A stretch of DNA of 64,000 nucleotides from Muribaculaceae bacterium (lineage in GTDB: Bacteria > Bacillota > Clostridia > Lachnospirales > Lachnospiraceae): positions 13,899 through 77,898 of the forward strand of contig JAMPCA010000005.1 in the NCBI GenBank assembly GCA_023666425.1, written 5' to 3'. The notes under the pieces were generated by a model. The model worked only from the letters and a program-made list of their open reading frames with translations, was not told the DNA's origin and searched no databases. The position numbers were made by a program, and so were the translations under genes. Each line of letters starts with the position of its first letter. Positions within the stretch are counted from its first letter, which is position 1. This document shows positions 1 to 64,000 of the stretch, piece after piece.

Positions 1-2
1 AG

Positions 3-446
3 CCGGGATACGGCATGGGTCAGCCGGGATATGGTCAGCCAATGCAGCCGGGATACGGCATGGGTCAGCCGGGATATGGTCAGCCAATGCAGCCGGGATA
101 TGGCATGAAGCAGAAGGGAGACGGCGTCGGTTTTGGCATCGCTTCTTTAGTGCTTGGCGTGGCGTCGGCATTTTTGTTTGGGTGCTGTGTGAACTATATT
201 ATGGCGGTGCTTGCAATCATATTTGGAATTGTGCAGATGGTGAAGAACCGGCAGAAGGGAGTGGCAATTGCCGGAATTGTGACCGCCGGGATTTCAATTA
301 TTCTGGGAACGGTTTTCTGGGTTGCCGTGGCATCTAAGATGGACGACATGAATCTGGAGGATTACTACAATACGAACCCCTATCAGTTTTATCAGGAGGA
401 CGGTCCCTACAACAATTATTTAGAGGACTATCTGGATGAGCTATAG
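3..446 (+). CDS. DUF4190-type membrane protein, 5' end outside window
   Basis: The reading frame is open to the left edge, so the true start lies upstream. The visible N-terminal part is a low-complexity Gly/Gln/Pro/Tyr/Met tail, made of a 15-residue unit (MGQPGYGQPMQPGYG) repeated in tandem. Two hydrophobic segments follow (about residues 40-62 and 80-105 counting from the ATG at 15), separated by a short basic loop (VKNRQKG). This is the arrangement of DUF4190 proteins. The C-terminus is short, acidic and Tyr/Asn-rich. The family has no assigned enzymatic role. Gly/Gln/Pro/Tyr tails are common on small Firmicute membrane proteins. The family call is fairly safe; the function is unknown. Confidence 0.7.
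   Translation, partial: PGYGMGQPGYGQPMQPGYGMGQPGYGQPMQPGYGMKQKGDGVGFGIASLVLGVASAFLFGCCVNYIMAVLAIIFGIVQMVKNRQKGVAIAGIVTAGISIILGTVFWVAVASKMDDMNLEDYYNTNPYQFYQEDGPYNNYLEDYLDEL
15..104 (+). repeat. Two 45-bp coding tandem repeats
   Basis: Bases 15-59 and 60-104 are the same 45-bp unit and differ at one silent position (TAC versus TAT). Sequence left of 15 continues the pattern. They encode the PGYG-rich tail of the DUF4190 protein. Such near-identity suggests recent expansion by slippage or recombination. Confidence 0.9.
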
Positions 447-487
447 ATTAGGGGAATTGTCTGGATGAGTGGCAAGAAGGAGAACCT

Positions 488-1504
488 TTAAAGGTTCTCC
501 TTTATTCGTATGTCGATATCCACATAATTCAGTTCCTGCTCCGGGGCGATGCCTTCCAGCAGATAGCGGGACAAAAGTTCCACGGGCAGATAGCCCTGCC
601 TGTAGGGCTGCTGGCAGATGGTCGCCGTAATGACGCCGGAGCAAAGAAGCTCTGCGGTGGCGGGAACACAGTCATGGGTGATGATCTGCATACTGTCGGC
701 GCGCTGCAGGGACTGGACAGCCTGACAGCCGCCGTATATGCCCCCGGCGGCAAAATACAGGGCATTGATCTCGGGGTGGGCTTCCAGCATGGTTTTGACT
801 TTTTCAAAGCTCTCCACATCATCGTCGTGGTTCTCAATCGTCTCTGCGACATGGATGCGTGGATAGCTCTGTTCCAGAATCCGGGTAAAACCGGTAAGCC
901 GCTCGGTGTGGCACTGGATGCGGGAGGAGCCCGTGACGATTCCCGTGTGGATCTCCCCGAAGGTCATTCTCCCCATGAGTCCGGCGGCAGTCTGTCCGCT
1001 GCGCAGGGAATTGTCCCCTACATATGCCATGCGCTTTGAGGCGATATCCGTGTTCACGGTGATGACGGGAATCCCCAGATCCGTATAGCGGTCAATCTCC
1101 GCCGCAATGTAGGGAGAGCTGCAGGGCGTGATCACCAGTCCGTGAATCCCGGCTTTTAAAAGCTCCTCCATGGCGGAAAACTGTGCCATCTCATCGAAAG
1201 CGGTCTGCCGCATGAGCAGTGAGCAGTTATAGCCTGCAAGCTCCTGCTGCTTTGCGGAGATTCCCTCCAGAAGCTCTTTGAATAATGGATTGGAATCAGA
1301 AAAGAGGACAACGCCGATTTTGATATTTTTTTTCTGGGCGGCCAGCATAAGACCCGCTTTGTTCGGCTGGTAGTGCAGCCGTTCGGCAATCTCCCTGACC
1401 CGCTGGGCGGTCGCGGGATTGACCGAGCCCCGGTTATTCAGCACACGGTCTACCGTGCCCCGGGAGACTCCGGCCAGTTCAGCGATTTCTTTTATGGTAG
1501 GCAT
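488..1504 (-). CDS. LacI-family transcriptional regulator
   Basis: The 338-residue protein has a LacI helix-turn-helix at its N-terminus (IKEIAELAGVSRGTVDRVL, residues 4-22) and a hinge region, followed by a type 1 periplasmic-binding-protein ligand domain from about residue 60 to the end. It most likely represses the divergent isomerase-family gene at 1751 and senses a sugar or a derivative. A matching promoter (1553-1581, minus strand) and two similar operator-like dyads in the intergenic region fit divergent control and autoregulation. The ligand cannot be read from the sequence. Confidence 0.9.
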   Translation of the reverse strand: MPTIKEIAELAGVSRGTVDRVLNNRGSVNPATAQRVREIAERLHYQPNKAGLMLAAQKKNIKIGVVLFSDSNPLFKELLEGISAKQQELAGYNCSLLMRQTAFDEMAQFSAMEELLKAGIHGLVITPCSSPYIAAEIDRYTDLGIPVITVNTDIASKRMAYVGDNSLRSGQTAAGLMGRMTFGEIHTGIVTGSSRIQCHTERLTGFTRILEQSYPRIHVAETIENHDDDVESFEKVKTMLEAHPEINALYFAAGGIYGGCQAVQSLQRADSMQIITHDCVPATAELLCSGVITATICQQPYRQGYLPVELLSRYLLEGIAPEQELNYVDIDIRIKENL

Positions 1505-1552
1505 AACGTTCCCCTTTCCCTCGGAGCCTGTTTTACTGTCTGCAATATATCC

Positions 1553-1581
1553 ATGGTAGCATTAGAAGAGGGAAAAGTCAA
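1553..1581 (-). promoter_or_regulatory. Sigma-A promoter of the lacI-type gene
   Basis: On the minus strand TTGACT (1576-1581) is followed by a 17-bp spacer and TACCAT (1553-1558). It drives the regulator starting at 1504. The operator-like dyad at 1595-1608 lies 13 bp upstream of this -35 box. Confidence 0.7.
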
Positions 1582-1594
1582 CCGACAATCACAG

Positions 1595-1608
1595 TGTGTC
1601 CGGGCACA
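1595..1608. promoter_or_regulatory. Operator-like dyad 1 (TGTG-N6-CACA)
   Basis: TGTGTCCGGGCACA is an imperfect palindrome. It has the same length and TGTG/CACA arms as the dyad at 1720-1733, 125 bp away. Its position between two divergent promoters suggests it binds the LacI-type regulator. Confidence 0.6.
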
Positions 1609-1681
1609 CACAATGTTGCACAAAATATTTGACATCAATTTGGAGGATATTCCTAAAATATTCTTTTTATGGAAAAACCGG

Positions 1682-1710
1682 TTGAACTTTTCCCGCGCAG
1701 AAGGTATACT
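1682..1710 (+). promoter_or_regulatory. Sigma-A promoter of the isomerase-family gene
   Basis: TTGAAC (1682-1687) and TATACT (1705-1710) are separated by exactly 17 bp. The expected start of transcription, near 1717, lies immediately before operator-like dyad 2. Confidence 0.75.
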
Positions 1711-1719
1711 ATTTCTATA

Positions 1720-1733
1720 TGTGCGCGAGCACA
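1720..1733. promoter_or_regulatory. Operator-like dyad 2 (TGTG-N6-CACA)
   Basis: TGTGCGCGAGCACA matches dyad 1 in arms and spacing. It lies just after the predicted transcription start and before the ribosome site (AAAGGAGGA, 1734-1742), which is a classic repressor position. Confidence 0.65.
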
Positions 1734-1750
1734 AAGGAGGAGGAAAAACT

Positions 1751-3232
1751 ATGGACAATATTCCAGAGGTGAAAATCGGTATTGTGGCGGTAAGCCGTGA
1801 CTGTTTTCCAGAGTCGCTCTCTGTGAACCGCAGGAGGGCGCTGGTGGAAGCCTACACGGCAAAATATGGAAGCGCGGATATTTATGAGTGTCCGGTCTGT
1901 ATTGTGGAGAGCGAGATTCACATGGTGCAGGCGCTGGAGGACATTAAAAAGGCGGGCTGCAACGCGCTGTGCGTCTATCTTGGCAACTTTGGCCCCGAGA
2001 TTTCCGAGACGCTTTTGGCGAAACATTTTGACGGGCCGAAGATGTTTGTGGCGGCGGCGGAGGAGAGCCAGAACGATCTCGTGCAGGGAAGGGGCGATGC
2101 CTATTGCGGTATGCTCAACGCCAGCTATAATTTAAAGCTCCGCAATGTGGGTGCGTACATTCCGGAATATCCGGTGGGAGACGCCGGGGAGTGCGCCGAC
2201 ATGATCCACGGCTTTCTGCCGGTTGCGCGGGCGGTTGCCGGGCTTCCGGAGCTAAAGATTATTTCCTTCGGCCCCCGGCCCATGAACTTTCTGGCCTGCA
2301 ATGCGCCGGTTCAGCAGCTCTATAATCTGGGGGTAGAGATTGAGGAGAACTCTGAGCTCGATCTGTTTGAGGCCTTCCACAGGCACGCCGGGGACGAGAG
2401 GATTCCGGAGGTTGTCCGGGACATGGAGGCGGAGCTTGGCGCGGGCAACAAAAAGCCTGAGATCCTCACAAGTCTGGCTCAGTATGAGCTTACGCTTCTG
2501 GACTGGGTAAGGGATCACAGGGGCTATCGCAAATATGTGGCGATTGCCGGTAAATGCTGGCCTGCGTTCCAGACGCAGTTTGGCTTTGTGCCCTGCTATG
2601 TGAACAGCCGTCTCACGGGGCGGGGGATTCCGGTATCCTGCGAGGTAGATATTTACGGTGTGCTGAGCGAGTTTATTGGAACCTGCGTGAGCCAGGACGC
2701 GGTGACGCTTCTGGACATCAACAATTCTGTGCCGAAGGACATGTACCAGGAGTCCATTGGAGGCAGATTTGACTATAAGCATACGGATACCTTTATGGGC
2801 TTCCATTGCGGCAATACCTGCTCGGGCAAGCTGAGCAGCTGTGAGATGAAAAATCAGATGATTATGGCGAGAAGCCTTCCGGTGGAGGTGACGAACGGCA
2901 CCTTAGAGGGGGATATTGCGCCCGGTGATATCACCTTCTACCGCCTGCAGTCCACAGCGGACGGAAAGCTGCGGGCTTATGTGGCGCAGGGAGAGGTGCT
3001 GCCGGTTGCCACCCGCTCCTTCGGGGGAATCGGCGTGTTTGCAATTAAAGAGATGGGGCGTTTTTACCGGCATGTGCTGATTGAGAAAAACTATCCGCAT
3101 CACGGCGCGGTGGCCTTCGGGCATTACGGAAGGGAGCTGTTTGAGGTGTTCAAATACATCGGCGTGCCGATGGCGGACATCAATTATAACCAGCCGCAGA
3201 GCCTGCCGTATCCGACGGAGAATCCTTTCTAA
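1751..3232 (+). CDS. L-fucose/L-arabinose isomerase-family protein
   Basis: The 493-residue product resembles the fucose/arabinose isomerase superfamily: an N-terminal segment of alternating beta/alpha units, then a conserved C-terminal part with GFHCGNTC and GHYGRELFEV-type motifs. Such enzymes interconvert aldoses and ketoses with a metal ion. The exact sugar is not evident, and some members of this clade have unknown substrates. The ATG at 1751 is chosen because it has an ideal AAAGGAGGA site and the promoter/operator lie just upstream; the frame is open further upstream but that part overlaps the promoter. It is divergent from its likely repressor. No sugar kinase or transporter adjoins it. 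Confidence 0.75.
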   Translation: MDNIPEVKIGIVAVSRDCFPESLSVNRRRALVEAYTAKYGSADIYECPVCIVESEIHMVQALEDIKKAGCNALCVYLGNFGPEISETLLAKHFDGPKMFVAAAEESQNDLVQGRGDAYCGMLNASYNLKLRNVGAYIPEYPVGDAGECADMIHGFLPVARAVAGLPELKIISFGPRPMNFLACNAPVQQLYNLGVEIEENSELDLFEAFHRHAGDERIPEVVRDMEAELGAGNKKPEILTSLAQYELTLLDWVRDHRGYRKYVAIAGKCWPAFQTQFGFVPCYVNSRLTGRGIPVSCEVDIYGVLSEFIGTCVSQDAVTLLDINNSVPKDMYQESIGGRFDYKHTDTFMGFHCGNTCSGKLSSCEMKNQMIMARSLPVEVTNGTLEGDIAPGDITFYRLQSTADGKLRAYVAQGEVLPVATRSFGGIGVFAIKEMGRFYRHVLIEKNYPHHGAVAFGHYGRELFEVFKYIGVPMADINYNQPQSLPYPTENPF

Positions 3233-3261
3233 AAATGGGAAAAGAAGGGTCTGGTGTTTCT

Positions 3262-3780
3262 ATGGTAACCGCGAGAGAATTTACAGAACAGGACAAGGCG
3301 CAGTTACTTGCCATGGTCGCTGAAATAAAACAATGTGACGCAAATTTCGAGGGACTGAACGATATAGAAAATATCGGGGATTACAGTCTCTTTCTGGACA
3401 AGCTGGAAAAATGGAAGCATCAGGAGCGGATTCCTGCTGATTATTCGCCACAGACGATTTTTGGCGTATTTGATGAGGGAAGGCTGGCAGGAGGTTTTGT
3501 TTTAAGGCATGTACTAAAAAGTGCGCTGATCAATCACAGTGGAAATATCGGTTATCTTGTAAGACCGGCTGAAAGAAAAAAGGGATATGGAAAGATTCTG
3601 CTGATGCTTGCATTGGAAAAGGCGGGAGAGAAAGGGCTGGAAAAGGTTCTGGTAACTTGCAGAAATGATAATACCGGTTCGATAAAAGTGATAGAATCCT
3701 GCGGCGGTAAATATGAAAATGACTATTACGACGAGGGCGCGGATATAACCTATAAGAGATACTGGATTGCATGTGAATGA
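3262..3780 (+). CDS. GNAT-family N-acetyltransferase
   Basis: The 172-residue protein has the GNAT fold. The acetyl-CoA binding motif A is visible as YLVRPAERKKGYGKILL, followed by a motif B region with the NTGSIKVIESCGG segment typical of this family. It lies 29 bp after the isomerase-family gene and before a strong terminator, so it may be the second gene of that operon. The ATG at 3262 is favoured because an AAGGG site precedes it; an in-frame ATG at 3235 has no ribosome site. The acceptor substrate is unknown. Confidence 0.8.
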   Translation: MVTAREFTEQDKAQLLAMVAEIKQCDANFEGLNDIENIGDYSLFLDKLEKWKHQERIPADYSPQTIFGVFDEGRLAGGFVLRHVLKSALINHSGNIGYLVRPAERKKGYGKILLMLALEKAGEKGLEKVLVTCRNDNTGSIKVIESCGGKYENDYYDEGADITYKRYWIACE

Positions 3781-3799
3781 TCGGGGTATGACAGAAAAT

Positions 3800-3840
3800 A
3801 ACAGCGGGAACACTGGTACAGTGGAATCCCGCTGTTTTCT
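3800..3840 (+). terminator. Rho-independent terminator
   Basis: A 10-bp stem (3800-3809 with 3827-3836) encloses an inner CACTG/CAGTG helix. It is followed by TTTTCT and ends the isomerase-GNAT unit. Confidence 0.85.
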
Positions 3841-3964
3841 ATAGACATTCTTACACTTCCCATTTAAGAAAATGATAAATGAGCAGAATAAAAATATAAG
3901 GGAACGGCGCACATAGAGGCCGGGAAATCCGTTATACAGATGCAGGAAGGAGGAACTTGACCGG

Positions 3965-4420
3965 ATGGATATCGAGGAACAGTACGACAAGCTGTACCGC
4001 TATTGTTTTTTTAAAATGAAAAACGCGGCGGTGGCAGAGGACATCGTGCAGGAGACCTTTCTGCGTTTTTTTGAGAGCAAAAGCTACCGGGACAGGGGAC
4101 GGCCGCTCGCTTATCTGTATACGACCGCGCGCAATCTCTGTATGGATGAGTTTCGCAGGGAAAAGCATTTTTCCAGTGAGGAGAGGGAGACAGTGTCCGC
4201 CGGCTTCGAGCAGGAGACGCTGGAACGGCTGGCTCTGTGGGCGGCCATGGAGGAGCTTTCGGAGGAGGAGCGCGAGCTTTTGCTGCTGCGCTATGTCAAC
4301 GGGGCGCCTATGCAGACGCTGGAGGCTCTTTACGGGAAGTCGCGCTTTGCCCTGCGGCGGGAGCTCAAAAAACTGACCGAAAGGCTGGAGAGGAGGATCA
4401 CGGATGGACAAAAGGACTAA
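3965..4420 (+). CDS. ECF-type RNA polymerase sigma factor
   Basis: The 151-residue protein has sigma region 2 (the DIVQETFLRFFE segment and a downstream AYLYTTARNLCMDEFRR stretch) and a region 4 helix-turn-helix near the C-terminus. This is the usual ECF arrangement. It overlaps the next gene by 17 bp and heads a run of sigma factor, membrane protein, ABC ATPase and ABC permease, all on the plus strand. The run resembles Firmicute envelope-stress exporters in which the sigma factor controls its own transporter. No clear ECF promoter was recognised upstream. The membrane protein behind it may act as an anti-sigma factor, which is inference. Confidence 0.85.
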   Translation: MDIEEQYDKLYRYCFFKMKNAAVAEDIVQETFLRFFESKSYRDRGRPLAYLYTTARNLCMDEFRREKHFSSEERETVSAGFEQETLERLALWAAMEELSEEERELLLLRYVNGAPMQTLEALYGKSRFALRRELKKLTERLERRITDGQKD

Positions 4421-5096
4421 AGAGCTTTTGCGTGAGTATTACGAAGCACCGGCGCCGGGAGACAGGCAGAGATTCCTGCGGCGCTATGCGCCGAGGCATA
4501 TTTCGATTTTTCACATGCTGCTGATCCAGCTGCGCTACATCTCAAAGGCAGTATGGGCGTTCTCCCTGCTGTTTTTCGCGGCGGCGTGCATTCTGTCCGG
4601 AGTGGAGGAATACACGCGGGGCGTCAACTGGATTTATGGCATGGTGCCGTTTCTTGTGATGCTCTCCGTCACAGAGAGCTGCAAGTCGTGCCGTTACGGG
4701 ATGCAGGAGCTGGAGCAGGGGGCGCCCTTTAACCTCCAGAGCATTGTTCTGATGCGGATGCTCGTCCTCGGAGCCGGGAATCTGCTGATGCTGTTCGTAA
4801 TCTCCTTTGCGACGGGAACAGATCCCTTCGCCCAGCTCATGTATCTGCTGGCGCCCTATTTTCTGACGGCGGCGCTGGGGCTTGCGGCGGTGCGGAGATT
4901 CCGGGGGACAGAAGGAAAATGCCTCTGCTTTTGTGCGGCGGTTTTCGTGGCGGTGGCAGTGCCTGCTTTACATTCCTGCTGCAGCGTTATATATGAGGAA
5001 AAATATCTGCTTTTGTGGATGTTTGCGGCGTTTGCGGCGGCAGTATTTACCGTCCGGGAGAGCATAGGGCTTTTGCGGGAGCCGGGATTCGTGTAG
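4404..5096 (+). CDS. Multi-pass membrane protein, possible anti-sigma or ABC partner
   Basis: The 230-residue protein begins with about 45 hydrophilic residues (MDKRTKELLREYYEAP and onward), followed by roughly six hydrophobic helices. The order of cytoplasmic tail then membrane part, and its translational overlap with the ECF sigma gene, fit an anti-sigma factor. No zinc-finger HxxxCxxC motif is present, so it is not a classical one. It could equally be a subunit of the ABC exporter encoded next. Family membership was not recognised. Confidence 0.6.
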   Translation: MDKRTKELLREYYEAPAPGDRQRFLRRYAPRHISIFHMLLIQLRYISKAVWAFSLLFFAAACILSGVEEYTRGVNWIYGMVPFLVMLSVTESCKSCRYGMQELEQGAPFNLQSIVLMRMLVLGAGNLLMLFVISFATGTDPFAQLMYLLAPYFLTAALGLAAVRRFRGTEGKCLCFCAAVFVAVAVPALHSCCSVIYEEKYLLLWMFAAFAAAVFTVRESIGLLREPGFV

Positions 5097-5108
5097 GAAG
5101 GGAGTATT

Positions 5109-5813
5109 ATGGAGCTAAAAATTGACCGACTGACAAAACAATACAAGAATAAGATTGCAGTAGACCGGCTGAGCTATTCCTTCGGGCCGGGGATTTATGG
5201 GCTGCTCGGAGCCAACGGCGCGGGCAAGACGACGCTCATGCGGATGATCTGTGGCATTTTAACGCCCACGGGAGGGACAATCACACTGGACAAAATTGAC
5301 GTGGTAAGCGAGGCGTACCGGGACAGGCTTGGCTATCTGCCGCAGGATTTCGGCTATTATCCGAATTTTACCGGGCGGGATTTTCTTATGTACATGGCGG
5401 CGTTAAAAGGAATCGGAAAAAAGGCGGCGAAGGAGCGTGTGGAAAGTCTGCTTGCACTGGTGGCCATGGAGGATGCCGCTGACAGGAAAATGAAGACTTA
5501 TTCCGGTGGCATGAAGCAGCGCATCGGTATCGCACAGGCGCTTTTAAACGAGCCGGATCTGCTGATTCTCGATGAGCCGACGGCGGGACTGGATCCGAAG
5601 GAGAGAGTGCGCTTCCGCAATCTGATCGCGGAGCTGGGGAAGGGTTCGATCGTGCTGTTGTCCACCCACATTGTATCGGATGTGGATAAGATTGCCGACC
5701 GGATTCTTATGATGAAGGAGGGGCAGCTTGTGTTTGACGGCACAAGAGAGGAGATTACGGGGGATCTGGAGGATTTCTATCTCAGGGAGTTTGAGGAGGG
5801 AGAGCAGATATGA
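5109..5813 (+). CDS. ABC transporter ATP-binding protein
   Basis: The 234-residue ATPase shows Walker A (GANGAGKTT, residues 34-42), the signature YSGGMKQR, Walker B with LLILDEPTAGLDP, and the H-loop STHIVSD. This is the single-domain exporter ATPase type found with separate permeases. The ATG follows a GGAGT-type ribosome site and the end overlaps the permease start by 4 bp, so the two are translationally coupled. The substrate is unknown. Confidence 0.92.
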   Translation: MELKIDRLTKQYKNKIAVDRLSYSFGPGIYGLLGANGAGKTTLMRMICGILTPTGGTITLDKIDVVSEAYRDRLGYLPQDFGYYPNFTGRDFLMYMAALKGIGKKAAKERVESLLALVAMEDAADRKMKTYSGGMKQRIGIAQALLNEPDLLILDEPTAGLDPKERVRFRNLIAELGKGSIVLLSTHIVSDVDKIADRILMMKEGQLVFDGTREEITGDLEDFYLREFEEGEQI

Positions 5814-6958
5814 GGCATTTGATTGGCTATGAGATAAAAAAGCTGTTAAAGAGGACGAGTACATGGGCGGTTTTTATTGCAATGTTCGGCGTGCAGGCGT
5901 TTATCGGATTTTCGGGCTACATCGGGGATTTTATGTATGGCGATACGCCGGGAGTTGAGCAGGCTGCCGCGGAAAAAATCGTGGGGCGCACACTGGACGA
6001 ATCGCTGGTTGCGGAGGTCGCCGAAGTGGAAGCGGAGATTGCGGAACTCGGGGAGGGCTTCTGGAAGTCAGATGTGTATAAGACACAGATTCTGCCCTAC
6101 ATGGATCTGCGGGCAAAGCTTTTCTATGGCGGAGTGGGGGCAGACGCCACAGGGGATATTTACCGGCTCCGCGAAAATCTGCAGTCTGCATTGTTTGACA
6201 GCTATGGCCTCACGGACAGCGAGAAGGCACACTGGGAAAAGCAGGAGGCAGATGTTGAAAAGCCCTTTGTCTATGCATATGCCGGGACATGGGAAGCACT
6301 GTCGAGCATGAACGGCGTTTATATGACCAGTATGCTGATCACTTTTTTTATCGCAGTCTGCATGGTGGGCGTGTTCACCGAGGAGAGTGCGAAAAAGACA
6401 GACCAGCTCCTTCTGTGTGCGAGATACGGCAGGGAGCCGCTCTATGGGGCGAAGCTCATTGCGGGAAGCGTAGTGGTACTTGCCGCCTCCGTGCTGATTG
6501 AGGGCGTGTATCTGCTGGGGCACTTTCTCTACTATGGCGCATCGGGGTTTGATGAGAGCATTCAGATGGCGCTTGCCTTTATCTTTCCCCATGCGCTTTC
6601 CGTCGGCGGGACCTGCCTGATCATGGTCGGCATCCTGTTTTTGTCCTCGCTGTTGATCGGTCTGATCGCTATGCTTCTGGCACAGCTTTTGCATCATAGT
6701 CTGGGGGCAATGGTAATTCTCATCGGGGGTGTGTTTGCGGCGCGGCTGATTCCGGTTCCGCAGGACTGGCGCGTGCTTTCCATGCTGTGGAATTTAATTC
6801 CCATCAATATGCTGAAAGTGGATCAGGGATTTCTGGAGCTCCGGCTTTATGGGGGACTGACCGGATACCAGTTTGCGCCGCTGGTATACCTCGTGCTTGC
6901 CGTCGTCTGTGTTGTGTCCGGCAGACGGCTCTGGTGCAGGATGCAGATTGGAGGGTGA
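5810..6958 (+). CDS. ABC transporter permease
   Basis: The 382-residue protein has a hydrophobic N-terminal helix, a large extracytoplasmic loop (about residues 45-165), and five further membrane helices. This is the ABC-2-like layout that pairs with single ATPases. The last 349 bp (6610-6958) are repeated almost perfectly at 8011-8359 beyond the nuclease gene. This copy is the complete gene; the downstream one is only a tail. The substrate is unknown; peptide or lipid-active compounds are usual for such exporters. Confidence 0.85.
   Translation: MRHLIGYEIKKLLKRTSTWAVFIAMFGVQAFIGFSGYIGDFMYGDTPGVEQAAAEKIVGRTLDESLVAEVAEVEAEIAELGEGFWKSDVYKTQILPYMDLRAKLFYGGVGADATGDIYRLRENLQSALFDSYGLTDSEKAHWEKQEADVEKPFVYAYAGTWEALSSMNGVYMTSMLITFFIAVCMVGVFTEESAKKTDQLLLCARYGREPLYGAKLIAGSVVVLAASVLIEGVYLLGHFLYYGASGFDESIQMALAFIFPHALSVGGTCLIMVGILFLSSLLIGLIAMLLAQLLHHSLGAMVILIGGVFAARLIPVPQDWRVLSMLWNLIPINMLKVDQGFLELRLYGGLTGYQFAPLVYLVLAVVCVVSGRRLWCRMQIGG
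6610..6958 (+). repeat. 349-bp direct repeat, copy 1 (permease 3' end)
   Basis: This segment and 8011-8359 match at 347 of 349 positions. The visible differences are T versus C at 6910 and A versus C at 6952. Copy 1 is the genuine 3' end of the permease gene. Confidence 0.95.
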
Positions 6959-6974
6959 ATAGAATTGGGGCGGG

Positions 6975-7014
6975 GCATGGGCATGTGTGGCGTCGGACAT
7001 GCCCATGCTTTATT
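6975..7014 (+). terminator. Rho-independent terminator after the ABC operon
   Basis: A perfect 12-bp stem (6975-6986 with 6997-7008) carries a 10-base loop and is followed by TTTATTATT. It serves plus-strand transcription; the convergent nuclease gene ends right beside it. Confidence 0.85.
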
Positions 7015-7801
7015 ATTGATCCACAGATGTAAGCTGTAGGCTTAGCTTTTCAATAAATTCTACGGAAAGGGTTGGGATGGATTTTTTTACCAGTTCGACA
7101 GATGCACCATTCTGCAAAAATAACCTGGCTGTTTCCTTGTCTCTCTCAAGAACTTTTTTATTTGCATATTCTTCAACAACTTGTGTCATAGCGTCAGCTC
7201 CTTCCTTTGATTCTTTAAAATAGCATACCCGATCTGATAATTTTGGAAATTTGTTGTTTTTGCCAGTGCTGTTTTTAAAGTATTGCATTAACTCCGCAAT
7301 ATCAGATCCGTCATTTACGGCACAATTTGCAAATATCCGATGGATGCCATCGTCTACGGAGGTTCCGGTTTCCTTAATGATAGTCTCCAAGTGGTAAATG
7401 GTTTTACCTTCCTGAAATATATCAAATTTAGAAATAAAAATCATATAAATGTCAGGAAGATTTTTATAGTCTAATCCTTTTTCTGTAAAAGTAGTGTCGA
7501 TGTTGGCGCTGTTGAAACGTACACGTTTTACATGATCATCATCATCGGTTTTTTGCATTTCAACATTGATTCTTGATCCATTTTCGTCCTCGCAAAGTAA
7601 ATCAAGGATTACGGAATGTGCCCCAATATTGCGCAGGAAACGTTGTGGCTGTGCATCTATAACTTTCAATTTTGGTTTTTGGAGGATAATCCGCAGGATT
7701 TCCTCGCAAACAGCGTTGTCTTCTGCAATTTTATGAAAAAACATATCATCTATTACATTCAGATGTCTGATGAGTGCCTGCTGTTCTGTGCTTGTCTGCA
7801 A
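7013..7801 (-). CDS. Rpn-family PD-(D/E)XK nuclease / transposase-like protein
   Basis: The 262-residue protein matches the Rpn/PD-(D/E)XK transposase-like family. The N-terminal DDMFFHKIAED segment precedes a nuclease core in which D67, E81 and Q83 (LDLLC and NVEMQ) form the expected D...ExQ site, and a helical C-terminus follows. Rpn proteins are DNA endonucleases reported to promote RecA-independent recombination. Translation seems to start at a TTG with a spaced AAAGGA site. The gene is antisense to its neighbours and AT-richer than them. It is flanked by the 349-bp direct repeat, which points to a recent gain together with duplication of the neighbouring gene tail. Confidence 0.85.
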   Translation of the reverse strand: MQTSTEQQALIRHLNVIDDMFFHKIAEDNAVCEEILRIILQKPKLKVIDAQPQRFLRNIGAHSVILDLLCEDENGSRINVEMQKTDDDDHVKRVRFNSANIDTTFTEKGLDYKNLPDIYMIFISKFDIFQEGKTIYHLETIIKETGTSVDDGIHRIFANCAVNDGSDIAELMQYFKNSTGKNNKFPKLSDRVCYFKESKEGADAMTQVVEEYANKKVLERDKETARLFLQNGASVELVKKSIPTLSVEFIEKLSLQLTSVDQ

Positions 7802-8010
7802 TTTTTTAAATTCCTTTCAGTTTTTATCTTTTAGAGAGTTTGCATTCCTGTAACCTGTGACGGCACCAATTTTCTGATGCCAGGGATATGTAAATAGTAT
7901 ACATTGAAATGTGGCGGTTGAAAAGCATTTTTTGCTGATTGACTGGGTGGAATGCATTCTAAGGCCGTTTTTATTGACAATATATCGCACATGATATGTC
8001 GTTATGGTGT

Positions 8011-8359
8011 GACCTGCCTGATCATGGTCGGCATCCTGTTTTTGTCCTCGCTGTTGATCGGTCTGATCGCTATGCTTCTGGCACAGCTTTTGCATCATAG
8101 TCTGGGGGCAATGGTAATTCTCATCGGGGGTGTGTTTGCGGCGCGGCTGATTCCGGTTCCGCAGGACTGGCGCGTGCTTTCCATGCTGTGGAATTTAATT
8201 CCCATCAATATGCTGAAAGTGGATCAGGGATTTCTGGAGCTCCGGCTTTATGGGGGACTGACCGGATACCAGTTTGCGCCGCTGGTATACCTCGTGCTTG
8301 CCGTCGTCTGCGTTGTGTCCGGCAGACGGCTCTGGTGCAGGATGCAGATTGGCGGGTGA
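8011..8359 (+). pseudogene. Duplicated tail of the ABC permease gene (repeat copy 2)
   Basis: This is a second copy of the last 116 codons of the permease, 99 percent identical to 6610-6958. It has no ribosome site and its upstream sequence is unrelated, so the frame that opens at 7952 is an accidental fusion. The copy ends within a few bases of the stop codon. It looks like debris of the event that placed the Rpn gene here. Confidence 0.9.
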
Positions 8360-8423
8360 ATGGCACTGGCGGAGCTGGATAATTACATATTCTTTTCAAA
8401 TAAAGAAAAAATTTTAAATTTAT

Positions 8424-8452
8424 TTGACATACTCCACACAGTTTCATATAAT
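8424..8452 (+). promoter_or_regulatory. Full-consensus sigma-A promoter of the type III TA locus
   Basis: TTGACA (8424-8429), a 17-bp spacer and TATAAT (8447-8452) form a perfect consensus promoter. Transcription should start near 8459 and run into the RNA repeats. Confidence 0.9.
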
Positions 8453-8458
8453 ACTATT

Positions 8459-8630
8459 AGAGACGGAGTGATCCGTCATCGAAAATATTGTTCGCACACC
8501 GTTTGCGACGAATAAATGTACGGTTTGAAAATATTGCTCGCTTACCGGAAGCGTCTAATAAATGTCCGGCTTGAAAATTACAGCTTTATCGCACAGGCAG
8601 TATTGTCGCTTGCGTGATAAGGCTATTTTT
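8459..8630 (+). ncRNA. Type III antitoxin RNA with two 46-nt pseudoknot repeats
   Basis: Two 46-nt tandem units (8481-8526 and 8527-8572, 35 of 46 identical) plus the first bases of a third lie between a consensus promoter and a terminator, directly before a ToxN-like gene. Each unit can fold as an H-type pseudoknot. In unit 1 the stem is TCGCA/TGCGA (8492-8496, 8504-8508) and the loop ACCGT (8498-8502) pairs with ACGGT (8520-8524). In unit 2 the stem is CGCTT/AAGCG (8539-8543, 8549-8553) and loop CCGG (8545-8548) pairs with CCGG (8566-8569). Differences between the units keep pairing intact. This is the organisation of ToxI/CptI antitoxins, which are cut by and inhibit the partner ribonuclease. 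The RNA gene looks intact although the toxin is broken. Confidence 0.85.
8583..8630 (+). terminator. Terminator between antitoxin RNA and toxin gene
   Basis: GCTTTATC (8583-8590) pairs with GATAAGGC (8616-8623), extended by GCA/TGC, and is followed by TATTTTTA. A leaky terminator at this position, limiting toxin expression, is characteristic of type III toxin-antitoxin loci. Confidence 0.75.
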
Positions 8631-8644
8631 ACGGAGAGAACACT

Positions 8645-9050
8645 ATGGATTACCGGGAAGGGTATGTTTATCATATTAAAGACGAATATTTTATGAAAGT
8701 AAATGATCCTAATCTTATGCAAAATAAAGAAAATGGAAACTACCGCCCAACTTTCTATTGTATGCGTGATAAAAAACTTCTCTGCTCTGGCTGGTGCCTC
8801 TTAGCAGTCGTGTTGAAAAGTTTCAGGTGATTTATGATAAACAGATAGAAAATATCTTGACCATATACATACTCGAAACAATAATCCGGTTTCTGTTAAA
8901 TATTCTATACGGACTGAAATAAATAAAAAGATGAAACGTATATTACAGCTTCATGCGCGAGGGAAGAAGATTGTTTTTACAGACATTTCAAGGCTCGAAA
9001 ATCTTATGTTAAGCGAAGCTGCATCTGCCAAATGTAAGGGAGAAGAATAA
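8645..9050 (+). pseudogene. Broken type III toxin (ToxN/CptN/TenpN superfamily)
   Basis: Translation from the ATG at 8645 (GGAGAG ribosome site) gives a ToxN-superfamily start: EGYVYHIKDEYF, then NGNYRPTFYCMRDKK. The frame is then lost. Adding one A to the A6 run at 8771-8776 restores SLLWLVPLSSRVEKFQVIYD, the typical continuation. A second frame, beginning around 8850, gives the C-terminus (HIHTRNNNPVSVKYSIRTEI, then KMKRILQLHARGKKIVFTD) and ends at 9048-9050. The middle of the protein is missing between these parts, so there is at least one frameshift and one internal deletion. The functional family cuts RNA and is neutralised by the repeat RNA upstream. As it stands the toxin should be inactive. 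Confidence 0.85.
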
Positions 9051-9054
9051 TAAC

Positions 9055-9504
9055 ATGGAAGTCATACCTTATCAGGAAAAATATAAAAAAGATTTCGTGG
9101 AGCTTAATCTGGCATGGATAAAAAAGTACTTTAAAGTAGAGCCGCAGGATGTCGAAATGCTGAACGGTGTAGAAGATTTCCTCGCAGGGGGAGCTGTCGT
9201 ATATTTTGCCGTAGAGCAGGAAAAAGCCATCGCGGCATGTATGGTTGTTCCAAGAGAAAATCAGGTGTGGGAAATATGCAAGCTTGCCACAGATGAACAC
9301 TATAGGAAGAAGGGCGCCGGTTCTGCGGTTTTAAAGGCGTGTATGGACTATGCAAAAAAGCATGGCGCAAGGAAGTTGATGATTGTATCCAACAGCATTT
9401 TATCCGCAGCCATGCATTTGTATGCCAGGGCTGGTTTTAAAGAGGTTCCGGTTGACAATATGGAGTATGAGCGCGTGAATATACAGCTTGAACTGAACTT
9501 TTGA
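9055..9504 (+). CDS. GNAT-family N-acetyltransferase
   Basis: The 149-residue protein has the GNAT core. The acetyl-CoA site is seen in CKLATDEHYRKKGAGSAVL, followed by a MIVSNSILSAAMHLYARAGF segment typical of motif B. The start follows an AAGGGAGAAG ribosome site that lies inside the decayed toxin gene, 4 bp after its stop, so it may once have been read from the toxin promoter. GNAT genes accompany some toxin-antitoxin systems, but nothing here shows that this one acts as a toxin. The substrate is unknown. Confidence 0.85.
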   Translation: MEVIPYQEKYKKDFVELNLAWIKKYFKVEPQDVEMLNGVEDFLAGGAVVYFAVEQEKAIAACMVVPRENQVWEICKLATDEHYRKKGAGSAVLKACMDYAKKHGARKLMIVSNSILSAAMHLYARAGFKEVPVDNMEYERVNIQLELNF

Positions 9505-9555
9505 CTGGGAATGAAAACGAATATACTTTGGGACAGTCTCTCAAATTGTTTTCTT

Positions 9556-9894
9556 CTATTCGGGGTATGTATAATATTGCTGTTCTTTCAGTATATTTTT
9601 CCAGTCCCTTTCCTCCCGTAATACTCTTAAAATATGAATTTCATTTTTCGGTTCATTGATTATATAAAAAATAATGGACGGTGGAAACGTTTTTTTGAAA
9701 ATAGAATAAGAGCGGTAATAAATATGTGTGTTGCCATAGAAACCACCCGTATAACCAATATCCTTTATCTGTTGTCTTATTTCTTTTTCAAATCTGTCGG
9801 CACGACTTTTTCCAAAATTCTGTTCAATGTAATCCGCAATGTCTGTCAAATCGTATATTGCTTCCCGCGTCAAAACAATTTTACGCTCCTGCAT
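9556..9894 (-). CDS. RelE/ParE-family toxin
   Basis: The 112-residue protein begins with KIVLTREAIYDLTDIADYI, the RelE/ParE pattern of a first strand followed by a helical hairpin. It ends with the ILRVLREERDW segment typical of this superfamily. Members inhibit translation (RelE) or DNA gyrase (ParE); the sequence here does not decide between them. It overlaps the upstream antitoxin gene by 14 bp, in the usual antitoxin-toxin order. It appears intact, unlike most other toxin genes in this window. Confidence 0.85.
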   Translation of the reverse strand: MQERKIVLTREAIYDLTDIADYIEQNFGKSRADRFEKEIRQQIKDIGYTGGFYGNTHIYYRSYSIFKKTFPPSIIFYIINEPKNEIHILRVLREERDWKNILKEQQYYTYPE

Positions 9895-10054
9895 TTCTCC
9901 TTATATCCCTCAATTCTGTAATTTTTTGAAATGCCTCATCAAGCGGAAGTTCCCTGCCCGCTTCCATGTCATCTATTCCTTTGTCCAACATTTGGAATAG
10001 ATTATCATTCTGGTGCAAAATATTTTTGTTATCTAATGTCATATCCATATCCAT
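9881..10054 (-). CDS. Antitoxin of the RelE/ParE module
   Basis: This small acidic protein (57 residues from the start chosen here) contains NILHQNDNLFQMLDKGIDDM and a GRELPLDEAFQKI segment, as in antitoxins found beside RelE/ParE toxins in Clostridia. An in-frame ATG at 10084 lies inside the predicted -10 box (10083-10088), so it cannot be the start. The AAGGAG site places the start at 10054 or 10048. DNA-binding structure was not identified by eye. Confidence 0.7.
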   Translation of the reverse strand: MDMDMTLDNKNILHQNDNLFQMLDKGIDDMEAGRELPLDEAFQKITELRDIRRNAGA

Positions 10055-10082
10055 TGCTCCTTGCTTTCTTTTTCGTATTCCC

Positions 10083-10111
10083 ATAGTATCATAAATCTAC
10101 TGATTTTTCAA
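10083..10111 (-). promoter_or_regulatory. Promoter of the RelE/ParE module
   Basis: On the minus strand TTGAAA (10106-10111), a 17-bp spacer and TACTAT (10083-10088) form a sigma-A promoter. It decides the antitoxin start codon, as explained for that gene. Confidence 0.7.
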
Positions 10112-10203
10112 GCCGGAACCCGCTTCGTTTGATGGAAAACAGGAACCAGTCCCGCCTGATGGGAAAACAGACAGATTGTTGGGAAAAGTTTGTAGCATAT
10201 AAG

Positions 10204-10234
10204 AAAAAGAAGCCGCCGGAGCGACCTCTTTTTC
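10204..10234 (-). terminator. Flagellin terminator, possibly bidirectional
   Basis: An 8-bp G/C-rich stem (10209-10216 with 10221-10228, loop CGGA) has a T-tract on both sides: TTTTTCTT on the minus strand and TTTTTCT on the plus strand. It lies about 70 bp after the flagellin stop. Confidence 0.8.
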
Positions 10235-10294
10235 TGGTAGTAGTAGTAATAGTAATACAGCAATATGAAATTTGCTTTTGAAGCCCGGACAATA

Positions 10295-11845
10295 TTATCC
10301 GAGTAAGGAAAGCACACCCTGATTCGACTGGTTTGCCTGTGCGAGCATTGACTGACCCGCCTGTGCAAGAATGTTGTTCTTGCTGTAGTTCACCATCTCC
10401 TCAGCCATATCGGTATCGCGGATCTGGGACTCTGCACTTGTGGTATTTTCCACGACATTATCCAGGTTCGCAATTGTGTGCTCAAGACGGTTCTGAACCG
10501 CACCGAGAGCAGATCTCTGGGCAGAAACCTTTGCGATTGCATCTGCGATGGAATCAATCGCGTAGGTCGCCTTTGCACCCGTGTTGTCCACGAGGTTTAA
10601 GCCCTTTACGCCGAGTCCCGCGGAATCCATCGTGTCGATTGTGGTAGCAATCTTGTTCGTCTCGTCCGCGTCTGCGCCTACATGAAGTGTAAACTGTAAG
10701 CCCTGCGTAACAGTACGGTGTCCTTCTTCGATATAGAAGGATACCTGTGTTGCGTCTGAGGTATAATAGCCTGCATCACTCTTTGTAACAGAGAGATCTG
10801 TCTCGCCTTTGTTACCTACTTTGGCAACGCCTACCTTTGCTTCCTGTCCCGGATCTGTCCCGATATTGCTTGCTTTGCGAAGCTCATCCTGAATCAGCTC
10901 GTAAGCCTTTTTTGCAGAGATGACGGATGCATCGTTGTCCCCGATACCGTCAGCCTGCTTCTCGTATACAAAGTTTGTCTGTGTGGTCACGGTTCCGTCA
11001 TCGTTCGTTATTTTCACTTCTTCCGTGACGGGATCGCCGTTTTCGTCGAGCTTTTTGACAACATCTTCCGTCATAGCGACATAAGTCTGGGTTCCCGCGA
11101 TAACAGTAGAGCCATCGCGGACAAGAGCTTTCAGATTCTCCTTTGAAAGCTTATTCTCGGTCGTGTCCTCTTTTTCGCCCTCGCCGGCAATCTTGTACTC
11201 TGTTCCGTCAATGGTGACTGTCTTGTATTGTGTCTCATCAAGCTTCTCAATTGCGGTTCTTACATTCTCAATTGTGTTACCAATGGTATAGCCCTTGGAA
11301 CCGATGGTAATGGTGTCACCATTCTTGAGGGCTGTCATGGTAAATGTAACCTTGCCGGTGCCCACACCCTTGAGTGTACCGTCAATACCCGCGTCTTTGG
11401 CATTGATCTTGACCTCAGAGGTCTTGCCGTTGCCCTTCAGCAGATAAGTCTCGTTGAACTTCGTAGTCTCGGCAACGCGGTCGATCTCAGTGGTGAGCTG
11501 ATCGATCTCGTTCTGAATAGAGGTACGGTCGGACTCGCTGTTCGTGCCGTTGGCTGCCTGAACTGCCAGCTCATTCATACGCTGTAACATAGAATGCACT
11601 TCTGTCAGGGCGCCTTCCGCTGTCTGCACTGCAGAGATACCGTCCTGCGCGTTCGTGGATGCGCGGTCCAGACCACGAATCTGCTTGCGCATCTTCTCAG
11701 AAATGGAAAGACCCGCTGCATCGTCGGCCGCCCGGTTAATCTTGTAACCGCTGGAAAGCTTCTCTGAGGACTTGGACTGTGCGCCTGTTGTGACATTGAG
11801 CATTCTGTTGGCATTCATTGCCTGCATGTTGTGTTGTACTACCAT
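10295..11845 (-). CDS. fliC: Flagellin
   Basis: The 516-residue protein has the conserved flagellin D0/D1 N-terminus (NMQAMNANRML, SEKLSSGYKINRAADDAAG, QKIRGLDRA-like KQIRGLDRAS) and C-terminus (RSALGAVQNRLEHTIANLDN, then NILAQAGQSMLAQANQS and GVLSLLG). The middle, about residues 150-410, is the variable, surface-exposed region. It is exported by the flagellar type III apparatus and polymerises into the filament. The ATG follows a strong AAGGAGGTA site. A 12-bp hairpin lies just upstream of the ribosome site. A csrA gene on the same strand lies 174 bp upstream; in Bacillus CsrA represses hag translation. No convincing sigma-28 promoter was recognised. Confidence 0.95.
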   Translation of the reverse strand: MVVQHNMQAMNANRMLNVTTGAQSKSSEKLSSGYKINRAADDAAGLSISEKMRKQIRGLDRASTNAQDGISAVQTAEGALTEVHSMLQRMNELAVQAANGTNSESDRTSIQNEIDQLTTEIDRVAETTKFNETYLLKGNGKTSEVKINAKDAGIDGTLKGVGTGKVTFTMTALKNGDTITIGSKGYTIGNTIENVRTAIEKLDETQYKTVTIDGTEYKIAGEGEKEDTTENKLSKENLKALVRDGSTVIAGTQTYVAMTEDVVKKLDENGDPVTEEVKITNDDGTVTTQTNFVYEKQADGIGDNDASVISAKKAYELIQDELRKASNIGTDPGQEAKVGVAKVGNKGETDLSVTKSDAGYYTSDATQVSFYIEEGHRTVTQGLQFTLHVGADADETNKIATTIDTMDSAGLGVKGLNLVDNTGAKATYAIDSIADAIAKVSAQRSALGAVQNRLEHTIANLDNVVENTTSAESQIRDTDMAEEMVNYSKNNILAQAGQSMLAQANQSNQGVLSLLG

Positions 11846-11866
11846 AAGTTTACCTCCTTGTAAGTT

Positions 11867-11892
11867 GTAATGTTTTCATGTGAAAATATTAC
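11867..11892 (-). promoter_or_regulatory. Flagellin leader hairpin next to the ribosome site
   Basis: GTAATATTTTCA and its near-complement (one G-U pair) form a hairpin in the mRNA leader, ending 7 bases before AAGGAGGTA (11851-11859). GGA triplets lie in the ribosome site and in the AGGGGAAGT segment just upstream of the hairpin. CsrA recognises GGA, so this is a plausible CsrA-responsive leader. Confidence 0.5.
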
Positions 11893-12019
11893 TTCCCCTA
11901 AAATCCGTTTATGGGGCTGCATGGTTGATAAGTGACTTTATAATTGACGGAACCCCTAGGTTAGCTCCGCTAATTATCTGCTGTAATGCTCCGAAGGAGT
12001 ATTGCCTGTTGTAATACGC

Positions 12020-12271
12020 CTACTTCCCTTTGCGCTTCTCCTGCATGATGATATCCACAATCTGCCGCTGCGCCTCCTCGGAGAGGGCAGCGTCCCTATA
12101 GTAGCCGGTAGGCTTTTTGCGGCCGTCGCCCATGCTGCTTCTGGCAATCGGAATTTCCCTGGGCGCGTCCACCAGAAGCTGGATATTGTTTCCGATGCCT
12201 CCGGCCAAAACGACCCGAATGTCGTCTCCGATATTGATGTACTCACCGGGATGTAAAGAAAGCTTCAACAT
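12020..12271 (-). CDS. csrA: CsrA-family carbon storage/flagellin translation regulator
   Basis: The 83-residue protein starts MLKLSLHPGEYINIGDDI and continues with an APREIPIAR segment, the CsrA core with the conserved GE..IGD and AP.E..I.R elements. CsrA dimers bind GGA motifs in mRNA leaders. It is longer than usual (60-75 residues) because of a basic C-terminal extension. A GGAGG site precedes the ATG. It lies between the recombinase gene and flagellin, all on the minus strand. In Bacillus its partner FliW is encoded next door; no fliW is visible here. Confidence 0.85.
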   Translation of the reverse strand: MLKLSLHPGEYINIGDDIRVVLAGGIGNNIQLLVDAPREIPIARSSMGDGRKKPTGYYRDAALSEEAQRQIVDIIMQEKRKGK

Positions 12272-12324
12272 ATTTTCGACCTCCGCGTTTTATAATTTTT
12301 GGTCATTTGGGGGAAGAATAAGTT

Positions 12325-12352
12325 TGTGACACAATGTATGATTGTGTTACAT
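12325..12352. repeat. Left inverted recombination-like site
   Basis: This 28-bp element is an imperfect palindrome: arms GTGACACAAT and ATTGTGTTAC around a 5-bp asymmetric centre GTATG. It matches the reverse complement of the site at 13023-13050 at 27 of 28 positions. The centre is therefore in opposite orientation in the two sites. It touches the 3' end of the recombinase gene. Confidence 0.8.
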
Positions 12353-12353
12353 T

Positions 12354-12935
12354 TCAGATGGCGATATTGCGGAAAACCTCGTCCCGCTCGTCCTGGCTGA
12401 TGCCAAGATAGCGTTTGGTAATTTCATAGGAAGAATGCTGGTAGATATCCATGAGCATGGCCGGGGGCGTGCCCTGCTTCCACGCATGGTAGCCGAAAGT
12501 CTTTCGCAGGGAATGCGGGCTGATCACGCCGGAGATTCCGCATTTTTCTGCGGCCTCCCGAATGATTCGCCAGGCCTGCACCCGGTTCAGGCAGGGGGTG
12601 CGGGAGCCGGGAAAAAGGAAAGTATCGGCACACAGCTCACCTTTTTTAAGGCTGTCCCGGTAATCACTGAGCGCCTGCCGGATACTGTCATTGATAAAAA
12701 TCTGCGTCTCTTTTCCGGTCTTTTTCTCCGTCACCACCAGATGCCCGGGGCAGGAGGCCTTGGAAAAATCATAGATATCGCCCCAGCGCAGGGTAAGAAT
12801 GTCGGAGATGCGCAGGGCGGTGTTGAGGGCGACGGTAATCAGCAGATAATTTCTGCTGTCCGGCTCCATGACGCGGTAAAAGTCTTTAAAAAGCTGCAGC
12901 TGTTTTGGGTTTTTGATGGGTTCTGCTCGGTTCAT
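12354..12935 (-). CDS. Small tyrosine recombinase (FimB/FimE-size, catalytic domain only)
   Basis: The 193-residue protein is a bare tyrosine recombinase catalytic domain. The expected residues are visible: R42 (ALRISDIL), a Lys at 71-72 in the beta-hairpin, H141 and R144 (SPHSLRKTFG), H167 (YQHSS) and the nucleophile Y176 (KRYLGIS). The usual N-terminal core-binding domain is absent, as in FimB/FimE invertases of about 200 residues. AGGAGG precedes the start. The gene is bracketed by two near-identical sites in inverted orientation, each shaped like a recombinase core site. I infer it is a DNA invertase acting on its own cassette. Confidence 0.85.
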   Translation of the reverse strand: MNRAEPIKNPKQLQLFKDFYRVMEPDSRNYLLITVALNTALRISDILTLRWGDIYDFSKASCPGHLVVTEKKTGKETQIFINDSIRQALSDYRDSLKKGELCADTFLFPGSRTPCLNRVQAWRIIREAAEKCGISGVISPHSLRKTFGYHAWKQGTPPAMLMDIYQHSSYEITKRYLGISQDERDEVFRNIAI

Positions 12936-13017
12936 AGACGCCTCCTAACGTAAAAAATAAAAAAATTTGAAAAAAGGGGTTAAGTATTTCCCACTGCTGC
13001 CGATATAACTGGCATAG

Positions 13018-13054
13018 GGAGATGTAACACAATCATACATTGTGTTACATCTCC
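13018..13054. repeat. Right inverted recombination-like site within a longer palindrome
   Basis: Arms of 16 bp (13018-13033 and 13039-13054, inner halves GTAACACAAT and ATTGTGTTAC) flank a 5-bp centre CATAC. Its inner 28 bp (13023-13050) match the left site in reverse orientation. It lies between the divergently transcribed recombinase and sensor-kinase genes. Confidence 0.8.
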
Positions 13055-13077
13055 TGTTTTTGCGTGCAAAACGTCAA

Positions 13078-13106
13078 TTGCTTTCCCGGGGATTTTATGG
13101 TATCGT
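13078..13106 (+). promoter_or_regulatory. Possible sigma-A promoter of the hybrid sensor kinase
   Basis: TTGCTT (13078-13083), 17 bp and TATCGT (13101-13106) are reasonable but imperfect boxes, 50 bp upstream of the kinase start. The right inverted site lies immediately upstream. Confidence 0.45.
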
Positions 13107-13156
13107 AAAATAGTATTTTCGGATTTGAAAAAATACGAGAGGAGAAGGTTTTTATA

Positions 13157-16100
13157 ATGAGAGGGAAGAAGGTTCTATTTTTGATGGCCTTTCTACTTTT
13201 ACTGACGGGATGCAGGGGCGGGCAGGTCAGTGATATTTCGGAAAAGCCGGTAGAGATGGTTGAAGCGGCGGAGTCCGCGAAGCAGGACGGGGAACGGAGC
13301 TACGACTTTATATTTGTCTGTCCCATCGTCGAGAATGAGTACTGGGAGTCCTGTGTGGAGGGGATGCAGAGGGCGGATGAGGAACTGGGTACCAGCACGA
13401 AGGTCATCGGCCCGGGGACAGCCAATAATTTTACCACGGAGATTGTGGGATATATGGAACAGGCGATTGAGGAGAGGCCGGACGGCATCATGGTCTATGC
13501 GGGCATCGAGGCGCTGTTTCCTCTGATCGAGCAGGCCACCGGGCTTGGGATTCCGGTGCTGGCTTTGGACAGTGACGCTCCTGATACCTCAAGGGTCGCC
13601 TATGTGGGCACAGACGCCTTTCACTCCGGCTACAAGGCGGGAGAGACGATGGTGGAACTTACCGGAGGGTCGGCGAAGGTGGGGCTTTTGGTGAGCTCCA
13701 GATCGGCAGAGAAAGAGATGCAGGTCATGGACGCTTTTGCGGACGCTGTCGCCGATTATGACATTGAGATTGTGGCGATGGAGGAGACGAACGCCGACCC
13801 GGGGGTGGCGGAGGAGAAGACCCGCCAGATGCTCACGGAGCACCCGGAGATCAATGCGATGTTCAATACGGCAGGCTACAATGTCACCGGCGCCGCCCGG
13901 GCAAAGAGGGCGATGGGACGGGAAGATCTGGTGCTGCTGGGATTTGACGATATAGAGGAGAATCTGCGTTATGTCCGGGAGGGCGTAATCAATGCGATTT
14001 TTGTGCAGAGGATTGAGCAGGTGGGCTACCAGGGAGTCCGGCTGATGAAGGAATGCATAGACAGAGGCTCTCTTCTTATGGACAGCTACGATACCGGAAC
14101 GATAAAAGTCACAAAGGAGAATGTGGATACTTACAATCTGCCGGAGCTGCTGGGGGAGGATGAGGGCAGAAAAGTCCGGGTGGGTTACTATACCGGAGAT
14201 ATTGCCTTTCAGAACGGCTTTGAGGAGAGCGCGAGAAAGTCCGGCTACGCCTACGAATACTATCAGGGGCTGAGCACGCTGACCGGCTGGAGCTACGAGT
14301 ATGTGTACGGCACGCGGACAGAGATTATGGAACAGCTTCTGGCCGGAGACGTGGATATCGTTGCGGGCGTCTACAAGACAGACGAGAGAAAAAAGCAGAT
14401 GCTCTTTTCGAAGCTGGATATGGGGCTGGAGGGGGAACCAAGGTATTTTGTTGTCAGCCCTGGAAAAGTAGAGCTTTTGCAGGAGCTGGATTACGCCATG
14501 GAGGAGCTTTTGTATTCCATGCCGGAATACCAGGCGTCACTGTGGCAGAAGTATTACGGGCAGGCGTCGCAGCAGCAGATACTGACGGAGAATGAAAGCG
14601 CGTGGCTGGCCGAAAGGGATACGCTTACGATCGGCTATGTCAGGCACAATCTTCCACTCTGCGACCAGGATGAGAACGGAGAACCCACGGGCGTTGTTTT
14701 GGATCTGACGGAGTTTCTGGCGGATTATCTGCGGGTGGAGATAGCAACGCTCTGCTATGAAAACGTGTCGCTGATGGAGGAGGGGCTTCTGGCCGGAGAG
14801 ATTGATATGGCCTTTCCCGTGTACTCTGACCTCTGGCTCACAGAGAGCAGGGGATTTCGGCAGACCGACCCCATTGTCAGCGACCGGGTGATGGTGGTTT
14901 ACAATGGAAGCTATACCAGCGATCTGATGGAGCGGGTGGTTCTGACGCAGACGGAGCTGGGGCAGAGATATTATCTGGAATCCTACTATCCTGATACGGA
15001 GGTGGTTTTTTATGATTCCAGAGAGGCGGTCTTCGACGCGATTGAGCGGGGCGAGGAGCGCTGCATCGTTGGAAGCGCCAGCATTCTCCAGCGTTTTATA
15101 AACGAGCACGAGGAGTACCGGAATATGAATGTCGCGTATCTGGACATTCCGAAGGATTTCTGTCTGGAGGTGACGCAGGAGAATGGCATTTTGGCAGGTA
15201 TACTGAACAAGGCAATTCTGCAGACCGGCAGCGCAAAGATCAACGGATCCATGATGCATTACTCCAGTGTGGAAAAAAGCTACACGTTCATGGATTTTCT
15301 CCGCCGCTATTCCGTGACGGTCATCACCATACTGTGCATTTTCTTTGCAGTTTTGCTGTGGGTGTTCCTCGCCTACCAGCGCAGGACAAGGCATTTTAAC
15401 GAAGAGCAGGAGAAGAGCCGCAGGGCTTTGGAGGAGGCGCTGGTGGCGGCGAAGGTTGCCAGCGAGGCAAAGACTACGTTTCTTTCCAGCATGAGTCACG
15501 ATATCCGCACGCCCATGAACGCGATTGTGGGTATGACGACCATTGCCATGAAGCATCTTGGCGACAGGGAGAAGCTTAGGGACTGTCTGGATAAGATCAA
15601 CGTTTCCAGCCATCATCTGCTGACGCTGATCAACGATGTGCTGGATATCTCGAAGATTGAGAGCGGCAGGCTGACATTAAATCCTGTGGTCTTTTCCCTG
15701 CGGGATATGCTGACAACACTGGTAAATATTGTACGTCCCCAGATTGTGGCGAAAGATCTGCAGTTTGACATCCATGTCCGGGGGATTGATTACGAGACGG
15801 TGCTGGCCGACGAGGTGCGGGTAAACCAGATCTTCATCAATATATTGTCAAATGCGGTGAAATACACGCCGGAGGGCGGCCGGGTGGTACTGGGGCTGAC
15901 GGAGGAAACGCTGGCGGACGGCAGGACGGTGCGGCTGGTCTACACGGTTGAGGACAGCGGCATCGGCATGTCCAAAGAGTTCATGGAGACGATGTACGAG
16001 ACTTTTGCCAGAGCGACGGACAGCCGGATCAACGAGATTCAGGGCACCGGGCTGGGGCTTGCCATTGTCAGGCAGATGGTGGATATGCTGGGAGGAACCA

Positions 16101-17002
16101 TCGACTGTCAGAGTGAGGAAAACAAGGGCACAAAATTTACGGTCACGCTCGAGCTTCCGGCTGGCCGGGAGGAGCAAAAGCTCATGCTGCCTGCAATCCC
16201 GGTTCTCATAGTGGACGACGACGGGATTTTTCTGGACAGTGCAAAAGAGGTACTGGCAGATCTGGGTACGCTGCCCGAAACCGCGGAGAGCGGGGAGGCG
16301 GCCGTTGCACTGGTGCAGGCGAAGCGCGAAGAGGGCGGGGATTACCCGGTGGTGATCGTGGACTGGAAGATGCCCGGTATGGACGGATTGCAGACCGTCC
16401 GGGAGATCCGGCGCATCATGGGCAGCCGCGTGTCCATTATACTGGTCAGCGCATACGACTGGACGGATATCGAGAGCGAGGCCGAGGGCAGCGGCGCCGA
16501 CGGCTTTATCAGCAAGCCCCTGTTCCGCTCCTATATCTATGAGAAGCTGCAGGAGATGCTGCAGCCGAAGGATCAGGAGACTGTCATCGCAGAGACGGGC
16601 GGCGATGACCTGACGGGGCGGCGTCTGCTGATTGCCGAGGACAACGACCTGAACTGGGAGATTATCTCGGAGCTTTTGACCATGCAGGGCATCACCGCGG
16701 ACTGGGCGCCGAACGGACAGCTCTGTGTGGATATGCTGACCGCCGCGCCTCCGGGAACCTACGACCTGATTCTCATGGACGTGCAGATGCCGGTGATGAA
16801 CGGGCGGGAAGCGACCCGGATGATCCGGGAGGACAGCCGGGAGTATATCAGGAATATCCCGATCATTGCCATGACCGCGGACGCTTTTGCGGAGGATATC
16901 GCAGAGAGTTTAGCCTGCGGTATGAACGGCCATGTATCCAAGCCGGTAGATATGAATATACTTTGTCAGGAGATGTTAAAGGCGCTGGGCTTTAGGTCGT
17001 GA
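13157..17002 (+). CDS. Hybrid sensor histidine kinase with three extracytoplasmic binding modules
   Basis: The 1281-residue protein opens with a lipoprotein-type signal (LLLLTGC, Cys19). A sugar-type periplasmic binding domain (about 50-325) is followed by two amino-acid-type solute-binding (SBP_bac_3-like) domains (about 340-470 and 490-705), the second starting at LTIGYVRHNLPL. A membrane helix (about 718-738) leads to HisKA with H781 (SMSHDIRTPMNA), an HATPase with ILSNAVKYTPEGG and GTGLGLAIV, then two receiver domains with phospho-acceptors D1069 (VDWKMPGMDG) and D1208 (LMDVQMPVMNG). It probably senses a sugar plus another solute. No separate response regulator lies nearby. The second kinase at the right end of the window has a closely similar C-terminus. 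Confidence 0.9.
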   Translation: MRGKKVLFLMAFLLLLTGCRGGQVSDISEKPVEMVEAAESAKQDGERSYDFIFVCPIVENEYWESCVEGMQRADEELGTSTKVIGPGTANNFTTEIVGYMEQAIEERPDGIMVYAGIEALFPLIEQATGLGIPVLALDSDAPDTSRVAYVGTDAFHSGYKAGETMVELTGGSAKVGLLVSSRSAEKEMQVMDAFADAVADYDIEIVAMEETNADPGVAEEKTRQMLTEHPEINAMFNTAGYNVTGAARAKRAMGREDLVLLGFDDIEENLRYVREGVINAIFVQRIEQVGYQGVRLMKECIDRGSLLMDSYDTGTIKVTKENVDTYNLPELLGEDEGRKVRVGYYTGDIAFQNGFEESARKSGYAYEYYQGLSTLTGWSYEYVYGTRTEIMEQLLAGDVDIVAGVYKTDERKKQMLFSKLDMGLEGEPRYFVVSPGKVELLQELDYAMEELLYSMPEYQASLWQKYYGQASQQQILTENESAWLAERDTLTIGYVRHNLPLCDQDENGEPTGVVLDLTEFLADYLRVEIATLCYENVSLMEEGLLAGEIDMAFPVYSDLWLTESRGFRQTDPIVSDRVMVVYNGSYTSDLMERVVLTQTELGQRYYLESYYPDTEVVFYDSREAVFDAIERGEERCIVGSASILQRFINEHEEYRNMNVAYLDIPKDFCLEVTQENGILAGILNKAILQTGSAKINGSMMHYSSVEKSYTFMDFLRRYSVTVITILCIFFAVLLWVFLAYQRRTRHFNEEQEKSRRALEEALVAAKVASEAKTTFLSSMSHDIRTPMNAIVGMTTIAMKHLGDREKLRDCLDKINVSSHHLLTLINDVLDISKIESGRLTLNPVVFSLRDMLTTLVNIVRPQIVAKDLQFDIHVRGIDYETVLADEVRVNQIFINILSNAVKYTPEGGRVVLGLTEETLADGRTVRLVYTVEDSGIGMSKEFMETMYETFARATDSRINEIQGTGLGLAIVRQMVDMLGGTIDCQSEENKGTKFTVTLELPAGREEQKLMLPAIPVLIVDDDGIFLDSAKEVLADLGTLPETAESGEAAVALVQAKREEGGDYPVVIVDWKMPGMDGLQTVREIRRIMGSRVSIILVSAYDWTDIESEAEGSGADGFISKPLFRSYIYEKLQEMLQPKDQETVIAETGGDDLTGRRLLIAEDNDLNWEIISELLTMQGITADWAPNGQLCVDMLTAAPPGTYDLILMDVQMPVMNGREATRMIREDSREYIRNIPIIAMTADAFAEDIAESLACGMNGHVSKPVDMNILCQEMLKALGFRS

Positions 17003-17049
17003 TATGGCAGGAAATGGCCTGCAGATGGCCTGCGAAAGAAGGAAAAGCC

Positions 17050-17078
17050 TTGACAGTATGGGCCAAATTTACTATACT
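17050..17078 (+). promoter_or_regulatory. Sigma-A promoter of ileS
   Basis: TTGACA (17050-17055), a 17-bp spacer and TATACT (17073-17078) lie 35 bp before the ileS start. The leader is too short to hold a T-box riboswitch. Confidence 0.85.
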
Positions 17079-17112
17079 ATAGTTTCTATCAGGAGGAAAC
17101 CAGGAGGAAGTT

Positions 17113-20100
17113 ATGTACAAGAAGGTAGATACCAATATGAACTTTGTCGAGCGCGAGAAGGCGGTGGAGCAGTTCTGGCGCGAGAATGATATCTTTAAGA
17201 AATCCATGGATAACCGCAGAGAGGGCGAGACTTATACGTTTTACGACGGCCCGCCCACGGCCAACGGCAAGCCCCATATCGGCCATGTGGAGACGAGAAC
17301 CATCAAGGATATGATTCCCCGCTTCCAGACCATGAAGGGCAGGTATGTGCCGAGAAAGGCAGGCTGGGACACCCACGGGCTTCCAGTGGAAATCGAGGTG
17401 GAGAAGCTTTTGGGGCTGGACGGCAAGGATCAGATCGAGGCGTATGGCCTTGAGCCTTTTATCAAGCAGTGCAAGGAATCCGTGTGGAAATATAAGGGCA
17501 TGTGGGAGGATTTCTCCGGCACCGTGGGCTTCTGGGCGGATATGGACGATCCCTATGTCACCTACGACGACAATTTTATCGAGTCCGAGTGGTGGGCGTT
17601 AAAAGAAATCTGGAACAAGGGACTTTTGTACAAGGGCTTTAAGATCGTGCCCTACTGTCCCCGCTGTGGTACGCCGCTGTCCGCGCAGGAGGTGGCGCAG
17701 GGCTACAAGACTGTGAAGGAGCGCTCTGCCATTGCACGCTTTAAGGCGGCGGGAGAGGACGCATATTTTCTTGTGTGGACGACCACGCCCTGGACGCTGC
17801 CGAGCAACGTAGCGCTCTGTGTGAACCCGGAGGATACCTATGTCAAAGTAAAGGCGGCGGACGGTTTTACCTATTATCTGGCGCAGGCGCTGGCGGATAC
17901 CGTGCTGGGAAGCCTTGCAAATACGCAGGAGGGCGCAGCGGCCTACGAGGTTCTGGAGACGTTTACGGGAAAAGAGCTGGAGCACAGGGAATATGAGCCG
18001 CTGTTTGAGTGCGCAAAGATTGCCGCGGACGCACAGCAGAAAAAGGGCTTTTATGTCACCTGCGACAGCTATGTTACCATGACGGACGGTACCGGAATCG
18101 TACACATTGCCCCGGCCTTTGGTGAGGACGATGCGAATGTGGGACGGAATTATGATCTGCCCTTTGTCCAGTTTGTGAACGGCAAGGGCGAAATGACGGA
18201 GGAGACTCCCTTTGCGGGACTTTTTGTCAAAAAGGCGGATCCGGAAGTGATTAAAAATCTGGACGCAAGGGGACAGTTGTTTTCAGCGCCGAAGTTCGAG
18301 CATGAATATCCCCATTGCTGGCGCTGTGACACGCCCCTGATTTACTATGCGAGAGAATCCTGGTACATCAGGGAGACGGAGATCCGGGATGCTCTCATTA
18401 AGAACAACAATACTGTCAACTGGATTCCTGAGTCCATCGGAAGCGGACGCTTCGGCAACTGGCTGGAGAACATTCAGGACTGGGCGATATCGAGGAACCG
18501 CTACTGGGGCACGCCGTTAAATATCTGGGAGTGCGCCTGCGGTCACAGGGAATGCATCGGAAGCCGCGCGGAGCTGGCCGAAAAGGCGCAGGATGAGGCG
18601 GCGGCGAAGGTGGAGCTGCACCGCCCTTACATCGACGAGGTGCATCTGGTCTGCCCGGAGTGCGGCGGTCAGATGAACCGTGTGCCGGAGGTGATCGACT
18701 GCTGGTTTGACTCCGGTGCGATGCCCTTTGCACAGCACCACTATCCCTTTGAGAACAAGGAGCTGTTTGAGCAGCAGTTCCCGGCGAAGTTTATCTCCGA
18801 GGCGGTGGATCAGACGCGCGGGTGGTTCCATTCCCTGATGGCGGAGTCCACGCTCCTGTTCGACAAAGCGCCTTATGAAAATGTAATTGTGCTGGGGCAC
18901 GTCCAGGATGAGAACGGCCAGAAGATGAGCAAGTCCAAGGGCAATGCCATCGATCCCTTCGATGCGCTTGAGACTTACGGGGCGGACGCAATCCGCTGGT
19001 ATTTCTACACCGCCAGCGCGCCATGGCTTCCGAAGCGTTTTTCCGGCAAGCTGGTGCAGGAGGGACAGCGGAAGTTTATGGGGACTCTCTGGAATACCTA
19101 TGCATTCTTTGTGCTGTACGCGAATATTGACAATTTTGATGCGGCGAAATACACGCTGGATTACAGCCGGCTGGCCGTCATGGATAAGTGGCTTTTGTCA
19201 AAGCTGAATTCCGCTGTGGCAGGGGTCGATGAGAATTTGTCAAATTACCGCATACCGGAGGCGGCGCGTTTTCTGGAGGAATTTGTGGACGACATGAGCA
19301 ACTGGTATGTGCGCCGTTCAAGGGAGCGCTTCTGGGCGAAGGGCATGGAGCAGGACAAAATCAACGCTTACATGACTTTATACACAGCGCTTGTTACCAT
19401 CAGCAAGGCGGCGGCTCCGATGATTCCGTTTATGACGGAGGATATTTACCGCAATCTGGTGTGCTCTGTTGACAAGAGTGCGCCGGAGTCCGTGCATCTG
19501 TGCGATTATCCGGTGGTGGATACCGCCGTCATTGACAGGGAGCTGGAGCAGGCCATGGACGAGGTGCTTAAGATTGTTGTGATGGGAAGGGCTGCCAGAA
19601 ACAATGCCGGTATTAAGAACCGTCAGCCCATCGGCCGGATGTATGTAAAGGCGGAGCGGGCGCTGGACGATTTTTATGTGGATATTATTGCCGATGAGCT
19701 GAATGTTAAGCAGGTGACGTTTACAGAGGACGTGTCCGCCTACACGGATTACCAGTTCAAGCCGCAGCTTCGCACGGTGGGGCCAAAGTACGGGAAATAC
19801 TTAAAGCAGATCCAGACCGCCCTTGCAGCGCTGGACGGCAATAAGGCCATGGAACAGCTGCGTCAGAGCGGCTCTCTCACGCTTGACAGTGTGAGCGGAG
19901 AAGTTGTATTATTGGAGGAGGATCTTCTGATTACCATGACGCAGGCCGAGGGCTTTGTGACCGAGGGAGACAATGCGGTCACGGTTGTGATGGACACGGC
20001 GCTGACGCCCGCGCTCATTGAGGAGGGCTTCGTCAGGGAGCTGGTCAGCAAGCTGCAGACGATGCGCAAGGAAGCAGGCTTTGAAGTGATGGATCACATT

Positions 20101-20271
20101 GCGGTGGGATACGCGGCCGGAGAGAAGGTGGCGGGCATCTTTGCCGCCAACGGTGAAAAAATCATGGGAGAGGTACTGGCGGATAAGCTGGAGGCAGGTG
20201 TGGCCGCAGGGTATCAGAAGGAGTGGAATATCAACGGCGAGAAGGTAACGCTTACAGTGGAGAAGCTTTAA
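17113..20271 (+). CDS. ileS: Isoleucyl-tRNA synthetase, IleS2 type
   Basis: The 1052-residue enzyme attaches isoleucine to tRNA-Ile and edits valine. The class I signature is GKPHIGH (about residues 52-58) and the second is KMSKSKGN (about 603). The editing domain and C-terminal anticodon-binding region are present. Its length, the PTANGKPHIGHVETRTIKDM block and the lack of the C-terminal zinc finger of IleS1 place it in the IleS2 (eukaryote-like) clade, which is often naturally less sensitive to mupirocin. AGGAGG precedes the ATG. Firmicute ileS genes are often T-box controlled, but this one has a short simple leader. Confidence 0.95.
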   Translation: MYKKVDTNMNFVEREKAVEQFWRENDIFKKSMDNRREGETYTFYDGPPTANGKPHIGHVETRTIKDMIPRFQTMKGRYVPRKAGWDTHGLPVEIEVEKLLGLDGKDQIEAYGLEPFIKQCKESVWKYKGMWEDFSGTVGFWADMDDPYVTYDDNFIESEWWALKEIWNKGLLYKGFKIVPYCPRCGTPLSAQEVAQGYKTVKERSAIARFKAAGEDAYFLVWTTTPWTLPSNVALCVNPEDTYVKVKAADGFTYYLAQALADTVLGSLANTQEGAAAYEVLETFTGKELEHREYEPLFECAKIAADAQQKKGFYVTCDSYVTMTDGTGIVHIAPAFGEDDANVGRNYDLPFVQFVNGKGEMTEETPFAGLFVKKADPEVIKNLDARGQLFSAPKFEHEYPHCWRCDTPLIYYARESWYIRETEIRDALIKNNNTVNWIPESIGSGRFGNWLENIQDWAISRNRYWGTPLNIWECACGHRECIGSRAELAEKAQDEAAAKVELHRPYIDEVHLVCPECGGQMNRVPEVIDCWFDSGAMPFAQHHYPFENKELFEQQFPAKFISEAVDQTRGWFHSLMAESTLLFDKAPYENVIVLGHVQDENGQKMSKSKGNAIDPFDALETYGADAIRWYFYTASAPWLPKRFSGKLVQEGQRKFMGTLWNTYAFFVLYANIDNFDAAKYTLDYSRLAVMDKWLLSKLNSAVAGVDENLSNYRIPEAARFLEEFVDDMSNWYVRRSRERFWAKGMEQDKINAYMTLYTALVTISKAAAPMIPFMTEDIYRNLVCSVDKSAPESVHLCDYPVVDTAVIDRELEQAMDEVLKIVVMGRAARNNAGIKNRQPIGRMYVKAERALDDFYVDIIADELNVKQVTFTEDVSAYTDYQFKPQLRTVGPKYGKYLKQIQTALAALDGNKAMEQLRQSGSLTLDSVSGEVVLLEEDLLITMTQAEGFVTEGDNAVTVVMDTALTPALIEEGFVRELVSKLQTMRKEAGFEVMDHIAVGYAAGEKVAGIFAANGEKIMGEVLADKLEAGVAAGYQKEWNINGEKVTLTVEKL

Positions 20272-20331
20272 CAGCTATGGGGCGCGATGTGCCCGGGGAA
20301 TCAGATATTGACAATTTGAGGAGGCGTAATT

Positions 20332-22800
20332 GTGAGAGACAAAGTATTCAGCAGGAGAGAGTTTGTTCGGAATGTCACCGAGAATGTGAAGGGGATGTAT
20401 CGGAAGACTTTGAAGGAGGCAAGCCAGCAGGAGATTTATCAGGCGGTGTCCCTGGCAGTCAAGGATGTGGTCATGGACGAGTGGATGGCGACACAGCAGG
20501 TCATCGAGAGAGAGGATCCGAAGACCGTTTACTATATGTCCATGGAGTTTTTGATGGGAAGAGCTCTGGGCAATAACCTGATCAGCCTCGGCGCATACGG
20601 GGAAGTCAGGGCGGCTTTGGAGGAGCTGGGCTTAGATCTTTCCGTGATCGAGGATCAGGAGCCGGATCCGGCTCTCGGCAACGGCGGTCTGGGACGTCTG
20701 GCGGCCTGCTTTATGGATTCGCTGGCAACTCTCGGTTACTCTGCATACGGCTGCGGCATCCGCTACCGCTACGGCATGTTTAAGCAGCAGATCGTGGACG
20801 GGTTTCAGGTGGAGGTGCCGGATAACTGGTTAAAGGACGGTTATCCCTTCGAGCTTCGCCGCCCGGAATATTGCTACGAGGTCAAATTCGGCGGCCGTGT
20901 GGAGGCCTACAACGATGAGAGCGGCGAGGTCTGCTTCCGTCAGGCGGATTACCAGTCTGTCCTTGCGGTTCCTTACGATATGCCGATCGTGGGCTACGGC
21001 AACCATGTGGTGGACTCCCTGATGATATGGGATGCGCAGCCCAAGGAGGAGTTCCGGCTGGATTCCTTTGACAAAGGAGATTATGAGAAGGCAGTGGAGC
21101 AGGAGAATCTTGCGAGAAATCTGGTGGAGGTGCTCTACCCCAATGACAACCATGTCAAGGGGAAGGAGCTGCGCTTAAAGCAGCAGTATTTCTTTGTCTC
21201 CGCCAGCATTCAGCGTGCGCTCGACCGCTTTAAGAAGCATCACAGCGACCTTAAGGAGCTGCCGAAGAAGGTGGTATTCCAGATGAACGATACCCACCCG
21301 ACGGTGGCGGTGGCGGAGCTCATGCGCATTCTTGTGGATGAGGAGAAGCTGCCGTGGGAGGAGGCGTGGGAGATTACGACCCAGTCCGTGGCGTACACGA
21401 ACCATACGATTATGGCGGAGGCGCTGGAGAAGTGGCCGATTGAGATTTTCCAGAGGCTTTTGCCCAGAGTGTACCAGATTGTGGAGGAGATCAACCGCCG
21501 CTTTAAGCTGCAGATCGAGGAGCGTTATCCCGGCAACCAGGAGAAGATCAAAAAGATGGCGATTCTCTACGACGGACAGGTGCGCATGGCGCATCTCGCG
21601 ATTGTTGCGGGCTTTTCCGTCAACGGCGTGGCTAGGCTGCACACGGATATTTTGAAAAACCAGGAGCTGCGGGATTTCTATGAGATGTTCCCGTGGAAGT
21701 TCAACAATAAGACCAACGGCATCACGCAGAGACGTTTTCTGGCGCACGGCAATCCGCTGCTTGCGGACTTTGTGACGAGGTACGCAGGGGCAGGCTGGGA
21801 GACAGACCTTTCCAAAGTGGAGCGGCTGACGAGGATTGCGAACGATGCGAAGGCGCAGGCGGAATTCCGCAAGATCAAGTACCAGAACAAGGTGCGCCTT
21901 GCAAAATACATCAAGGAGCACAACGGCGTCGATGTGGATCCGAACTCCATTTTCGACGTGCAGGTGAAGCGTCTGCACGAGTATAAGCGCCAGTTTATGA
22001 ACATTCTGCATGTGATGGATCTCTACAACCAGCTGCGGCAGAATCCGGATATGGATTTCTACCCGACGACCTTCATCTTTGGAGCGAAGGCGGCGGCAGG
22101 CTACCGCACCGCGAAGAATACCATCAAGCTCATCAATACGGTGGCAGATGTGGTCAACAACGACCCGTCGATCCGCGGCAGGATCAAGGTGGTATTTATC
22201 GAGGATTACCGGGTGTCCGTGGCGGAGATGATTTTTGCGGCGGCGGACGTCAGCGAGCAGATTTCCACAGCCAGCAAGGAGGCCTCCGGCACCGGCAACA
22301 TGAAGTTTATGTTAAACGGCGCGATCACGGTGGGTACGATGGACGGCGCCAATGTAGAGATGTATGAGGAAGTGGGGGCGGACAATATCTTTATCTTCGG
22401 CATGAGCGCGGAGGAGGTTATTGCCCATGAGAACCGCAAGGATTACAATCCGATTGACGTCTACAACAATGACGAGGGACTCAGGCAGGTGCTGAACCAG
22501 CTGGTGGACGGCACATACGCCCACAATGACAGGGAGCTGTTCAGGGAGCTGTACAATTCGCTCTTGAATCCCCCGCAGGGGCAGGTGGCCGACCGCTACT
22601 TTATTCTGGCGGATTTCAGAGCTTACACGAGGGCGCAGGCGAAGGTCAACGCATATTACCAGAACAAGACGGCCTGGGCGAGAAGTGCGATTTTAAATAT
22701 TGCCCATGTAGGAAAATTCTCCTCCGACCGCACGATTCAGGAGTATGTGGACGAGATCTGGAAGCTGGATAAGATCAAAGTGAACTTATCTGGAATTTAA
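20332..22800 (+). CDS. glgP: Glycogen/alpha-glucan phosphorylase
   Basis: The 822-residue enzyme releases glucose-1-phosphate from alpha-1,4-glucans using pyridoxal phosphate. The ALGNGGLGRLAACF block near the N-terminus and the PLP-lysine region EASGTGNMKFMLNGA near the C-terminus are diagnostic. Length matches the family. The start is a GTG preceded by GAGGAGG. It sits 60 bp after ileS with no clear promoter between, and a hairpin follows it. With the pullulanase at 55875 it would complete breakdown of branched glucans, although the pullulanase acts outside the cell. Confidence 0.95.
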   Translation: MRDKVFSRREFVRNVTENVKGMYRKTLKEASQQEIYQAVSLAVKDVVMDEWMATQQVIEREDPKTVYYMSMEFLMGRALGNNLISLGAYGEVRAALEELGLDLSVIEDQEPDPALGNGGLGRLAACFMDSLATLGYSAYGCGIRYRYGMFKQQIVDGFQVEVPDNWLKDGYPFELRRPEYCYEVKFGGRVEAYNDESGEVCFRQADYQSVLAVPYDMPIVGYGNHVVDSLMIWDAQPKEEFRLDSFDKGDYEKAVEQENLARNLVEVLYPNDNHVKGKELRLKQQYFFVSASIQRALDRFKKHHSDLKELPKKVVFQMNDTHPTVAVAELMRILVDEEKLPWEEAWEITTQSVAYTNHTIMAEALEKWPIEIFQRLLPRVYQIVEEINRRFKLQIEERYPGNQEKIKKMAILYDGQVRMAHLAIVAGFSVNGVARLHTDILKNQELRDFYEMFPWKFNNKTNGITQRRFLAHGNPLLADFVTRYAGAGWETDLSKVERLTRIANDAKAQAEFRKIKYQNKVRLAKYIKEHNGVDVDPNSIFDVQVKRLHEYKRQFMNILHVMDLYNQLRQNPDMDFYPTTFIFGAKAAAGYRTAKNTIKLINTVADVVNNDPSIRGRIKVVFIEDYRVSVAEMIFAAADVSEQISTASKEASGTGNMKFMLNGAITVGTMDGANVEMYEEVGADNIFIFGMSAEEVIAHENRKDYNPIDVYNNDEGLRQVLNQLVDGTYAHNDRELFRELYNSLLNPPQGQVADRYFILADFRAYTRAQAKVNAYYQNKTAWARSAILNIAHVGKFSSDRTIQEYVDEIWKLDKIKVNLSGI

Positions 22801-22823
22801 TCGGGACGAGAGGCATAGAGTAG

Positions 22824-22852
22824 GAAGGCGCGGGATGTTCTGCGCCTTCTTG
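22824..22852 (+). terminator. Weak terminator-like hairpin after glgP
   Basis: GAAGGCGC (22824-22831) pairs perfectly with GCGCCTTC (22842-22849), followed only by TTGT, so termination may be inefficient. Confidence 0.5.
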
Positions 22853-22912
22853 TACTGTAGAGGGACAGGAGAAATACGGCAGGATATAGTCTGTGGCAGG
22901 GAGGATGCTGGA

Positions 22913-23728
22913 ATGGATCAGGGAAACAGGATGGATATGGGAAAGGCGGGCGGCGCACGCGGTATTTCCGGGAGCACGCTCAAGCTGATTGCGGTAGTGA
23001 CGATGCTTATTGACCACACGGCGGCGACGCTTCTGCTTAGAATGCTGGAGCGCAGGCCGAGATGGGCGCCCATCACGAGCGCAAATATGGATTCGTTCAA
23101 CAGTCTGTATACGCTGCTTCGCGGCATCGGGCGCATGGCATTTCCCATCTACTGTTTTCTTCTCGTGGAGGGCTTTTTTTACACGAAAAGCAGGGCGAAA
23201 TATGCACTGCGGCTGTTTATTTTCGCACTGGTGTCGGAGATTCCCTTCGATATGGCCTTTCACCGCTCCTTTTTCAGCATGGCAAGTGCCAATGTGTTTT
23301 TTACGCTATTAACAGGGCTTCTGGTAATGATGGGGGCAGACCGGATACGGGAAAAGTTTTCATCAGGCAGGCCGGAAGGCGGCCGGGCGGCCGGAGCGCT
23401 AAGGAGCGTCCTTGTGGCGCTTGTCCTTCTGGCGGGCTGTGGGCTGGCGGAGTTTGCGCTGCGCTCGGATTACGGCGCCTGCGGCGTGCTGGCGATTTTT
23501 GTAATCTATGTGTTTAAAGAGCACCGCATGACGGGCTTTGCGCTGGCGGTGCTGGTGTTGGCCTTCCTGTCCGACGGCCTTGAGATTGTGGCGCTTCTTA
23601 TGTTGCTTCCACTCTATTTTTACAATGGAAAGCGGGGACTGCAGATGAAGTATTTCTTTTACGCCTTTTACCCGGTGCATCTGCTTCTCCTGTCGCTGTT
23701 TTGTTACGCTCTGGGGCTTGGGATATAG
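22913..23728 (+). CDS. TraX-family membrane protein
   Basis: The 271-residue protein starts its conserved part with SGSTLKLIAVVTMLIDHTAA and has about eight hydrophobic helices, the TraX pattern. TraX acetylates F-pilin in the F plasmid. The many chromosomal homologues in Firmicutes have no proven role and may modify surface polymers. The ATG at 22913 follows GGGAGG; the frame is open further upstream but without a ribosome site. It is 12 bp upstream of dnaE and probably cotranscribed with it. Confidence 0.8.
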   Translation: MDQGNRMDMGKAGGARGISGSTLKLIAVVTMLIDHTAATLLLRMLERRPRWAPITSANMDSFNSLYTLLRGIGRMAFPIYCFLLVEGFFYTKSRAKYALRLFIFALVSEIPFDMAFHRSFFSMASANVFFTLLTGLLVMMGADRIREKFSSGRPEGGRAAGALRSVLVALVLLAGCGLAEFALRSDYGACGVLAIFVIYVFKEHRMTGFALAVLVLAFLSDGLEIVALLMLLPLYFYNGKRGLQMKYFFYAFYPVHLLLLSLFCYALGLGI

Positions 23729-23740
23729 GGAGAAAAGACT

Positions 23741-26700
23741 ATGGCTTTTACGCATTTGCACACCCACACAGAATATTCCCTGCTGGATGGCTCCAACAAG
23801 ATTAAGGAGTATGTGGAGAGGGTGAAGGCGCTGGGCATGGACAGCGCGGCAATCACGGATCACGGCGTGATGTACGGGGTGGTGGAGTTCTACAAGACCG
23901 CGAAAAGTGCGGGCATCAACCCGGTCATCGGCTGTGAGATTTATGTGTCGCCGGGTTCCCGCTTTGACAGAGAGCTGGGGCATGGCGAGGACCGCTACTA
24001 CCATCTCATTCTGCTGGCGGAAAATAATACTGGATACCAGAATCTGATGAAGATTGTCTCGGTTGGTTTCACGGAAGGGTACTATTACAGACCACGGGTG
24101 GATTTTGAGACGCTGGAAAACTATCACGAGGGTCTGATCTGTCTCTCCGCCTGCCTTGCCGGGGAGATTCCCCGCTATATTGTCCGGGGCTTTTACGAGG
24201 AGGCGAAGGCGGTCGCCGAAAAATATGCACAGTGCTTTGGCAAGGACAATTTTTTTCTTGAGCTTCAGGATCACGGGCTCGCGGATCAGAAGCTGGTGAA
24301 CCAGCAGCTTCTGCGGATGAGTAAGGAGCTGGGGATTGGGCTGGTGTGCACCAACGACGTACACTATACCTGCGAGGACGACGTGGAGGCGCACGACGTG
24401 CTTTTGTGTATCCAGACCGGAAAGAAGGTTACGGACGAGGACAGAATGCGCTATGAGGGCGGCCAGTTCTATGTGAAGAGCGAGGAGCAGATGCGTGCGC
24501 TGTTTCCCTATGCGCAGGAAGCGGTGGAAAACACGCAGAAGATTGCCGACCGCTGTCATGTGACGCTGGAGTTCGGCAATTATAAAATCCCCAAGTACGA
24601 GGTTCCCGATGGCTATGGGAGCGCGTGGGATTTTTTGAACGCGCTGTGCGAGCAGGGCTTTAAAGAGAAATACACGGATAACCGTGAGTATTCCGGGGAA
24701 GACTGTAAGAGCATCTATCAGGATATGAAATACGAGCTGGACGTCATTCAAAAGATGGGCTTTGTGGAATACATTCTGATCGTGTGGGATTACATCAGCT
24801 GGGCGAAGAACCACGACTGCTGGGTGGGACCCGGAAGAGGCTCCGGCGCAGGCAGCCGGGTGTGCTACTGTACCGGGATTACGAACATTGATCCGGTAAA
24901 ATACAATCTGCTCTTTGAGCGTTTTTTGAACCCGGAGAGGGTGTCCATGCCCGATATTGACGTGGATTTTGAGTACGCGGAGCGCTACAGGGTGATTGAG
25001 TATGTGGCGGAAAAATACGGGCAGGAATCCGTGACCCAGATTGTCACTTTCGGAACCATGGCGGCCAGAGGCGTCATAAAGGCGGTGGGAAAAGCGCTGG
25101 ATTTTCCCTATGCGGAGATGAACCGGGTGTCAAAGCTGGTGCCGGCGGAGCTCAATATTACCATTGACCGGGCGCTGCAGATCAATCAGGAGTTTCGCAG
25201 CCTCTATGAAGGGGATCCGAAGATGCATGAGCTGATCGACATGGCGAAGCGTCTGGAAGGTCTGCCGAACCATACTTCTGTCCATGCGGCGGGGGTGGTG
25301 ATCTATCCCGGCGTGGCCAGCGACTATGTACCGCTGGGCAGGGCGAACGACGGCAGCCCCACCGCCGAGTACAATATGGTGCAGCTGGAGGAGCTGGGGC
25401 TTTTAAAGATGGACTTTCTCGGGCTCCGGACGCTGACGGTGCTAAAGGACGCGGTCAAAAACATTCGTCTCTCCAGGGGAGAGGAAATCGACATTGACAG
25501 GATTGATCTTAACGACAAAGGAGCGCTGGATTTTATCGGAACGGGGCGCACCGAAGGGGTGTTCCAGCTGGAGTCCGGGGGAATGCAGAACTTTATGAAG
25601 GAGCTAAAGCCGCAGAGTTTTGAGGACATTGTCGCGGGAATCTCCCTCTACCGGCCGGGGCCGATGGAGTTTATTCCCAATTATATCCGGGGCAAGAATG
25701 ACCCGGATGCGGTCACTTATGTGACGCCGGAGTTAAAGCCGATTTTAGAGTCCACCTACGGGTGCATCGTCTATCAGGAGCAGGTCATGCAGATCGTGCA
25801 GAGCCTGGCGGGCTACACCATGGGACAGGCGGACAATATCCGGAGAGCCATGAGCAAGAAAAAACAGTACGTCATTGACGAGGAGAGAAAGAGCTTTGTC
25901 TACGGCGACGCGGAGCGGGGGATTGCAGGCTGTGTCCAAAACGGCATCGACGGGGAGGCGGCCAACCGCATCTATGATTCGATGATTGATTTTGCAAAAT
26001 ACGCCTTTAACAAGTCCCACGCGGCGGCCTACGCGGTGATCAGCTTACAGACGGCGTGGCTCAAATGCTATTATCCGGTGGAGTTTATGGCGGCGCTGAT
26101 GACCTCGGTGATCGACAATGCCGGTAAGCTGGCGGAGTATCTGCTGCACTGTAAGGAGATGGGCATAGGGATGCTTCCGCCCGATATCAATGTGGGGCAG
26201 GGAACCTTCACCACGGAGGGGAAGAATGTGCGCTACGGCCTCTACGCCATCAAATCCTTAGGGCGGACAGTCATTGACCGGATCATCGAAGAGAGGGAGC
26301 TTGGCGGTCCCTACCGGACGCTGCAGGATTTTATTGAACGCGTCGTGGAGCGGGATGTCAACAAGAAGGCCATCGAGAATCTCATCAAGGCGGGCGCCTG
26401 CGACAGCTTAGACGGTACGAGGCGGCAGATGGTCATGGTGCACTCCGCCCTTGTGGACAATGCCGCGCGGGAGAAAAAAGCCTCCATGTCGGGGCAGATG
26501 AGTCTCTTTGACCTTGTGGGTGAGGAGGAGAAAAAGGCCTATACCATCCGCTACCCGGAGGTGGGCGAATATGACAAGGAGATGCTTTTGGGCTTTGAGA
26601 AGGAGGTGCTTGGCATTTATCTGAGCGGCCACCCGCTGGAGGAGTATCTGGACAAGATGAAGAAGAATGTCACGGCGAACGCGGCGGACTTTGTGCGGGA

Positions 26701-27241
26701 GGACGAGACGGGGGTGCTTTCGGTGACGGACAATGCGCATGTGGTGATCGGCGGCGTGATCGTGTCAAAGAGCGTCAAATTTACGCGCACAAACCAGGCG
26801 ATGGCCTATGTCAGTATTGAGGATCTGACGGGGAATGTGGAGGTCATTGTTTTTCCGAAGGATTACGAGCGTTACCAGCATCTGCTCACGCAGGACGGCA
26901 AGGTGTTCGTTGTGGGCAGGGTCACGGTGGAGGAGGAGCAGGACGGCAGGCTGGTCTGCGAGCGGATTGTTCCCTTTGACGATACCAGCCGGGAGGTCTG
27001 GCTGAAATTCCCCACCAAGGAGGAGTTTCTGGAGCGGGAGCAGGAGCTGAATGGTCTGCTGAACCGGTCGGAGGGCAGGGACGAGGTGGTAATCTATGTG
27101 GAAAAGCCAAGAGCAGTGAAAAGACTTGGCGAAAACCGTGCGATTTCTGCCAGGGGAGAGCTTTTGGATGCGCTGCTGGACTTTGTGGGTGAAAATAATC
27201 TTAAACTTATAGAAAAGAATATTGAAAATTTCCCGCAATAA
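23741..27241 (+). CDS. dnaE: DNA polymerase III subunit alpha (DnaE)
   Basis: The 1166-residue protein is a replicative C-family polymerase. The PHP domain begins at once (FTHLHTHTEYSLLDGS). The catalytic aspartates lie in PDIDVDF near residue 405, a tandem helix-hairpin-helix region follows, and an OB fold near the C-terminus contains VVIGGVIVS and VEVIVFPKDYERY. This is the DnaE type, which in Firmicutes works beside PolC, the exonuclease-containing alpha subunit. It is intact and its 3' end carries the pfkA promoter. Confidence 0.95.
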   Translation: MAFTHLHTHTEYSLLDGSNKIKEYVERVKALGMDSAAITDHGVMYGVVEFYKTAKSAGINPVIGCEIYVSPGSRFDRELGHGEDRYYHLILLAENNTGYQNLMKIVSVGFTEGYYYRPRVDFETLENYHEGLICLSACLAGEIPRYIVRGFYEEAKAVAEKYAQCFGKDNFFLELQDHGLADQKLVNQQLLRMSKELGIGLVCTNDVHYTCEDDVEAHDVLLCIQTGKKVTDEDRMRYEGGQFYVKSEEQMRALFPYAQEAVENTQKIADRCHVTLEFGNYKIPKYEVPDGYGSAWDFLNALCEQGFKEKYTDNREYSGEDCKSIYQDMKYELDVIQKMGFVEYILIVWDYISWAKNHDCWVGPGRGSGAGSRVCYCTGITNIDPVKYNLLFERFLNPERVSMPDIDVDFEYAERYRVIEYVAEKYGQESVTQIVTFGTMAARGVIKAVGKALDFPYAEMNRVSKLVPAELNITIDRALQINQEFRSLYEGDPKMHELIDMAKRLEGLPNHTSVHAAGVVIYPGVASDYVPLGRANDGSPTAEYNMVQLEELGLLKMDFLGLRTLTVLKDAVKNIRLSRGEEIDIDRIDLNDKGALDFIGTGRTEGVFQLESGGMQNFMKELKPQSFEDIVAGISLYRPGPMEFIPNYIRGKNDPDAVTYVTPELKPILESTYGCIVYQEQVMQIVQSLAGYTMGQADNIRRAMSKKKQYVIDEERKSFVYGDAERGIAGCVQNGIDGEAANRIYDSMIDFAKYAFNKSHAAAYAVISLQTAWLKCYYPVEFMAALMTSVIDNAGKLAEYLLHCKEMGIGMLPPDINVGQGTFTTEGKNVRYGLYAIKSLGRTVIDRIIEERELGGPYRTLQDFIERVVERDVNKKAIENLIKAGACDSLDGTRRQMVMVHSALVDNAAREKKASMSGQMSLFDLVGEEEKKAYTIRYPEVGEYDKEMLLGFEKEVLGIYLSGHPLEEYLDKMKKNVTANAADFVREDETGVLSVTDNAHVVIGGVIVSKSVKFTRTNQAMAYVSIEDLTGNVEVIVFPKDYERYQHLLTQDGKVFVVGRVTVEEEQDGRLVCERIVPFDDTSREVWLKFPTKEEFLEREQELNGLLNRSEGRDEVVIYVEKPRAVKRLGENRAISARGELLDALLDFVGENNLKLIEKNIENFPQ

Positions 27242-27250
27242 GTATAAAAT
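27222..27250 (+). promoter_or_regulatory. Sigma-A promoter of pfkA inside the dnaE end
   Basis: TTGAAA (27222-27227), 17 bp and TAAAAT (27245-27250). The -35 box and most of the spacer lie in the last codons of dnaE. Confidence 0.7.
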
Positions 27251-27299
27251 ATAAGCAATTGGAAAATAAGAGAATTTTTAACATATGGAGGACATAGCG

Positions 27300-28271
27300 A
27301 TGGCAAAAGAGATTAATACGATAGGCGTTCTTACCAGCGGCGGAGATGCACCCGGAATGAACGCGGCGATCCGCGCAGTGGTTCGACAGTCACTTTCCAA
27401 GGGCAAGCTGGTCAAGGGAATCAAAAGGGGCTATGCGGGACTTCTGAATGAAGAGATTATTGACATGGATGCGAAGAGTGTCTCTGATACCATCTCCCGG
27501 GGAGGCACGATTTTGCAGACCGCCCGGTGCAAGGAGTTCGAGACAGCGGAGGGACAGATGAAGGGCGCGGAGATTTGCCGGAAGTATGGCATCGACGCGA
27601 TGGTTGTAATAGGCGGAGATGGTTCTTTCAAGGGGGCGCAGAAGCTGGCAGGCCTTGGAATCAACACCATCGGAGTTCCGGGCACGATTGATCTGGACAT
27701 TGCCTGCACGGACTATACGGTCGGCTTTGACACCGCTGTGAACACGGCGATGGAGGCCATCGACAAGGTGAGGGATACTTCTACTTCCCATGAGAGATGC
27801 TCGATCATCGAGGTGATGGGCAGGGGCGCCGGACATATCGCACTGTGGTGCGGCCTTGCGAACGGAGCGGAGGAGGTTCTGCTTCCGGAGAAGTACGACT
27901 ACGATGAGCAGCGTTTGATCGATCAGGTGCTGAACGCCCGCCAGATGGGAAAACAGCACTATATCATCATCAATGCGGAGGGAATCGGACATTCCCAGAG
28001 TATGGCAAAACGGATTGAGGAGGCCACCGGGGTAGAGACCCGGGCGACCATTTTAGGACATATGCAGCGTGGCGGCAGCCCGACTTGTAAGGATCGTGTG
28101 TATGCGACCACTATGGGAGCGATGGCAGTGGATTTGCTCTGTGAGGGCAAGAGCAATCGCGTAGTGGCGCACAACGCCGGTAAGTTTATTGACTTTGATA
28201 TCGATGAGGCCTTGGCGATGCAGAAGGGCGTCGATGAGTACATGTACCAGATTTCCAAGTCGCTGGTATAG
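27300..28271 (+). CDS. pfkA: ATP-dependent 6-phosphofructokinase
   Basis: The 323-residue enzyme phosphorylates fructose-6-phosphate, the committed step of glycolysis. TSGGDAPGMNAAIR, GGDGSFKGA and PGTIDLDIACTDYTVGFDT are the family motifs. Gly in GGDG and in PGTID indicate ATP rather than pyrophosphate as donor. The usual Asn of TIDND is Leu here, while the catalytic Asp residues are kept. The ATG at 27300 follows GGAGG. A terminator follows the gene. Confidence 0.95.
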   Translation: MAKEINTIGVLTSGGDAPGMNAAIRAVVRQSLSKGKLVKGIKRGYAGLLNEEIIDMDAKSVSDTISRGGTILQTARCKEFETAEGQMKGAEICRKYGIDAMVVIGGDGSFKGAQKLAGLGINTIGVPGTIDLDIACTDYTVGFDTAVNTAMEAIDKVRDTSTSHERCSIIEVMGRGAGHIALWCGLANGAEEVLLPEKYDYDEQRLIDQVLNARQMGKQHYIIINAEGIGHSQSMAKRIEEATGVETRATILGHMQRGGSPTCKDRVYATTMGAMAVDLLCEGKSNRVVAHNAGKFIDFDIDEALAMQKGVDEYMYQISKSLV

Positions 28272-28286
28272 CAGAGTTTAAAGTAC

Positions 28287-28319
28287 AAGGGGGCTGTCAT
28301 TGGACAGTCCTCATTTTTT
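28287..28319 (+). terminator. Rho-independent terminator after pfkA
   Basis: A stem of about 10 bp with two G-U pairs (GGGGGCTGTC with GACAGTCCTC) ends in ATTTTTTG. A TTG that could open the next frame at 28300 lies in the loop. Confidence 0.7.
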
Positions 28320-28329
28320 GGGGAAGATT

Positions 28330-29130
28330 GTGATTACAAGTACTGGGAATCCACAGATAAAAAATCTGGCGGCGCTTATGAAAAAGCCAAGGGAGCGCAG
28401 GCTGCAGGGAGCCTTTGTCGCAGAGGGGGAGAGGCTGTGTCTGGAAGCGCCGGAGGAGCTGCTTATGCAGTTGTTTGTGTCTGAGAGCTATCTGGCTGTG
28501 CCGGGGCATAAGGCCGCGCTTGGCGGCAGGCGGTATGAGGCGGTCTCGGACAGGGTGTTTGCCTCGGTGTCGGATACACAGACGCCGCAGGGAATCCTTG
28601 CGGTGGTGCGGATGCCGGAGTATGGGCAAAAGGAGCTGCTTTGCGGGGCGCGCACGCATCTGCTGGTTTTGGAGAGCATTCAGGATCCGGGGAATCTGGG
28701 GACGATGTTCCGCACCGGGGAGGGCGCGGGGATCACCGGGGTGATTATGAATGCATCGACGGTGGATCTTTTCAATCCCAAGGTGGTGAGGGCTACGATG
28801 GGGAGCATTTACCGTCTGCCCTACCGGATTGTGGAGGATCTGCCCGCGGAGCTTGCTGCGCTGCAGAGGGAGGGCGTGCATCTTTACGCGGCGCATCTTG
28901 ACGGAGCGGTCCGCTATGATCTGCCGGATTACACCGGACCCTGCGGCTTTTTGATTGGCAATGAGGGGAGCGGGCTCACGGAGGAGACGGCGTCGCTTGC
29001 AGAAAAAATAAAGATTCCCATGGAGGGGCAGGTGGAATCTTTAAATGCGGCGATCGCGGCGACTCTTATGATGTATGAGTGCAGCCGTCAGCGGCGGAAT
29101 CGGAGCAGTGCGTATGAAAATATGGTTTAA
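28330..29130 (+). CDS. SpoU/TrmH-family RNA methyltransferase
   Basis: The 266-residue protein is a SPOUT-fold 2'-O-ribose methyltransferase of rRNA or tRNA. An N-terminal substrate-binding domain is followed by motif 1 (ESIQDPGNLGTMFRTGEGAG), motif 2 (GFLIGNEGSGL) and motif 3 (IPMEGQVESLNAAIAA), which form the knotted SAM site. GTG at 28330, with GGGGAAG before it, is preferred over an upstream TTG that lies in the pfkA terminator. It overlaps the next small gene by 17 bp. The target nucleotide is not predictable by eye. Confidence 0.88.
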   Translation: MITSTGNPQIKNLAALMKKPRERRLQGAFVAEGERLCLEAPEELLMQLFVSESYLAVPGHKAALGGRRYEAVSDRVFASVSDTQTPQGILAVVRMPEYGQKELLCGARTHLLVLESIQDPGNLGTMFRTGEGAGITGVIMNASTVDLFNPKVVRATMGSIYRLPYRIVEDLPAELAALQREGVHLYAAHLDGAVRYDLPDYTGPCGFLIGNEGSGLTEETASLAEKIKIPMEGQVESLNAAIAATLMMYECSRQRRNRSSAYENMV

Positions 29131-29377
29131 AATGTGGAAGGATACACATCTGGTCAGATCAGAGACGATTGAGGATTTCAGCGGGGAGACGAGAACGCAC
29201 AAGATTTTTGCGGCTATCGAGGAGGTGTGCCGCCGTATGGATTTAGGCAGACCCATCTGGCTGGACAGCAATATTGAGGAGTTTAAGCGCTACGCTATGA
29301 CAAGGTTTGGGAAGGATCATTTTATGGAGGAAATCAATTTTGATTACTTGGAGGTTTCGGTAATCGAAGAGGATTAA
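29114..29377 (+). CDS. Conserved small protein of unknown function
   Basis: The 87-residue protein starts MKIWFKMWKDTHLVRSETIE and has alternating charged and aromatic residues, no signal peptide and no membrane helix. It overlaps the methyltransferase gene by 17 bp and is followed after 30 bp by the alarmone synthetase gene, so it is probably cotranscribed with both. No known domain was recognised. Length, overlap and codon use support a real gene. Confidence 0.7.
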   Translation: MKIWFKMWKDTHLVRSETIEDFSGETRTHKIFAAIEEVCRRMDLGRPIWLDSNIEEFKRYAMTRFGKDHFMEEINFDYLEVSVIEED

Positions 29378-29407
29378 GGAATATTTTTTGGGAAAGTGGG
29401 GGATAAC

Positions 29408-30061
29408 ATGGATGCTTCGCAGGCGGTTTTTAATGAGGACATCGACAGTTGGGAGACAGTCATGTTTTTGTACAATTCAGCGCTCAAGGAGGTGGGCACG
29501 AAGCTGGAGATTTTGAACGACGAGTTTGTCCACATTCACAGATACAACCCGATCGAGTACATCAAATCCAGAATCAAGTCGCCGGAGAGTATTGTGAAGA
29601 AGCTGAAACGGAACGGTTACGAGAGCACGATCGAGAACATGGTGGGGCATGTAAAGGATATTGCGGGAATACGCATCGTCTGTTCGTTTACCTCGGACAT
29701 TTACCAGATTGCGGAGATGATTGGCAAGCAGAACGATCTGACGGTGCTCTCCGTCAAGGATTACATCAGTCACCCGAAGTCCAGCGGCTACAAGAGCTTT
29801 CACATGATCGTGACGGTGCCGATTTTTCTCTCGGACAGAGTGGTGGACACGAAGGTGGAGATTCAGATCCGGACGATCGCCATGGATTTCTGGGCGAGCC
29901 TGGAGCACAAGATCTACTACAAGTTCGAGGGGAACGCACCGGACTATATCAGCCGTGACCTGCAGGCCTGCGCGGAGATCGTGGCCAATCTGGATGCGAA
30001 GATGCTGCAGCTCAATGAGGCGGTTTTGGAGGCGAAGGCAGAGCAGAGGGTAAGAGAGTAA
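29408..30061 (+). CDS. Small alarmone synthetase (RelQ/YjbM-like)
   Basis: The 217-residue protein is a single RelA/SpoT synthetase domain without the hydrolase and regulatory parts of long Rel. Motifs include KLKRNGYEST, the DIAGIRIVCSF block, SSGYKSFHMIV and EIQIRTIAMDFWASLEHKI, all typical of RelQ/RelP enzymes that make pppGpp, ppGpp or pGpp from GTP/GDP/GMP and ATP. ATG at 29408 has a GGGGG site at good spacing; an upstream in-frame GTG at 29396 lies within that site. It lies just before the ThrE-type exporter genes, which may link amino-acid status to export. Confidence 0.9.
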   Translation: MDASQAVFNEDIDSWETVMFLYNSALKEVGTKLEILNDEFVHIHRYNPIEYIKSRIKSPESIVKKLKRNGYESTIENMVGHVKDIAGIRIVCSFTSDIYQIAEMIGKQNDLTVLSVKDYISHPKSSGYKSFHMIVTVPIFLSDRVVDTKVEIQIRTIAMDFWASLEHKIYYKFEGNAPDYISRDLQACAEIVANLDAKMLQLNEAVLEAKAEQRVRE

Positions 30062-30075
30062 GAGGAGATAAGCGC

Positions 30076-30852
30076 ATGGCTTACACCAAGGAAATTCTGA
30101 CGCTGGCGGTGGAGGTTGGCGATGCAATGCTTCGGTGCGGGGCTGAAATCTACAGAGTGGAGGATTCGGTCATCCATATTCTGGAGGCGTATGACGTGGA
30201 GAATTTTGACGTGTATGTGCTCTCCAACGGTATTTTTGCCAGTGCCAATGAGAACCGGGAAGACGCCTGCAGCATGGTGCGCCATGTCCCTCTGGGGGCG
30301 ACGGATCTGGGAAAAGTGATCATGTTGAACCAGCTCACCCGGGACATCTGCACCCACAGCTGTTCCCTGATCGATGCGTGGGAGCGGCTGGAAGCCTGCA
30401 ATAAGCGTCAGGGTTATCCGGGGGGCGTCAGGCTTCTTGCCTGCGGCGTCGGCTGCGCCTGCTTCTGCTACCTCTTCGGGGGCACGCTCCCAGACTGCGG
30501 GGCTGCGCTTGTGGTGGGAGCCGCAGAACAGATGTTTCTCGCCTTTAGCGCCCGCCGGAAGCTGTCGCGCTTTTTAAAGAATGTGTTTGCCAGTATGCTG
30601 GTGGCGATGCTGGCGATCATCTGCATTGCGGTGAACATTCCGGTGCACTATGACAAGGTGATCATCGGCGGGATTATGCCGCTGGTGCCGGGAATCGTGT
30701 TTACGACCTCTATCCGGGATTTTTACAATGGGGATTATCTCTCCGGCACAATCCATCTGATCGACGCGCTTCTGACGGCGGCGTGCATTGCGGTGGGAGT
30801 CTGTATTCCGATTGTCGTCCTGCGTTATCTGGAAGGGGGGATCGCGCTGTGA
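30076..30852 (+). CDS. ThrE/YjjP-type exporter, large subunit
   Basis: The 258-residue protein has a cytoplasmic N-terminal domain (EVGDAMLRCGAEIYRVEDSV) and about five membrane helices with the PLVPGIVFTTSIRDFYNGDY motif. This is the N-terminal half of threonine/serine exporter ThrE (DUF1212, YjjP-like). In split systems it works with the small YjjB-like protein encoded next, with which it overlaps by 4 bp. The natural substrate may be threonine, serine or a dicarboxylate; the sequence does not decide. Confidence 0.85.
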   Translation: MAYTKEILTLAVEVGDAMLRCGAEIYRVEDSVIHILEAYDVENFDVYVLSNGIFASANENREDACSMVRHVPLGATDLGKVIMLNQLTRDICTHSCSLIDAWERLEACNKRQGYPGGVRLLACGVGCACFCYLFGGTLPDCGAALVVGAAEQMFLAFSARRKLSRFLKNVFASMLVAMLAIICIAVNIPVHYDKVIIGGIMPLVPGIVFTTSIRDFYNGDYLSGTIHLIDALLTAACIAVGVCIPIVVLRYLEGGIAL

Positions 30853-31310
30853 ACCTGGTGATTGAGTTCCTCGTTGCCATGGCGGCCACGGTGGCTTTTG
30901 CGGTACTATTTTCCGTGCCAAAGAATGACCTGCTTTTATGCGGAATCTCCGGCGCGCTGGGCTGGATTTTTTATTATGTGTGTACCGGGGCGGATTTCGG
31001 CCCCGTTTTCGCGTGTCTTCTGGCGACCTTTATTCTGACGTTTTTCTCCCGCGCGATGGCGGTGATCCGCAAAAATCCTGCCACCGTCTATCTGCTGACG
31101 GGGATTTTCCCGCTGGTGCCGGGAGCCGGAATCTACTATACGGCCTACGGGCTGATTACCGGGGACAACGCCCAGTTTTCCGCGAAGGGAATCGAGACGC
31201 TGGAAATCGCCTTTGCCATCACCTTCGGGATTATTTTTGGATTTGCGATTCCGCAGGCGCTGTTCCACAAGCTGGGGAACTGGCTGGAGAGGCATCTTAC
31301 ACGGGAATAA
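30849..31310 (+). CDS. ThrE/YjjB-type exporter, small subunit
   Basis: The 153-residue protein has about four membrane helices and the FPLVPGAGIYYTAYGLITGD motif, matching the C-terminal half of ThrE (YjjB-like). It starts at a GTG whose last two bases begin the stop codon of the partner gene, with GGAAGGGGGG as ribosome site. The coupling and order support a two-subunit exporter. Confidence 0.85.
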   Translation: MNLVIEFLVAMAATVAFAVLFSVPKNDLLLCGISGALGWIFYYVCTGADFGPVFACLLATFILTFFSRAMAVIRKNPATVYLLTGIFPLVPGAGIYYTAYGLITGDNAQFSAKGIETLEIAFAITFGIIFGFAIPQALFHKLGNWLERHLTRE

Positions 31311-31324
31311 AGCGCCTGATTTTT

Positions 31325-31354
31325 GCATAGTTGGGCGCGATTTGAAACATACTA
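31325..31354 (+). promoter_or_regulatory. Sigma-G-type promoter of the spoVAA-spoVAB unit
   Basis: GCATA (31325-31329), exactly 18 bp, then CATACTA (31348-31354). This fits the published Bacillus forespore consensus GHATR-N18-CATXHTA at every defined position. Confidence 0.8.
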
Positions 31355-31384
31355 CCACCAAAGAATGTAAAGGAGGCAGTATGT

Positions 31385-31567
31385 ATGAGGGTAAACAAAA
31401 ACAGACAGACGGCAGGCTGGGTAAAGCAGTACCGCTTTTTTCTGTGCCTGCTTCTCCTGACCGTGTTGCTGCTTGTGGGAGGCTTTTACTACAGCTTCTG
31501 CGAGAGGGCAAATACTCCGAAGGAGGGGACGCTGGTGCGTCACATGACTTATGAAAGAAAAGCATGA
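31385..31567 (+). CDS. Single-pass small membrane protein before spoVAA
   Basis: The 60-residue protein has a basic N-terminus (MRVNKNRQTAGWVKQYR), one hydrophobic helix (about residues 18-38) and a short hydrophilic tail outside. An AAAGGAGG site precedes the ATG, and the gene overlaps spoVAA by 17 bp. It lies right behind a sigma-G-like promoter, so I expect forespore expression together with spoVAA and spoVAB. No family was recognised. Confidence 0.65.
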   Translation: MRVNKNRQTAGWVKQYRFFLCLLLLTVLLLVGGFYYSFCERANTPKEGTLVRHMTYERKA

Positions 31568-32198
31568 GATTGTGTATGTGAAGGCCGACCGCAACAGCGT
31601 CTGCTATGAACCGCAGGTGAAAATTTCGGATGTGATGTCCGTGGAGTGCAAGGATCCGGCCATCTGTGCGGGCATCAAGAATAAGACGCTGTACTCCTTC
31701 GCGAAAAAAGAGAACGGGAAGAAAAAGCGCATCGAGGTATTTTCGATTTTAAATGTGATTGATCTGATTTTGCAGGAATTTCCAAATGTAGAGGTGGTCA
31801 GTTACGGGGAGCAGGATTTTGTGGTGGAGTATGTCCCCTCGGTGGTTGCGCCGAAATGGCGGGAAATATGCAAAGTCGTTTTATTATGCATAATCATATT
31901 CCTGGGTTCGGCATTTACAGTGATGGCTTTTAACAACGACGTATCGGTGGGAGAGGTGTTCGACCGCTTTTACAGACAGTTCATGGGGACAGAAAAACCG
32001 GCGGTGACGGAGATTGAGATTTTTTATTGCATCGGTCTTGCGGTGGGAATCTTAGTGTTCTTCAATCATGTCGGCAAGAAGAAAATCACGCCGGATCCGA
32101 CGCCGATTCAGGTGGAGATGCGCAAGTACGAGCAGGATGTGGACACTACTTTCATCGAGAATGCGGGGCGGAAAGGACATGAACATGATGTGGGCTAA
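31551..32198 (+). CDS. spoVAA: Stage V sporulation protein AA
   Basis: The 215-residue protein has an N-terminal soluble domain (IVYVKADRNSVCYEPQVKI and the NVIDLILQEFPNVEVVSYGE segment) and two membrane helices near residues 105-125 and 160-180. This matches SpoVAA, part of the inner-membrane channel that moves dipicolinic acid into and out of the spore. It overlaps both the small gene upstream and spoVAB. The usual next genes spoVAC and spoVAD lie 16 and 27 kb away in this window. Confidence 0.85.
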   Translation: MKEKHEIVYVKADRNSVCYEPQVKISDVMSVECKDPAICAGIKNKTLYSFAKKENGKKKRIEVFSILNVIDLILQEFPNVEVVSYGEQDFVVEYVPSVVAPKWREICKVVLLCIIIFLGSAFTVMAFNNDVSVGEVFDRFYRQFMGTEKPAVTEIEIFYCIGLAVGILVFFNHVGKKKITPDPTPIQVEMRKYEQDVDTTFIENAGRKGHEHDVG

Positions 32199-32637
32199 GC
32201 ATACGCTGCAGGCATTTCTCGCCTTTGCCTGCGGTGCGGCGGTGTCTGCGGGAACGTTTGCCTTTCTTCTGGTCATCGGTGTGATTCCCCGGATCCTTGG
32301 AAAGTCGAAGGAGGCAAAAAGAGTCTTTCTCGCAGAAAATCTGGTCATTTTGGGTGTGCTCACCGGAGCGGTGTTCTCGGTATTCGAGTGGGAGGCGGTT
32401 TTCCCCGTGGCATGGATCTCCCATGTGATTTTCCTTGTGTACGGCATGTCGGCGGGCATTTTTGTGGGCTGTATCTCTGTGGCGCTGGCGGAAATACTGA
32501 ATACTTTTCCCATTATGTTCCGGCGCTTCTATATCAGCAGGGGACTAAGCTGGGCAATTTTTTCCATGGCCATGGGAAAACTGGCCGGTTCCCTTTACTA
32601 TTTTCTGGCAGGCTACGGGCTCCCGAAATACTGGTAG
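32185..32637 (+). CDS. spoVAB: Stage V sporulation protein AB
   Basis: The 150-residue protein has four to five membrane helices and the segments FLLVIGVIPRI and GCISVALAEILNTFPI, matching SpoVAB of the dipicolinate channel. The ATG at 32185 is 7 bp from an AAAGGA site; the one at 32179 is too close. It overlaps the end of spoVAA by 14 bp. No spoVAC follows. Confidence 0.82.
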   Translation: MMWAKHTLQAFLAFACGAAVSAGTFAFLLVIGVIPRILGKSKEAKRVFLAENLVILGVLTGAVFSVFEWEAVFPVAWISHVIFLVYGMSAGIFVGCISVALAEILNTFPIMFRRFYISRGLSWAIFSMAMGKLAGSLYYFLAGYGLPKYW

Positions 32638-32681
32638 CCCGTAAAAAAGTATGATAAAATCTGTGGTAAGGAGGGACCCAT

Positions 32682-33017
32682 ATGACGCCATCCATCGCCA
32701 GGCAGAGTGTGATTATCAAATGCAATTTGGAAAAGTCTGTACTTTTGGGAAATTATGAGTTTTATTATCTTGGGGGACTGATGAAGAAGCTGTTTGCGCT
32801 TGAGGCGGAAGCCGGCATGTCCCCCGGGGAGCTCAAGGCCTGCATTGACGGGGCGCTTCCCGGACTTACGGCGGGAGATGAAAAGGAGGAGCGGCTGCTT
32901 AGTATGGTGAGGGATTATGAACCCACGCCGGAGTGTGATGAAGCCATGCGGGAGCTGTTTGAATGGGGGGAGAGCGAGCAGGAGCTGTGGCAGATACAGA
33001 CGACGCGGACAAAATAG
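32682..33017 (+). CDS. Conserved hypothetical protein
   Basis: The 111-residue protein has no membrane helix. It begins with beta-rich sequence (SIARQSVIIKCNLEKSVLLG) and ends acidic and helical (PECDEAMRELFEWGES). A strong AAGGAGGGA site supports the start. It lies between spoVAB and the flotillin gene on the same strand. I recognise no domain and infer no function. Confidence 0.6.
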   Translation: MTPSIARQSVIIKCNLEKSVLLGNYEFYYLGGLMKKLFALEAEAGMSPGELKACIDGALPGLTAGDEKEERLLSMVRDYEPTPECDEAMRELFEWGESEQELWQIQTTRTK

Positions 33018-33106
33018 GAGGTGCTATTTATGGCATTTTACTGTATATTTTTGTCAGGGATGCGCTATAATGGAGATAACCAATACATATGAAGGAGGAG
33101 TAGATT

Positions 33107-34606
33107 ATGGATCAATTAGTAAGGCTTGGGATTGTGGCAGTTGTGGTAATTTTACTTATTGTTTTGCTGTGCGTCGGGTATGTGAAGGCACCGCCGGATA
33201 TGGCATACATCATTTCCGGTATCAAGAAAAAGGCGAAGATTGTCATTGGAAAGGCGACAATCCGCATTCCGTTTTTTGAGCGGCTGGATAAGCTGAATTT
33301 ACGGCTGATCCCCATCGACGTAAAGACGAGCAACGCAGTGCCCACAGCGGATTACATCAATATCAATGTGGACGCGACGGTCAATGTGAAAATCAGCAAT
33401 GAGCCGGATAAGTTAAGGCTTGCGGCGGAGAATTTCCTGAACCGGAACACGGAGTACATAGCAAGCGTGGCGCGGGAGGTCTTAGAGGGCAATGTCCGCG
33501 AGATTGTGGGAAAGATGAAGCTGGAGGAGATGGTGAGCGACCGGCAGAAATTTGCCAATCTGGTGAAGGAGAATGCGGAGCCGGATCTGGCGGCCATGGG
33601 ACTTGACATTATCAGCTTTAACGTACAGAATTTTGTGGACGGCAACGAGGTGATTGAGAACCTCGGTATTGACAATATCGTAAAGATTAAGAAGGCGGCG
33701 GCGATTGCCAGAGCTGAGAGTGAGAGGGATATCAAGGTGGCGCAGGCCTCTGCGGACAAGGAATCCAACGATGCGGCGGTTGCGGCGCAGACAGAGATTG
33801 CGAAGAAGCAGAATGAACTGGCCATCAAGAAGTCCGAGCTGCAGATGGAGGCGGACACAAAGAAGGCGATGGCGGATGCGGCCTACGAGATTCAGAAGGA
33901 GGAGCAGAGAAAGACCATCGAGGTCACTACGGCCAATGCGGATATTGCCAAGCAGGAGCGGGAGATTGAGCTGAAGCAGAAGGAGGTTGCGGTTAAGGAG
34001 CAGGCTCTGGATGCGGAGATTAAGAAGCAGGCTGAGGCTGACAAGTATGCGGCCCAGCAGCGTGCGGATGCACAGCTCTACCAGCGCCAGAAGGATGCGG
34101 AGGCAAAGAAGTTTGAGGCGCAGCGCGAGGCGGAGGCGAGAAAAGCCCATGCGGAGGCTGACCGTTTCTCCAAGGAGCAGGAGGCTGCCGGAATCCGGGC
34201 AGTCGGCGAGGCGGAAGCGTCTGCGATTCAGGCCAGGGGTCTTGCAGAGGCGGAGGCCATGGAGAAGAAGGCGGAGGCTTATGCGAAGTACAACAAGGCG
34301 GCTGTGGCGGAAATGATGATCAAGGTGCTGCCGGAGGTGGCTGAAAAGATTGCGGAGCCGCTGGGTCAGATTGATAAGATTACGATTATCGGCGGCAGTG
34401 AAGGTGCGGGCGCCGGCGTTGACCAGGTGGCAGGTAATGTGCCGACAGTGATGGCGAAGCTTTTTGAGAGCATGAAGGAGGCGACGGGCATCGATCTGGC
34501 AGAGATCGTCAGGGCGGACACCTACGATGCGAAGGTGAACCGCAATGTGAATGTCAGCGGGCTGGACGGCGTAAATCTTGTCGTGAACGACAAGCGGGAT
34601 TCCTGA
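33107..34606 (+). CDS. Flotillin-family (SPFH) membrane scaffold protein
   Basis: The 499-residue protein has one N-terminal membrane helix (about residues 5-25), an SPFH domain (about 40-200, with PIDVKTSNAVPTADYININV), and a long coiled coil rich in Glu/Ala/Lys heptads (about 210-420). A glycine-rich C-terminus follows. This is flotillin FloT/YqiK architecture, an organiser of membrane microdomains. GAAGGAGGAG precedes the start. TATAAT at 33066-33071 may be its -10 box, but no good -35 box is visible. No NfeD partner gene adjoins. Confidence 0.9.
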   Translation: MDQLVRLGIVAVVVILLIVLLCVGYVKAPPDMAYIISGIKKKAKIVIGKATIRIPFFERLDKLNLRLIPIDVKTSNAVPTADYININVDATVNVKISNEPDKLRLAAENFLNRNTEYIASVAREVLEGNVREIVGKMKLEEMVSDRQKFANLVKENAEPDLAAMGLDIISFNVQNFVDGNEVIENLGIDNIVKIKKAAAIARAESERDIKVAQASADKESNDAAVAAQTEIAKKQNELAIKKSELQMEADTKKAMADAAYEIQKEEQRKTIEVTTANADIAKQEREIELKQKEVAVKEQALDAEIKKQAEADKYAAQQRADAQLYQRQKDAEAKKFEAQREAEARKAHAEADRFSKEQEAAGIRAVGEAEASAIQARGLAEAEAMEKKAEAYAKYNKAAVAEMMIKVLPEVAEKIAEPLGQIDKITIIGGSEGAGAGVDQVAGNVPTVMAKLFESMKEATGIDLAEIVRADTYDAKVNRNVNVSGLDGVNLVVNDKRDS

Positions 34607-34678
34607 TGCAGGCTTTCTTTTGGGAATGTGTTATACTGGCGTCGCGGATTTGACAGGAGGCAGGAAAGGGGGAAGAAT

Positions 34679-34933
34679 ATGTCACTGACGAAGGAAGATT
34701 TGCAGGCGATTGAGGGGCGGCTGTAGCCAATGAAGTCTGACATGGCGGAAATGAAGACCGATATGGCGGAAATGAAGCAGAGACTGACAACTGTTGAGCA
34801 GAAGGTGACAGCGATAGGGGTACATATTGAGAACGCTACGGACAAGAATATCCAGCTGATTGCTGAGAATTTTATTGAGCTGACGAAAAAGCTCAATCAG
34901 GCGATTCCGGCGGCGGATAAAAACCTTGCCTAA
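34679..34933 (+). pseudogene. Small coiled-coil protein gene interrupted by an amber stop
   Basis: ATG at 34679 opens MSLTKEDLQAIEGRL and then meets TAG at 34724-34726. The same frame continues through PMKSDMAEMKTDMAEMK, a heptad-like coiled coil, to NIQLIAENFIELTKKLNQAI and a stop at 34931. One base change (GAG to TAG) explains the break. Related short coiled-coil proteins are common in Lachnospiraceae but uncharacterised. Reinitiation at ATG 34730 without a ribosome site is unlikely. Confidence 0.65.
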
Positions 34934-34953
34934 AAAACTAAAATTGCTTAGAT

Positions 34954-35022
34954 GCAGAAAAGTAAAGCGGCCGGGTTGTCCGGCCGCTTTTGATATGTAT
35001 CAAAGGCGGTTTTTCCCGCCCC
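34954..35022. repeat. 69-bp direct repeat, copy 1 (terminator plus HxlR gene end)
   Basis: This matches 35837-35905 at 66 of 69 positions. It contains a strong hairpin (AAAGCGGCCGG with CCGGCCGCTTT, 34964-34974 and 34980-34990, then TTTT) and the last codons of an HxlR-like fragment on the minus strand. Confidence 0.9.
34964..34991 (+). terminator. Rho-independent terminator (in repeat copy 1)
   Basis: An 11-bp G/C-rich stem with a 5-base loop is followed by TTTT on the plus strand. On the minus strand CTTTACTTTT follows, so it may work both ways. Confidence 0.8.
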
Positions 35023-35089
35023 AGTCACACATTTGATCCAAAATAGGAATTAACGATTTGCCACGTTCTGTCAAACTGTATTTTTGCAT
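35000..35089 (-). pseudogene. C-terminal fragment of an HxlR-family regulator
   Basis: The minus strand encodes KYSLTERGKSLIPIL and DQMCDWGGKNRL, followed by TGA. This is the conserved C-terminal end of HxlR-type winged-helix regulators. The N-terminal part is gone: upstream of it lies the promoter of the PIN module. The fragment reads from about 35089 down to 35000. The last eight codons recur in repeat copy 2. Confidence 0.75.
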
Positions 35090-35108
35090 GGTAAAATGGC
35101 GGTCCTGG

Positions 35109-35117
35109 TGCTATAAT
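35109..35117 (+). promoter_or_regulatory. Extended -10 promoter of the PIN module
   Basis: TGCTATAAT is a perfect TGn-extended -10 element (TATAAT at 35112-35117). No good -35 box is seen, as is common for this promoter type. Confidence 0.65.
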
Positions 35118-35148
35118 AAAGTGAAGGTTGAAAAAAGGAGGAACGGCT

Positions 35149-35391
35149 ATGCTGACAGCGGTTAAAGGTTATTATGATGGAACACAGATAGTGGTTAATG
35201 CTGAGGATAGAAAAAATTTTAATATGGGGGATGAATTGATTATAACTATTTTAGACAGGTTAAAAACGGATACACGGACAGAACAGAGAAAAAAGATTAT
35301 TGAGTCTGGCGCTTATGTAATGCCGTCTGCAAGAACAGCGCAAGAAATAGATAACTATATAAAGGAGTTGAGGACAAATGACAGATTGTAA
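35149..35391 (+). CDS. Antitoxin of a PIN-domain module
   Basis: The 80-residue protein begins MLTAVKGYYDGTQIVV with a DRKNFNMGDELIITILD segment, as in antitoxins paired with PIN toxins in Clostridia. Its basic C-terminal half probably wraps the toxin. AGGAGG lies 7 bp before the ATG. It overlaps the toxin start by 14 bp. It is intact while its toxin is frameshifted. Confidence 0.75.
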   Translation: MLTAVKGYYDGTQIVVNAEDRKNFNMGDELIITILDRLKTDTRTEQRKKIIESGAYVMPSARTAQEIDNYIKELRTNDRL

Positions 35392-35808
35392 AAAATCTTT
35401 CTGGATACCTCACCCTTTATATATTATCTGCAAAAAAATGATTTATTTTATTCAAAAATGAGGCTGTTTTGGAAAAAATATATGGATTGTGATTATATTA
35501 CTTCAGCTATTACGGTTACAGAGTATTTGACATATCCATACAGTCAAAACGATTCGAAAATGATTGGTGATTTTTATGCTTTTCTTTTGGGGATGGATAT
35601 AGAAATCAGCAGTATTGATAGGGAAATAGCAGAAAAGGCGGCAGAGATAAGGGCGGGTTATCATGGATTTAAGGCGATGGATGCCCTGCAGCTGGCTACA
35701 GCGTGTATAACCGGATGCGACTTGTTCCTTACGAATGATAAGCAGTTAAGACAGTTTAAGGAAATTAGATGCATTACAGTGGCGGAATGGGAAGATTATC
35801 CTCAGTAA
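35378..35808 (+). pseudogene. PIN-domain (VapC-like) toxin, frameshifted
   Basis: The ATG at 35378 gives MTDCKK and then runs out of frame. Adding one A to the A6 run at 35390-35395 restores IFLDTSPFIYYLQKNDLFYS, joined to the long frame that ends at 35808. The rest shows the PIN acidic residues: the first Asp in FLDTSPF, Glu in TVTEYL, and Asp in AMDALQLATA and LFLTNDKQL. PIN toxins cut RNA. Only the single-base loss prevents a full protein of about 143 residues, so slippage or a sequencing error could change the verdict. Confidence 0.85.
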
Positions 35809-35836
35809 AAATGTATAAGAATAAACAAATAAAGTG

Positions 35837-35905
35837 GCAGAAAAGTTGAGCGGCCGGGTTGTCCGGCCGCTTTTGATATGTATCAAAGGCGGTTTTTCTC
35901 GCCCC
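35837..35905. repeat. 69-bp direct repeat, copy 2
   Basis: This is a copy of 34954-35022 with the same terminator hairpin (stem 35849-35857 with 35864-35872, then TTTT) and the last eight codons of the HxlR-like gene, but nothing further of that gene. It closes the PIN module. Confidence 0.9.
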
Positions 35906-35919
35906 CCAATATAAAAAGA

Positions 35920-36783
35920 TCAGCATGACATAAATTTTTCATATTCATCAACATAATCCACAAAACCGCCGAATGCATTTTCGTCATGTGCTTCATCGTA
36001 GATCTCACGTTGTGAGCGGTGCTTTTTGGAAGGAATGTAAGTCGAATTGGGCAGCCTGTCATGCAGATTTTCGGCTAAGCTTTCCGGGTGATAATCGTCC
36101 GGACAGGGGCATATCAATACTGGAATTTTAATTCCGGACAGATCGCGGTCGCATAAATTAGCCCGGTAGAACAGCGGATTTTCCATCCATTTCCCCCAAG
36201 TTTGCATGATTTCTGCAAATACGCGGTTGTCCATTTCAAGAATTTTATTCTTCTCTTTCCGGTACAAGTCCGCAAGCCACCGCGAACAGTTTCCGAAGCC
36301 TTCAGCCGGTGGATTCCCGGAATAGGAGATTGCTTCGCGCATTGACTTTTCTGCCCGTTGGGCAATGTCGAAATACCGTGCCCTGATAACCTCCCGCTCA
36401 ATGGTGCATGAAGTATCTGTAGGACGGTACATAGCCAGACTTTTCACTCTGTCGGGATACAGATGGGTGAACAGCAGCCCCATTTCTCCGCCGCCGGAAC
36501 AGCCCGCAATGTGTATGGATTTTTCGCCAAGTACATCCAAAAGCCCTGCCAGGTATTCACAGGCAAGGTGATATTCGCTGTCAGTATGTTTGATGGATAC
36601 TCCTGACTGTCCGCAATTCGGCCCGTCCCAGATAATCACCCGAAAATTTTTGGACATTCTGCCCGCAAAATAATACGCACCCGGGTTGATTCCGCCTAAT
36701 ACGGACTGCAGATACACGATTGTTTCCCCGCGGCCATAGGCTTCATACATAATATCTGTATCGTTTACAAAACGCTTCGGCAT
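35920..36783 (-). CDS. Alpha/beta hydrolase
   Basis: The 287-residue protein has an alpha/beta hydrolase fold. A nucleophile elbow GCSGGG (Ser96) follows the IIWDGPNCGQSG oxyanion region; an acid in CPDDYHP and His in KKHRSQ complete a probable triad. The ATG at 36783 has GGAGG 8 bp upstream; an upstream in-frame start at 36819 is not needed. It diverges from a WYL regulator, with a dyad between them, which suggests the regulator controls it. The substrate is unknown. Confidence 0.82.
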   Translation of the reverse strand: MPKRFVNDTDIMYEAYGRGETIVYLQSVLGGINPGAYYFAGRMSKNFRVIIWDGPNCGQSGVSIKHTDSEYHLACEYLAGLLDVLGEKSIHIAGCSGGGEMGLLFTHLYPDRVKSLAMYRPTDTSCTIEREVIRARYFDIAQRAEKSMREAISYSGNPPAEGFGNCSRWLADLYRKEKNKILEMDNRVFAEIMQTWGKWMENPLFYRANLCDRDLSGIKIPVLICPCPDDYHPESLAENLHDRLPNSTYIPSKKHRSQREIYDEAHDENAFGGFVDYVDEYEKFMSC

Positions 36784-36905
36784 CGCCGCCACCTCCATAA
36801 AATCAGATGATTTATGCATTACGCTTCAAGTATATCATCGGCACAGGCGATATTCAATATTTTTTTGTTTCCGATTGATGGCCATGTTTTTATCCAGTAT
36901 AATGG

Positions 36906-36929
36906 AACATGACATACAGCTGTCGTGTT
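36906..36929. promoter_or_regulatory. Operator-like dyad between hydrolase and WYL regulator
   Basis: AACATGACA and TGTCGTGTT are inverted 9-bp arms with one mismatch and a 6-bp spacer, located in the divergent intergenic region. It may bind the WYL-domain regulator. Confidence 0.45.
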
Positions 36930-36964
36930 TGATGTGGTAGAATTGAAATTAAAAAGGAAAAGGT

Positions 36965-37894
36965 ATGAAAATAGACAGACATATTGGGATTTTATCCATA
37001 CTGCTGCAAAAGGATACGGTTACTGCGCCTTACCTCGCAAAACAGTTTGAAGTTTCAAGACGAACCATAAACCGCGATATTGAGGACTTATGTAAAGCCG
37101 GAATTCCGATTCTGACAAAGCAGGGGGCAAATGGCGGGATCTCCATTATGGAGGATTACAAACTGGACAAAACGCTGTTTACGCAGGGGGAAATGCAGGA
37201 TATCCTTGCGGGGCTCCGGAGTCTGGACAGTGTAAATGGAACCAACCGCTATGGAAAACTGATGGAAAAGCTCTCCGCAGGTTCATCGGATTTTATGGTT
37301 GGAAACCAGTCGGTGCTGATTGACTTATCCTCGTGGTACAAAGAGGCGCTTGCTCCCAAAATTGAGCGGATACGCACTTCGATTGACAAATGCAGGGAGC
37401 TGGAATTTGTGTACTATTCGCCCAGGGGAGAATCCGTCCGCAGGATAGAGCCCTATTATCTGATTTTCCAGTGGGCAAGCTGGTATATATGGGGCTGGTG
37501 CAAAATGCGGGAGGATTTTAGACTGTTCAAGCTAAACCGTATGGAGCAGCTGCAAATATCAGAGAAAGTATTTGCGCGAAGGCAGGTGCCGATGCCGGAT
37601 TTGAGCAATGAGAGGATCTTTCCGGGTGGAATCCGGGTGAAGGCTCTGTTTGAGCCGGAATGCAAATGGCGGCTGGTAGAAGAATTTGGAAGCGGAAGCT
37701 TTATGGAGCAGGAAGATGGAAAGCTTTTATTTCAGGCAGATTACACGGATCAGGAAAATTTAATCACATGGATTTTGTCTTTCCGGGATCAGGTGAATTT
37801 GTTAGAGCCAAAAGAGCTGAGGCAGGAAATGACAGATATTGCAAAAGGCATCCAAAAAATATACCAGGAGAGTATTACAAAAACAGGAGAATAG
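36965..37894 (+). CDS. YafY-type transcriptional regulator (HTH_11 + WYL)
   Basis: The 309-residue protein has an N-terminal HTH_11 (YLAKQFEVSRRTINRDIEDL, residues 24-43), a middle linker and a WYL domain at about residues 140-220 (LEFVYYSPRGESVRRIEPYY and WYIWGWCKMREDFRLFKL). WYL domains bind nucleotides, nucleic acid ends or small ligands. AAAGGAAAAGG precedes the start. The following YjbR and GyrI-like genes run in the same direction, and the hydrolase diverges from it. Confidence 0.88.
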   Translation: MKIDRHIGILSILLQKDTVTAPYLAKQFEVSRRTINRDIEDLCKAGIPILTKQGANGGISIMEDYKLDKTLFTQGEMQDILAGLRSLDSVNGTNRYGKLMEKLSAGSSDFMVGNQSVLIDLSSWYKEALAPKIERIRTSIDKCRELEFVYYSPRGESVRRIEPYYLIFQWASWYIWGWCKMREDFRLFKLNRMEQLQISEKVFARRQVPMPDLSNERIFPGGIRVKALFEPECKWRLVEEFGSGSFMEQEDGKLLFQADYTDQENLITWILSFRDQVNLLEPKELRQEMTDIAKGIQKIYQESITKTGE

Positions 37895-37938
37895 CAGGCG
37901 AGAGGTTTATAAAAAATACATAGCAAAGGAGATGTGGC

Positions 37939-38304
37939 ATGAGGTATACCTGGATTGACGAATATTTACTTGACAAAGCGGGCGTGGAAAAAGACCTTCA
38001 GAAGGACTGGAACTGGATTCGCTATCAGATCGGTGGAAAGATGTTTGCGGCGGTCTGCCTGGGTGAGGACGATGAGCCATATTATATTACGCTCAAGCTT
38101 GAGCCGTCTGAGGGGGATTTCCTGCGGCAGCAGTATGAGGATATCATTCCCGGATATTATATGAATAAAATGCATTGGAATTCCGTCAGGCCGGATGGGG
38201 AAGTGCCGGATGATTTGCTAAAGGATCTCCTGGATAAATCCTATCAGCTTGTGCTTGGTGGATTTAGCAAAAAGAAGCAGAGGGAAATTCTGGAGAGTAA
38301 ATAA
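37939..38304 (+). CDS. MmcQ/YjbR-family protein
   Basis: The 121-residue protein matches the YjbR/MmcQ family, an alpha/beta double-wing fold: KDWNWIRYQIGGKMFAAVC near residue 22, and the YYMNKMHWNSVRPDGEVPDD stretch near 75. Members are assumed to bind DNA, without a clear role. AAAGGAGATG precedes the ATG. It is the first of several small-molecule-type genes and lies 13 bp before the GyrI-like gene. Confidence 0.85.
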   Translation: MRYTWIDEYLLDKAGVEKDLQKDWNWIRYQIGGKMFAAVCLGEDDEPYYITLKLEPSEGDFLRQQYEDIIPGYYMNKMHWNSVRPDGEVPDDLLKDLLDKSYQLVLGGFSKKKQREILESK

Positions 38305-38317
38305 GAGGTGAAAAACA

Positions 38318-38965
38318 GTGCCATTTGATTATAAAAAAGAGTATAAAGAATTTTATATGCCGAAAAATAAACCGGGCATAGTGGAAGTGCCTCCTATGAA
38401 CTATATTGCGGTTCGCGGGAAGGGGAATCCCAATGAAGAAAGCAGCGAATATAAACAATCCATTGCTTTGCTCTATGGCATTGCTTTTACAATTAAAATG
38501 AGCAAAAAAGGAAATCACAGGATTGATGGTTACTTTGATTATGTCGTGCCGCCGCTCGAGGGCTTATGGTGGCAGGAGGGTACAAGGGGAATTGACTACA
38601 GCCGAAAAGAAGATTTTCACTTTATTTCAATGATCCGGCTGCCGGACTTTGTAACAGAAGAAGATTTTGACTGGGCAGTTGGGGAGGCTTCGAAGAAAAA
38701 GAAGGAAGATTTTTCAAAAGCAGAGTTTTTTACTTATAACGAGGGCTTATGCGTGCAATGTATGCATATTGGCGCTTACGATGATGAACCGGCCACTGTG
38801 GAAAAAATGCATGATTTTATGGAGGCTTTGGGGTATGCGCCCGATCTTACAGACAAAAGGCTTCACCATGAGATTTACCTGAGTGACGCCAGACGCGTGG
38901 CACCGGAAAAGTTGAAGACGGTCATCAGGCATCCGGTGAAGAAAAGCAGCAGAGAGAATGATTAA
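38318..38965 (+). CDS. GyrI-like small-molecule-binding protein
   Basis: The 215-residue protein matches stand-alone GyrI-like proteins, with an FYMPKNKPGIVEVPPMNYIAV start, an RGKGNP turn, the GYFDYVVPPLEGLWW block and a RLHHEIYLSDARRV C-terminal signature. Such proteins bind or, in some cases, hydrolyse cyclopropanoid or similar small compounds, which can give drug resistance. It starts at a GTG after AAGAGGTG. The AraC-type gene at 39945 carries a second GyrI-like domain, so both may sense related compounds. Confidence 0.85.
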   Translation: MPFDYKKEYKEFYMPKNKPGIVEVPPMNYIAVRGKGNPNEESSEYKQSIALLYGIAFTIKMSKKGNHRIDGYFDYVVPPLEGLWWQEGTRGIDYSRKEDFHFISMIRLPDFVTEEDFDWAVGEASKKKKEDFSKAEFFTYNEGLCVQCMHIGAYDDEPATVEKMHDFMEALGYAPDLTDKRLHHEIYLSDARRVAPEKLKTVIRHPVKKSSREND

Positions 38966-39002
38966 GGATTTTTTGATAAAAGAAGATAAAGGAAGAGGTC
39001 AG

Positions 39003-39836
39003 ATGAGAGATTTCACTGGATTAACGGATTTACAAGCAGGCGGCGTGTATGAGATTTTTGACATTGCAGACGAGATCACGGCCGGAAAATATAACGGTTT
39101 TCTTAATGGAAAAGCGGTGATTCTGTTTTTTCCTGCTTCCAGCATCCGGACGCGGGTAACTTTTGAAAAGGGAATTTATTTGCTGGGAGGCCAGCCCATA
39201 CTATTTCCTAATGAAACACTGGATAAAAAAGAAGATTTAAGAGACGTTTGCGGTTATCTGGATAATTGGGCAGATCTTGTTATCATCCGGCACAGAGATA
39301 TCGGGTTAGTGAAAGAATTTGCGCGTTGTGCAGAGGCTCCGGTAATTAACGCCATGACGGATACCAGCCATCCCTGTGAGATTCTGGCAGATCTGTATGC
39401 GCTGTCCAAAGTCCGGGATAATTTTATCGGTGACAAGTATCTGTTTTGTGGAAAATCCGGGAATATTGGCCTGACCTGGAAAGAGGCGGCCTGTGTTATG
39501 GGATTTGAGCTTTCGCAGTGCTGCGGCGTCGGCTATGAAATGGGGGATGTGAAGGTATACCATGATATTAGAACCGCAGTCAGGGGCAAGGATATTATCT
39601 GTACGGATTCCCTTTCTGCGGCGGATCTGGACGCTTTTAAAAATTGTCAGGTGACAAAAGAAATCATGGATATGGCCAACGAAAATGCCATATTAAACCC
39701 CTGCCCGCCATTTTATCGCGGCGAGGAGGTCTCTGATGATGTCATACAATCAAAGTATTTTGCGGGCTATGAATTTAAAAGGAGTTTATTAGTGGTTCAG
39801 CAGGCTGTTATGATATGGTGCATGGCGGGCGCATGA
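39003..39836 (+). CDS. Carbamoyltransferase-like protein (ATC/OTC fold)
   Basis: The 277-residue protein is a member of the aspartate/ornithine carbamoyltransferase superfamily. The carbamoyl-phosphate loop SIRTRVTFE and the HPCEILADLYAL motif (usually HPTQ/HPxQ in OTC) are visible. The second half is divergent: the ornithine-specific SMG loop is replaced by TDSLSAADL and the HCLP motif by NPCPPF. The ATG at 39003 follows AGGAAGAGG; an upstream in-frame start at 38958 lacks a ribosome site. It probably uses an amino acceptor other than ornithine or aspartate. The small-molecule genes around it give no clear pathway. Confidence 0.75.
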   Translation: MRDFTGLTDLQAGGVYEIFDIADEITAGKYNGFLNGKAVILFFPASSIRTRVTFEKGIYLLGGQPILFPNETLDKKEDLRDVCGYLDNWADLVIIRHRDIGLVKEFARCAEAPVINAMTDTSHPCEILADLYALSKVRDNFIGDKYLFCGKSGNIGLTWKEAACVMGFELSQCCGVGYEMGDVKVYHDIRTAVRGKDIICTDSLSAADLDAFKNCQVTKEIMDMANENAILNPCPPFYRGEEVSDDVIQSKYFAGYEFKRSLLVVQQAVMIWCMAGA

Positions 39837-39944
39837 CATGGAATCCTGCCCGTGCACGGAGCGGATATAGCATTTTGTACAACTTATATCAAAACTTTTT
39901 GCCCGCCTGTGTGCTATTCTGTTTTTGGCAAGGAGGAAGCGACT

Positions 39945-40850
39945 TTGTATGAATGGAATGAGACGGTACAAAAAATGATAGACTGGATAGAGGCACATCT
40001 GACAGAGACACCTTCTCTTTTAGAAATGTCAAATCAGATTGGATATTCGCCATATTACTGTTCCAGCCGTTTCCATGAAATCGCAGGAATGACATTTAAG
40101 AGCTATGTTGCAGGCAGACGGCTGGCCGCGGCTGCCCTGGAGATCCGGGATACCAATGCCCGTATCCTCGACATTGCGGTTAAATATGGATATTCTTCCC
40201 AGGAGGCTCTGACGAGAGCGTTTATGAGTGCGTTCGGATGTACACCGGCCGCATACCGGAAAAATCCCGTTCCTATTGCTCTTTCCAATTTAAAAGTCGT
40301 ATTTTTCCCTGAACATTATATGAATAAAGGAGGACCTACGATGAGTCAGACCTTGTTGACAGATGCACATGTTCGCGTAGAGCATATTCCAGCCCACAAA
40401 TATGTAGGGATCTGGGACATAGCGGCTACCGATTATATGAGTTTTTGGGGCAGACATGACTGTGACAGTATTTGCGGAACCATAGACAGCATGAGCCATG
40501 TTTCGCATCCGATTGTTACCTGCCATACGGCGGGATGGTTTTATGAGGGAGGCAGCAAAGGATATTTTTATGGATTTGGCGTACCAGAGGATTATCAGGG
40601 GCCGGTTCCTGAAGGGTTTGAGGTCAGGACGCTGCCTGCAAGTGATTATCTTGTTTTCTTTCACCCGCCCTTTGATTATCTGAAAGACTGTGGTGAAGTA
40701 ATGGGAAAGGTCGAAAATCTGGCATGGAATTTTAATCCCCAAACGAAGGGGTATGAGTGGAACGAGGAAGCCTGCCAGGATTATCAGCGGCATTTCCCGG
40801 AGATCATAGGCTATGAAGTTCTGCGTCCCGTTCGCAGAATAAAAAATTGA
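39945..40850 (+). CDS. AraC-family regulator with GyrI-like effector domain
   Basis: The 301-residue protein joins an AraC-type HTH pair (residues about 5-105: LLEMSNQIGYSPYYCSSRF and ILDIAVKYGYSSQEALTRAF) to a GyrI-like effector-binding domain (about 135-300). This is the Rob/SoxS-like layout. Translation starts at TTG 39945 with AAGGAGG 8 bp upstream; earlier in-frame codons have no ribosome site. It follows the carbamoyltransferase-like gene and may activate this cluster in response to a small compound. Confidence 0.85.
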   Translation: MYEWNETVQKMIDWIEAHLTETPSLLEMSNQIGYSPYYCSSRFHEIAGMTFKSYVAGRRLAAAALEIRDTNARILDIAVKYGYSSQEALTRAFMSAFGCTPAAYRKNPVPIALSNLKVVFFPEHYMNKGGPTMSQTLLTDAHVRVEHIPAHKYVGIWDIAATDYMSFWGRHDCDSICGTIDSMSHVSHPIVTCHTAGWFYEGGSKGYFYGFGVPEDYQGPVPEGFEVRTLPASDYLVFFHPPFDYLKDCGEVMGKVENLAWNFNPQTKGYEWNEEACQDYQRHFPEIIGYEVLRPVRRIKN

Positions 40851-40908
40851 GGATGCGTTACAACATCTTTCCTTTCCAGACAAAATAGTGACAGACATCA
40901 GTGATCAG

Positions 40909-40943
40909 CCTCCCCTGCCGGCCGCAGGGGAGGTTATTTTTAT
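40909..40943 (+). terminator. Rho-independent terminator after the AraC-type gene
   Basis: A 10-bp stem CCTCCCCTGC/GCAGGGGAGG (40909-40918, 40924-40933) with a 5-base loop is followed by TTATTTTTAT. Confidence 0.9.
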
Positions 40944-41006
40944 ACTCTAAAGAAGAAAGCGCCTGTTGAATGCTTTGGAAGATTTAACCAGAATTTAGTC
41001 CCCGAA

Positions 41007-41098
41007 TTTACTTAAAAAACGGATATTTAAGTAAAAGCGACGAATTTCTAATTGGAATTTAGTTTTATATTGACTTAATTTTACTTAAACTATATACT
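41007..41098 (+). promoter_or_regulatory. Mannanase promoter with three TTTACTTAAA half-sites
   Basis: TTGACT (41070-41075), 17 bp and TATACT (41093-41098) form the promoter. TTTACTTAAA occurs at 41007-41016, inverted at 41026-41035, and again inside the spacer at 41080-41089. A repressor or activator bound to these sites would control the gene. The region 40951-41159 holds no gene. Confidence 0.7.
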
Positions 41099-41159
41099 AA
41101 TATTTACCTAAAGATACCTGTGGAAAACGGGAGTATATAGCGAGTGGAAAGGAAGGTAA

Positions 41160-44100
41160 ATGATGAGAAGGTTAGGAAAACGAATGGTGGCGCTGACGCT
41201 GACAGCGGCACTTGCCACCTCACTTTGGCCGGGGGGGTATCTCCCGGGAGCCGGTGAAGCGGTGTATGCGGCGGAGGCAGAGGAGGTTCTGGTCTGGTCA
41301 GGCGAAGATGATACGCTTGTGTTCACGGCCGGATCGGATGCGGCATGGAGCGATGCGGTCTTTGCCACGAATATTTCAGACGTCACGGTGGGAACGAATG
41401 TGAAGCTCACAGCGAAGGTAACGGCCGACGGAAATTATTCGGATCTGGACGGGGAGGAAAACGGAGATGCCAGCAATGCCATCCAGCTGGCGGGCGCAAT
41501 CAAGACAGGAGACAGCTGGATATACGCTAAATCTGGCGATTATCCATTTTTGAAGGCGGAAAACCTTACAGACGGAGAGGCGGAGGTCACCTTCCATTAT
41601 GAGGCAGAAGCCGGGGATTTGAAGGAAATCCTGTTCCAGTATAACGTTTCGGAGGCATATACCGGGACGATTACCATCAGTGATGTGAAGCTCTACAGCG
41701 TAGTGGAGGAGGAACCTGTGCTGCCGGAAAAAGAGCCGACGGTCGTGGCTGATTTTGCGGAAAATGCCAACGGCTGGCTGCCGGAGGCCGGTTACGCCTA
41801 TCACGGCGGAGATTCGGCATCGGGTGGAACCGCTAAGACCGTCATTGCGTGGGATTCTGCAAGGCAGGCGTTAAAGGTTTCGCTGGACTATTCGCTGGAC
41901 AGCGGGGAGAGCTGGAGCGAGGCGAAGGTGAAGTATTACAACGAAGAGGGAATCGACGTATCTGCCTACAACCGGATCACCTGTAAGCTGACCTATCCGG
42001 AAGCGCTGGAGGGAAAGTTTAAGGCAAAGGTTTTTGCAAAGAATGATACTTCCGATACGGAAATCATAAATAAGGATACAGCATTTTCGGCGGAGACAAC
42101 GGAAAATGGCATGTGTACGGCGACGGTTACACTTAAATTCAGCCCGGGTGAGGAGAAAATCACCTCTCTGACTCTCGGCATGATTGGTGTAAATACAGAT
42201 TTTGCAGGTGACGTTTATCTGGATGATGTGACATTCTCCCAGTATAATGCAGGCGCTGACTTTGTAGATATTACAGAGACGCCCGGCGCAGGAACGCAGG
42301 CGGATATCACGGGTATGCCCGCTTCCGTCTTTCTCGCCGACAAGGATGCGACGGCTTCCACTTTAGCGCTATACTCGTATCTTTTGAATATGGACGCAAA
42401 AAATCAGGTGCTGTTCGGACACCAGAATGACACGCACAAGCAGGTCAATGCGGCGGGCTCCGGCTCCGACACGAAGGATCTGACGGGAAGCATCAGCGGT
42501 GTGACCGGAATCGACTCCCTGGCTCTCACAGGTGCAGAGCTGGGACTGGATGACACCGATACGGCGGTTGCGCGGGCAGTGGAAATCGGAAAGGCTGCGG
42601 CAGAAGAGGGAGCAATTCTCTCACTGTCCACGCATATGCCGAACATGAGCAATGCGAAAATCACGCAGAACGCGGACGGAACCTACAACTTTGCCGCCTG
42701 CGATTTCAATGAGTCGAAGGATCTGAGCAACAATTGCGCGAAAGAGGTTCTCCCGGGAGGCAGATACAATGAGCAGTTTAAGGATTATCTGGATGTGATC
42801 GCGGCGTATGCAAAGGGGCTTGGCGATATCCCGGTGATGTTCCGCCCGTTCCATGAGTGTGACGGCGGCTGGTTCTGGTGGGGCAGCGCGTCCACAGATG
42901 ATGAGACTTACAAGGCGCTGTACAGGTATACCGTGGACTACCTGACCGGCGAGGGCGTACATAACTTTCTCTATATCTATTCCCCGAACGGGCCTGTGAT
43001 GGATACGGAGAAATATCTGAAACGTTACCCGGGAGATGATTATGTCGATGTGCTGGCCTTTGACTACTATGACGATTACAGCAGCGCGACGGCGGCGTTT
43101 TCAGAAGAGTATTTTGCGAATCTGAGAACCTCCTGCGAAAATATAAAAACACTTGCAGAGGAAAAGGGCAAGGCAGCCGCCATCGCGGAGGCAGGCGTGC
43201 GGATTATGAAGGCGGACGGCTCGGACATGGAGGGGATTCTGGTAAAGGATAATCCCATCAGGGGGCAGAACTGGTACAGGCGCGTGAATGATGTGGCAGG
43301 AGAGACGGGAATGTCCTATTTTCTTCTCTGGGCAAATTTCTCCGACACGAATTTCTATATCCCCTACAAGTATAACGAGGGAAAGGGGCAGGAGCTGATC
43401 AACGAATTTATTGCCTTTTACAATGAGGGATCTTCTGTTTTTGCAAATGGGACGAAGTTCTATGGTGAAGCGGAGAGTACAAATGTAAGTAATACAAACG
43501 CCGGGAATGCGGTGAGCGGTTATATCACAAACCTGATTTCCAGAGATGTGATCAAGGAGCCGCTTACTCTGCAGGCGAATGTAAAAAATGCGGACAGTGT
43601 GAAATTCATCCTGAAAAATGGGGAAAACGTGCAGACACTTGCCGCGGTAAAGAAAGAGGCGGGCAGCTACACAGCGGAGGTAAGCTCCCGGATTCTGACG
43701 GCTCTTGGGAAAACGGATATCGGCGTCGTGGAACTTGTGGCGGTAAAGGGAGATATTGGGGAAATTCTTGTATCACTGAATTTTATCAGCTTCGGCAAGG
43801 ATAAAGAGACACTCGCGGCAAACAAGCTTGAGGATTTTGAGCTCTACTATGGGGACGACGCGTTCCTGGACGGGTATTTCACAGAAAATTCCGCGGCGGG
43901 TTGCTCTTCGGCGTTCCGGCTGGACGGGACGAACAAGGCGGCCGGAAGCTATGGCGGAAAGCTGGAATTTACCTTGAAAAATACGAATTCCGAGGTCTGG
44001 ACAGGAAGGATCAAGGCTCTTACGAATACCGATTTCTCCGGCTATAATGCTTTGCAGATGTGGGTGAAGCCGGACGGCACGAATAAGAAGGTGGTTGTTC

Positions 44101-45371
44101 AGCTCACGGACAGCTCCGGGGAGGAGTTCGAAGTATATCTCACCGATTTCGCGAAGGCCGGTACTACGGCGAAGTATGTGACCATACCCTTTGACTCATT
44201 TACCGGAAAAGCCGGTGGAACTTTAAATACTGGAAATATTACGAAATTCGCGGTCTGGTGCAATTCCACAGAGGACAATACAGACCTGACCTCTGCCTTG
44301 TATTTTGATGAGATTCAGGCGGTAAACATCACCGGAGAGCAGGCGGCAAAAAAGGATGCCAGCGGACTGATTATTACGGATGAGAGTATTTCCGCAGGAA
44401 CCGGAGCAGGAGATGCCACGGGTTCTGGCAGCAGCTCCGCCGCGGCGGGCACACTCAGCAGCGGAAATACGGTGATTCTGCCGGATGGCAGCGTTCAGAG
44501 GACAGAGACAGCCACAAAGGCGGATGGAAGCGAAGTCCGGACGGTGACGACCACAAGGCCGGACAACACGGTGACGATCGTGGTGAGCGGGCAGGAGAAA
44601 AATTCAGCGGGAAAGACCGTGGAAGTAACGAAAACTACCAATAAGGATGCCTCCGGCGTGGTCACAGGTATCACAGAAGAGATGGTGATCCAGAATGCGG
44701 CGAAAAACACGACGGTGCAGGTGACCGTGGAGACGGATGGTGCAGGCAGAGCTTTGGCAAGTGCAAATGTGAAAAAGACCGGTACAGCGGTGGACTATGG
44801 GACAAAGACAACCATTTCCGGTGGGATTGTGGCGCAGATTACAGAGGCGGCCGGCACCAGAGATGTGGTGATCACCCAGACGGTAGTTAAGAGCAATGGC
44901 AAAACGGCCTACACAATATCCGTCAATGCGGGCAAGCTGTCGGAGGCGGCCGGTCTGAAGCTTGTAAAATACGACAGCGAACGTGGGGAGTATGTGCTTG
45001 TCAACAAGAAGTCCTATACCGTTTCTGACAAAGGGAGCGTCACGCTGGCTCTTAAGGAAAACGGAAGTTATGAGCTGGTGACCCCGGCGGAGAAAAAAGC
45101 AATAGTCAAAGAGATTTTGCAGACGGTGAAGCCTGCGAATAAAACAAAGACCGTTGCCAAGGGAAAGAAGACCACGATGAAACTGAGCGGGGAACTGAAT
45201 ATGGACAATGTAGCGTCCATAACCTACAGTACCAGCAAAAAATCGGTGGCGACCGTCAGTAAGTCCGGAAAGATTACTGCGAAAAAATCCGGGACTGTAA
45301 CGGTGAAGGCGAAAGTGACCTTAAAAGATGGAACGACGAAGACCGTCAGTATGAAGGTAAAGGTAAAATAA
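41160..45371 (+). CDS. Secreted GH26 beta-mannanase with carbohydrate-binding and Ig-like domains
   Basis: The 1403-residue protein has a signal peptide (basic start, hydrophobic core, cut near VYAAEA). Two beta-sandwich, CBM-like domains (about 40-190 and 195-365) precede a GH26 domain (about 395-750): LFGHQNDTHK, the acid/base E566 in RPFHECDGGWFWWG and the nucleophile E677 in AIAEAGVR. A further CBM-like domain follows (about 910-1060), then a Ser/Gly linker, Thr-rich beta repeats and a C-terminal bacterial Ig-like (Big_2) domain. No LPXTG motif is seen, so the Ig-like part may hold it on the cell wall. It cuts plant mannans outside the cell. No mannan transporter is nearby. Confidence 0.88.
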   Translation: MMRRLGKRMVALTLTAALATSLWPGGYLPGAGEAVYAAEAEEVLVWSGEDDTLVFTAGSDAAWSDAVFATNISDVTVGTNVKLTAKVTADGNYSDLDGEENGDASNAIQLAGAIKTGDSWIYAKSGDYPFLKAENLTDGEAEVTFHYEAEAGDLKEILFQYNVSEAYTGTITISDVKLYSVVEEEPVLPEKEPTVVADFAENANGWLPEAGYAYHGGDSASGGTAKTVIAWDSARQALKVSLDYSLDSGESWSEAKVKYYNEEGIDVSAYNRITCKLTYPEALEGKFKAKVFAKNDTSDTEIINKDTAFSAETTENGMCTATVTLKFSPGEEKITSLTLGMIGVNTDFAGDVYLDDVTFSQYNAGADFVDITETPGAGTQADITGMPASVFLADKDATASTLALYSYLLNMDAKNQVLFGHQNDTHKQVNAAGSGSDTKDLTGSISGVTGIDSLALTGAELGLDDTDTAVARAVEIGKAAAEEGAILSLSTHMPNMSNAKITQNADGTYNFAACDFNESKDLSNNCAKEVLPGGRYNEQFKDYLDVIAAYAKGLGDIPVMFRPFHECDGGWFWWGSASTDDETYKALYRYTVDYLTGEGVHNFLYIYSPNGPVMDTEKYLKRYPGDDYVDVLAFDYYDDYSSATAAFSEEYFANLRTSCENIKTLAEEKGKAAAIAEAGVRIMKADGSDMEGILVKDNPIRGQNWYRRVNDVAGETGMSYFLLWANFSDTNFYIPYKYNEGKGQELINEFIAFYNEGSSVFANGTKFYGEAESTNVSNTNAGNAVSGYITNLISRDVIKEPLTLQANVKNADSVKFILKNGENVQTLAAVKKEAGSYTAEVSSRILTALGKTDIGVVELVAVKGDIGEILVSLNFISFGKDKETLAANKLEDFELYYGDDAFLDGYFTENSAAGCSSAFRLDGTNKAAGSYGGKLEFTLKNTNSEVWTGRIKALTNTDFSGYNALQMWVKPDGTNKKVVVQLTDSSGEEFEVYLTDFAKAGTTAKYVTIPFDSFTGKAGGTLNTGNITKFAVWCNSTEDNTDLTSALYFDEIQAVNITGEQAAKKDASGLIITDESISAGTGAGDATGSGSSSAAAGTLSSGNTVILPDGSVQRTETATKADGSEVRTVTTTRPDNTVTIVVSGQEKNSAGKTVEVTKTTNKDASGVVTGITEEMVIQNAAKNTTVQVTVETDGAGRALASANVKKTGTAVDYGTKTTISGGIVAQITEAAGTRDVVITQTVVKSNGKTAYTISVNAGKLSEAAGLKLVKYDSERGEYVLVNKKSYTVSDKGSVTLALKENGSYELVTPAEKKAIVKEILQTVKPANKTKTVAKGKKTTMKLSGELNMDNVASITYSTSKKSVATVSKSGKITAKKSGTVTVKAKVTLKDGTTKTVSMKVKVK

Positions 45372-45400
45372 CAGCAAAAAGCGGTATCTTTGACTTACGA

Positions 45401-45446
45401 AATAACCGTCCAGTCTTTCAAACATGGGAGTGGACGGTTATTTTTT
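45401..45446 (+). terminator. Terminator after the mannanase, repeat copy 1
   Basis: AATAACCGTCCA pairs with TGGACGGTTATT (45401-45412, 45431-45442), followed by TTTTTT-rich sequence. A degenerate copy lies at 46257-46296 beyond the MntA-HepT genes. Confidence 0.9.
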
Positions 45447-45521
45447 CTGCCATCTTTTACTGTGTCGTTTGCCAGGCCAAAATCATAAGCGGGGAGGAAG
45501 GAAGAAATAAAATGGAAATGC

Positions 45522-45555
45522 AATAGCAATATGAGAAGAATTGTGCTATGCTATT
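45522..45555. promoter_or_regulatory. Inverted repeat before mntA
   Basis: AATAGCA (45522-45528) and TGCTATT (45549-45555) form a dyad 32 bp before the start of mntA. It may be the binding site for autoregulation of the module; no clear promoter boxes were recognised. Confidence 0.35.
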
Positions 45556-45586
45556 AGAGAATACATTTCAGGTGTGGAGGCACAGA

Positions 45587-45883
45587 ATGACAGATTTAAA
45601 AAAAATATCTAAATTGATAACACCTATTGCACAAAAATATGGTGCAGACAGGGTGGCATTGTTTGGCTCAAGGGCAAAAAATACAGCCATAGAGACGAGT
45701 GATTATGATTTTGTTATTTCAAGGGGGAAAATACAGTCATTGTTTCAGTTAGCATCCTTTATTGACGAACTTGAAATGGCGTTTGGAAAGAACGTAGATG
45801 TGATTACAGATACATCAAATGATACTGCTTTCCTTGAAGAGATAAAGAAAGATGAGGTTGTCGTTTATGAAGCAAAGAGATAG
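45587..45883 (+). CDS. mntA: MntA-type nucleotidyltransferase antitoxin
   Basis: The 98-residue protein is a minimal nucleotidyltransferase. GSRAKNTAIETSDYD carries the exact GSX10DXD signature (G27, S28, D39, D41). MntA antitoxins silence HEPN toxins by attaching AMP to a toxin tyrosine. GGAGG lies 6 bp before the ATG; an in-frame codon at 45548 has no ribosome site. It overlaps the HEPN gene by 17 bp. Confidence 0.88.
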   Translation: MTDLKKISKLITPIAQKYGADRVALFGSRAKNTAIETSDYDFVISRGKIQSLFQLASFIDELEMAFGKNVDVITDTSNDTAFLEEIKKDEVVVYEAKR

Positions 45884-46238
45884 GAGGATACTGATAAAAA
45901 TAATGAATTATTGTATGGAGGTCTGCGATACTCATGTTTATTTCAAACAGGATAAAGAACTTTTTATGGATGAAAAATATGGTTTTATATACAGAAATTC
46001 AATTACCATGCCAATATTACAGATAGGGGAACTTGCCAAAACGCTATCCGGGGATTTTTTGGATGAATACACAAAAATACCATGGAAAATGATTATGCGG
46101 ATGAGAGATATTGTAGCACATCATTATGGCAACTTAGACTATGAAATTGTATGGAATACGTCTATATCAGATATATCAGATCTTTATCATGGGGTAGAAG
46201 AACTATTAAGCAGACAGGATCGGCAGGAAACAAAATGA
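45867..46238 (+). CDS. hepT: HepT-type HEPN toxin
   Basis: The 123-residue all-helical protein carries R80-DIVA-H85-H86-Y87, a perfect RX4HXY ribonuclease motif of HepT, including the tyrosine that MntA adenylylates. HepT cuts RNA, tRNA in studied cases. The ATG at 45867 lies within the end of mntA. The module looks complete and is the best candidate here for a working toxin-antitoxin pair of this class. Confidence 0.88.
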   Translation: MKQRDRRILIKIMNYCMEVCDTHVYFKQDKELFMDEKYGFIYRNSITMPILQIGELAKTLSGDFLDEYTKIPWKMIMRMRDIVAHHYGNLDYEIVWNTSISDISDLYHGVEELLSRQDRQETK

Positions 46239-46256
46239 AAGCAGCATTTGACACAA

Positions 46257-46296
46257 AATAACCGTCCAGTCTTTCAAGCGGAGAGTGGACGGTTAT
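46257..46296. repeat. Degenerate second copy of the mannanase terminator
   Basis: The first 21 bases equal 45401-45421 and the last 14 equal the closing arm, with changes and one missing base in the loop. The T-tract is replaced by GGGTTTG. The two copies bracket mntA-hepT. Confidence 0.85.
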
Positions 46297-46329
46297 GGGT
46301 TTGTCAAGTAAAGTGTGGATCCCCATATG

Positions 46330-46998
46330 CTAAATAATGTCTATAATACGCAACGGGGTTTCCATATTCTCAAATTCAGTTTTTCTTTTTGCAGGCTGGC
46401 TTGTGCCTTCCTTAAGATACCATACCGCTTGTACTGCTTTCATTCCAATTTCCCTGGCAGCTTCCAGTTCACCGCTTCCACCATCCCCCACATACAAGCA
46501 TTCATCCCTGTTCACACCTAGTTTTTCTATACATCTTTCAAATATAGCTGGATTTGGTTTTTGGATCCCTTCATCAAACGATAAGCAAATGACGTCAAAA
46601 AAGGGAAATAAAATACTTTTTTTAATAACCATTGCTTCTTCCGAAAAACAGTTACTGACCAGTCCAATCAGTATCCCCTTTTCTTTTAGTGCTTTTAGCA
46701 TGGGAATAATTTCTATATGTAGGTGTTCGAATGCCTCTTCCCTGCTGTGAGTGCGCTTCTTTATGATTAGATTCATTTTTTCTTCTGAAAAACAGTCATT
46801 ATCTTTAAGGATTTTTTCCAGAATCTCTTCTAAAGTAATTTTTCCGATCGTCCGGTCTTCTTCTGCTGAGCGCCATATTTCCTGAAAAGCTTTTTCTTCA
46901 ATATCCGCGTCAATTGCCATTTGAGTTCCAAAGTATAGTGGACTGTCAAAAAGAGTGACAAGAGTTTCAAACATATCAAATATTACAGCTTTTATCAT
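46330..46998 (-). CDS. HAD-superfamily hydrolase
   Basis: The 222-residue protein has HAD motif I as FDMFETL (nucleophile D8, with Glu in place of the second Asp variant residue), a helical cap, motif II VSN, motif III Lys in QKPNPAIFE and motif IV YVGDGGSGE. It is a subclass I phosphatase of unknown substrate. It lies 41 bp after the EAL gene in the same direction and has a GGAG ribosome site, so both may share a transcript. Confidence 0.85.
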   Translation of the reverse strand: MIKAVIFDMFETLVTLFDSPLYFGTQMAIDADIEEKAFQEIWRSAEEDRTIGKITLEEILEKILKDNDCFSEEKMNLIIKKRTHSREEAFEHLHIEIIPMLKALKEKGILIGLVSNCFSEEAMVIKKSILFPFFDVICLSFDEGIQKPNPAIFERCIEKLGVNRDECLYVGDGGSGELEAAREIGMKAVQAVWYLKEGTSQPAKRKTEFENMETPLRIIDII

Positions 46999-47039
46999 TT
47001 TATGTACTCCAGCAAATTTGAATGATTTATTTGACCAAA

Positions 47040-48719
47040 TTAGAGCAAAGCACTCTCCGTCAGCATATCCTCCAGCTGCTCAATGGGCAGGGGCTTCGCG
47101 TAGAGATAGCCCTGAAACCATGTCGCGTTGTAGCTGCGCAGATAGCTCTCCAGCTCCTCGTTCTCCACGCCCTCTAAACAGGTAGTCATGCCGGCCTTGT
47201 TGGCAAAATCCAGAATCGCCCGCACCATGGCCTGATTCTTGGGATTGTCCACGATGCCGCGGATAAAGCTCATGTCGATTTTAATCTCATCCATCGGAAT
47301 GTTCATCACGATGCTGGAAGAGGCGCTTCCGGTGCCGTAATCGTCCATGGCGACGCGGATGCCGTAGCTCTGGAAAAAGGCGACTTCCTCTCTGAGCACA
47401 TCTAAGGGGAAATCCTTGCAGCGTTCCGTCAGCTCCATGCACAGATGGTCTGACGGGAAGCCGGTCTCTTTTAAAATGTCCAGCACTGCCTGATGGAATT
47501 CCGGGCGCTCCAGCTGTCTGGCGGAGACATTTACATTGAGGAAAAAGTTCGGCAGGAGCGGTAAAATCCGCTTCGCCTCCGTGAGCGCGGTCTTTAGCAC
47601 ATAATTGCCGAGATCGTACATGCTCGGATCCGTCTCCATCCACTCAATGAACATGCCCGGGGGAACTCTCCCGTAGGGCTCCTGCTTCCAGCGCACCAGA
47701 GCCTCCGCCCCCACCACAGAACCGGTAGTCGAATCCACCACGGGCTGGTACTCCACATAGAAGCCCTTACAGCCCTCCCGGACAGACTGGTGGATAATTT
47801 TCATAAGCTCAAGATTCACGCCGTGGGAGGTCTGCACCTCGTCGTTGAAGATAATGAGCTGTCCCTGATGCTTGTCAGCCGAGTGAGTAAGCGCATAGGA
47901 TACCTTGCTGTGGATTGCGCTCACGTCCCCCTCATAGTCGTCCAGCAGGATTGCGCCTGCGCTGATCTTGATGGAGACAAGCTTGCCCGTCACCACAATG
48001 CCGGCGTCCAGCGCGCCGCGGAGCTGCTGCTCAAAGGCAATGAGCTCCCTTCGTCCGGCACGCCGCATGATGAACACGAACTGCTCCCCGTCAAGACGGT
48101 AGACCGCCTTGTCCGCGTCCATCATATAGATAAATTCCAGCGCCATCTGCTGTAGGATCTCATTGGCAAAATTTGCGCCGTAGATCATGCCGAAGTTGTT
48201 GAAGCCCACCACGCCGATCTTTAAAATGGCGAGCTTCCCGCCACCGGCAATATTGAGTTCCAGATCCTTCGAATAGCGCGCAAAAGAATACAGATCCGTC
48301 AGCGCGTCGATCTCGGGGAGAACATTTTCATTTTTCATAACGACGATCAGGTGGGTGCATGTTCCCGTTTCGTCCTTTATCATGTCCGTGTGGAAGCTGA
48401 ACATGTAAAAGCTGCCGCCCGTACCGCGTATGCGGATGCACAGCTCCTCCCCCACATGCTCGCCCCGGACTCTCGCCTCAACTCCCTCGAGATATTCATT
48501 CCGGTCGTAAGGGTGCACGAGATCTAAGAGTGACTGGGTAAATTCCGGGGAAATCTGGCTGTCGAGAGCAAAATATTCCTTTGTCTCCCGCGAGCACCAG
48601 GTTATATTCGTCTGCAGATCCATGACCCACAGATAGGAGTCCTTTGTCAGGTGGTCAATGGAATCTATCATCGCAGCCATGCAGGCCGCGTCCTTTTTCC
48701 AGAAATCTATTTCATTCAT
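47040..48719 (-). CDS. Cyclic di-GMP phosphodiesterase (PAS-degenerate GGDEF-EAL)
   Basis: The 559-residue protein has a PAS-like sensor (about 25-130), a degenerate GGDEF domain in which the motif reads LDGEQ (about 225), and an EAL domain (about 315-555). The EAL site looks complete: EALVRW, NVNVSARQ, ELTE, DDYGTG, the Lys of IKIDMSFI, EGVE and QGYLYAKPL. It should degrade c-di-GMP, with the GGDEF part regulatory. The ATG at 48719 follows AAGGAGGGG. Low c-di-GMP normally favours motility, which fits a flagellated host. Confidence 0.88.
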   Translation of the reverse strand: MNEIDFWKKDAACMAAMIDSIDHLTKDSYLWVMDLQTNITWCSRETKEYFALDSQISPEFTQSLLDLVHPYDRNEYLEGVEARVRGEHVGEELCIRIRGTGGSFYMFSFHTDMIKDETGTCTHLIVVMKNENVLPEIDALTDLYSFARYSKDLELNIAGGGKLAILKIGVVGFNNFGMIYGANFANEILQQMALEFIYMMDADKAVYRLDGEQFVFIMRRAGRRELIAFEQQLRGALDAGIVVTGKLVSIKISAGAILLDDYEGDVSAIHSKVSYALTHSADKHQGQLIIFNDEVQTSHGVNLELMKIIHQSVREGCKGFYVEYQPVVDSTTGSVVGAEALVRWKQEPYGRVPPGMFIEWMETDPSMYDLGNYVLKTALTEAKRILPLLPNFFLNVNVSARQLERPEFHQAVLDILKETGFPSDHLCMELTERCKDFPLDVLREEVAFFQSYGIRVAMDDYGTGSASSSIVMNIPMDEIKIDMSFIRGIVDNPKNQAMVRAILDFANKAGMTTCLEGVENEELESYLRSYNATWFQGYLYAKPLPIEQLEDMLTESALL

Positions 48720-48841
48720 CCGGCTGCCCCTCCTTCTGAATACTGTCCGTGCCGCTTCTGCACGAAGTAAAATAAGCACTTTACGCTCATTTTATCACAA
48801 ATCAGCTTTATATACAATCCTGTCAAACCATAAAAATTGAT

Positions 48842-48871
48842 GTATAGAGAGTGGAATTTGACGGAATACTG
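48842..48871 (+). promoter_or_regulatory. Sigma-G-type promoter of spoVAC
   Basis: GTATA (48842-48846), 18 bp, then AATACTG (48865-48871). The -35 box fits GHATR fully and the -10 box matches CATXHTA at 5 of 7 positions, with the same spacing as before spoVAA and spoVAD. Confidence 0.55.
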
Positions 48872-48911
48872 TTAGGGTAAATAGTCGTTAAAGACAAATG
48901 GAGAGGTTGGT

Positions 48912-49415
48912 ATGAGTGGGAAAAGGCAGGAAACAAAACACAAGATGACGATGGAGCAGGAGCAGGAGAGAAATGCGGAGTACAACGATTATGTGGAGCA
49001 GGTGACGCCGGTGCACAATATCTGGGCCAATACGGGCAAGGCCTTTCTGCTGGGAGGAGCCATATGTGTGCTGGGACAGTGCATCACGAACTTTGCGGCC
49101 AGTTCCTTCGGGCTTGAGAAGGAGGACGCGGCGCTGTGGTGCAGTCTGATACTGGTGCTTCTGTCAGTGATTCTGACCGCCTGCAATGTGTACGCGCCCC
49201 TGGCGAACTGGGGCGGCGCCGGAGCGCTGGTGCCGATCACCGGCTTTGCGAACGGCGTGGCGAGCTCGGCCATTGAGTTTCAGAAAGAGGGACAGGTCTT
49301 TGGCATCGGCTGCCAGATCTTTCGGATTGCGGGGCCGGTGATTTTGTACGGCATTTTTTCCAGCTGGGTGCTTGGGCTTCTGTACTGGATCGGGAAATGC
49401 TTTGGATGGTTTTAA
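48912..49415 (+). CDS. spoVAC: Stage V sporulation protein AC
   Basis: The 167-residue membrane protein has the SpoVAC pattern: a charged N-terminus, then helices with KAFLLGGAICVLGQ, VYAPLANWGGAGALVPITGF and GPVILYGIFSSWVLGLLYW. SpoVAC is the mechanosensitive part of the dipicolinate channel in the spore inner membrane. In Bacillus it is followed by spoVAD; here a 63-residue gene follows instead, and spoVAD lies about 10.5 kb away on the same strand. Confidence 0.9.
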   Translation: MSGKRQETKHKMTMEQEQERNAEYNDYVEQVTPVHNIWANTGKAFLLGGAICVLGQCITNFAASSFGLEKEDAALWCSLILVLLSVILTACNVYAPLANWGGAGALVPITGFANGVASSAIEFQKEGQVFGIGCQIFRIAGPVILYGIFSSWVLGLLYWIGKCFGWF

Positions 49416-49429
49416 AGGAGGAAAAAGAC

Positions 49430-49621
49430 ATGACAGTAGATGATGATATTCCAATTGGCCTGGGCTTTGAGCTGGGCATGAACAAGGCGGCCATGCTGGG
49501 CTTTGCCTCGCTGACGGAAGGGGAGAGAAAACAGGTGATCGAGGCCGCGCGGGGAATCCGCTCCAGGGAAGAGATGCATTCCTTCGTGGACAGTATCGCA
49601 GAGATTGGCAGGGCACAGTAA
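49430..49621 (+). CDS. Small protein linked to spoVAC
   Basis: The 63-residue protein (MTVDDDIPIGLGFELGMNKA at the start) is mostly helical and soluble. AAAGGAGG precedes the ATG, 14 bp after spoVAC, so it is very likely in the same transcript. The C-terminal part (LTEGERKQVIEAARGI) resembles small helical proteins found in other Clostridia. No function is known to me; forespore expression is inferred from the promoter. Confidence 0.65.
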   Translation: MTVDDDIPIGLGFELGMNKAAMLGFASLTEGERKQVIEAARGIRSREEMHSFVDSIAEIGRAQ

Positions 49622-49705
49622 AACACAAAAATTTCTATAAAATCAGTTGCGCGGTCTGGCCTGATGGATTAAACTGGTAGAAAAGGCAAGCAGGAGGTAT
49701 GAGCT

Positions 49706-52489
49706 ATGAGCGAATTTGCATTTTCTATGGAAGAATACCAGTCATGCGCCCGCAGGGCAGCGGCGGAGGGCTGTGTACTCATTAAGAATGAGAATCAGAC
49801 GCTTCCCCTTCGTCAGGGGGATAAGGTCGCGGTGTTTGGGCGGATGGCCTTTCACTATTATAAGAGCGGTCTGGGTTCCGGAGGTCTGGTGAACGCCCGG
49901 TATGTGGTGGGGATTCTGGACGCACTCCGGGAGGAATCCGGGATTACGGTGGACGAGTCTGTGCTTAAAGTATATGAGGACTGGATCGCAGAGCATCCCT
50001 ACGATGAGGGCGCGGGCTGGGGGCGGGTGCCGTGGAGCCAGGAGGAGATGCCTGTGAGCGATGCGCTGATCGCGCAGGCGGCCGAAAATGACGTGGCGCT
50101 TGTCGTGATCGGCCGTACCGCCGGGGAGGATCAGGACAATGCCGCGCTTCCGGGGCAGTACCTTTTGACGGACACGGAGAAGGAGCTGGTCGCAAAGGTG
50201 AGCGCCGCCTTCCCCCGCACGGCGGTTCTCTTAAACGTGGGCAATATCATCGACATGAAATGGGTCAGTGAGCTTGATGTCCCCGGCGTGCTCTATGTGT
50301 GGCAGGGCGGCCAGGAGGGAGGAAACGCCGCCTGCGATGTACTGACCGGGCGGGTGAATCCCTGCGGAAAGCTGACGGACACCATTGCAGAGAATATTGA
50401 GGATTATCCTTCCACGGCGTATTTCGGGGACAGCACGAGGAATTATTACAAAGAGGATATCTATGTGGGCTACCGCTACTTTGAGACATTTGCGAAAGAG
50501 AGCGTGCTCTACCCCTTCGGTTTCGGACTGTCCTACACGGATTTTTCAGTGGAGCAGGAGAGCTTTTTAGTGGGAGAGGACAAAAAGACGCTGGAGCTTC
50601 GCATCGGGGTTAAAAATACCGGAGATGTGGCGGGGAGCGAGGTCGTTCAGATATACATAGAAGCGCCGCAGGGAGCCCTCGGCAAGCCTGCCCGTGTGCT
50701 GGCGGACTATTGCAAGACCCCGCTGCTTGCGCCCGGTGAGAGTGTGAGTGTGAACCGGGAGATCCCTCTCAGCCGTTTTGCCTCCTACGACGACAGCGGC
50801 GCTGCCGGACATAAGAACTGTTTTGTGCTGGAGGCGGGAGCCTACGGCCTTTATATCGGAAGCGATGTGAGGAGCGCAAAAAAAACCGCGGAGTTTGAGC
50901 TGGATGCGGCTGTAGTGGAGGAACTTCACGAGGCATGTGCCCCGGCGAAGGAATTCACCCGTATGCGTCCTTCGGCGGACGGCCTGATCTATGAGGCTGT
51001 GCCGGTGCGGGAGTTTGCGCCCTATGAGCGCATGGAGGAGCCGGAGGAGATTCCCTATACCGGGGACAGGGGCTACAGGCTCCAGGACGTATACGACGAA
51101 AAAGTGTCGATGTCAGACTTTATCGCGCAGCTTTCCCGGGAGGATCTGGTGAGCATGTTCCGGGGCGAGGGCATGTGCTCCCCGAAGGTGACGCCGGGGA
51201 CGGCCAGCGCTTTCGGCGGACTGACAGAGTCCCTGCGCGGTTTTGGGATTCCGGCGGGCTGCTGCACGGACGGCCCCTCCGGCCTGCGGCTGGATGTGGG
51301 GACGAAGGCATTTTCCCTGCCGAACGGGACATGTCTCGGCTGTACCTTTAACGACGCGCTGGTGGAGGAACTGTACCAGTTCACGGGAAAGGAGCTTCGC
51401 AGGAACCGGGTGGACGCGCTGCTTGGGCCGGGGCTCAATATCCACAGGAACCCTCTGAATGGACGGAATTTTGAGTATATTTCCGAGGATCCGCTTCTGA
51501 CAGGGCGCATGGGCGCCGCACAGATCCGGGGCTTAAACGTGGTGGGCTGTACCGGGACGATCAAGCATTACGCGACGAACAATCAGGAGAAAAACCGCCG
51601 GAAGGTGGACGCGGTGGTCTCCCAGAGAGCTCTCAGGGAAATCTATCTGAAAGGCTATGAGATTACCATAAAGGAGGGAAAGGCGCGCTCGGTGATGACC
51701 ACCTACGGACCGCTGAACGGTCTCTGGACGGCGGGCAGCTATGAGTTAAATACCATGATTCTGCGCGATGAGTGGGGCTTTGACGGAATCGTTATGACGG
51801 ACTGGTGGGCGGAGGCCAACTATGAGAATGAGGACTCCAGTATGCGCACGCACGCGCCGATGGTCATAGCGGGAAATGATCTCTACATGGTTTCCCCGGA
51901 CGCAGCGGATCAGGAGCAGGATGATGTGATGGAGGCGCTTCTCGCGGGGCGCGTGACGGTTGCGCAGCTGCAGCGCAATGCCGCGCACATTCTGGGCTTT
52001 CTTCTCAAGTCCCCGGCCATGCTCTACGAGATGGGGCGCATCACGGAGGAGGAGCTTGCCGAGAGGAAACATGCGGGCGACGATGAGATTGATTACGACA
52101 ACATCACCTATTATACACTGGATGAAAATGAGCAGATCGAAGTGTCGGGCGAGGGCTGGGATATGAAGGCGGGCTCCTCGGCGGTGTTTGGCATCATCGT
52201 CGCGCAGATGGCCGCCTACGATCTGGAGATCACCGTCCGCTCCGGGCTGGGAGAGCTTGCGCAGCTTCCGGTGTCGGTGTTCTGCGACGGCATTATCAAA
52301 GAGACATTCTCCTTCAGGGGTTCGGAGGGAAAGTCCGTCACCGAGAAGCGGAACTTTGGCGGACTCATCGGCCCCAACCATTACATCAAGCTGTATTTTG
52401 GGGCTACGGGTCTTACCGTGGAGCGTTTTGTGCTAAAGCTCAGGGAGCGGCTGGAAAAGCCGGTTTTCATTGCGGAGACAGATAAATAG
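49706..52489 (+). CDS. GH3 beta-glucosidase with inverted domain order
   Basis: The 927-residue enzyme begins with the GH3 C-terminal domain (EGCVLIKNENQTLPL at about residues 22-36), then a fibronectin-type domain with YPFGFGLSYTDF at the junction (about 270), and places the catalytic GH3 N-terminal barrel last (about 460-780), with the nucleophile D699 in VMTDWW. This reversed order is known from some Ruminococcus and Clostridium GH3 enzymes. There is no signal peptide, so it acts inside the cell on imported beta-glucosides. CAGGAGG precedes the start. The transporter gene follows after 2 bp. Confidence 0.88.
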   Translation: MSEFAFSMEEYQSCARRAAAEGCVLIKNENQTLPLRQGDKVAVFGRMAFHYYKSGLGSGGLVNARYVVGILDALREESGITVDESVLKVYEDWIAEHPYDEGAGWGRVPWSQEEMPVSDALIAQAAENDVALVVIGRTAGEDQDNAALPGQYLLTDTEKELVAKVSAAFPRTAVLLNVGNIIDMKWVSELDVPGVLYVWQGGQEGGNAACDVLTGRVNPCGKLTDTIAENIEDYPSTAYFGDSTRNYYKEDIYVGYRYFETFAKESVLYPFGFGLSYTDFSVEQESFLVGEDKKTLELRIGVKNTGDVAGSEVVQIYIEAPQGALGKPARVLADYCKTPLLAPGESVSVNREIPLSRFASYDDSGAAGHKNCFVLEAGAYGLYIGSDVRSAKKTAEFELDAAVVEELHEACAPAKEFTRMRPSADGLIYEAVPVREFAPYERMEEPEEIPYTGDRGYRLQDVYDEKVSMSDFIAQLSREDLVSMFRGEGMCSPKVTPGTASAFGGLTESLRGFGIPAGCCTDGPSGLRLDVGTKAFSLPNGTCLGCTFNDALVEELYQFTGKELRRNRVDALLGPGLNIHRNPLNGRNFEYISEDPLLTGRMGAAQIRGLNVVGCTGTIKHYATNNQEKNRRKVDAVVSQRALREIYLKGYEITIKEGKARSVMTTYGPLNGLWTAGSYELNTMILRDEWGFDGIVMTDWWAEANYENEDSSMRTHAPMVIAGNDLYMVSPDAADQEQDDVMEALLAGRVTVAQLQRNAAHILGFLLKSPAMLYEMGRITEEELAERKHAGDDEIDYDNITYYTLDENEQIEVSGEGWDMKAGSSAVFGIIVAQMAAYDLEITVRSGLGELAQLPVSVFCDGIIKETFSFRGSEGKSVTEKRNFGGLIGPNHYIKLYFGATGLTVERFVLKLRERLEKPVFIAETDK

Positions 52490-52491
52490 CG

Positions 52492-53397
52492 ATGAGTGAT
52501 ATACTGGTCTTACAGATAACCATGTTCCTCTTAATTCTTGTGGGAGCGGTCATAAAGAAGCTTAAAATAGTAAGTCCTGAGGGACAGAAAAATATCAACG
52601 ATCTGGTCATCTATCTGGTGCTGCCCTGCAATATCGTATGCTCCTTTTTAATCGAGTGCGACGGGAATATTTTCCGGCAGTTTGGGCTGGTATTTGTGAT
52701 CTCCGTCGCGGTGCAGGCGGCGGCAGTGCTCCTCGGACGGCTTTTGTACGGGCGAAAGGAGCAGGGGCACAGAATGAGTCTGCAGTACGGTGTGATCTGC
52801 TCCAATGCAGGATTTTTGGGAAACCCGGTGGCAGAGGGCGTTTTTGGCGCCATAGGCCTTGCCATGGCGAGCGTCTACCTGATTCCCATGCGGGTGATGA
52901 TGTGGTCATCGGGAATCGCCATCTACACCCACAGCACGGACGTCAGAAAGACGTTAAAAAAGGTCGTGACACACCCCTGCATCCTCGCCTGCGGGCTGGG
53001 GCTTCTTCTCATGGTGGGCGGGTGGCGGCCGCCGGAGGTGATTCTAAAGCCCTTAAGTACGATCGGGGGCTGTAACACGGCGCTGTCCATGATGGTGATC
53101 GGCATGATTCTGGCGGATGCGGACGTAAGGACACTGTTTGACAGGGAGATTTTAGCCTACAGCTTTCTGCGGCTGGTCGGGATGCCTGCGGTGCTGTACG
53201 CCCTGTGCAGGCTGTGCCGCGTCCCTGCGCTGGTGACCGGGGTGTGTACGCTTCTGACCGCGATGCCCGCGGGGGCGACCACCAGCATTCTCGCCTCCAA
53301 ATATCAGGCGGATGAGCTGTTTGCCACAAGGCTGGTGGTGGCCTCTACCATGCTGTCCATGATCACGATACCGGTATGGAGCCATATTTTGACGTAA
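52492..53397 (+). CDS. AEC-family (auxin efflux carrier-like) transporter
   Basis: The 301-residue membrane protein has about ten helices in two inverted halves and the family features LVIYLVLPCNIVCSF and CSNAGFLGNPVAEGVFG. Bacterial AEC members move organic acids or similar anions. It begins 2 bp after the GH3 gene and is surely cotranscribed. That pairing is unusual and suggests a role linked to the sugar or to its aglycone. Confidence 0.85.
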   Translation: MSDILVLQITMFLLILVGAVIKKLKIVSPEGQKNINDLVIYLVLPCNIVCSFLIECDGNIFRQFGLVFVISVAVQAAAVLLGRLLYGRKEQGHRMSLQYGVICSNAGFLGNPVAEGVFGAIGLAMASVYLIPMRVMMWSSGIAIYTHSTDVRKTLKKVVTHPCILACGLGLLLMVGGWRPPEVILKPLSTIGGCNTALSMMVIGMILADADVRTLFDREILAYSFLRLVGMPAVLYALCRLCRVPALVTGVCTLLTAMPAGATTSILASKYQADELFATRLVVASTMLSMITIPVWSHILT

Positions 53398-53406
53398 GTG
53401 GGCAGA

Positions 53407-53435
53407 TTGAAAAAAAGACTGAAATATAGTATAGT
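53407..53435 (+). promoter_or_regulatory. Sigma-A promoter of the cNMP-domain gene
   Basis: TTGAAA (53407-53412), 17 bp and TATAGT (53430-53435), 50 bp before the start codon. Confidence 0.7.
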
Positions 53436-53485
53436 ATGACATAGATTTATGGAGCGCATGCTGTCAGGGAGGAGGATAAAGAAGC

Positions 53486-55726
53486 ATGAATGTCATTAAA
53501 GTAAAGGCTGGCGAGACGGTCGCAAAACGTCAGGATAAGGTGATGGGCTGGTACCTGATCCAGGAGGGATCGGTGGTGAGACAGTTTGAATTTGCCGAAT
53601 CCGTCATGTCCCGCAATTCCATCATTGGGATTATGGAGAGCGAGTGGTTTTCCTGCGATTATGTGGCGAGGGAGGACAGCTCTCTCATCGTGATCCCCTG
53701 CAAAAATGCGGCGGATCTGCAGAATATTCTGCGCCAGCACGAGAATTTTCGTCCGATTTTTCTGCGGACAGCGGTGGAGCAGAGGCATCAGCTTTTGTGC
53801 CTGTATGCGGCTCTGCAGCGAAAGACCAAAACGCTGCATTCCATGGCGGAGTCCCTGTACAATGATTACAAGGCACAGTGCGGGGAATCTTTGCTGACGG
53901 TGCAGCCGTTTCCGCGCATAGAGAGCTTTAAGGCTCTGCATATGATGCATAAGGCGGAGGCGTGGGAGATTGCCAACAGCAACAGTCTCGTTAAGAACTA
54001 TCTGACGGATTTTATGCAGCTCATGGTAAAAGACGACGGACTCTGTGTCGGCGCGATCATGGAGGCGTCCGCCCAGATGCGGCGCGTGACCCTTGGCATC
54101 GGGGAGATGGTGCACTATCTTCTGGCCGACCGGGATATTCTCTATGCCGATTCCGGGGATGATATTTTTCATCTGTATTTTGACATGGCGGGACAGCTTT
54201 CCAGAAAAAATCAGGATATCTCTGTGGCGCAGGGGAAGATGCGCAAAATATTAGAGGTGATGGAGGAGCTGGGAACCTACACGCAGGATCAGCTGAAGGA
54301 GTGCAGGAGTATCTGCGAGAATTACAATTTCGACGACTCCTCCAGGGAGCGCGTCGATATTACGCGCGAGGACTGTGTCAGCTACATATTAGACTATGCG
54401 GGCTACGAGAAAGATGCCGTGCGTAAATTTAAGAGCACACTGGAGGCATTCAGGGAGCTTCCGGATCCCCAGTCCACGGAGGATGCGGCGAGGAGACTCC
54501 GCAGGGAGATCGCCGTGGTCTTTTACGATGTGTACGAGAAGGCTTTCCTTCGCTCGATGGGCGAGGAGGGCAGGCCGGAGCCGGTTCTGGCGATGTTTTT
54601 CAATTTCGGCTTTATGGATGCACAGCTTCTCGGGGAGGAGAATACCAACGCGCTCTACAATCTGTCAGATGCCCTGGGCTTTTTCAGCTCCGACCACATT
54701 TTTACCATCTATGAGTGGCTGAAATGCATTTATCTCGGGAAAAAGGAGCCGAGCCGCAACGAGTTCGACCAGGATTACCTCGGATATCTCACGGAGCAGA
54801 AGCGGCTGGGGGAGATTACAGAGGCGCAGATGGCGGAGTACAGGGACGACTGTACGCGCAAGGTGGTCTTTGAGATCCAGAATGTATTCCAGACCGGAAA
54901 CCGTGTGACCTACGGGCGCGTGAGCACGTTCTGCCCGGTGATCTCGGAACCGGATATCTTTACGGCGGTGGAGAAGATGGCGCTGACGGCGGAGCGCGTC
55001 GAGAACGCCATCAATAAGGTGCGGCAGCTCGACTATTCGATTCTTTACAGAGAGGTGCTCTTCTCAGACCCGAAGCGGGGAATCAATCAGGAGTGGGTGA
55101 TGAAAGAGGTGCTTCCCGATGTGATCCTTATGCCGAACGCCGGGAGCAAGGCGCTGATGTGGCAGGAGACTTCCGGGGCAAAGAGCGATACGCCCGCCCG
55201 GTTCTTTTTCCCCATCCTCACCTCCATGGACGTGGACGAACAGATGGTGGAAGTGCTGGGGCGTTACCGCTGGGAGATCTGCCGCAGGATTCAGGGCGTG
55301 TACTGGAACGATATAAGAGAGGCGTCCCTGACCTCGGAATACTACGATTATGTACAGTTCTACCGCAAGAACGGGGAGCTGTCGGCGGACGCAAAGGAAA
55401 AGCTAAAGCTGGCGCTGTCGCGGGCGCGGAACAATTACAGAGAGGTGTTTGTCAAGGATTACCAGAACTGGATGAAATACGAGTCGCAGGGAAGCTTCCG
55501 GCTGAACAAAGTGGCGCGGGCGATCTTTCTGCGCTATTGTCCCTTCCCCAGGGAGGTGCGGCAGGGTCTGATTTCGAATCCGGTGTACGCGGCGGCATTT
55601 ATGAAGCTGGAGGCTGAAAATAAAAAGAAGGTGCAGCGTCTGACCGCGCTCTACGACAAATACCAGGCAGTGGGAGGGACGCTGACGCCCGACCTCAAGG
55701 AGAATCTGAGCTTTTACCAGATGTAG
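53486..55726 (+). CDS. Large protein with N-terminal cNMP-binding-like domain, function unknown
   Basis: The 746-residue protein starts with a CRP-like beta-roll (about residues 1-115: GWYLIQEGSVVRQF and SRNSIIGIMESEWFSCDYVA). It is followed by about 630 mostly helical residues without a recognised domain, and it lacks a DNA-binding helix-turn-helix, signal peptide and membrane helix. The C-terminal part is rich in aromatic and basic residues (FLRYCPFPREVRQGL). A GGGAGGAGG site and a good promoter support it. It may be a cytoplasmic effector controlled by a nucleotide or redox ligand, but that is open. Confidence 0.7.
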   Translation: MNVIKVKAGETVAKRQDKVMGWYLIQEGSVVRQFEFAESVMSRNSIIGIMESEWFSCDYVAREDSSLIVIPCKNAADLQNILRQHENFRPIFLRTAVEQRHQLLCLYAALQRKTKTLHSMAESLYNDYKAQCGESLLTVQPFPRIESFKALHMMHKAEAWEIANSNSLVKNYLTDFMQLMVKDDGLCVGAIMEASAQMRRVTLGIGEMVHYLLADRDILYADSGDDIFHLYFDMAGQLSRKNQDISVAQGKMRKILEVMEELGTYTQDQLKECRSICENYNFDDSSRERVDITREDCVSYILDYAGYEKDAVRKFKSTLEAFRELPDPQSTEDAARRLRREIAVVFYDVYEKAFLRSMGEEGRPEPVLAMFFNFGFMDAQLLGEENTNALYNLSDALGFFSSDHIFTIYEWLKCIYLGKKEPSRNEFDQDYLGYLTEQKRLGEITEAQMAEYRDDCTRKVVFEIQNVFQTGNRVTYGRVSTFCPVISEPDIFTAVEKMALTAERVENAINKVRQLDYSILYREVLFSDPKRGINQEWVMKEVLPDVILMPNAGSKALMWQETSGAKSDTPARFFFPILTSMDVDEQMVEVLGRYRWEICRRIQGVYWNDIREASLTSEYYDYVQFYRKNGELSADAKEKLKLALSRARNNYREVFVKDYQNWMKYESQGSFRLNKVARAIFLRYCPFPREVRQGLISNPVYAAAFMKLEAENKKKVQRLTALYDKYQAVGGTLTPDLKENLSFYQM

Positions 55727-55831
55727 CCGTGCCTTATTTTGTGAAAAATTCATAGATATTGTGGGGAAAATCTTTGCAATGTGTCATATTTCCAAAAGCC
55801 CGCCACTGTGGTAAGATAGGAATATCAACAA

Positions 55832-55853
55832 GTTTTCGTTTTTTTTCGAAAAC
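55832..55853. promoter_or_regulatory. Inverted repeat in the pullulanase leader
   Basis: GTTTTCG and CGAAAAC flank eight T residues, 21 bp before the pullulanase start. It could be an operator or an RNA hairpin. Confidence 0.35.
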
Positions 55854-55874
55854 AGACAGAAAGGGAGGAAAAGG

Positions 55875-58583
55875 ATGAGAAGGACAGGAAGAACAGGGAA
55901 TGTGGCACGGAGAGTGCAGGCGTTCGTGATGGCGGCGCTTCTGCTGATGGCGTTTGTGCTGCCGGACATTACGCCGGTGAAGGCGGAGGGGGAGCTGACG
56001 CTCAAGCTCCACTATAACCGGCCGGACGGCGCCTACGACGGCTGGAGCGTGTGGATGTGGCCCGAGGGAGGAGAGGGCGCGGATTACGCCCTTGCCGACG
56101 AGAACGGGGAGATGGTGGCGTCCTTTGCGGTAGAGCCGGGGACGACCTCTGTGGGATTTATCGTGCGCACGCAGGACTGGGCGAAAGATGTGGATGCAGA
56201 CCAGTTTATTGACATCTCGGAGATGGTGTCCGGCACGGTACATATCTATGTGGAGTCCGGCGTGGAGGGCTATACCAAAGAGTATGGAGACGACGCCGTG
56301 ACGGGAACGAAGCTGAAGGCGGCAGTCTACAATGGAGACGGTACCGTCAGCGTGACGATGACGGGAAGCATCGAGGGAGATGCATCCGCCGCCTTTTCCA
56401 TGAGGGGAAAGGAGAGCGACGTGCAGATTTCCTCGGTCAGCGAGGGCGTGGATTTTGTGTACACGGTGACGCTGGCGGCGGAGCTGGACAACGCGAAGAG
56501 CTACTGGATCACTTACGACGGCACGGAGTACAGTGTAAATATGCCCATCATTTACTCCACACCGGAGTTTGAGGAGGCATACACCTACGAGGGTGAGGAT
56601 CTGGGAGCTGTGTGGTCAAAGGATTCCACGAGCTTCCGGGTGTGGGCGCCGACGGCGGAGGAGATGTATCTGAATCTCTACGAGAGCGGTTCCGCCGGGA
56701 AGGACGATCTGATTGAGCAGCTTCCCATGACGGCGGATGCCAACGGCACATGGACGGTGACGAAGGACGGCGACCTGAACGGAACCTATTACACTTACAC
56801 TGCGGTACTGGACGGACTCCGGCAGGAGGCCTGCGATCCCTACGCCAGAACCACCGGCGTGAACGGCAAGAGAGCCATGGTGATTGATCTGGATTCCACC
56901 GACCCGGAGGGCTGGGACAAGGACGAGGATCCCCATGCAGGAGCCGGGATCAACGACGCCATTATCTATGAGCTGCAGGTGCGGGATTTTGCTACGGACG
57001 AAAGCTCAGGCATCACGAATGTCGGTAAGTTTTTGAGCTTCACGGAGACGGGAACCACCACAGCGGGCGGAGTTCCCACCGGCGTGGATCACCTGAAGGA
57101 TCTGGGCATCACCCACCTTCATCTGCTGCCCGTCTACGATTTTGGCTCTGTAGATGAGACCTATACCTTTGAGAATCTCTACAACTGGGGATACGATCCG
57201 GTGAATTACAATGTGCCGGAGGGAAGCTACTCCACCGACCCCTACAACGGCGAGGTCAGAGTGGCGGAGATGAAGCAGATGGTGAAGTCATTGCACGACA
57301 ATGGCATCAGCGTGGTGATGGACGTGGTCTACAACCATGTATATTCTGCGGGGGATTTCTGCTTTAACAAGCTGGTGCCGGGGTATTTCTCCCGCATTAA
57401 GGAGGACGGAAGCTATTCCAGCGGAAGCGGCTGCGGCAATGATACGGCCTCAGAGCGATCCATGGTGAAAAAGTACATTGTGGAATCGGTGTGCTACTGG
57501 GCGGACGAGTACCACATTGACGGTTTCCGCTTCGATCTGGTGGGACTTCTTGATACAGAGACGGTAAATGCAATCGTGGAGGAGGTTCACAAGGATCATC
57601 CCAATGTCATCTTCTACGGCGAGGGCTGGACGATGGAGACGGCTGTGACAAAGGAGGGCTACAAGATGGCCACCCAGCAGAACTCCGAGAACACGCCGGG
57701 CTTTGCATTTTTCAACGATACGATCCGCGACGGCCTCAAGGGAAATGTATTTAACGAGGGCGAGGTCGGCTATGTGTCGGGCGCTACGAATCAGGAGAGC
57801 CTCGTGGAAAGCTGCTTTATGGGGGATGCGACATGGTGCAGCAGTCCTTCCCAGACGGTCAATTATGCGGCGTGTCACGACAATCTGACACTGTTTGACC
57901 GGCTGCAGGTATCCAGACCGGACGCAAGTACTGAGGATCTGATTAAGATGAACAATCTGGCGGCGGCCGTGTATATGACGGCGGAGGGTGTGCCCTTCAT
58001 CATGGCAGGGGAGGAGCTGCTGCGCTCCAAGCCCAACGGGGACGGCACGTTTAATTCCAACAGCTACGCCTCCGGGGACGAGATCAACGCGATCCGCTGG
58101 TCCGATCTGGAGGACGGCCAGTACGCGGCCGTGTATGAGTACTACAAGGGACTGATCGCGTTCCGCAAGGCGCACGGCGCGCTGCGGTTAAGCAGTGCAG
58201 AGGACGTGGCGGCGAATGTGGCTCCGGTAGAGGGGCTGGACGCCAATGTTGTGGCTTTTGATATTCAGGGCGGTATAAACGGCGAGACAGCGAAGGAGCT
58301 GTTTGTGATTTTTAACGCCAATGCAGATGACACGACGGTAAGCCTGCCGGAGGGCAAGTGGAATGTGTATGTAAACGGTGAGAAGGCCGGCACGGAGGTG
58401 CTGGACACCGTGGAGGGCAGCGCGGCGGTTGCGCCGATCTCCGCCATGGTACTTGTCCGCGAGGGCGGCGCAGCAGGCGGCGGTCTTTCGACAGCGGTCA
58501 TTGCGGGGATTGTTCTGCTGGCGCTGGCAGCAATTGTTGTTGTGGCATTTGTCATTAAGAAAAATGCGAAAAAGCACAGTTAA
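55875..58583 (+). CDS. pulA: Cell-surface type I pullulanase
   Basis: The 902-residue enzyme has a signal peptide (cut near VKAEG), a CBM41-like starch-binding domain (about 38-135), further beta domains including CBM48 (about 245-340), and the GH13 barrel (about 355-770) with the pullulanase motif YNWGYDPVNYNVPEGSYSTD. Catalytic residues are D554 (GFRFDLVG), E583 (YGEGW) and D669 (CHDNLTLFD). A single C-terminal helix with a lysine tail anchors it to the membrane. It cuts alpha-1,6 branches of starch or pullulan outside the cell. AGGGAGGAAAAGG precedes the start. Confidence 0.93.
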   Translation: MRRTGRTGNVARRVQAFVMAALLLMAFVLPDITPVKAEGELTLKLHYNRPDGAYDGWSVWMWPEGGEGADYALADENGEMVASFAVEPGTTSVGFIVRTQDWAKDVDADQFIDISEMVSGTVHIYVESGVEGYTKEYGDDAVTGTKLKAAVYNGDGTVSVTMTGSIEGDASAAFSMRGKESDVQISSVSEGVDFVYTVTLAAELDNAKSYWITYDGTEYSVNMPIIYSTPEFEEAYTYEGEDLGAVWSKDSTSFRVWAPTAEEMYLNLYESGSAGKDDLIEQLPMTADANGTWTVTKDGDLNGTYYTYTAVLDGLRQEACDPYARTTGVNGKRAMVIDLDSTDPEGWDKDEDPHAGAGINDAIIYELQVRDFATDESSGITNVGKFLSFTETGTTTAGGVPTGVDHLKDLGITHLHLLPVYDFGSVDETYTFENLYNWGYDPVNYNVPEGSYSTDPYNGEVRVAEMKQMVKSLHDNGISVVMDVVYNHVYSAGDFCFNKLVPGYFSRIKEDGSYSSGSGCGNDTASERSMVKKYIVESVCYWADEYHIDGFRFDLVGLLDTETVNAIVEEVHKDHPNVIFYGEGWTMETAVTKEGYKMATQQNSENTPGFAFFNDTIRDGLKGNVFNEGEVGYVSGATNQESLVESCFMGDATWCSSPSQTVNYAACHDNLTLFDRLQVSRPDASTEDLIKMNNLAAAVYMTAEGVPFIMAGEELLRSKPNGDGTFNSNSYASGDEINAIRWSDLEDGQYAAVYEYYKGLIAFRKAHGALRLSSAEDVAANVAPVEGLDANVVAFDIQGGINGETAKELFVIFNANADDTTVSLPEGKWNVYVNGEKAGTEVLDTVEGSAAVAPISAMVLVREGGAAGGGLSTAVIAGIVLLALAAIVVVAFVIKKNAKKHS

Positions 58584-58595
58584 GAGGTAAGAGCT

Positions 58596-59324
58596 TTGGA
58601 GAAAAAGCTGGAGGCGGTTGCACATATTCATACGCCCTACCCTGAGAAATTCGGGATTCCCAGACAGAGCGGTCTGGTGGCGGCGCCGGGGGAAATCGTA
58701 TTTACCCCGGCGTACCGCAGTCCTGACGCAGTCCGGGGAATTGAGGAGTTCTCGCATCTGTGGCTTTTGTGGGAGTTTTCCGGGGCGGGGCAGGAGGGCT
58801 TTGTGCCGCTGGTTTCACCGCCGAGGCTGGGAGGAAAGGAGAAGCGGGGGGTGTTCGCCACCCGCTCGCCATTTCGCCCGAATTCCATCGGTCTTTCCTC
58901 GGTGGCGCTGAAAGAGGTGCGGCTGGAGAAGAAGCGGGGGCCGGTGCTTCTCGTGGAGGGGGCGGATCTGCTGGACGGTACGCCCATCTACGATATAAAG
59001 CCCTATCTGCCGTACACGGACAGCCACCCGGAGGCGGCGGGAGGCTTCGGCCAGATGCACAGCGGGGACGGGATTGCCGTGGATTTTCCCAAAGAGCTGC
59101 TTATGCAGCTTCCCAGGGAGCTGCAAAAACCCGCGCTCGATGCGCTCGCGCAGGATCCGCGTGCGGCCTACAATAAGCGCCCGGATTATATGTATGGCAT
59201 GGCATTTGGGGACTATGATATCCGCTTTGTCGTGGACGGGACGCTTGTTGTCCGCTCTGTGAGCAGGCGGAACGACGGTACTTTTTGCAAAATTAAAGGA
59301 AGGACAGGTGAGACAGGCGAATGA
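58596..59324 (+). CDS. trmO: tRNA t6A37 methyltransferase TrmO (TsaA)
   Basis: The 242-residue protein matches the TrmO/TsaA family: AHIHTPYPEKFGIPRQSG, FSHLWLLWEF, TRSPFRPNSIGLS and a DGTPIYDIKPYLPYTD segment. TrmO uses SAM to methylate the t6A base at position 37 of a threonine tRNA. The start is TTG with AAGAGGTAAG upstream. It overlaps apt by 4 bp (ATGA), so translation is coupled. Confidence 0.9.
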   Translation: MEKKLEAVAHIHTPYPEKFGIPRQSGLVAAPGEIVFTPAYRSPDAVRGIEEFSHLWLLWEFSGAGQEGFVPLVSPPRLGGKEKRGVFATRSPFRPNSIGLSSVALKEVRLEKKRGPVLLVEGADLLDGTPIYDIKPYLPYTDSHPEAAGGFGQMHSGDGIAVDFPKELLMQLPRELQKPALDALAQDPRAAYNKRPDYMYGMAFGDYDIRFVVDGTLVVRSVSRRNDGTFCKIKGRTGETGE

Positions 59325-59845
59325 AAAAGTTAGAGGATTATATCAGAAGTATTCCCGATTTTCCCAAGGAGGGCATTATCTTTCGGGATGTGACCAGTAT
59401 CCTGCAGAGCGCGGAGGGGCTTAAGCTTTCCATCGACGAGCTGGTGAAGCGTCTGCAGAATGTGGAGTTTGATGTGATCGCCGGGGCGGAGAGCCGGGGT
59501 TTTCTGTTTGGTATGCCGGTCGCGTATTTGATGAACAAGCCCTTTGTGCCAATCCGCAAGGCGGGGAAGCTCCCCTGCGAGACGGTGGCAAAATCCTACG
59601 AGCTGGAATATGGCATGGGCACGATCGAGATACATAAGGACGCCATCACCCCGGGAATGAAGGTGGTACTCTTTGACGATCTGATTGCCACCGGCGGCAC
59701 GATGAAGGCGGCCGCAGAGCTTGTGGAGGAACTGGGCGGAGAAGTCGTGGAGTTTCTTTTCCTCATGGAGCTGGTGGATCTGGGCGGCAGGAACGTATTG
59801 GAAGGCTACAAGGTGGATTCCATCGTGCAGTTTGAGGGAGAATAA
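59321..59845 (+). CDS. apt: Adenine phosphoribosyltransferase
   Basis: The 174-residue enzyme converts adenine and PRPP to AMP. The start DYIRSIPDFPKEGIIFRDVT and the PRPP loop VVLFDDLIATGGTMKAA (about residues 118-134) are diagnostic, and the length is typical. It is coupled to trmO. The spoVAD promoter lies immediately after its stop codon. Confidence 0.95.
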   Translation: MKKLEDYIRSIPDFPKEGIIFRDVTSILQSAEGLKLSIDELVKRLQNVEFDVIAGAESRGFLFGMPVAYLMNKPFVPIRKAGKLPCETVAKSYELEYGMGTIEIHKDAITPGMKVVLFDDLIATGGTMKAAAELVEELGGEVVEFLFLMELVDLGGRNVLEGYKVDSIVQFEGE

Positions 59846-59855
59846 AGCTCTTTTT

Positions 59856-59885
59856 GCATAATTATAATCCAAGCTGTACATACTT
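59856..59885 (+). promoter_or_regulatory. Sigma-G-type promoter of spoVAD-spoVAE
   Basis: GCATA (59856-59860), exactly 18 bp, then CATACTT (59879-59885). It fits the forespore consensus except for the last base. Confidence 0.75.
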
Positions 59886-59912
59886 TTTCTAAAAACGAAA
59901 GGGAGAGAGAGT

Positions 59913-60962
59913 ATGAACCAGCAAGTGGGAAGTGGGAGTCTCTGTTTCGCGGAGGCTCCTTTTATTTTGTCCTCGGCCTCGGTGGTGGGGACGAAGGAGG
60001 GCGAAGGCCCTCTGGCGGAGGAGTTTGACTGTATCGGAGAGGACGACAAGTTTGGCCAGGACACCTGGGAGGCGGCGGAGAGCACGCTGCAGCAGGAGGC
60101 GCTGACGCTTGCGCTGGGCAAGGCCGACATGCAGCCGGAGGAGATACGTTATCTCTTTGCAGGGGATCTCTTGGGCCAGCTCATCGCCTCATCCTTCGGT
60201 CTAAAGAGTTTTCAGATTCCGATGTTCGGGCTGTACGGCGCCTGCTCCACCTGCGGGGAGGGACTGGCGCTCAGCGCAATGACTGTGGCGGCGGGATATG
60301 CGGATGCGGTGGCGCTTGTGACCTCCAGCCACTTTGCCAGCGCGGAGAAGCAGTTTCGCTTTCCGCTGGAGTATGCGAACCAGCGGCCGGTGGCGGCGAC
60401 ATGGACAGTGACGGGAAGCGGCGCATATGTGCTGGGGAGTGAAGCCTCTCTTGCAAAAGGCAGAAAACAGACGCGTCCGCTTGCAAAAATTGCGGGAATT
60501 ACCACGGGAAAGATTGTGGATTTCGGAGTGAAGGATTCCATGAATATGGGGGCGGCCATGGCTCCGGCGGCCTGTGAGCTGATCGCCCAGCATCTGGACG
60601 ATTTCAAGCGTGAGCCGGCAGATTACGATGCGGTTGTGACCGGAGATCTGGGGCTGGTAGGGCAGGAGATACTGATTGACCTGCTGCGCAAAAAGGATAT
60701 TGAGCTGGGCGAGGTGCACGAGGATTGCGGAATCAAGATTTTTGACAATCAGACGCAGGGCACCGGCTCCGGGGGAAGCGGCTGCGGCTGTGCCGCGGCA
60801 ACCCTCTCGGCGCACTATCTTCCCAAGCTTTTTAAGGGAGAGTGGAAACGGATTCTGTTTGTGCCGACGGGGGCGCTCATGTCCACGGTCAGCTTCAATG
60901 AGGGCGAGACGATTCCGGGCATCGCCCATGGAATCGTGATCGAGAGCTGTACGAAGAGTTAG
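59913..60962 (+). CDS. spoVAD: Stage V sporulation protein AD
   Basis: The 349-residue protein has the thiolase/ketoacyl-synthase-like fold of SpoVAD, with GLYGACSTCGEGLALSA, AATWTVTGSGAYVL and a C-terminal GIAHGIVIES. SpoVAD binds dipicolinic acid on the spore membrane. The sequence is soluble without membrane helices, as expected. AAAGGGAGAGAG precedes the start. spoVAE follows after 11 bp. Confidence 0.93.
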   Translation: MNQQVGSGSLCFAEAPFILSSASVVGTKEGEGPLAEEFDCIGEDDKFGQDTWEAAESTLQQEALTLALGKADMQPEEIRYLFAGDLLGQLIASSFGLKSFQIPMFGLYGACSTCGEGLALSAMTVAAGYADAVALVTSSHFASAEKQFRFPLEYANQRPVAATWTVTGSGAYVLGSEASLAKGRKQTRPLAKIAGITTGKIVDFGVKDSMNMGAAMAPAACELIAQHLDDFKREPADYDAVVTGDLGLVGQEILIDLLRKKDIELGEVHEDCGIKIFDNQTQGTGSGGSGCGCAAATLSAHYLPKLFKGEWKRILFVPTGALMSTVSFNEGETIPGIAHGIVIESCTKS

Positions 60963-60973
60963 GAGGGAGAAAA

Positions 60974-61330
60974 ATGGATTATGTGATCGCGTTTATTGTG
61001 GGAGGCATTATCTGCGCCATGTCCCAGATCCTTATGGAAAAGACCAAGATGATGCCGGGGCGGATCATGGTGCTTCTGGTCTGCCTCGGGGCGGTACTTG
61101 GCGCGCTGCAGCTCTACGGCCCGTTTTCCGAGTGGGCGGGCGCCGGGGCAAACGTGCCGCTGATGGGCTTTGGCAACAGTCTCTGGAAGGGCGTAAAGGA
61201 GATGATAGACGAGAAGGGCTTTATCGGGATTTTCCTTGGGGGCTTTAAAAACTGTGCCGGGGGTCTTTCGGCGGCGCTGGTGTTCTCCTATATCGCTTCT
61301 TTGCTCTGCCAGCCGAAAATGAAGAAATAG
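60974..61330 (+). CDS. spoVAE: Stage V sporulation protein AE (AEb type)
   Basis: The 118-residue membrane protein has three to four helices and the segments IVGGIICAMSQILMEKTKM, EWAGAGANVPLMGFGNSL and FLGGFKNCAGGLSAALVF, matching SpoVAE (AEb). It is a channel subunit for dipicolinic acid. A terminator closes the unit, so spoVAEa and spoVAF are not attached here. Confidence 0.92.
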   Translation: MDYVIAFIVGGIICAMSQILMEKTKMMPGRIMVLLVCLGAVLGALQLYGPFSEWAGAGANVPLMGFGNSLWKGVKEMIDEKGFIGIFLGGFKNCAGGLSAALVFSYIASLLCQPKMKK

Positions 61331-61339
61331 TGTGAAAAG

Positions 61340-61364
61340 CTGCGGTTTAAATGCCGCAGTTTTT
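61340..61364 (+). terminator. Rho-independent terminator after spoVAE
   Basis: CTGCGG and CCGCAG (61340-61345, 61354-61359) with an 8-base loop are followed by TTTTT. Confidence 0.85.
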
Positions 61365-61400
61365 CGTTATACAAAAAGTGTGCAGCATACATGAAGGTAC

Positions 61401-61429
61401 TTGACGTACAGAAAATTGTACACTAGAAT
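61401..61429 (+). promoter_or_regulatory. Promoter and YefM-type operator
   Basis: TTGACG (61401-61406), 17 bp and TAGAAT (61424-61429). In the spacer lie CGTACA (61405-61410) and TGTACA (61417-61422), 12 bp apart. YefM antitoxins bind TGTACA hexamers, so this looks like the preserved autoregulatory site of the broken module. Confidence 0.7.
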
Positions 61430-61468
61430 ATAGGCATAGAAAATTGTGTGTTATGAAGGGGGATTTTT

Positions 61469-61734
61469 ATGTTAGCGGTCAATTATACGACTCTCCGTGA
61501 TAATATGAAAAGCTATATGGATAAGGTGACAGACGACTATGAGACAATGATCGTTACCAGAAAGGATAAAAAAATGTCGTGATACTGTCGGAGGAATCCT
61601 ATAATAATCTGATGGAAAATATTCATGTGATGGGAAATAAGAATAATTATGACTGGCTGATGAAAGGCAAAGCCCAGCTGGAGAGCGGCCAGTATACCGT
61701 CCATGATTTGATTGAGGCAGAAGATAATGAATAA
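61469..61734 (+). pseudogene. yefM: YefM/Phd-type antitoxin, frameshifted
   Basis: ATG at 61469 gives MLAVNYTTLRDNMKSYMDKV and onward to TRKDKK, a typical YefM start, then reaches TGA. Adding one A to the A7 run at 61568-61574 restores NVVILSEESYNNLMENI and the rest of the antitoxin, ending at 61734 and overlapping the toxin start. So one lost base truncates the protein after the DNA-binding half. The stub could still bind the operator, which is speculation. Confidence 0.85.
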
Positions 61735-61890
61735 GGTATTTGCAGATACAGGCTGGGAGGATTATCTATACTGACAGACAGAAGATCGGAAAACCCTTAA
61801 AAAATCAATCAGTTAATCAATGATAAGGACAGACTGATCTACAAAATTGATGAAAATAATGTATATATTTTAGCGTGCAGATATCATTAG
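61727..61890 (+). pseudogene. yoeB: YoeB/Txe toxin, multiply broken
   Basis: ATG at 61727 gives MNKVFADTGWEDYLY, the YoeB start, then TGA where Trp is expected (TGG). The continuation QTEDRKTLKK lies before an A6 run that needs one more A to give INQLI. About 25 residues are then missing, and NDKDRLIYKIDENNVYILAC follows, the YoeB C-terminus. The toxin is dead by three separate lesions. YoeB normally cuts mRNA on the ribosome. Confidence 0.85.
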
Positions 61891-62165
61891 AGGAAATTGC
61901 GGATATCCTTATGATAGAAGAACCAGCAGAGCGTGCCATAACGCATATGCTGTATCTGGTGAGAACGCATATGTTTCTGGATGGAAACAAAAGGACATCC
62001 ATGCTGGCAGCGAATCAGATTATGACTGCAAATGGATGTTGGTTGAATTTTATGAATCCGGTGATATGGAGGAAATGAAGCATTTTATATACGGGAACGG
62101 GGTTGACGGAATTGATTTTCGTCAGAATGAAAGTCAGGGTGAGGGTTTACGGAGAGCTGCGGAAA
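61875..62165 (+). pseudogene. Fic/Doc-family fragment
   Basis: LEEIADILMIEEPAERAITH and the motif HMFLDGNKRTSMLAANQIM are a Fic/Doc core, with Met in place of the usual Pro. After NGC the frame changes: the next frame gives LVEFYESGDMEEMKHFIY and VDGIDFRQNESQGEG, the usual C-terminus of this protein type. The N-terminal half is missing and the joint with yoeB is direct, so this is a deletion remnant. Doc toxins phosphorylate EF-Tu and Fic proteins attach AMP. Confidence 0.7.
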
Positions 62166-62181
62166 AAAGGAGGGATGTTTT

Positions 62182-62925
62182 GTGGACTACCAGAAACTGT
62201 TGCGGAAAAAAGAACTGTATGACCAGTGCAGGGCATCCATTCCGGAATTTACACTGTTTACTTTCGAGCAGGCATTTGAGATAGAGTATACTCACAATTC
62301 TACAGCCATTGAGGGGAATACCTTGTCCCTGATTGAAACAAGGGTGCTTTTGGAAGATGGAATATCCATCGGGGGAAAGAACCTGCGGGAGATTTATGAG
62401 GCGGTCAACCACAGGAAAGCATACTGCTATGTGAAGGACTGCATCAGGAAAGGGCTGCCGCTGGATGAGAAGATTGTCAAGGACATCCACGCAATACTGA
62501 TGGAAAATATCCTGACAGGGGGAGTGTACCGGGATGTGCAGGTATATATTTCAGGGGCACAGCATATGCCCCCGCCTCCAGGCATGATGTACCAGCAGGT
62601 AAAGAATTTTTACGCAGATCTGCAATGGAAGGGGAAGGAACTGAACCAGATGGAACTGGCGGCATGGACTCATGCGGAATTTGTGAGGATACACCCGTTT
62701 CAGGACGGTAACGGGAGGACGTCACGGCTCATTATGAATTACCAGCTGATGTCGGAAGGATTTCCCGCCATATCGGTTGCGAAGGAGGACAGGCTGGAAT
62801 ATTTTAAGGCTCTGGATGTTTATGCCGCAGCGGGAAGCCTGCAGCCGTTTGCCGACATGGTGGCAGGGCTTGTGGAAGGGCAGATGGAGAAGTACATTGA
62901 AATTTCCGAATCACAGCGAAATTAA
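62182..62925 (+). CDS. Fic-domain protein (class II, self-inhibited)
   Basis: The 247-residue protein has the full Fic motif HPFQDGNGRTSR (catalytic H171) and an N-terminal inhibitory helix motif STAIEG (S40 to E44-G45, [ST]xxxE[GN]), which makes it a class II Fic enzyme. It should transfer AMP to a protein target, with autoinhibition. The start is a GTG with AGGAGGG upstream. It lies directly behind the Fic/Doc remnant but is a different, longer type. A terminator follows. Confidence 0.9.
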   Translation: MDYQKLLRKKELYDQCRASIPEFTLFTFEQAFEIEYTHNSTAIEGNTLSLIETRVLLEDGISIGGKNLREIYEAVNHRKAYCYVKDCIRKGLPLDEKIVKDIHAILMENILTGGVYRDVQVYISGAQHMPPPPGMMYQQVKNFYADLQWKGKELNQMELAAWTHAEFVRIHPFQDGNGRTSRLIMNYQLMSEGFPAISVAKEDRLEYFKALDVYAAAGSLQPFADMVAGLVEGQMEKYIEISESQRN

Positions 62926-62931
62926 CCCCAG

Positions 62932-62962
62932 GAGGACGGGAAATATGACCCGTCCTCTTTTT
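62932..62962 (+). terminator. Rho-independent terminator after the Fic gene
   Basis: GAGGACGGG and CCCGTCCTC (62932-62940, 62949-62957) with an 8-base loop are followed by TTTTT. Confidence 0.9.
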
Positions 62963-63071
62963 ATGCCCTGCATATCGTTTTCTGTCTGTCGGATAATTTT
63001 GTTACCCACGCTTCCCCTGCTCCCCAATCGAATACCTGTCACCCTCAAACAGAGCGTAAGTTTCGGTCAGA

Positions 63072-64000
63072 TTATGGAAGCAATTTCCTGCTGTTTATTA
63101 CGCGCCTTATCTCCTGACACAGTTTATCCATATCCACAGGTTTTGCGGCGTGGCCGTCCATTCCGGCGGCGAGGCAGGCCTCAATATCCTCTGCAAAAGC
63201 GTCTGCCGTCATGGCTATAATTGGAATATTCTTAACATAATTCCGGGATGATTTTCGTATTTCCATCGTCGCTTCCTTACCATTCATAACGGGCATTTGA
63301 ACATCCATTAGTATAAGGTCATATTTGCCATCATCTGCGCTTTGCATCATGGATACGGCTTCTTTTCCATTTTCCGCATGGTCGGAAGTGATTCCGTACA
63401 TACCCAGCAGTTCGCTTATAACCTCCCAGTTAAGGTCGTTGTCTTCGGTTATCAGCACGTTCAGCCCTCTGAGATCGCTGTTCCCGGTTTTATCCGCATT
63501 GCTTTTCCTGTCCTCATCATTGGCGGCAATCCCGATCTTTTCGGATAAATAGGATTTAAACAACGGCTTGCTGATAAATCCGTCGGCACCGCTGTTTTTT
63601 GCATCGTCCTCTATATCGGACCAGTCGTAGGCGCTTACGAGGATGATCGACGTATCCGTCCCGGTGACGCTGCGTATAGCCTGCACGGTTTGGGCGCCGC
63701 TCATCCCCTGCATTTTCCAATCGACTACCGCAATGTTATAATCGTTGTTCGTTTCGTGCCGTTTTTTTACAAGTTCAAGCGCTTCCTCTCCGCTGCGTGC
63801 CGTTTCCGCATTCGCGCCCATTTCCTCCACCATATCCTCCGTTATGGCAAGGAACACCTCGTCATCGTCCACAAATAGTATATCGATCGGGGGAAGCGTA
63901 TAAGCCTGGTCCAGGTTCTCTCCTATGGGAAGCTCAAGTTTTACCGTGAATGTAGTTCCCTTATCCGATTCGCTGTCGCAGTCTATTGTGCCATTCATAA
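63072..64000 (-). CDS. Hybrid sensor histidine kinase, C-terminal part
   Basis: The frame is open to the right edge, so only the last 309 or so residues are seen. They comprise the end of the HATPase (NGTIDCDSESDKGTTFTV), a first receiver domain (ILFVDDDEVFL, VVDWKMQGMSG, SAYDWSDIED, GFISKPLF) and a second (VLITEDNDLNWEVISELL, LMDVQMPVMNGKEAT, IAMTADAFAEDIEACLAAGM). The sequence and arrangement closely follow the C-terminus of the kinase at 13157, so the two are paralogues. The sensor part lies outside the window. Confidence 0.9.
   Translation of the reverse strand, partial: MNGTIDCDSESDKGTTFTVKLELPIGENLDQAYTLPPIDILFVDDDEVFLAITEDMVEEMGANAETARSGEEALELVKKRHETNNDYNIAVVDWKMQGMSGAQTVQAIRSVTGTDTSIILVSAYDWSDIEDDAKNSGADGFISKPLFKSYLSEKIGIAANDEDRKSNADKTGNSDLRGLNVLITEDNDLNWEVISELLGMYGITSDHAENGKEAVSMMQSADDGKYDLILMDVQMPVMNGKEATMEIRKSSRNYVKNIPIIAMTADAFAEDIEACLAAGMDGHAAKPVDMDKLCQEIRRVINSRKLLP

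What the first reader, a model, noticed from the sequence alone, without database searches (positions are those of the whole stretch)
12325..13054. Recombinase gene between inverted sites: candidate invertible switch next to csrA and flagellin
A 193-residue tyrosine recombinase lies between two 28-bp sites (27 of 28 identical) in opposite orientation. Each site has 10-bp arms around a 5-bp asymmetric centre, like a recombinase core site. In the present orientation the recombinase reads toward csrA and flagellin. After inversion it would read toward the multi-sensor kinase. This could couple motility with sensing by phase variation.
Basis: partly seen in the sequence, partly recalled or inferred. 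Interest (0 to 1): 0.8.

Follow-up and report, generated by a model that had tools for sequence, protein, structure and literature searches.

The report
Flagellin on/off switch by DNA flip
A small recombinase gene sits in a DNA segment that appears to flip and, with its outward-facing promoter, to turn a flagellin gene on or off; the same arrangement recurs in many related gut bacteria and could let them hide or show a protein the immune system recognises.

Summary
The recombinase lies between two inverted 27-bp sites. Just inside the right site is a sigma-28-type (flagellar) promoter motif that points out of the segment, away from csrA and flagellin, into the right site. That site plus a T-run forms a predicted terminator, so the window is in a predicted OFF phase. 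Inversion would put the promoter in front of csrA-fliC and break the terminator. Relatives, mostly Lachnospiraceae, share this plan: 84 classifiable rows (83 distinct places), 6 of them ON. In ON/OFF pairs of related species the segment aligns inverted while the outer flanks align directly, so such segments have flipped in evolution. The neighbouring kinase is not a conserved part. One relative's flagellin matches, in length and N-terminus, a Roseburia intestinalis flagellin for which a 2013 study found no promoter; an OFF switch would explain that. Not shown: flipping in a culture, recombinase activity, expression. Ten full-text searches listed no paper on it. New variant of a known kind (promoter inversion, Hin-like).

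The parts
12325..12351 (+). Left (csrA-proximal) recombination site, 11-5-11, core GTATG; outer flank without a long T-run, so only a weaker hairpin is predicted in the ON arrangement
12354..12935 (-). Tyrosine recombinase, 193 aa, catalytic domain without the N-terminal core-binding domain; R42, K72, K75, H141, R144, H167 in 82 of 82 aligned rows, Y176 in 81 of 82
   Evidence: which residues are catalytic is recalled; K72 or K75 left open
12980..13006 (+). Sigma-28-type promoter motif TTAA-N15-GCCGATAT inside the segment, pointing out to the right, away from csrA-fliC: predicted OFF phase
   Evidence: TTAAGTATTT-N8-10-CCGATA occurs once in the own assembly
13023..13049 (+). Right (distal) recombination site, core CATAC, extended to 16-bp arms
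13017..13065 (+). Intrinsic-terminator-like hairpin made of the distal site plus GTTTTT, directly downstream of the outward promoter
   Evidence: stem 13017-13055, 17 pairs, loop 5, then T-run; the scan found 2 such sites in the region against 3.8 in shuffles, so the scan alone proves nothing; fold of the own locus, OFF arrangement, -24.9 kcal/mol
12020..12271 (-). Divergent csrA paralog, first gene of the switched unit; R44 kept (78 of 78 aligned rows), R6 replaced
10295..11845 (-). Flagellin, 516 aa, second gene of the switched unit; no sigma-28-type motif found between the left site and its start

Best explanation
A self-contained flagellin phase switch. The tyrosine recombinase binds the two inverted sites and inverts the roughly 0.7-kb segment that holds its own gene and an outward-facing sigma-28-type promoter. 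OFF (this window): the promoter faces the distal site, whose two halves plus a T-run fold into an intrinsic terminator, so transcription stops at once. ON: inversion puts the promoter in front of csrA-fliC; the same promoter-side half-site is now joined to the proximal outer half, which gives a weaker hairpin, and transcription reads into the CsrA paralog and the flagellin. Shown by comparison: conserved architecture, inversion between the sites over evolution, conserved promoter motif, predicted terminator difference. Inferred: recombinase activity at these sites, reversibility within a culture, sigma-28 dependence, expression states.
For: 1) Sites are real and unique in the own assembly. 2) Of 80 relatives from genome contigs, 71 have csrA and 74 csrA or flagellin in the locus; of 30 genus loci, 25 have csrA. 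3) Of 112 recombinase rows 90 had a spanning inverted pair plus an outward sigma-28-type motif and nearby csrA or flagellin, 22 did not fit. Six duplicate rows removed: 84 rows, 78 OFF and 6 ON; L103 later proved to be the same place as L049, so 83 distinct, 77 OFF and 6 ON. Outward motif 84 of 84 (by selection), inward 0 of 84; chance rate in mononucleotide shuffles 1.25% per strand. In the 76 rows where both were found csrA precedes flagellin. 4) Later loci, same criteria: 45 scanned, 7 dropped as already seen; of 14 new ones with csrA or flagellin nearby 11 fit (10 OFF, 1 ON); of 24 without, 1 had such a motif. 5) Sign of inversion: L007 (ON) against L005 (OFF) aligns inverted over the segment (77.8%, 776 bp) and directly on both outer flanks (80.7% over 212 bp on the csrA side; 93.9% over 49 bp, site included, on the distal side). 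Same pattern, with short distal matches of 35-46 bp that include the site, for L073/L042, L046/L079, L072/L108, L011/L009; weaker and in pieces for L032/L030. Half-sites behave as expected of exchange in the core (L005/L007). 6) The six ON rows need six changes on an 81-row recombinase tree. 7) Terminator-like in the OFF arrangement 79 of 80, in the ON arrangement 8 of 80; mean fold energy -20.6 against -10.7 kcal/mol. 8) Four other flagellins of this genome carry sigma-28-type motifs roughly 50-150 bp upstream (scores 13.3-15.5); this one has none; over the relatives 1 weak hit in 76.
Against: No read-level data or same-species pair of orientations was available; the window and its sister species are both OFF, so flipping in this very species is unseen. 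ON is rare (6 of 83 distinct places), so many loci could be locked or strongly biased. Promoters are motif matches, not mapped starts. Eleven rows with csrA or flagellin nearby did not fit the plan, and 3 of 14 in the later set. One of the six actual ON rows (L046) is itself terminator-like by my own rule, and five of the six have at least five T in some 8-nt window of the proximal flank. Lack of a sigma-28-type motif is not special to switched genes: of ten extra flagellins in these loci without a recombinase close upstream, eight also lack one; all eight lie downstream of the switched flagellin on the same strand, so they may be read from the switch. No promoter for the recombinase itself was recognised.
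Confidence: 0.88

Rival explanations
1. The two sites are operators or a terminator pair of a nearby regulator and do not recombine; the recombinase is a remnant.
For: The distal site does form a terminator-like hairpin, and palindromes are typical of operators.
Against: Segments of related species are inverted with breakpoints at the sites; only two copies in the own assembly; site sequence goes largely with the recombinase class (GTAACACAAT type with A, TGCAACATT type with B; exceptions such as L006, L022, L028, L031); recombinase residues conserved.
Confidence: 0.04
2. The segment inverted now and then in evolution but is locked in each species today (fossil or near-fossil switch).
For: 77 of 83 distinct places OFF; window and sister species share the phase; two relatives have a broken-looking recombinase (L177 with one stop; L116 matched in two pieces).
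Against: Recombinase residues, both sites, promoter motif and terminator halves are kept together over many genera; the ON rows are isolated on the tree.
Confidence: 0.1
3. The main switched output is the CsrA paralog, an RNA-binding regulator, and the flagellin effect is secondary.
For: csrA is the first gene in 76 of 76 rows where both were found; R44 in 78 of 78; leaders before the flagellin are rich in GGA (3.44 against 2.06 per 100 nt in shuffles).
Against: Flagellin follows and shows no own sigma-28-type motif in 75 of 76 rows, so both are probably switched together; the paralog has lost R6; the ribosome-binding site adds to the GGA count.
Confidence: 0.15
4. One reading: the orientation of the recombinase transcript matters, with read-through into csrA-flagellin now and into the sensor kinase after inversion.
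For: Gene directions are as described.
Against: In class B relatives the recombinase has the other direction relative to the promoter, yet the promoter logic is the same; the kinase is not conserved; the distal flank is a predicted terminator.
Confidence: 0.03

Closest known systems
Salmonella Hin / fljBA flagellar phase variation (PMC9368917: title and start of abstract seen in a search listing; details recalled)
   Same: Recombinase gene of about 190 residues inside a segment of 0.7-1 kb between two inverted sites of 26-27 bp; the segment's promoter drives a flagellin operon that also encodes an RNA-level regulator
   Different: Hin is a serine recombinase that uses Fis and an enhancer; here a tyrosine recombinase, sigma-28-type promoter, CsrA paralog instead of FljA, and a site-borne terminator in OFF
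Enterobacterial fim switch (FimB/FimE; recalled)
   Same: Small tyrosine recombinase without N-terminal domain; promoter inside the inverted segment; NCBIfam models NF007371 and NF007370 (tyrosine-type DNA invertase; equating them with FimE/FimB is recalled) match with E 1.9e-12 and 2.7e-8
   Different: fim recombinase genes lie outside the segment and act on fimbriae (recalled); scores here are far below those models' cut-offs
Clostridioides difficile cwpV switch, RecV (PMC2784873, passages read)
   Same: Tyrosine recombinase inversion in a member of the Clostridia, with a predicted intrinsic terminator formed in OFF
   Different: [quoted passage not shown] here promoter and recombinase are inside and move
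C. difficile flagellar switch (PMC7446863, abstract and outline read)
   Same: Invertible element that controls flagella in a gut member of the Clostridia
   Different: Acts after initiation, through Rho in the leader of the flgB operon; here a single csrA-flagellin unit through promoter orientation
Inverton group 139 with invertase group 35 (PMC11892184, passages read)
   Same: 33 invertons, 32 of them from class Clostridia, linked to a tyrosine-type recombinase group; could include relatives
   Different: The main text holds no mention of Roseburia, Lachnospiraceae or flagella (word counts); sequences were not compared

Membership tests
Invertible-promoter phase switch (inverton) | Segment between inverted repeats | tested here: met
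Invertible-promoter phase switch (inverton) | Promoter inside the segment facing out to one side | tested here: met
   Motif only; inward 0 of 84 rows
Invertible-promoter phase switch (inverton) | Both orientations exist | tested here: met
   Between species: 77 OFF and 6 ON of 83 distinct places, inverted alignments; within one species not available
Invertible-promoter phase switch (inverton) | Reversible switching changes expression of the neighbour | not testable with these tools
   Needs cultures
Hin/Gin serine DNA invertase family | Serine recombinase | tested here: not met
   Phage_integrase (tyrosine recombinase) domain
Hin/Gin serine DNA invertase family | Recombinase gene inside the inverted segment next to a flagellin operon | tested here: met
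Hin/Gin serine DNA invertase family | Fis-bound recombinational enhancer | not tested
   not searched for
FimB/FimE-type tyrosine invertases | About 200-aa tyrosine recombinase lacking the core-binding domain | tested here: met
   193 aa; residues 24-187 match XerD model positions 121-282 of 290
FimB/FimE-type tyrosine invertases | Score over the curated family cut-off | tested here: not met
   47.1 and 33.7 bits against cut-offs 222 and 221
cwpV-type terminator switch | Predicted intrinsic terminator in OFF, absent in ON | tested here: met
   By prediction 79 of 80 against 8 of 80; window -24.9 against -13.4 kcal/mol
cwpV-type terminator switch | Promoter outside the inverted segment | tested here: not met
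   Promoter motif is inside

The most novel reading that the evidence does not exclude
A complete functional counterpart of Salmonella Hin-FljBA, evolved independently in the Lachnospiraceae with a tyrosine recombinase: in ON cells the CsrA paralog silences translation of the other flagellins by binding their leaders while its partner flagellin is made, so the flip exchanges one flagellin for another rather than merely adding one. Tandem csrA-fliC arrays downstream of some switches would be flipped as blocks.
Probability: 0.25. Interest if true: 0.9.

Novelty: new variant of a known kind. Interest (0 to 1): 0.8.

Why it matters
Flagellins of Roseburia and related commensals stimulate the host (PMC3720852, by its title and the passages read). 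A dedicated DNA switch in many of these bacteria would mean that whether a strain shows a given flagellin depends on a flip state that gene content cannot reveal. It could explain flagellin genes that seemed to lack promoters, and the flip state should be readable from existing long-read and metagenome data.

Tried and rejected
Considered and rejected: (a) recombinase read-through as the switching signal; its direction relative to the promoter differs between classes A and B. (b) Kinase coupling; not conserved. (c) Operator sites; see rivals. (d) A fixed sigma-28-type promoter for this flagellin; none found by motif. (e) Sites used elsewhere in the genome; none. A sigma-70 scan of 10000-13300 gave as many promoter-like sites as shuffles (4 against 3.6) and none upstream of the recombinase.

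Led nowhere: finding same-species pairs of opposite orientation; the two genome collections held the same places (L092 in L003, L095 in L008, L105 in L081, L104 in L072, L103 in L049, L099 in L052, L135 in L015; the own locus L001/L002/L091).

Results against my reading: the extra-flagellin control (eight of ten without a recombinase close upstream lack the motif; I explain this by co-transcription, untested). The own-genome control used a looser score (12.5) than the relatives (13.5); at 13.5 three of four pass; its distance for L124 was taken from an inner start and is too long; the sixth family match (L126, FlgL-like by position and low score) was left out, and the script read another frame there. 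In one search the exchange point was set by palindrome centre and is off for L072, and L046 (ON) is terminator-like in its actual arrangement. L049/L103, the same place, were both counted in the 84- and 82-row counts.

Rows dropped: L065 and L060 (doubtful pairs) from the T-run count (82 rows); with L103 from the fold count (81, of which 80 passed the distance-to-end check); L065, L116 and L103 from the tree (81 rows); L065 and L116 from the residue count (82 rows).

Full report
Observation. The sites are 11-5-11 palindromes with an asymmetric core; the own assembly holds no third copy at up to two mismatches. Two loci of its genus group (L095, L105) are contained letter for letter in records of Roseburia porci (L008) and R. 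faecis (L081), so it is Roseburia-like by inference. The sister species (L003, 94% recombinase identity, deposited as Blautia sp.) has both sites and the same orientation.

What lies inside. On the + strand at 12980-13006, between the recombinase start and the right site, is TTAA-N15-GCCGATAT, that is TTAA and CCGATAT 16 bases apart. PMC3720852 (section 6 read) gives TAAA-N15-CCGATAT as general sigma-28 consensus and TAAA-N16-17-MCGATAa for Butyrivibrio; the -35 here differs in one letter. The sister species keeps both elements while the spacer has changed. TTAAGTATTT-N8-10-CCGATA occurs once in the own assembly, here. The motif points right, into the right site, where a 17-pair hairpin followed by GTTTTT is terminator-like. 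So the promoter is now directed away from csrA-fliC and probably blocked. Of six Flagellin_N matches in the genome one is this gene and one is FlgL-like; the four others have a sigma-28-type motif roughly 50-150 bp upstream, while between the left site and this flagellin there is none.

Conservation. Relatives of the recombinase were listed in 80 genome-contig loci (the best 80 of 150 found) and in 26 of 62 genomes of the genus. csrA lies in 71 of the 80 and in 25 of the 30 genus loci fetched. By one script, 90 of 112 rows had an inverted pair spanning the recombinase plus an outward motif and could be given a phase; 22 did not fit, 11 of them without csrA or flagellin in the locus. After removing six duplicate rows 84 remain: class A (motif upstream of and divergent from the recombinase, like the window) 14 OFF and 2 ON; class B (motif downstream, same direction) 64 OFF and 4 ON. 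One class B OFF pair, L049/L103, is the same place, so 83 places are distinct, 77 OFF and 6 ON. ON and OFF mean promoter direction relative to csrA-fliC, not measured expression. No inward-facing motif was found in the same intervals (0 of 84); mononucleotide shuffles give a hit on one strand in 1.25%. Of 45 later loci 7 were already seen; of 14 new ones with csrA or flagellin 11 fit (10 OFF, 1 ON), of 24 without 1 had such a motif. At E 1e-40 the recombinase occurs in 19 of 298 family genomes and 37 of 294 order genomes.

Sign of past inversion. Each ON locus was compared with a related OFF locus, both turned so that csrA-fliC lies right. The segment aligns in reverse while the csrA side aligns directly; the distal outer flank also aligns directly, over a short stretch that includes the site: L007/L005 (recombinases 86% identical; 776 bp inverted at 77.8%), L073/L042, L046/L079, L072/L108, L011/L009; for L032/L030 the match is weaker and in pieces. 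The promoter-bearing inner half of L005's distal site is found at L007's proximal site, while the outer halves stay with their flanks. On a tree of 81 recombinases six ON rows need six changes, and the two classes need one.

Terminator logic. In the 14 bases outside the distal site runs of four or more T occur in 66 of 82 rows, outside the proximal site in 9 of 82. Folding the leader with the promoter-side half joined to the distal or the proximal outer half gives -20.6 against -10.7 kcal/mol on average, and terminator-like structures in 79 of 80 against 8 of 80. For the window: -24.9 OFF and -13.4 ON. Exception: L046, in fact ON, is terminator-like in that arrangement by the same rule. So inversion should usually do two things at once: aim the promoter and weaken the terminator.

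CsrA paralog. The genome has a second csrA beside a fliW gene (PF02623). The switch-linked paralog keeps R44 in 78 of 78 rows but has V, L or M in place of R6; that R44 matters for RNA binding is recalled. Leaders between csrA and flagellin are enriched in GGA (3.44 against 2.06 per 100 nt in shuffles, 69 leaders), as expected of CsrA targets, but ribosome-binding sites add to this. The leaders of the other flagellins were not counted.

A known gap perhaps explained. Counted from MVVQHNMSAM the flagellin is 539 residues. That agrees with ROSINTL182_08635 of R. intestinalis in Table 1 of PMC3720852 (539 aa, MVVQHNMSAM), for which no -10 element was found. Its switch is OFF here (L111). The identity of genome and gene is inferred from length and N-terminus only.

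Literature. Ten full-text searches, with capped lists, showed no paper on an invertible flagellin promoter in Lachnospiraceae; the library lacks most subscription journals and bioRxiv, so earlier reports may exist. Seen: PMC3720852 (passages and section 6), PMC11892184 (passages), PMC11913394 (passages), PMC2784873 (passages), PMC7446863 (abstract and outline); others as search listings only.

Verdict. A real, conserved and probably active flagellin phase switch of a new architecture, not a coupling of motility and kinase. Flipping in a living culture remains to be shown.

Noticed in passing
L131, L132, L133 (genome G111): Sites close to those of the window occur seven times in another Lachnospiraceae genome; the listed ones form inverted pairs 226-234 bp apart, plus one near a contig end. 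In L132 and L133 NusG-family ORFs (PF02357; L132:1303-1914 38.1 bits, two others at or just under the cut-off) lie beside them: possible promoter invertons of other clusters.
   Followed up: partly
L037, L041, L050, L068, L073, L076, L079, L082: Second flagellin (some with own csrA) downstream of the switched one on the same strand without a sigma-28-type motif: possible co-switched flagellin arrays.
   Followed up: partly
window 5810-8380: A PD-(D/E)XK transposase-family ORF (7013-7801) is flanked by two copies of the end of an ABC-2-permease-like ORF (5810-6958, just under the Pfam cut-off, and 7952-8359).
   Followed up: no
window 9556-10084: ParE-like ORF (PF05016) with an overlapping small upstream ORF without family match, a possible toxin-antitoxin pair beyond the flagellin gene.
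   Followed up: no
own genome C11:83615-84025 (L122): A paralog flagellin with identical N-terminal 140 residues and 84% identity in the middle region (read from a stretch cut at the locus end) has its own sigma-28-type motif; the switched gene may supply an antigenic variant.
   Followed up: partly
L160 (another family of the same order): ON-oriented switch of the same plan next to csrA-flagellin outside the family.
   Followed up: partly
recombinase tree: The class A architecture (promoter on the other side of the recombinase) needs a single change on the tree.
   Followed up: partly
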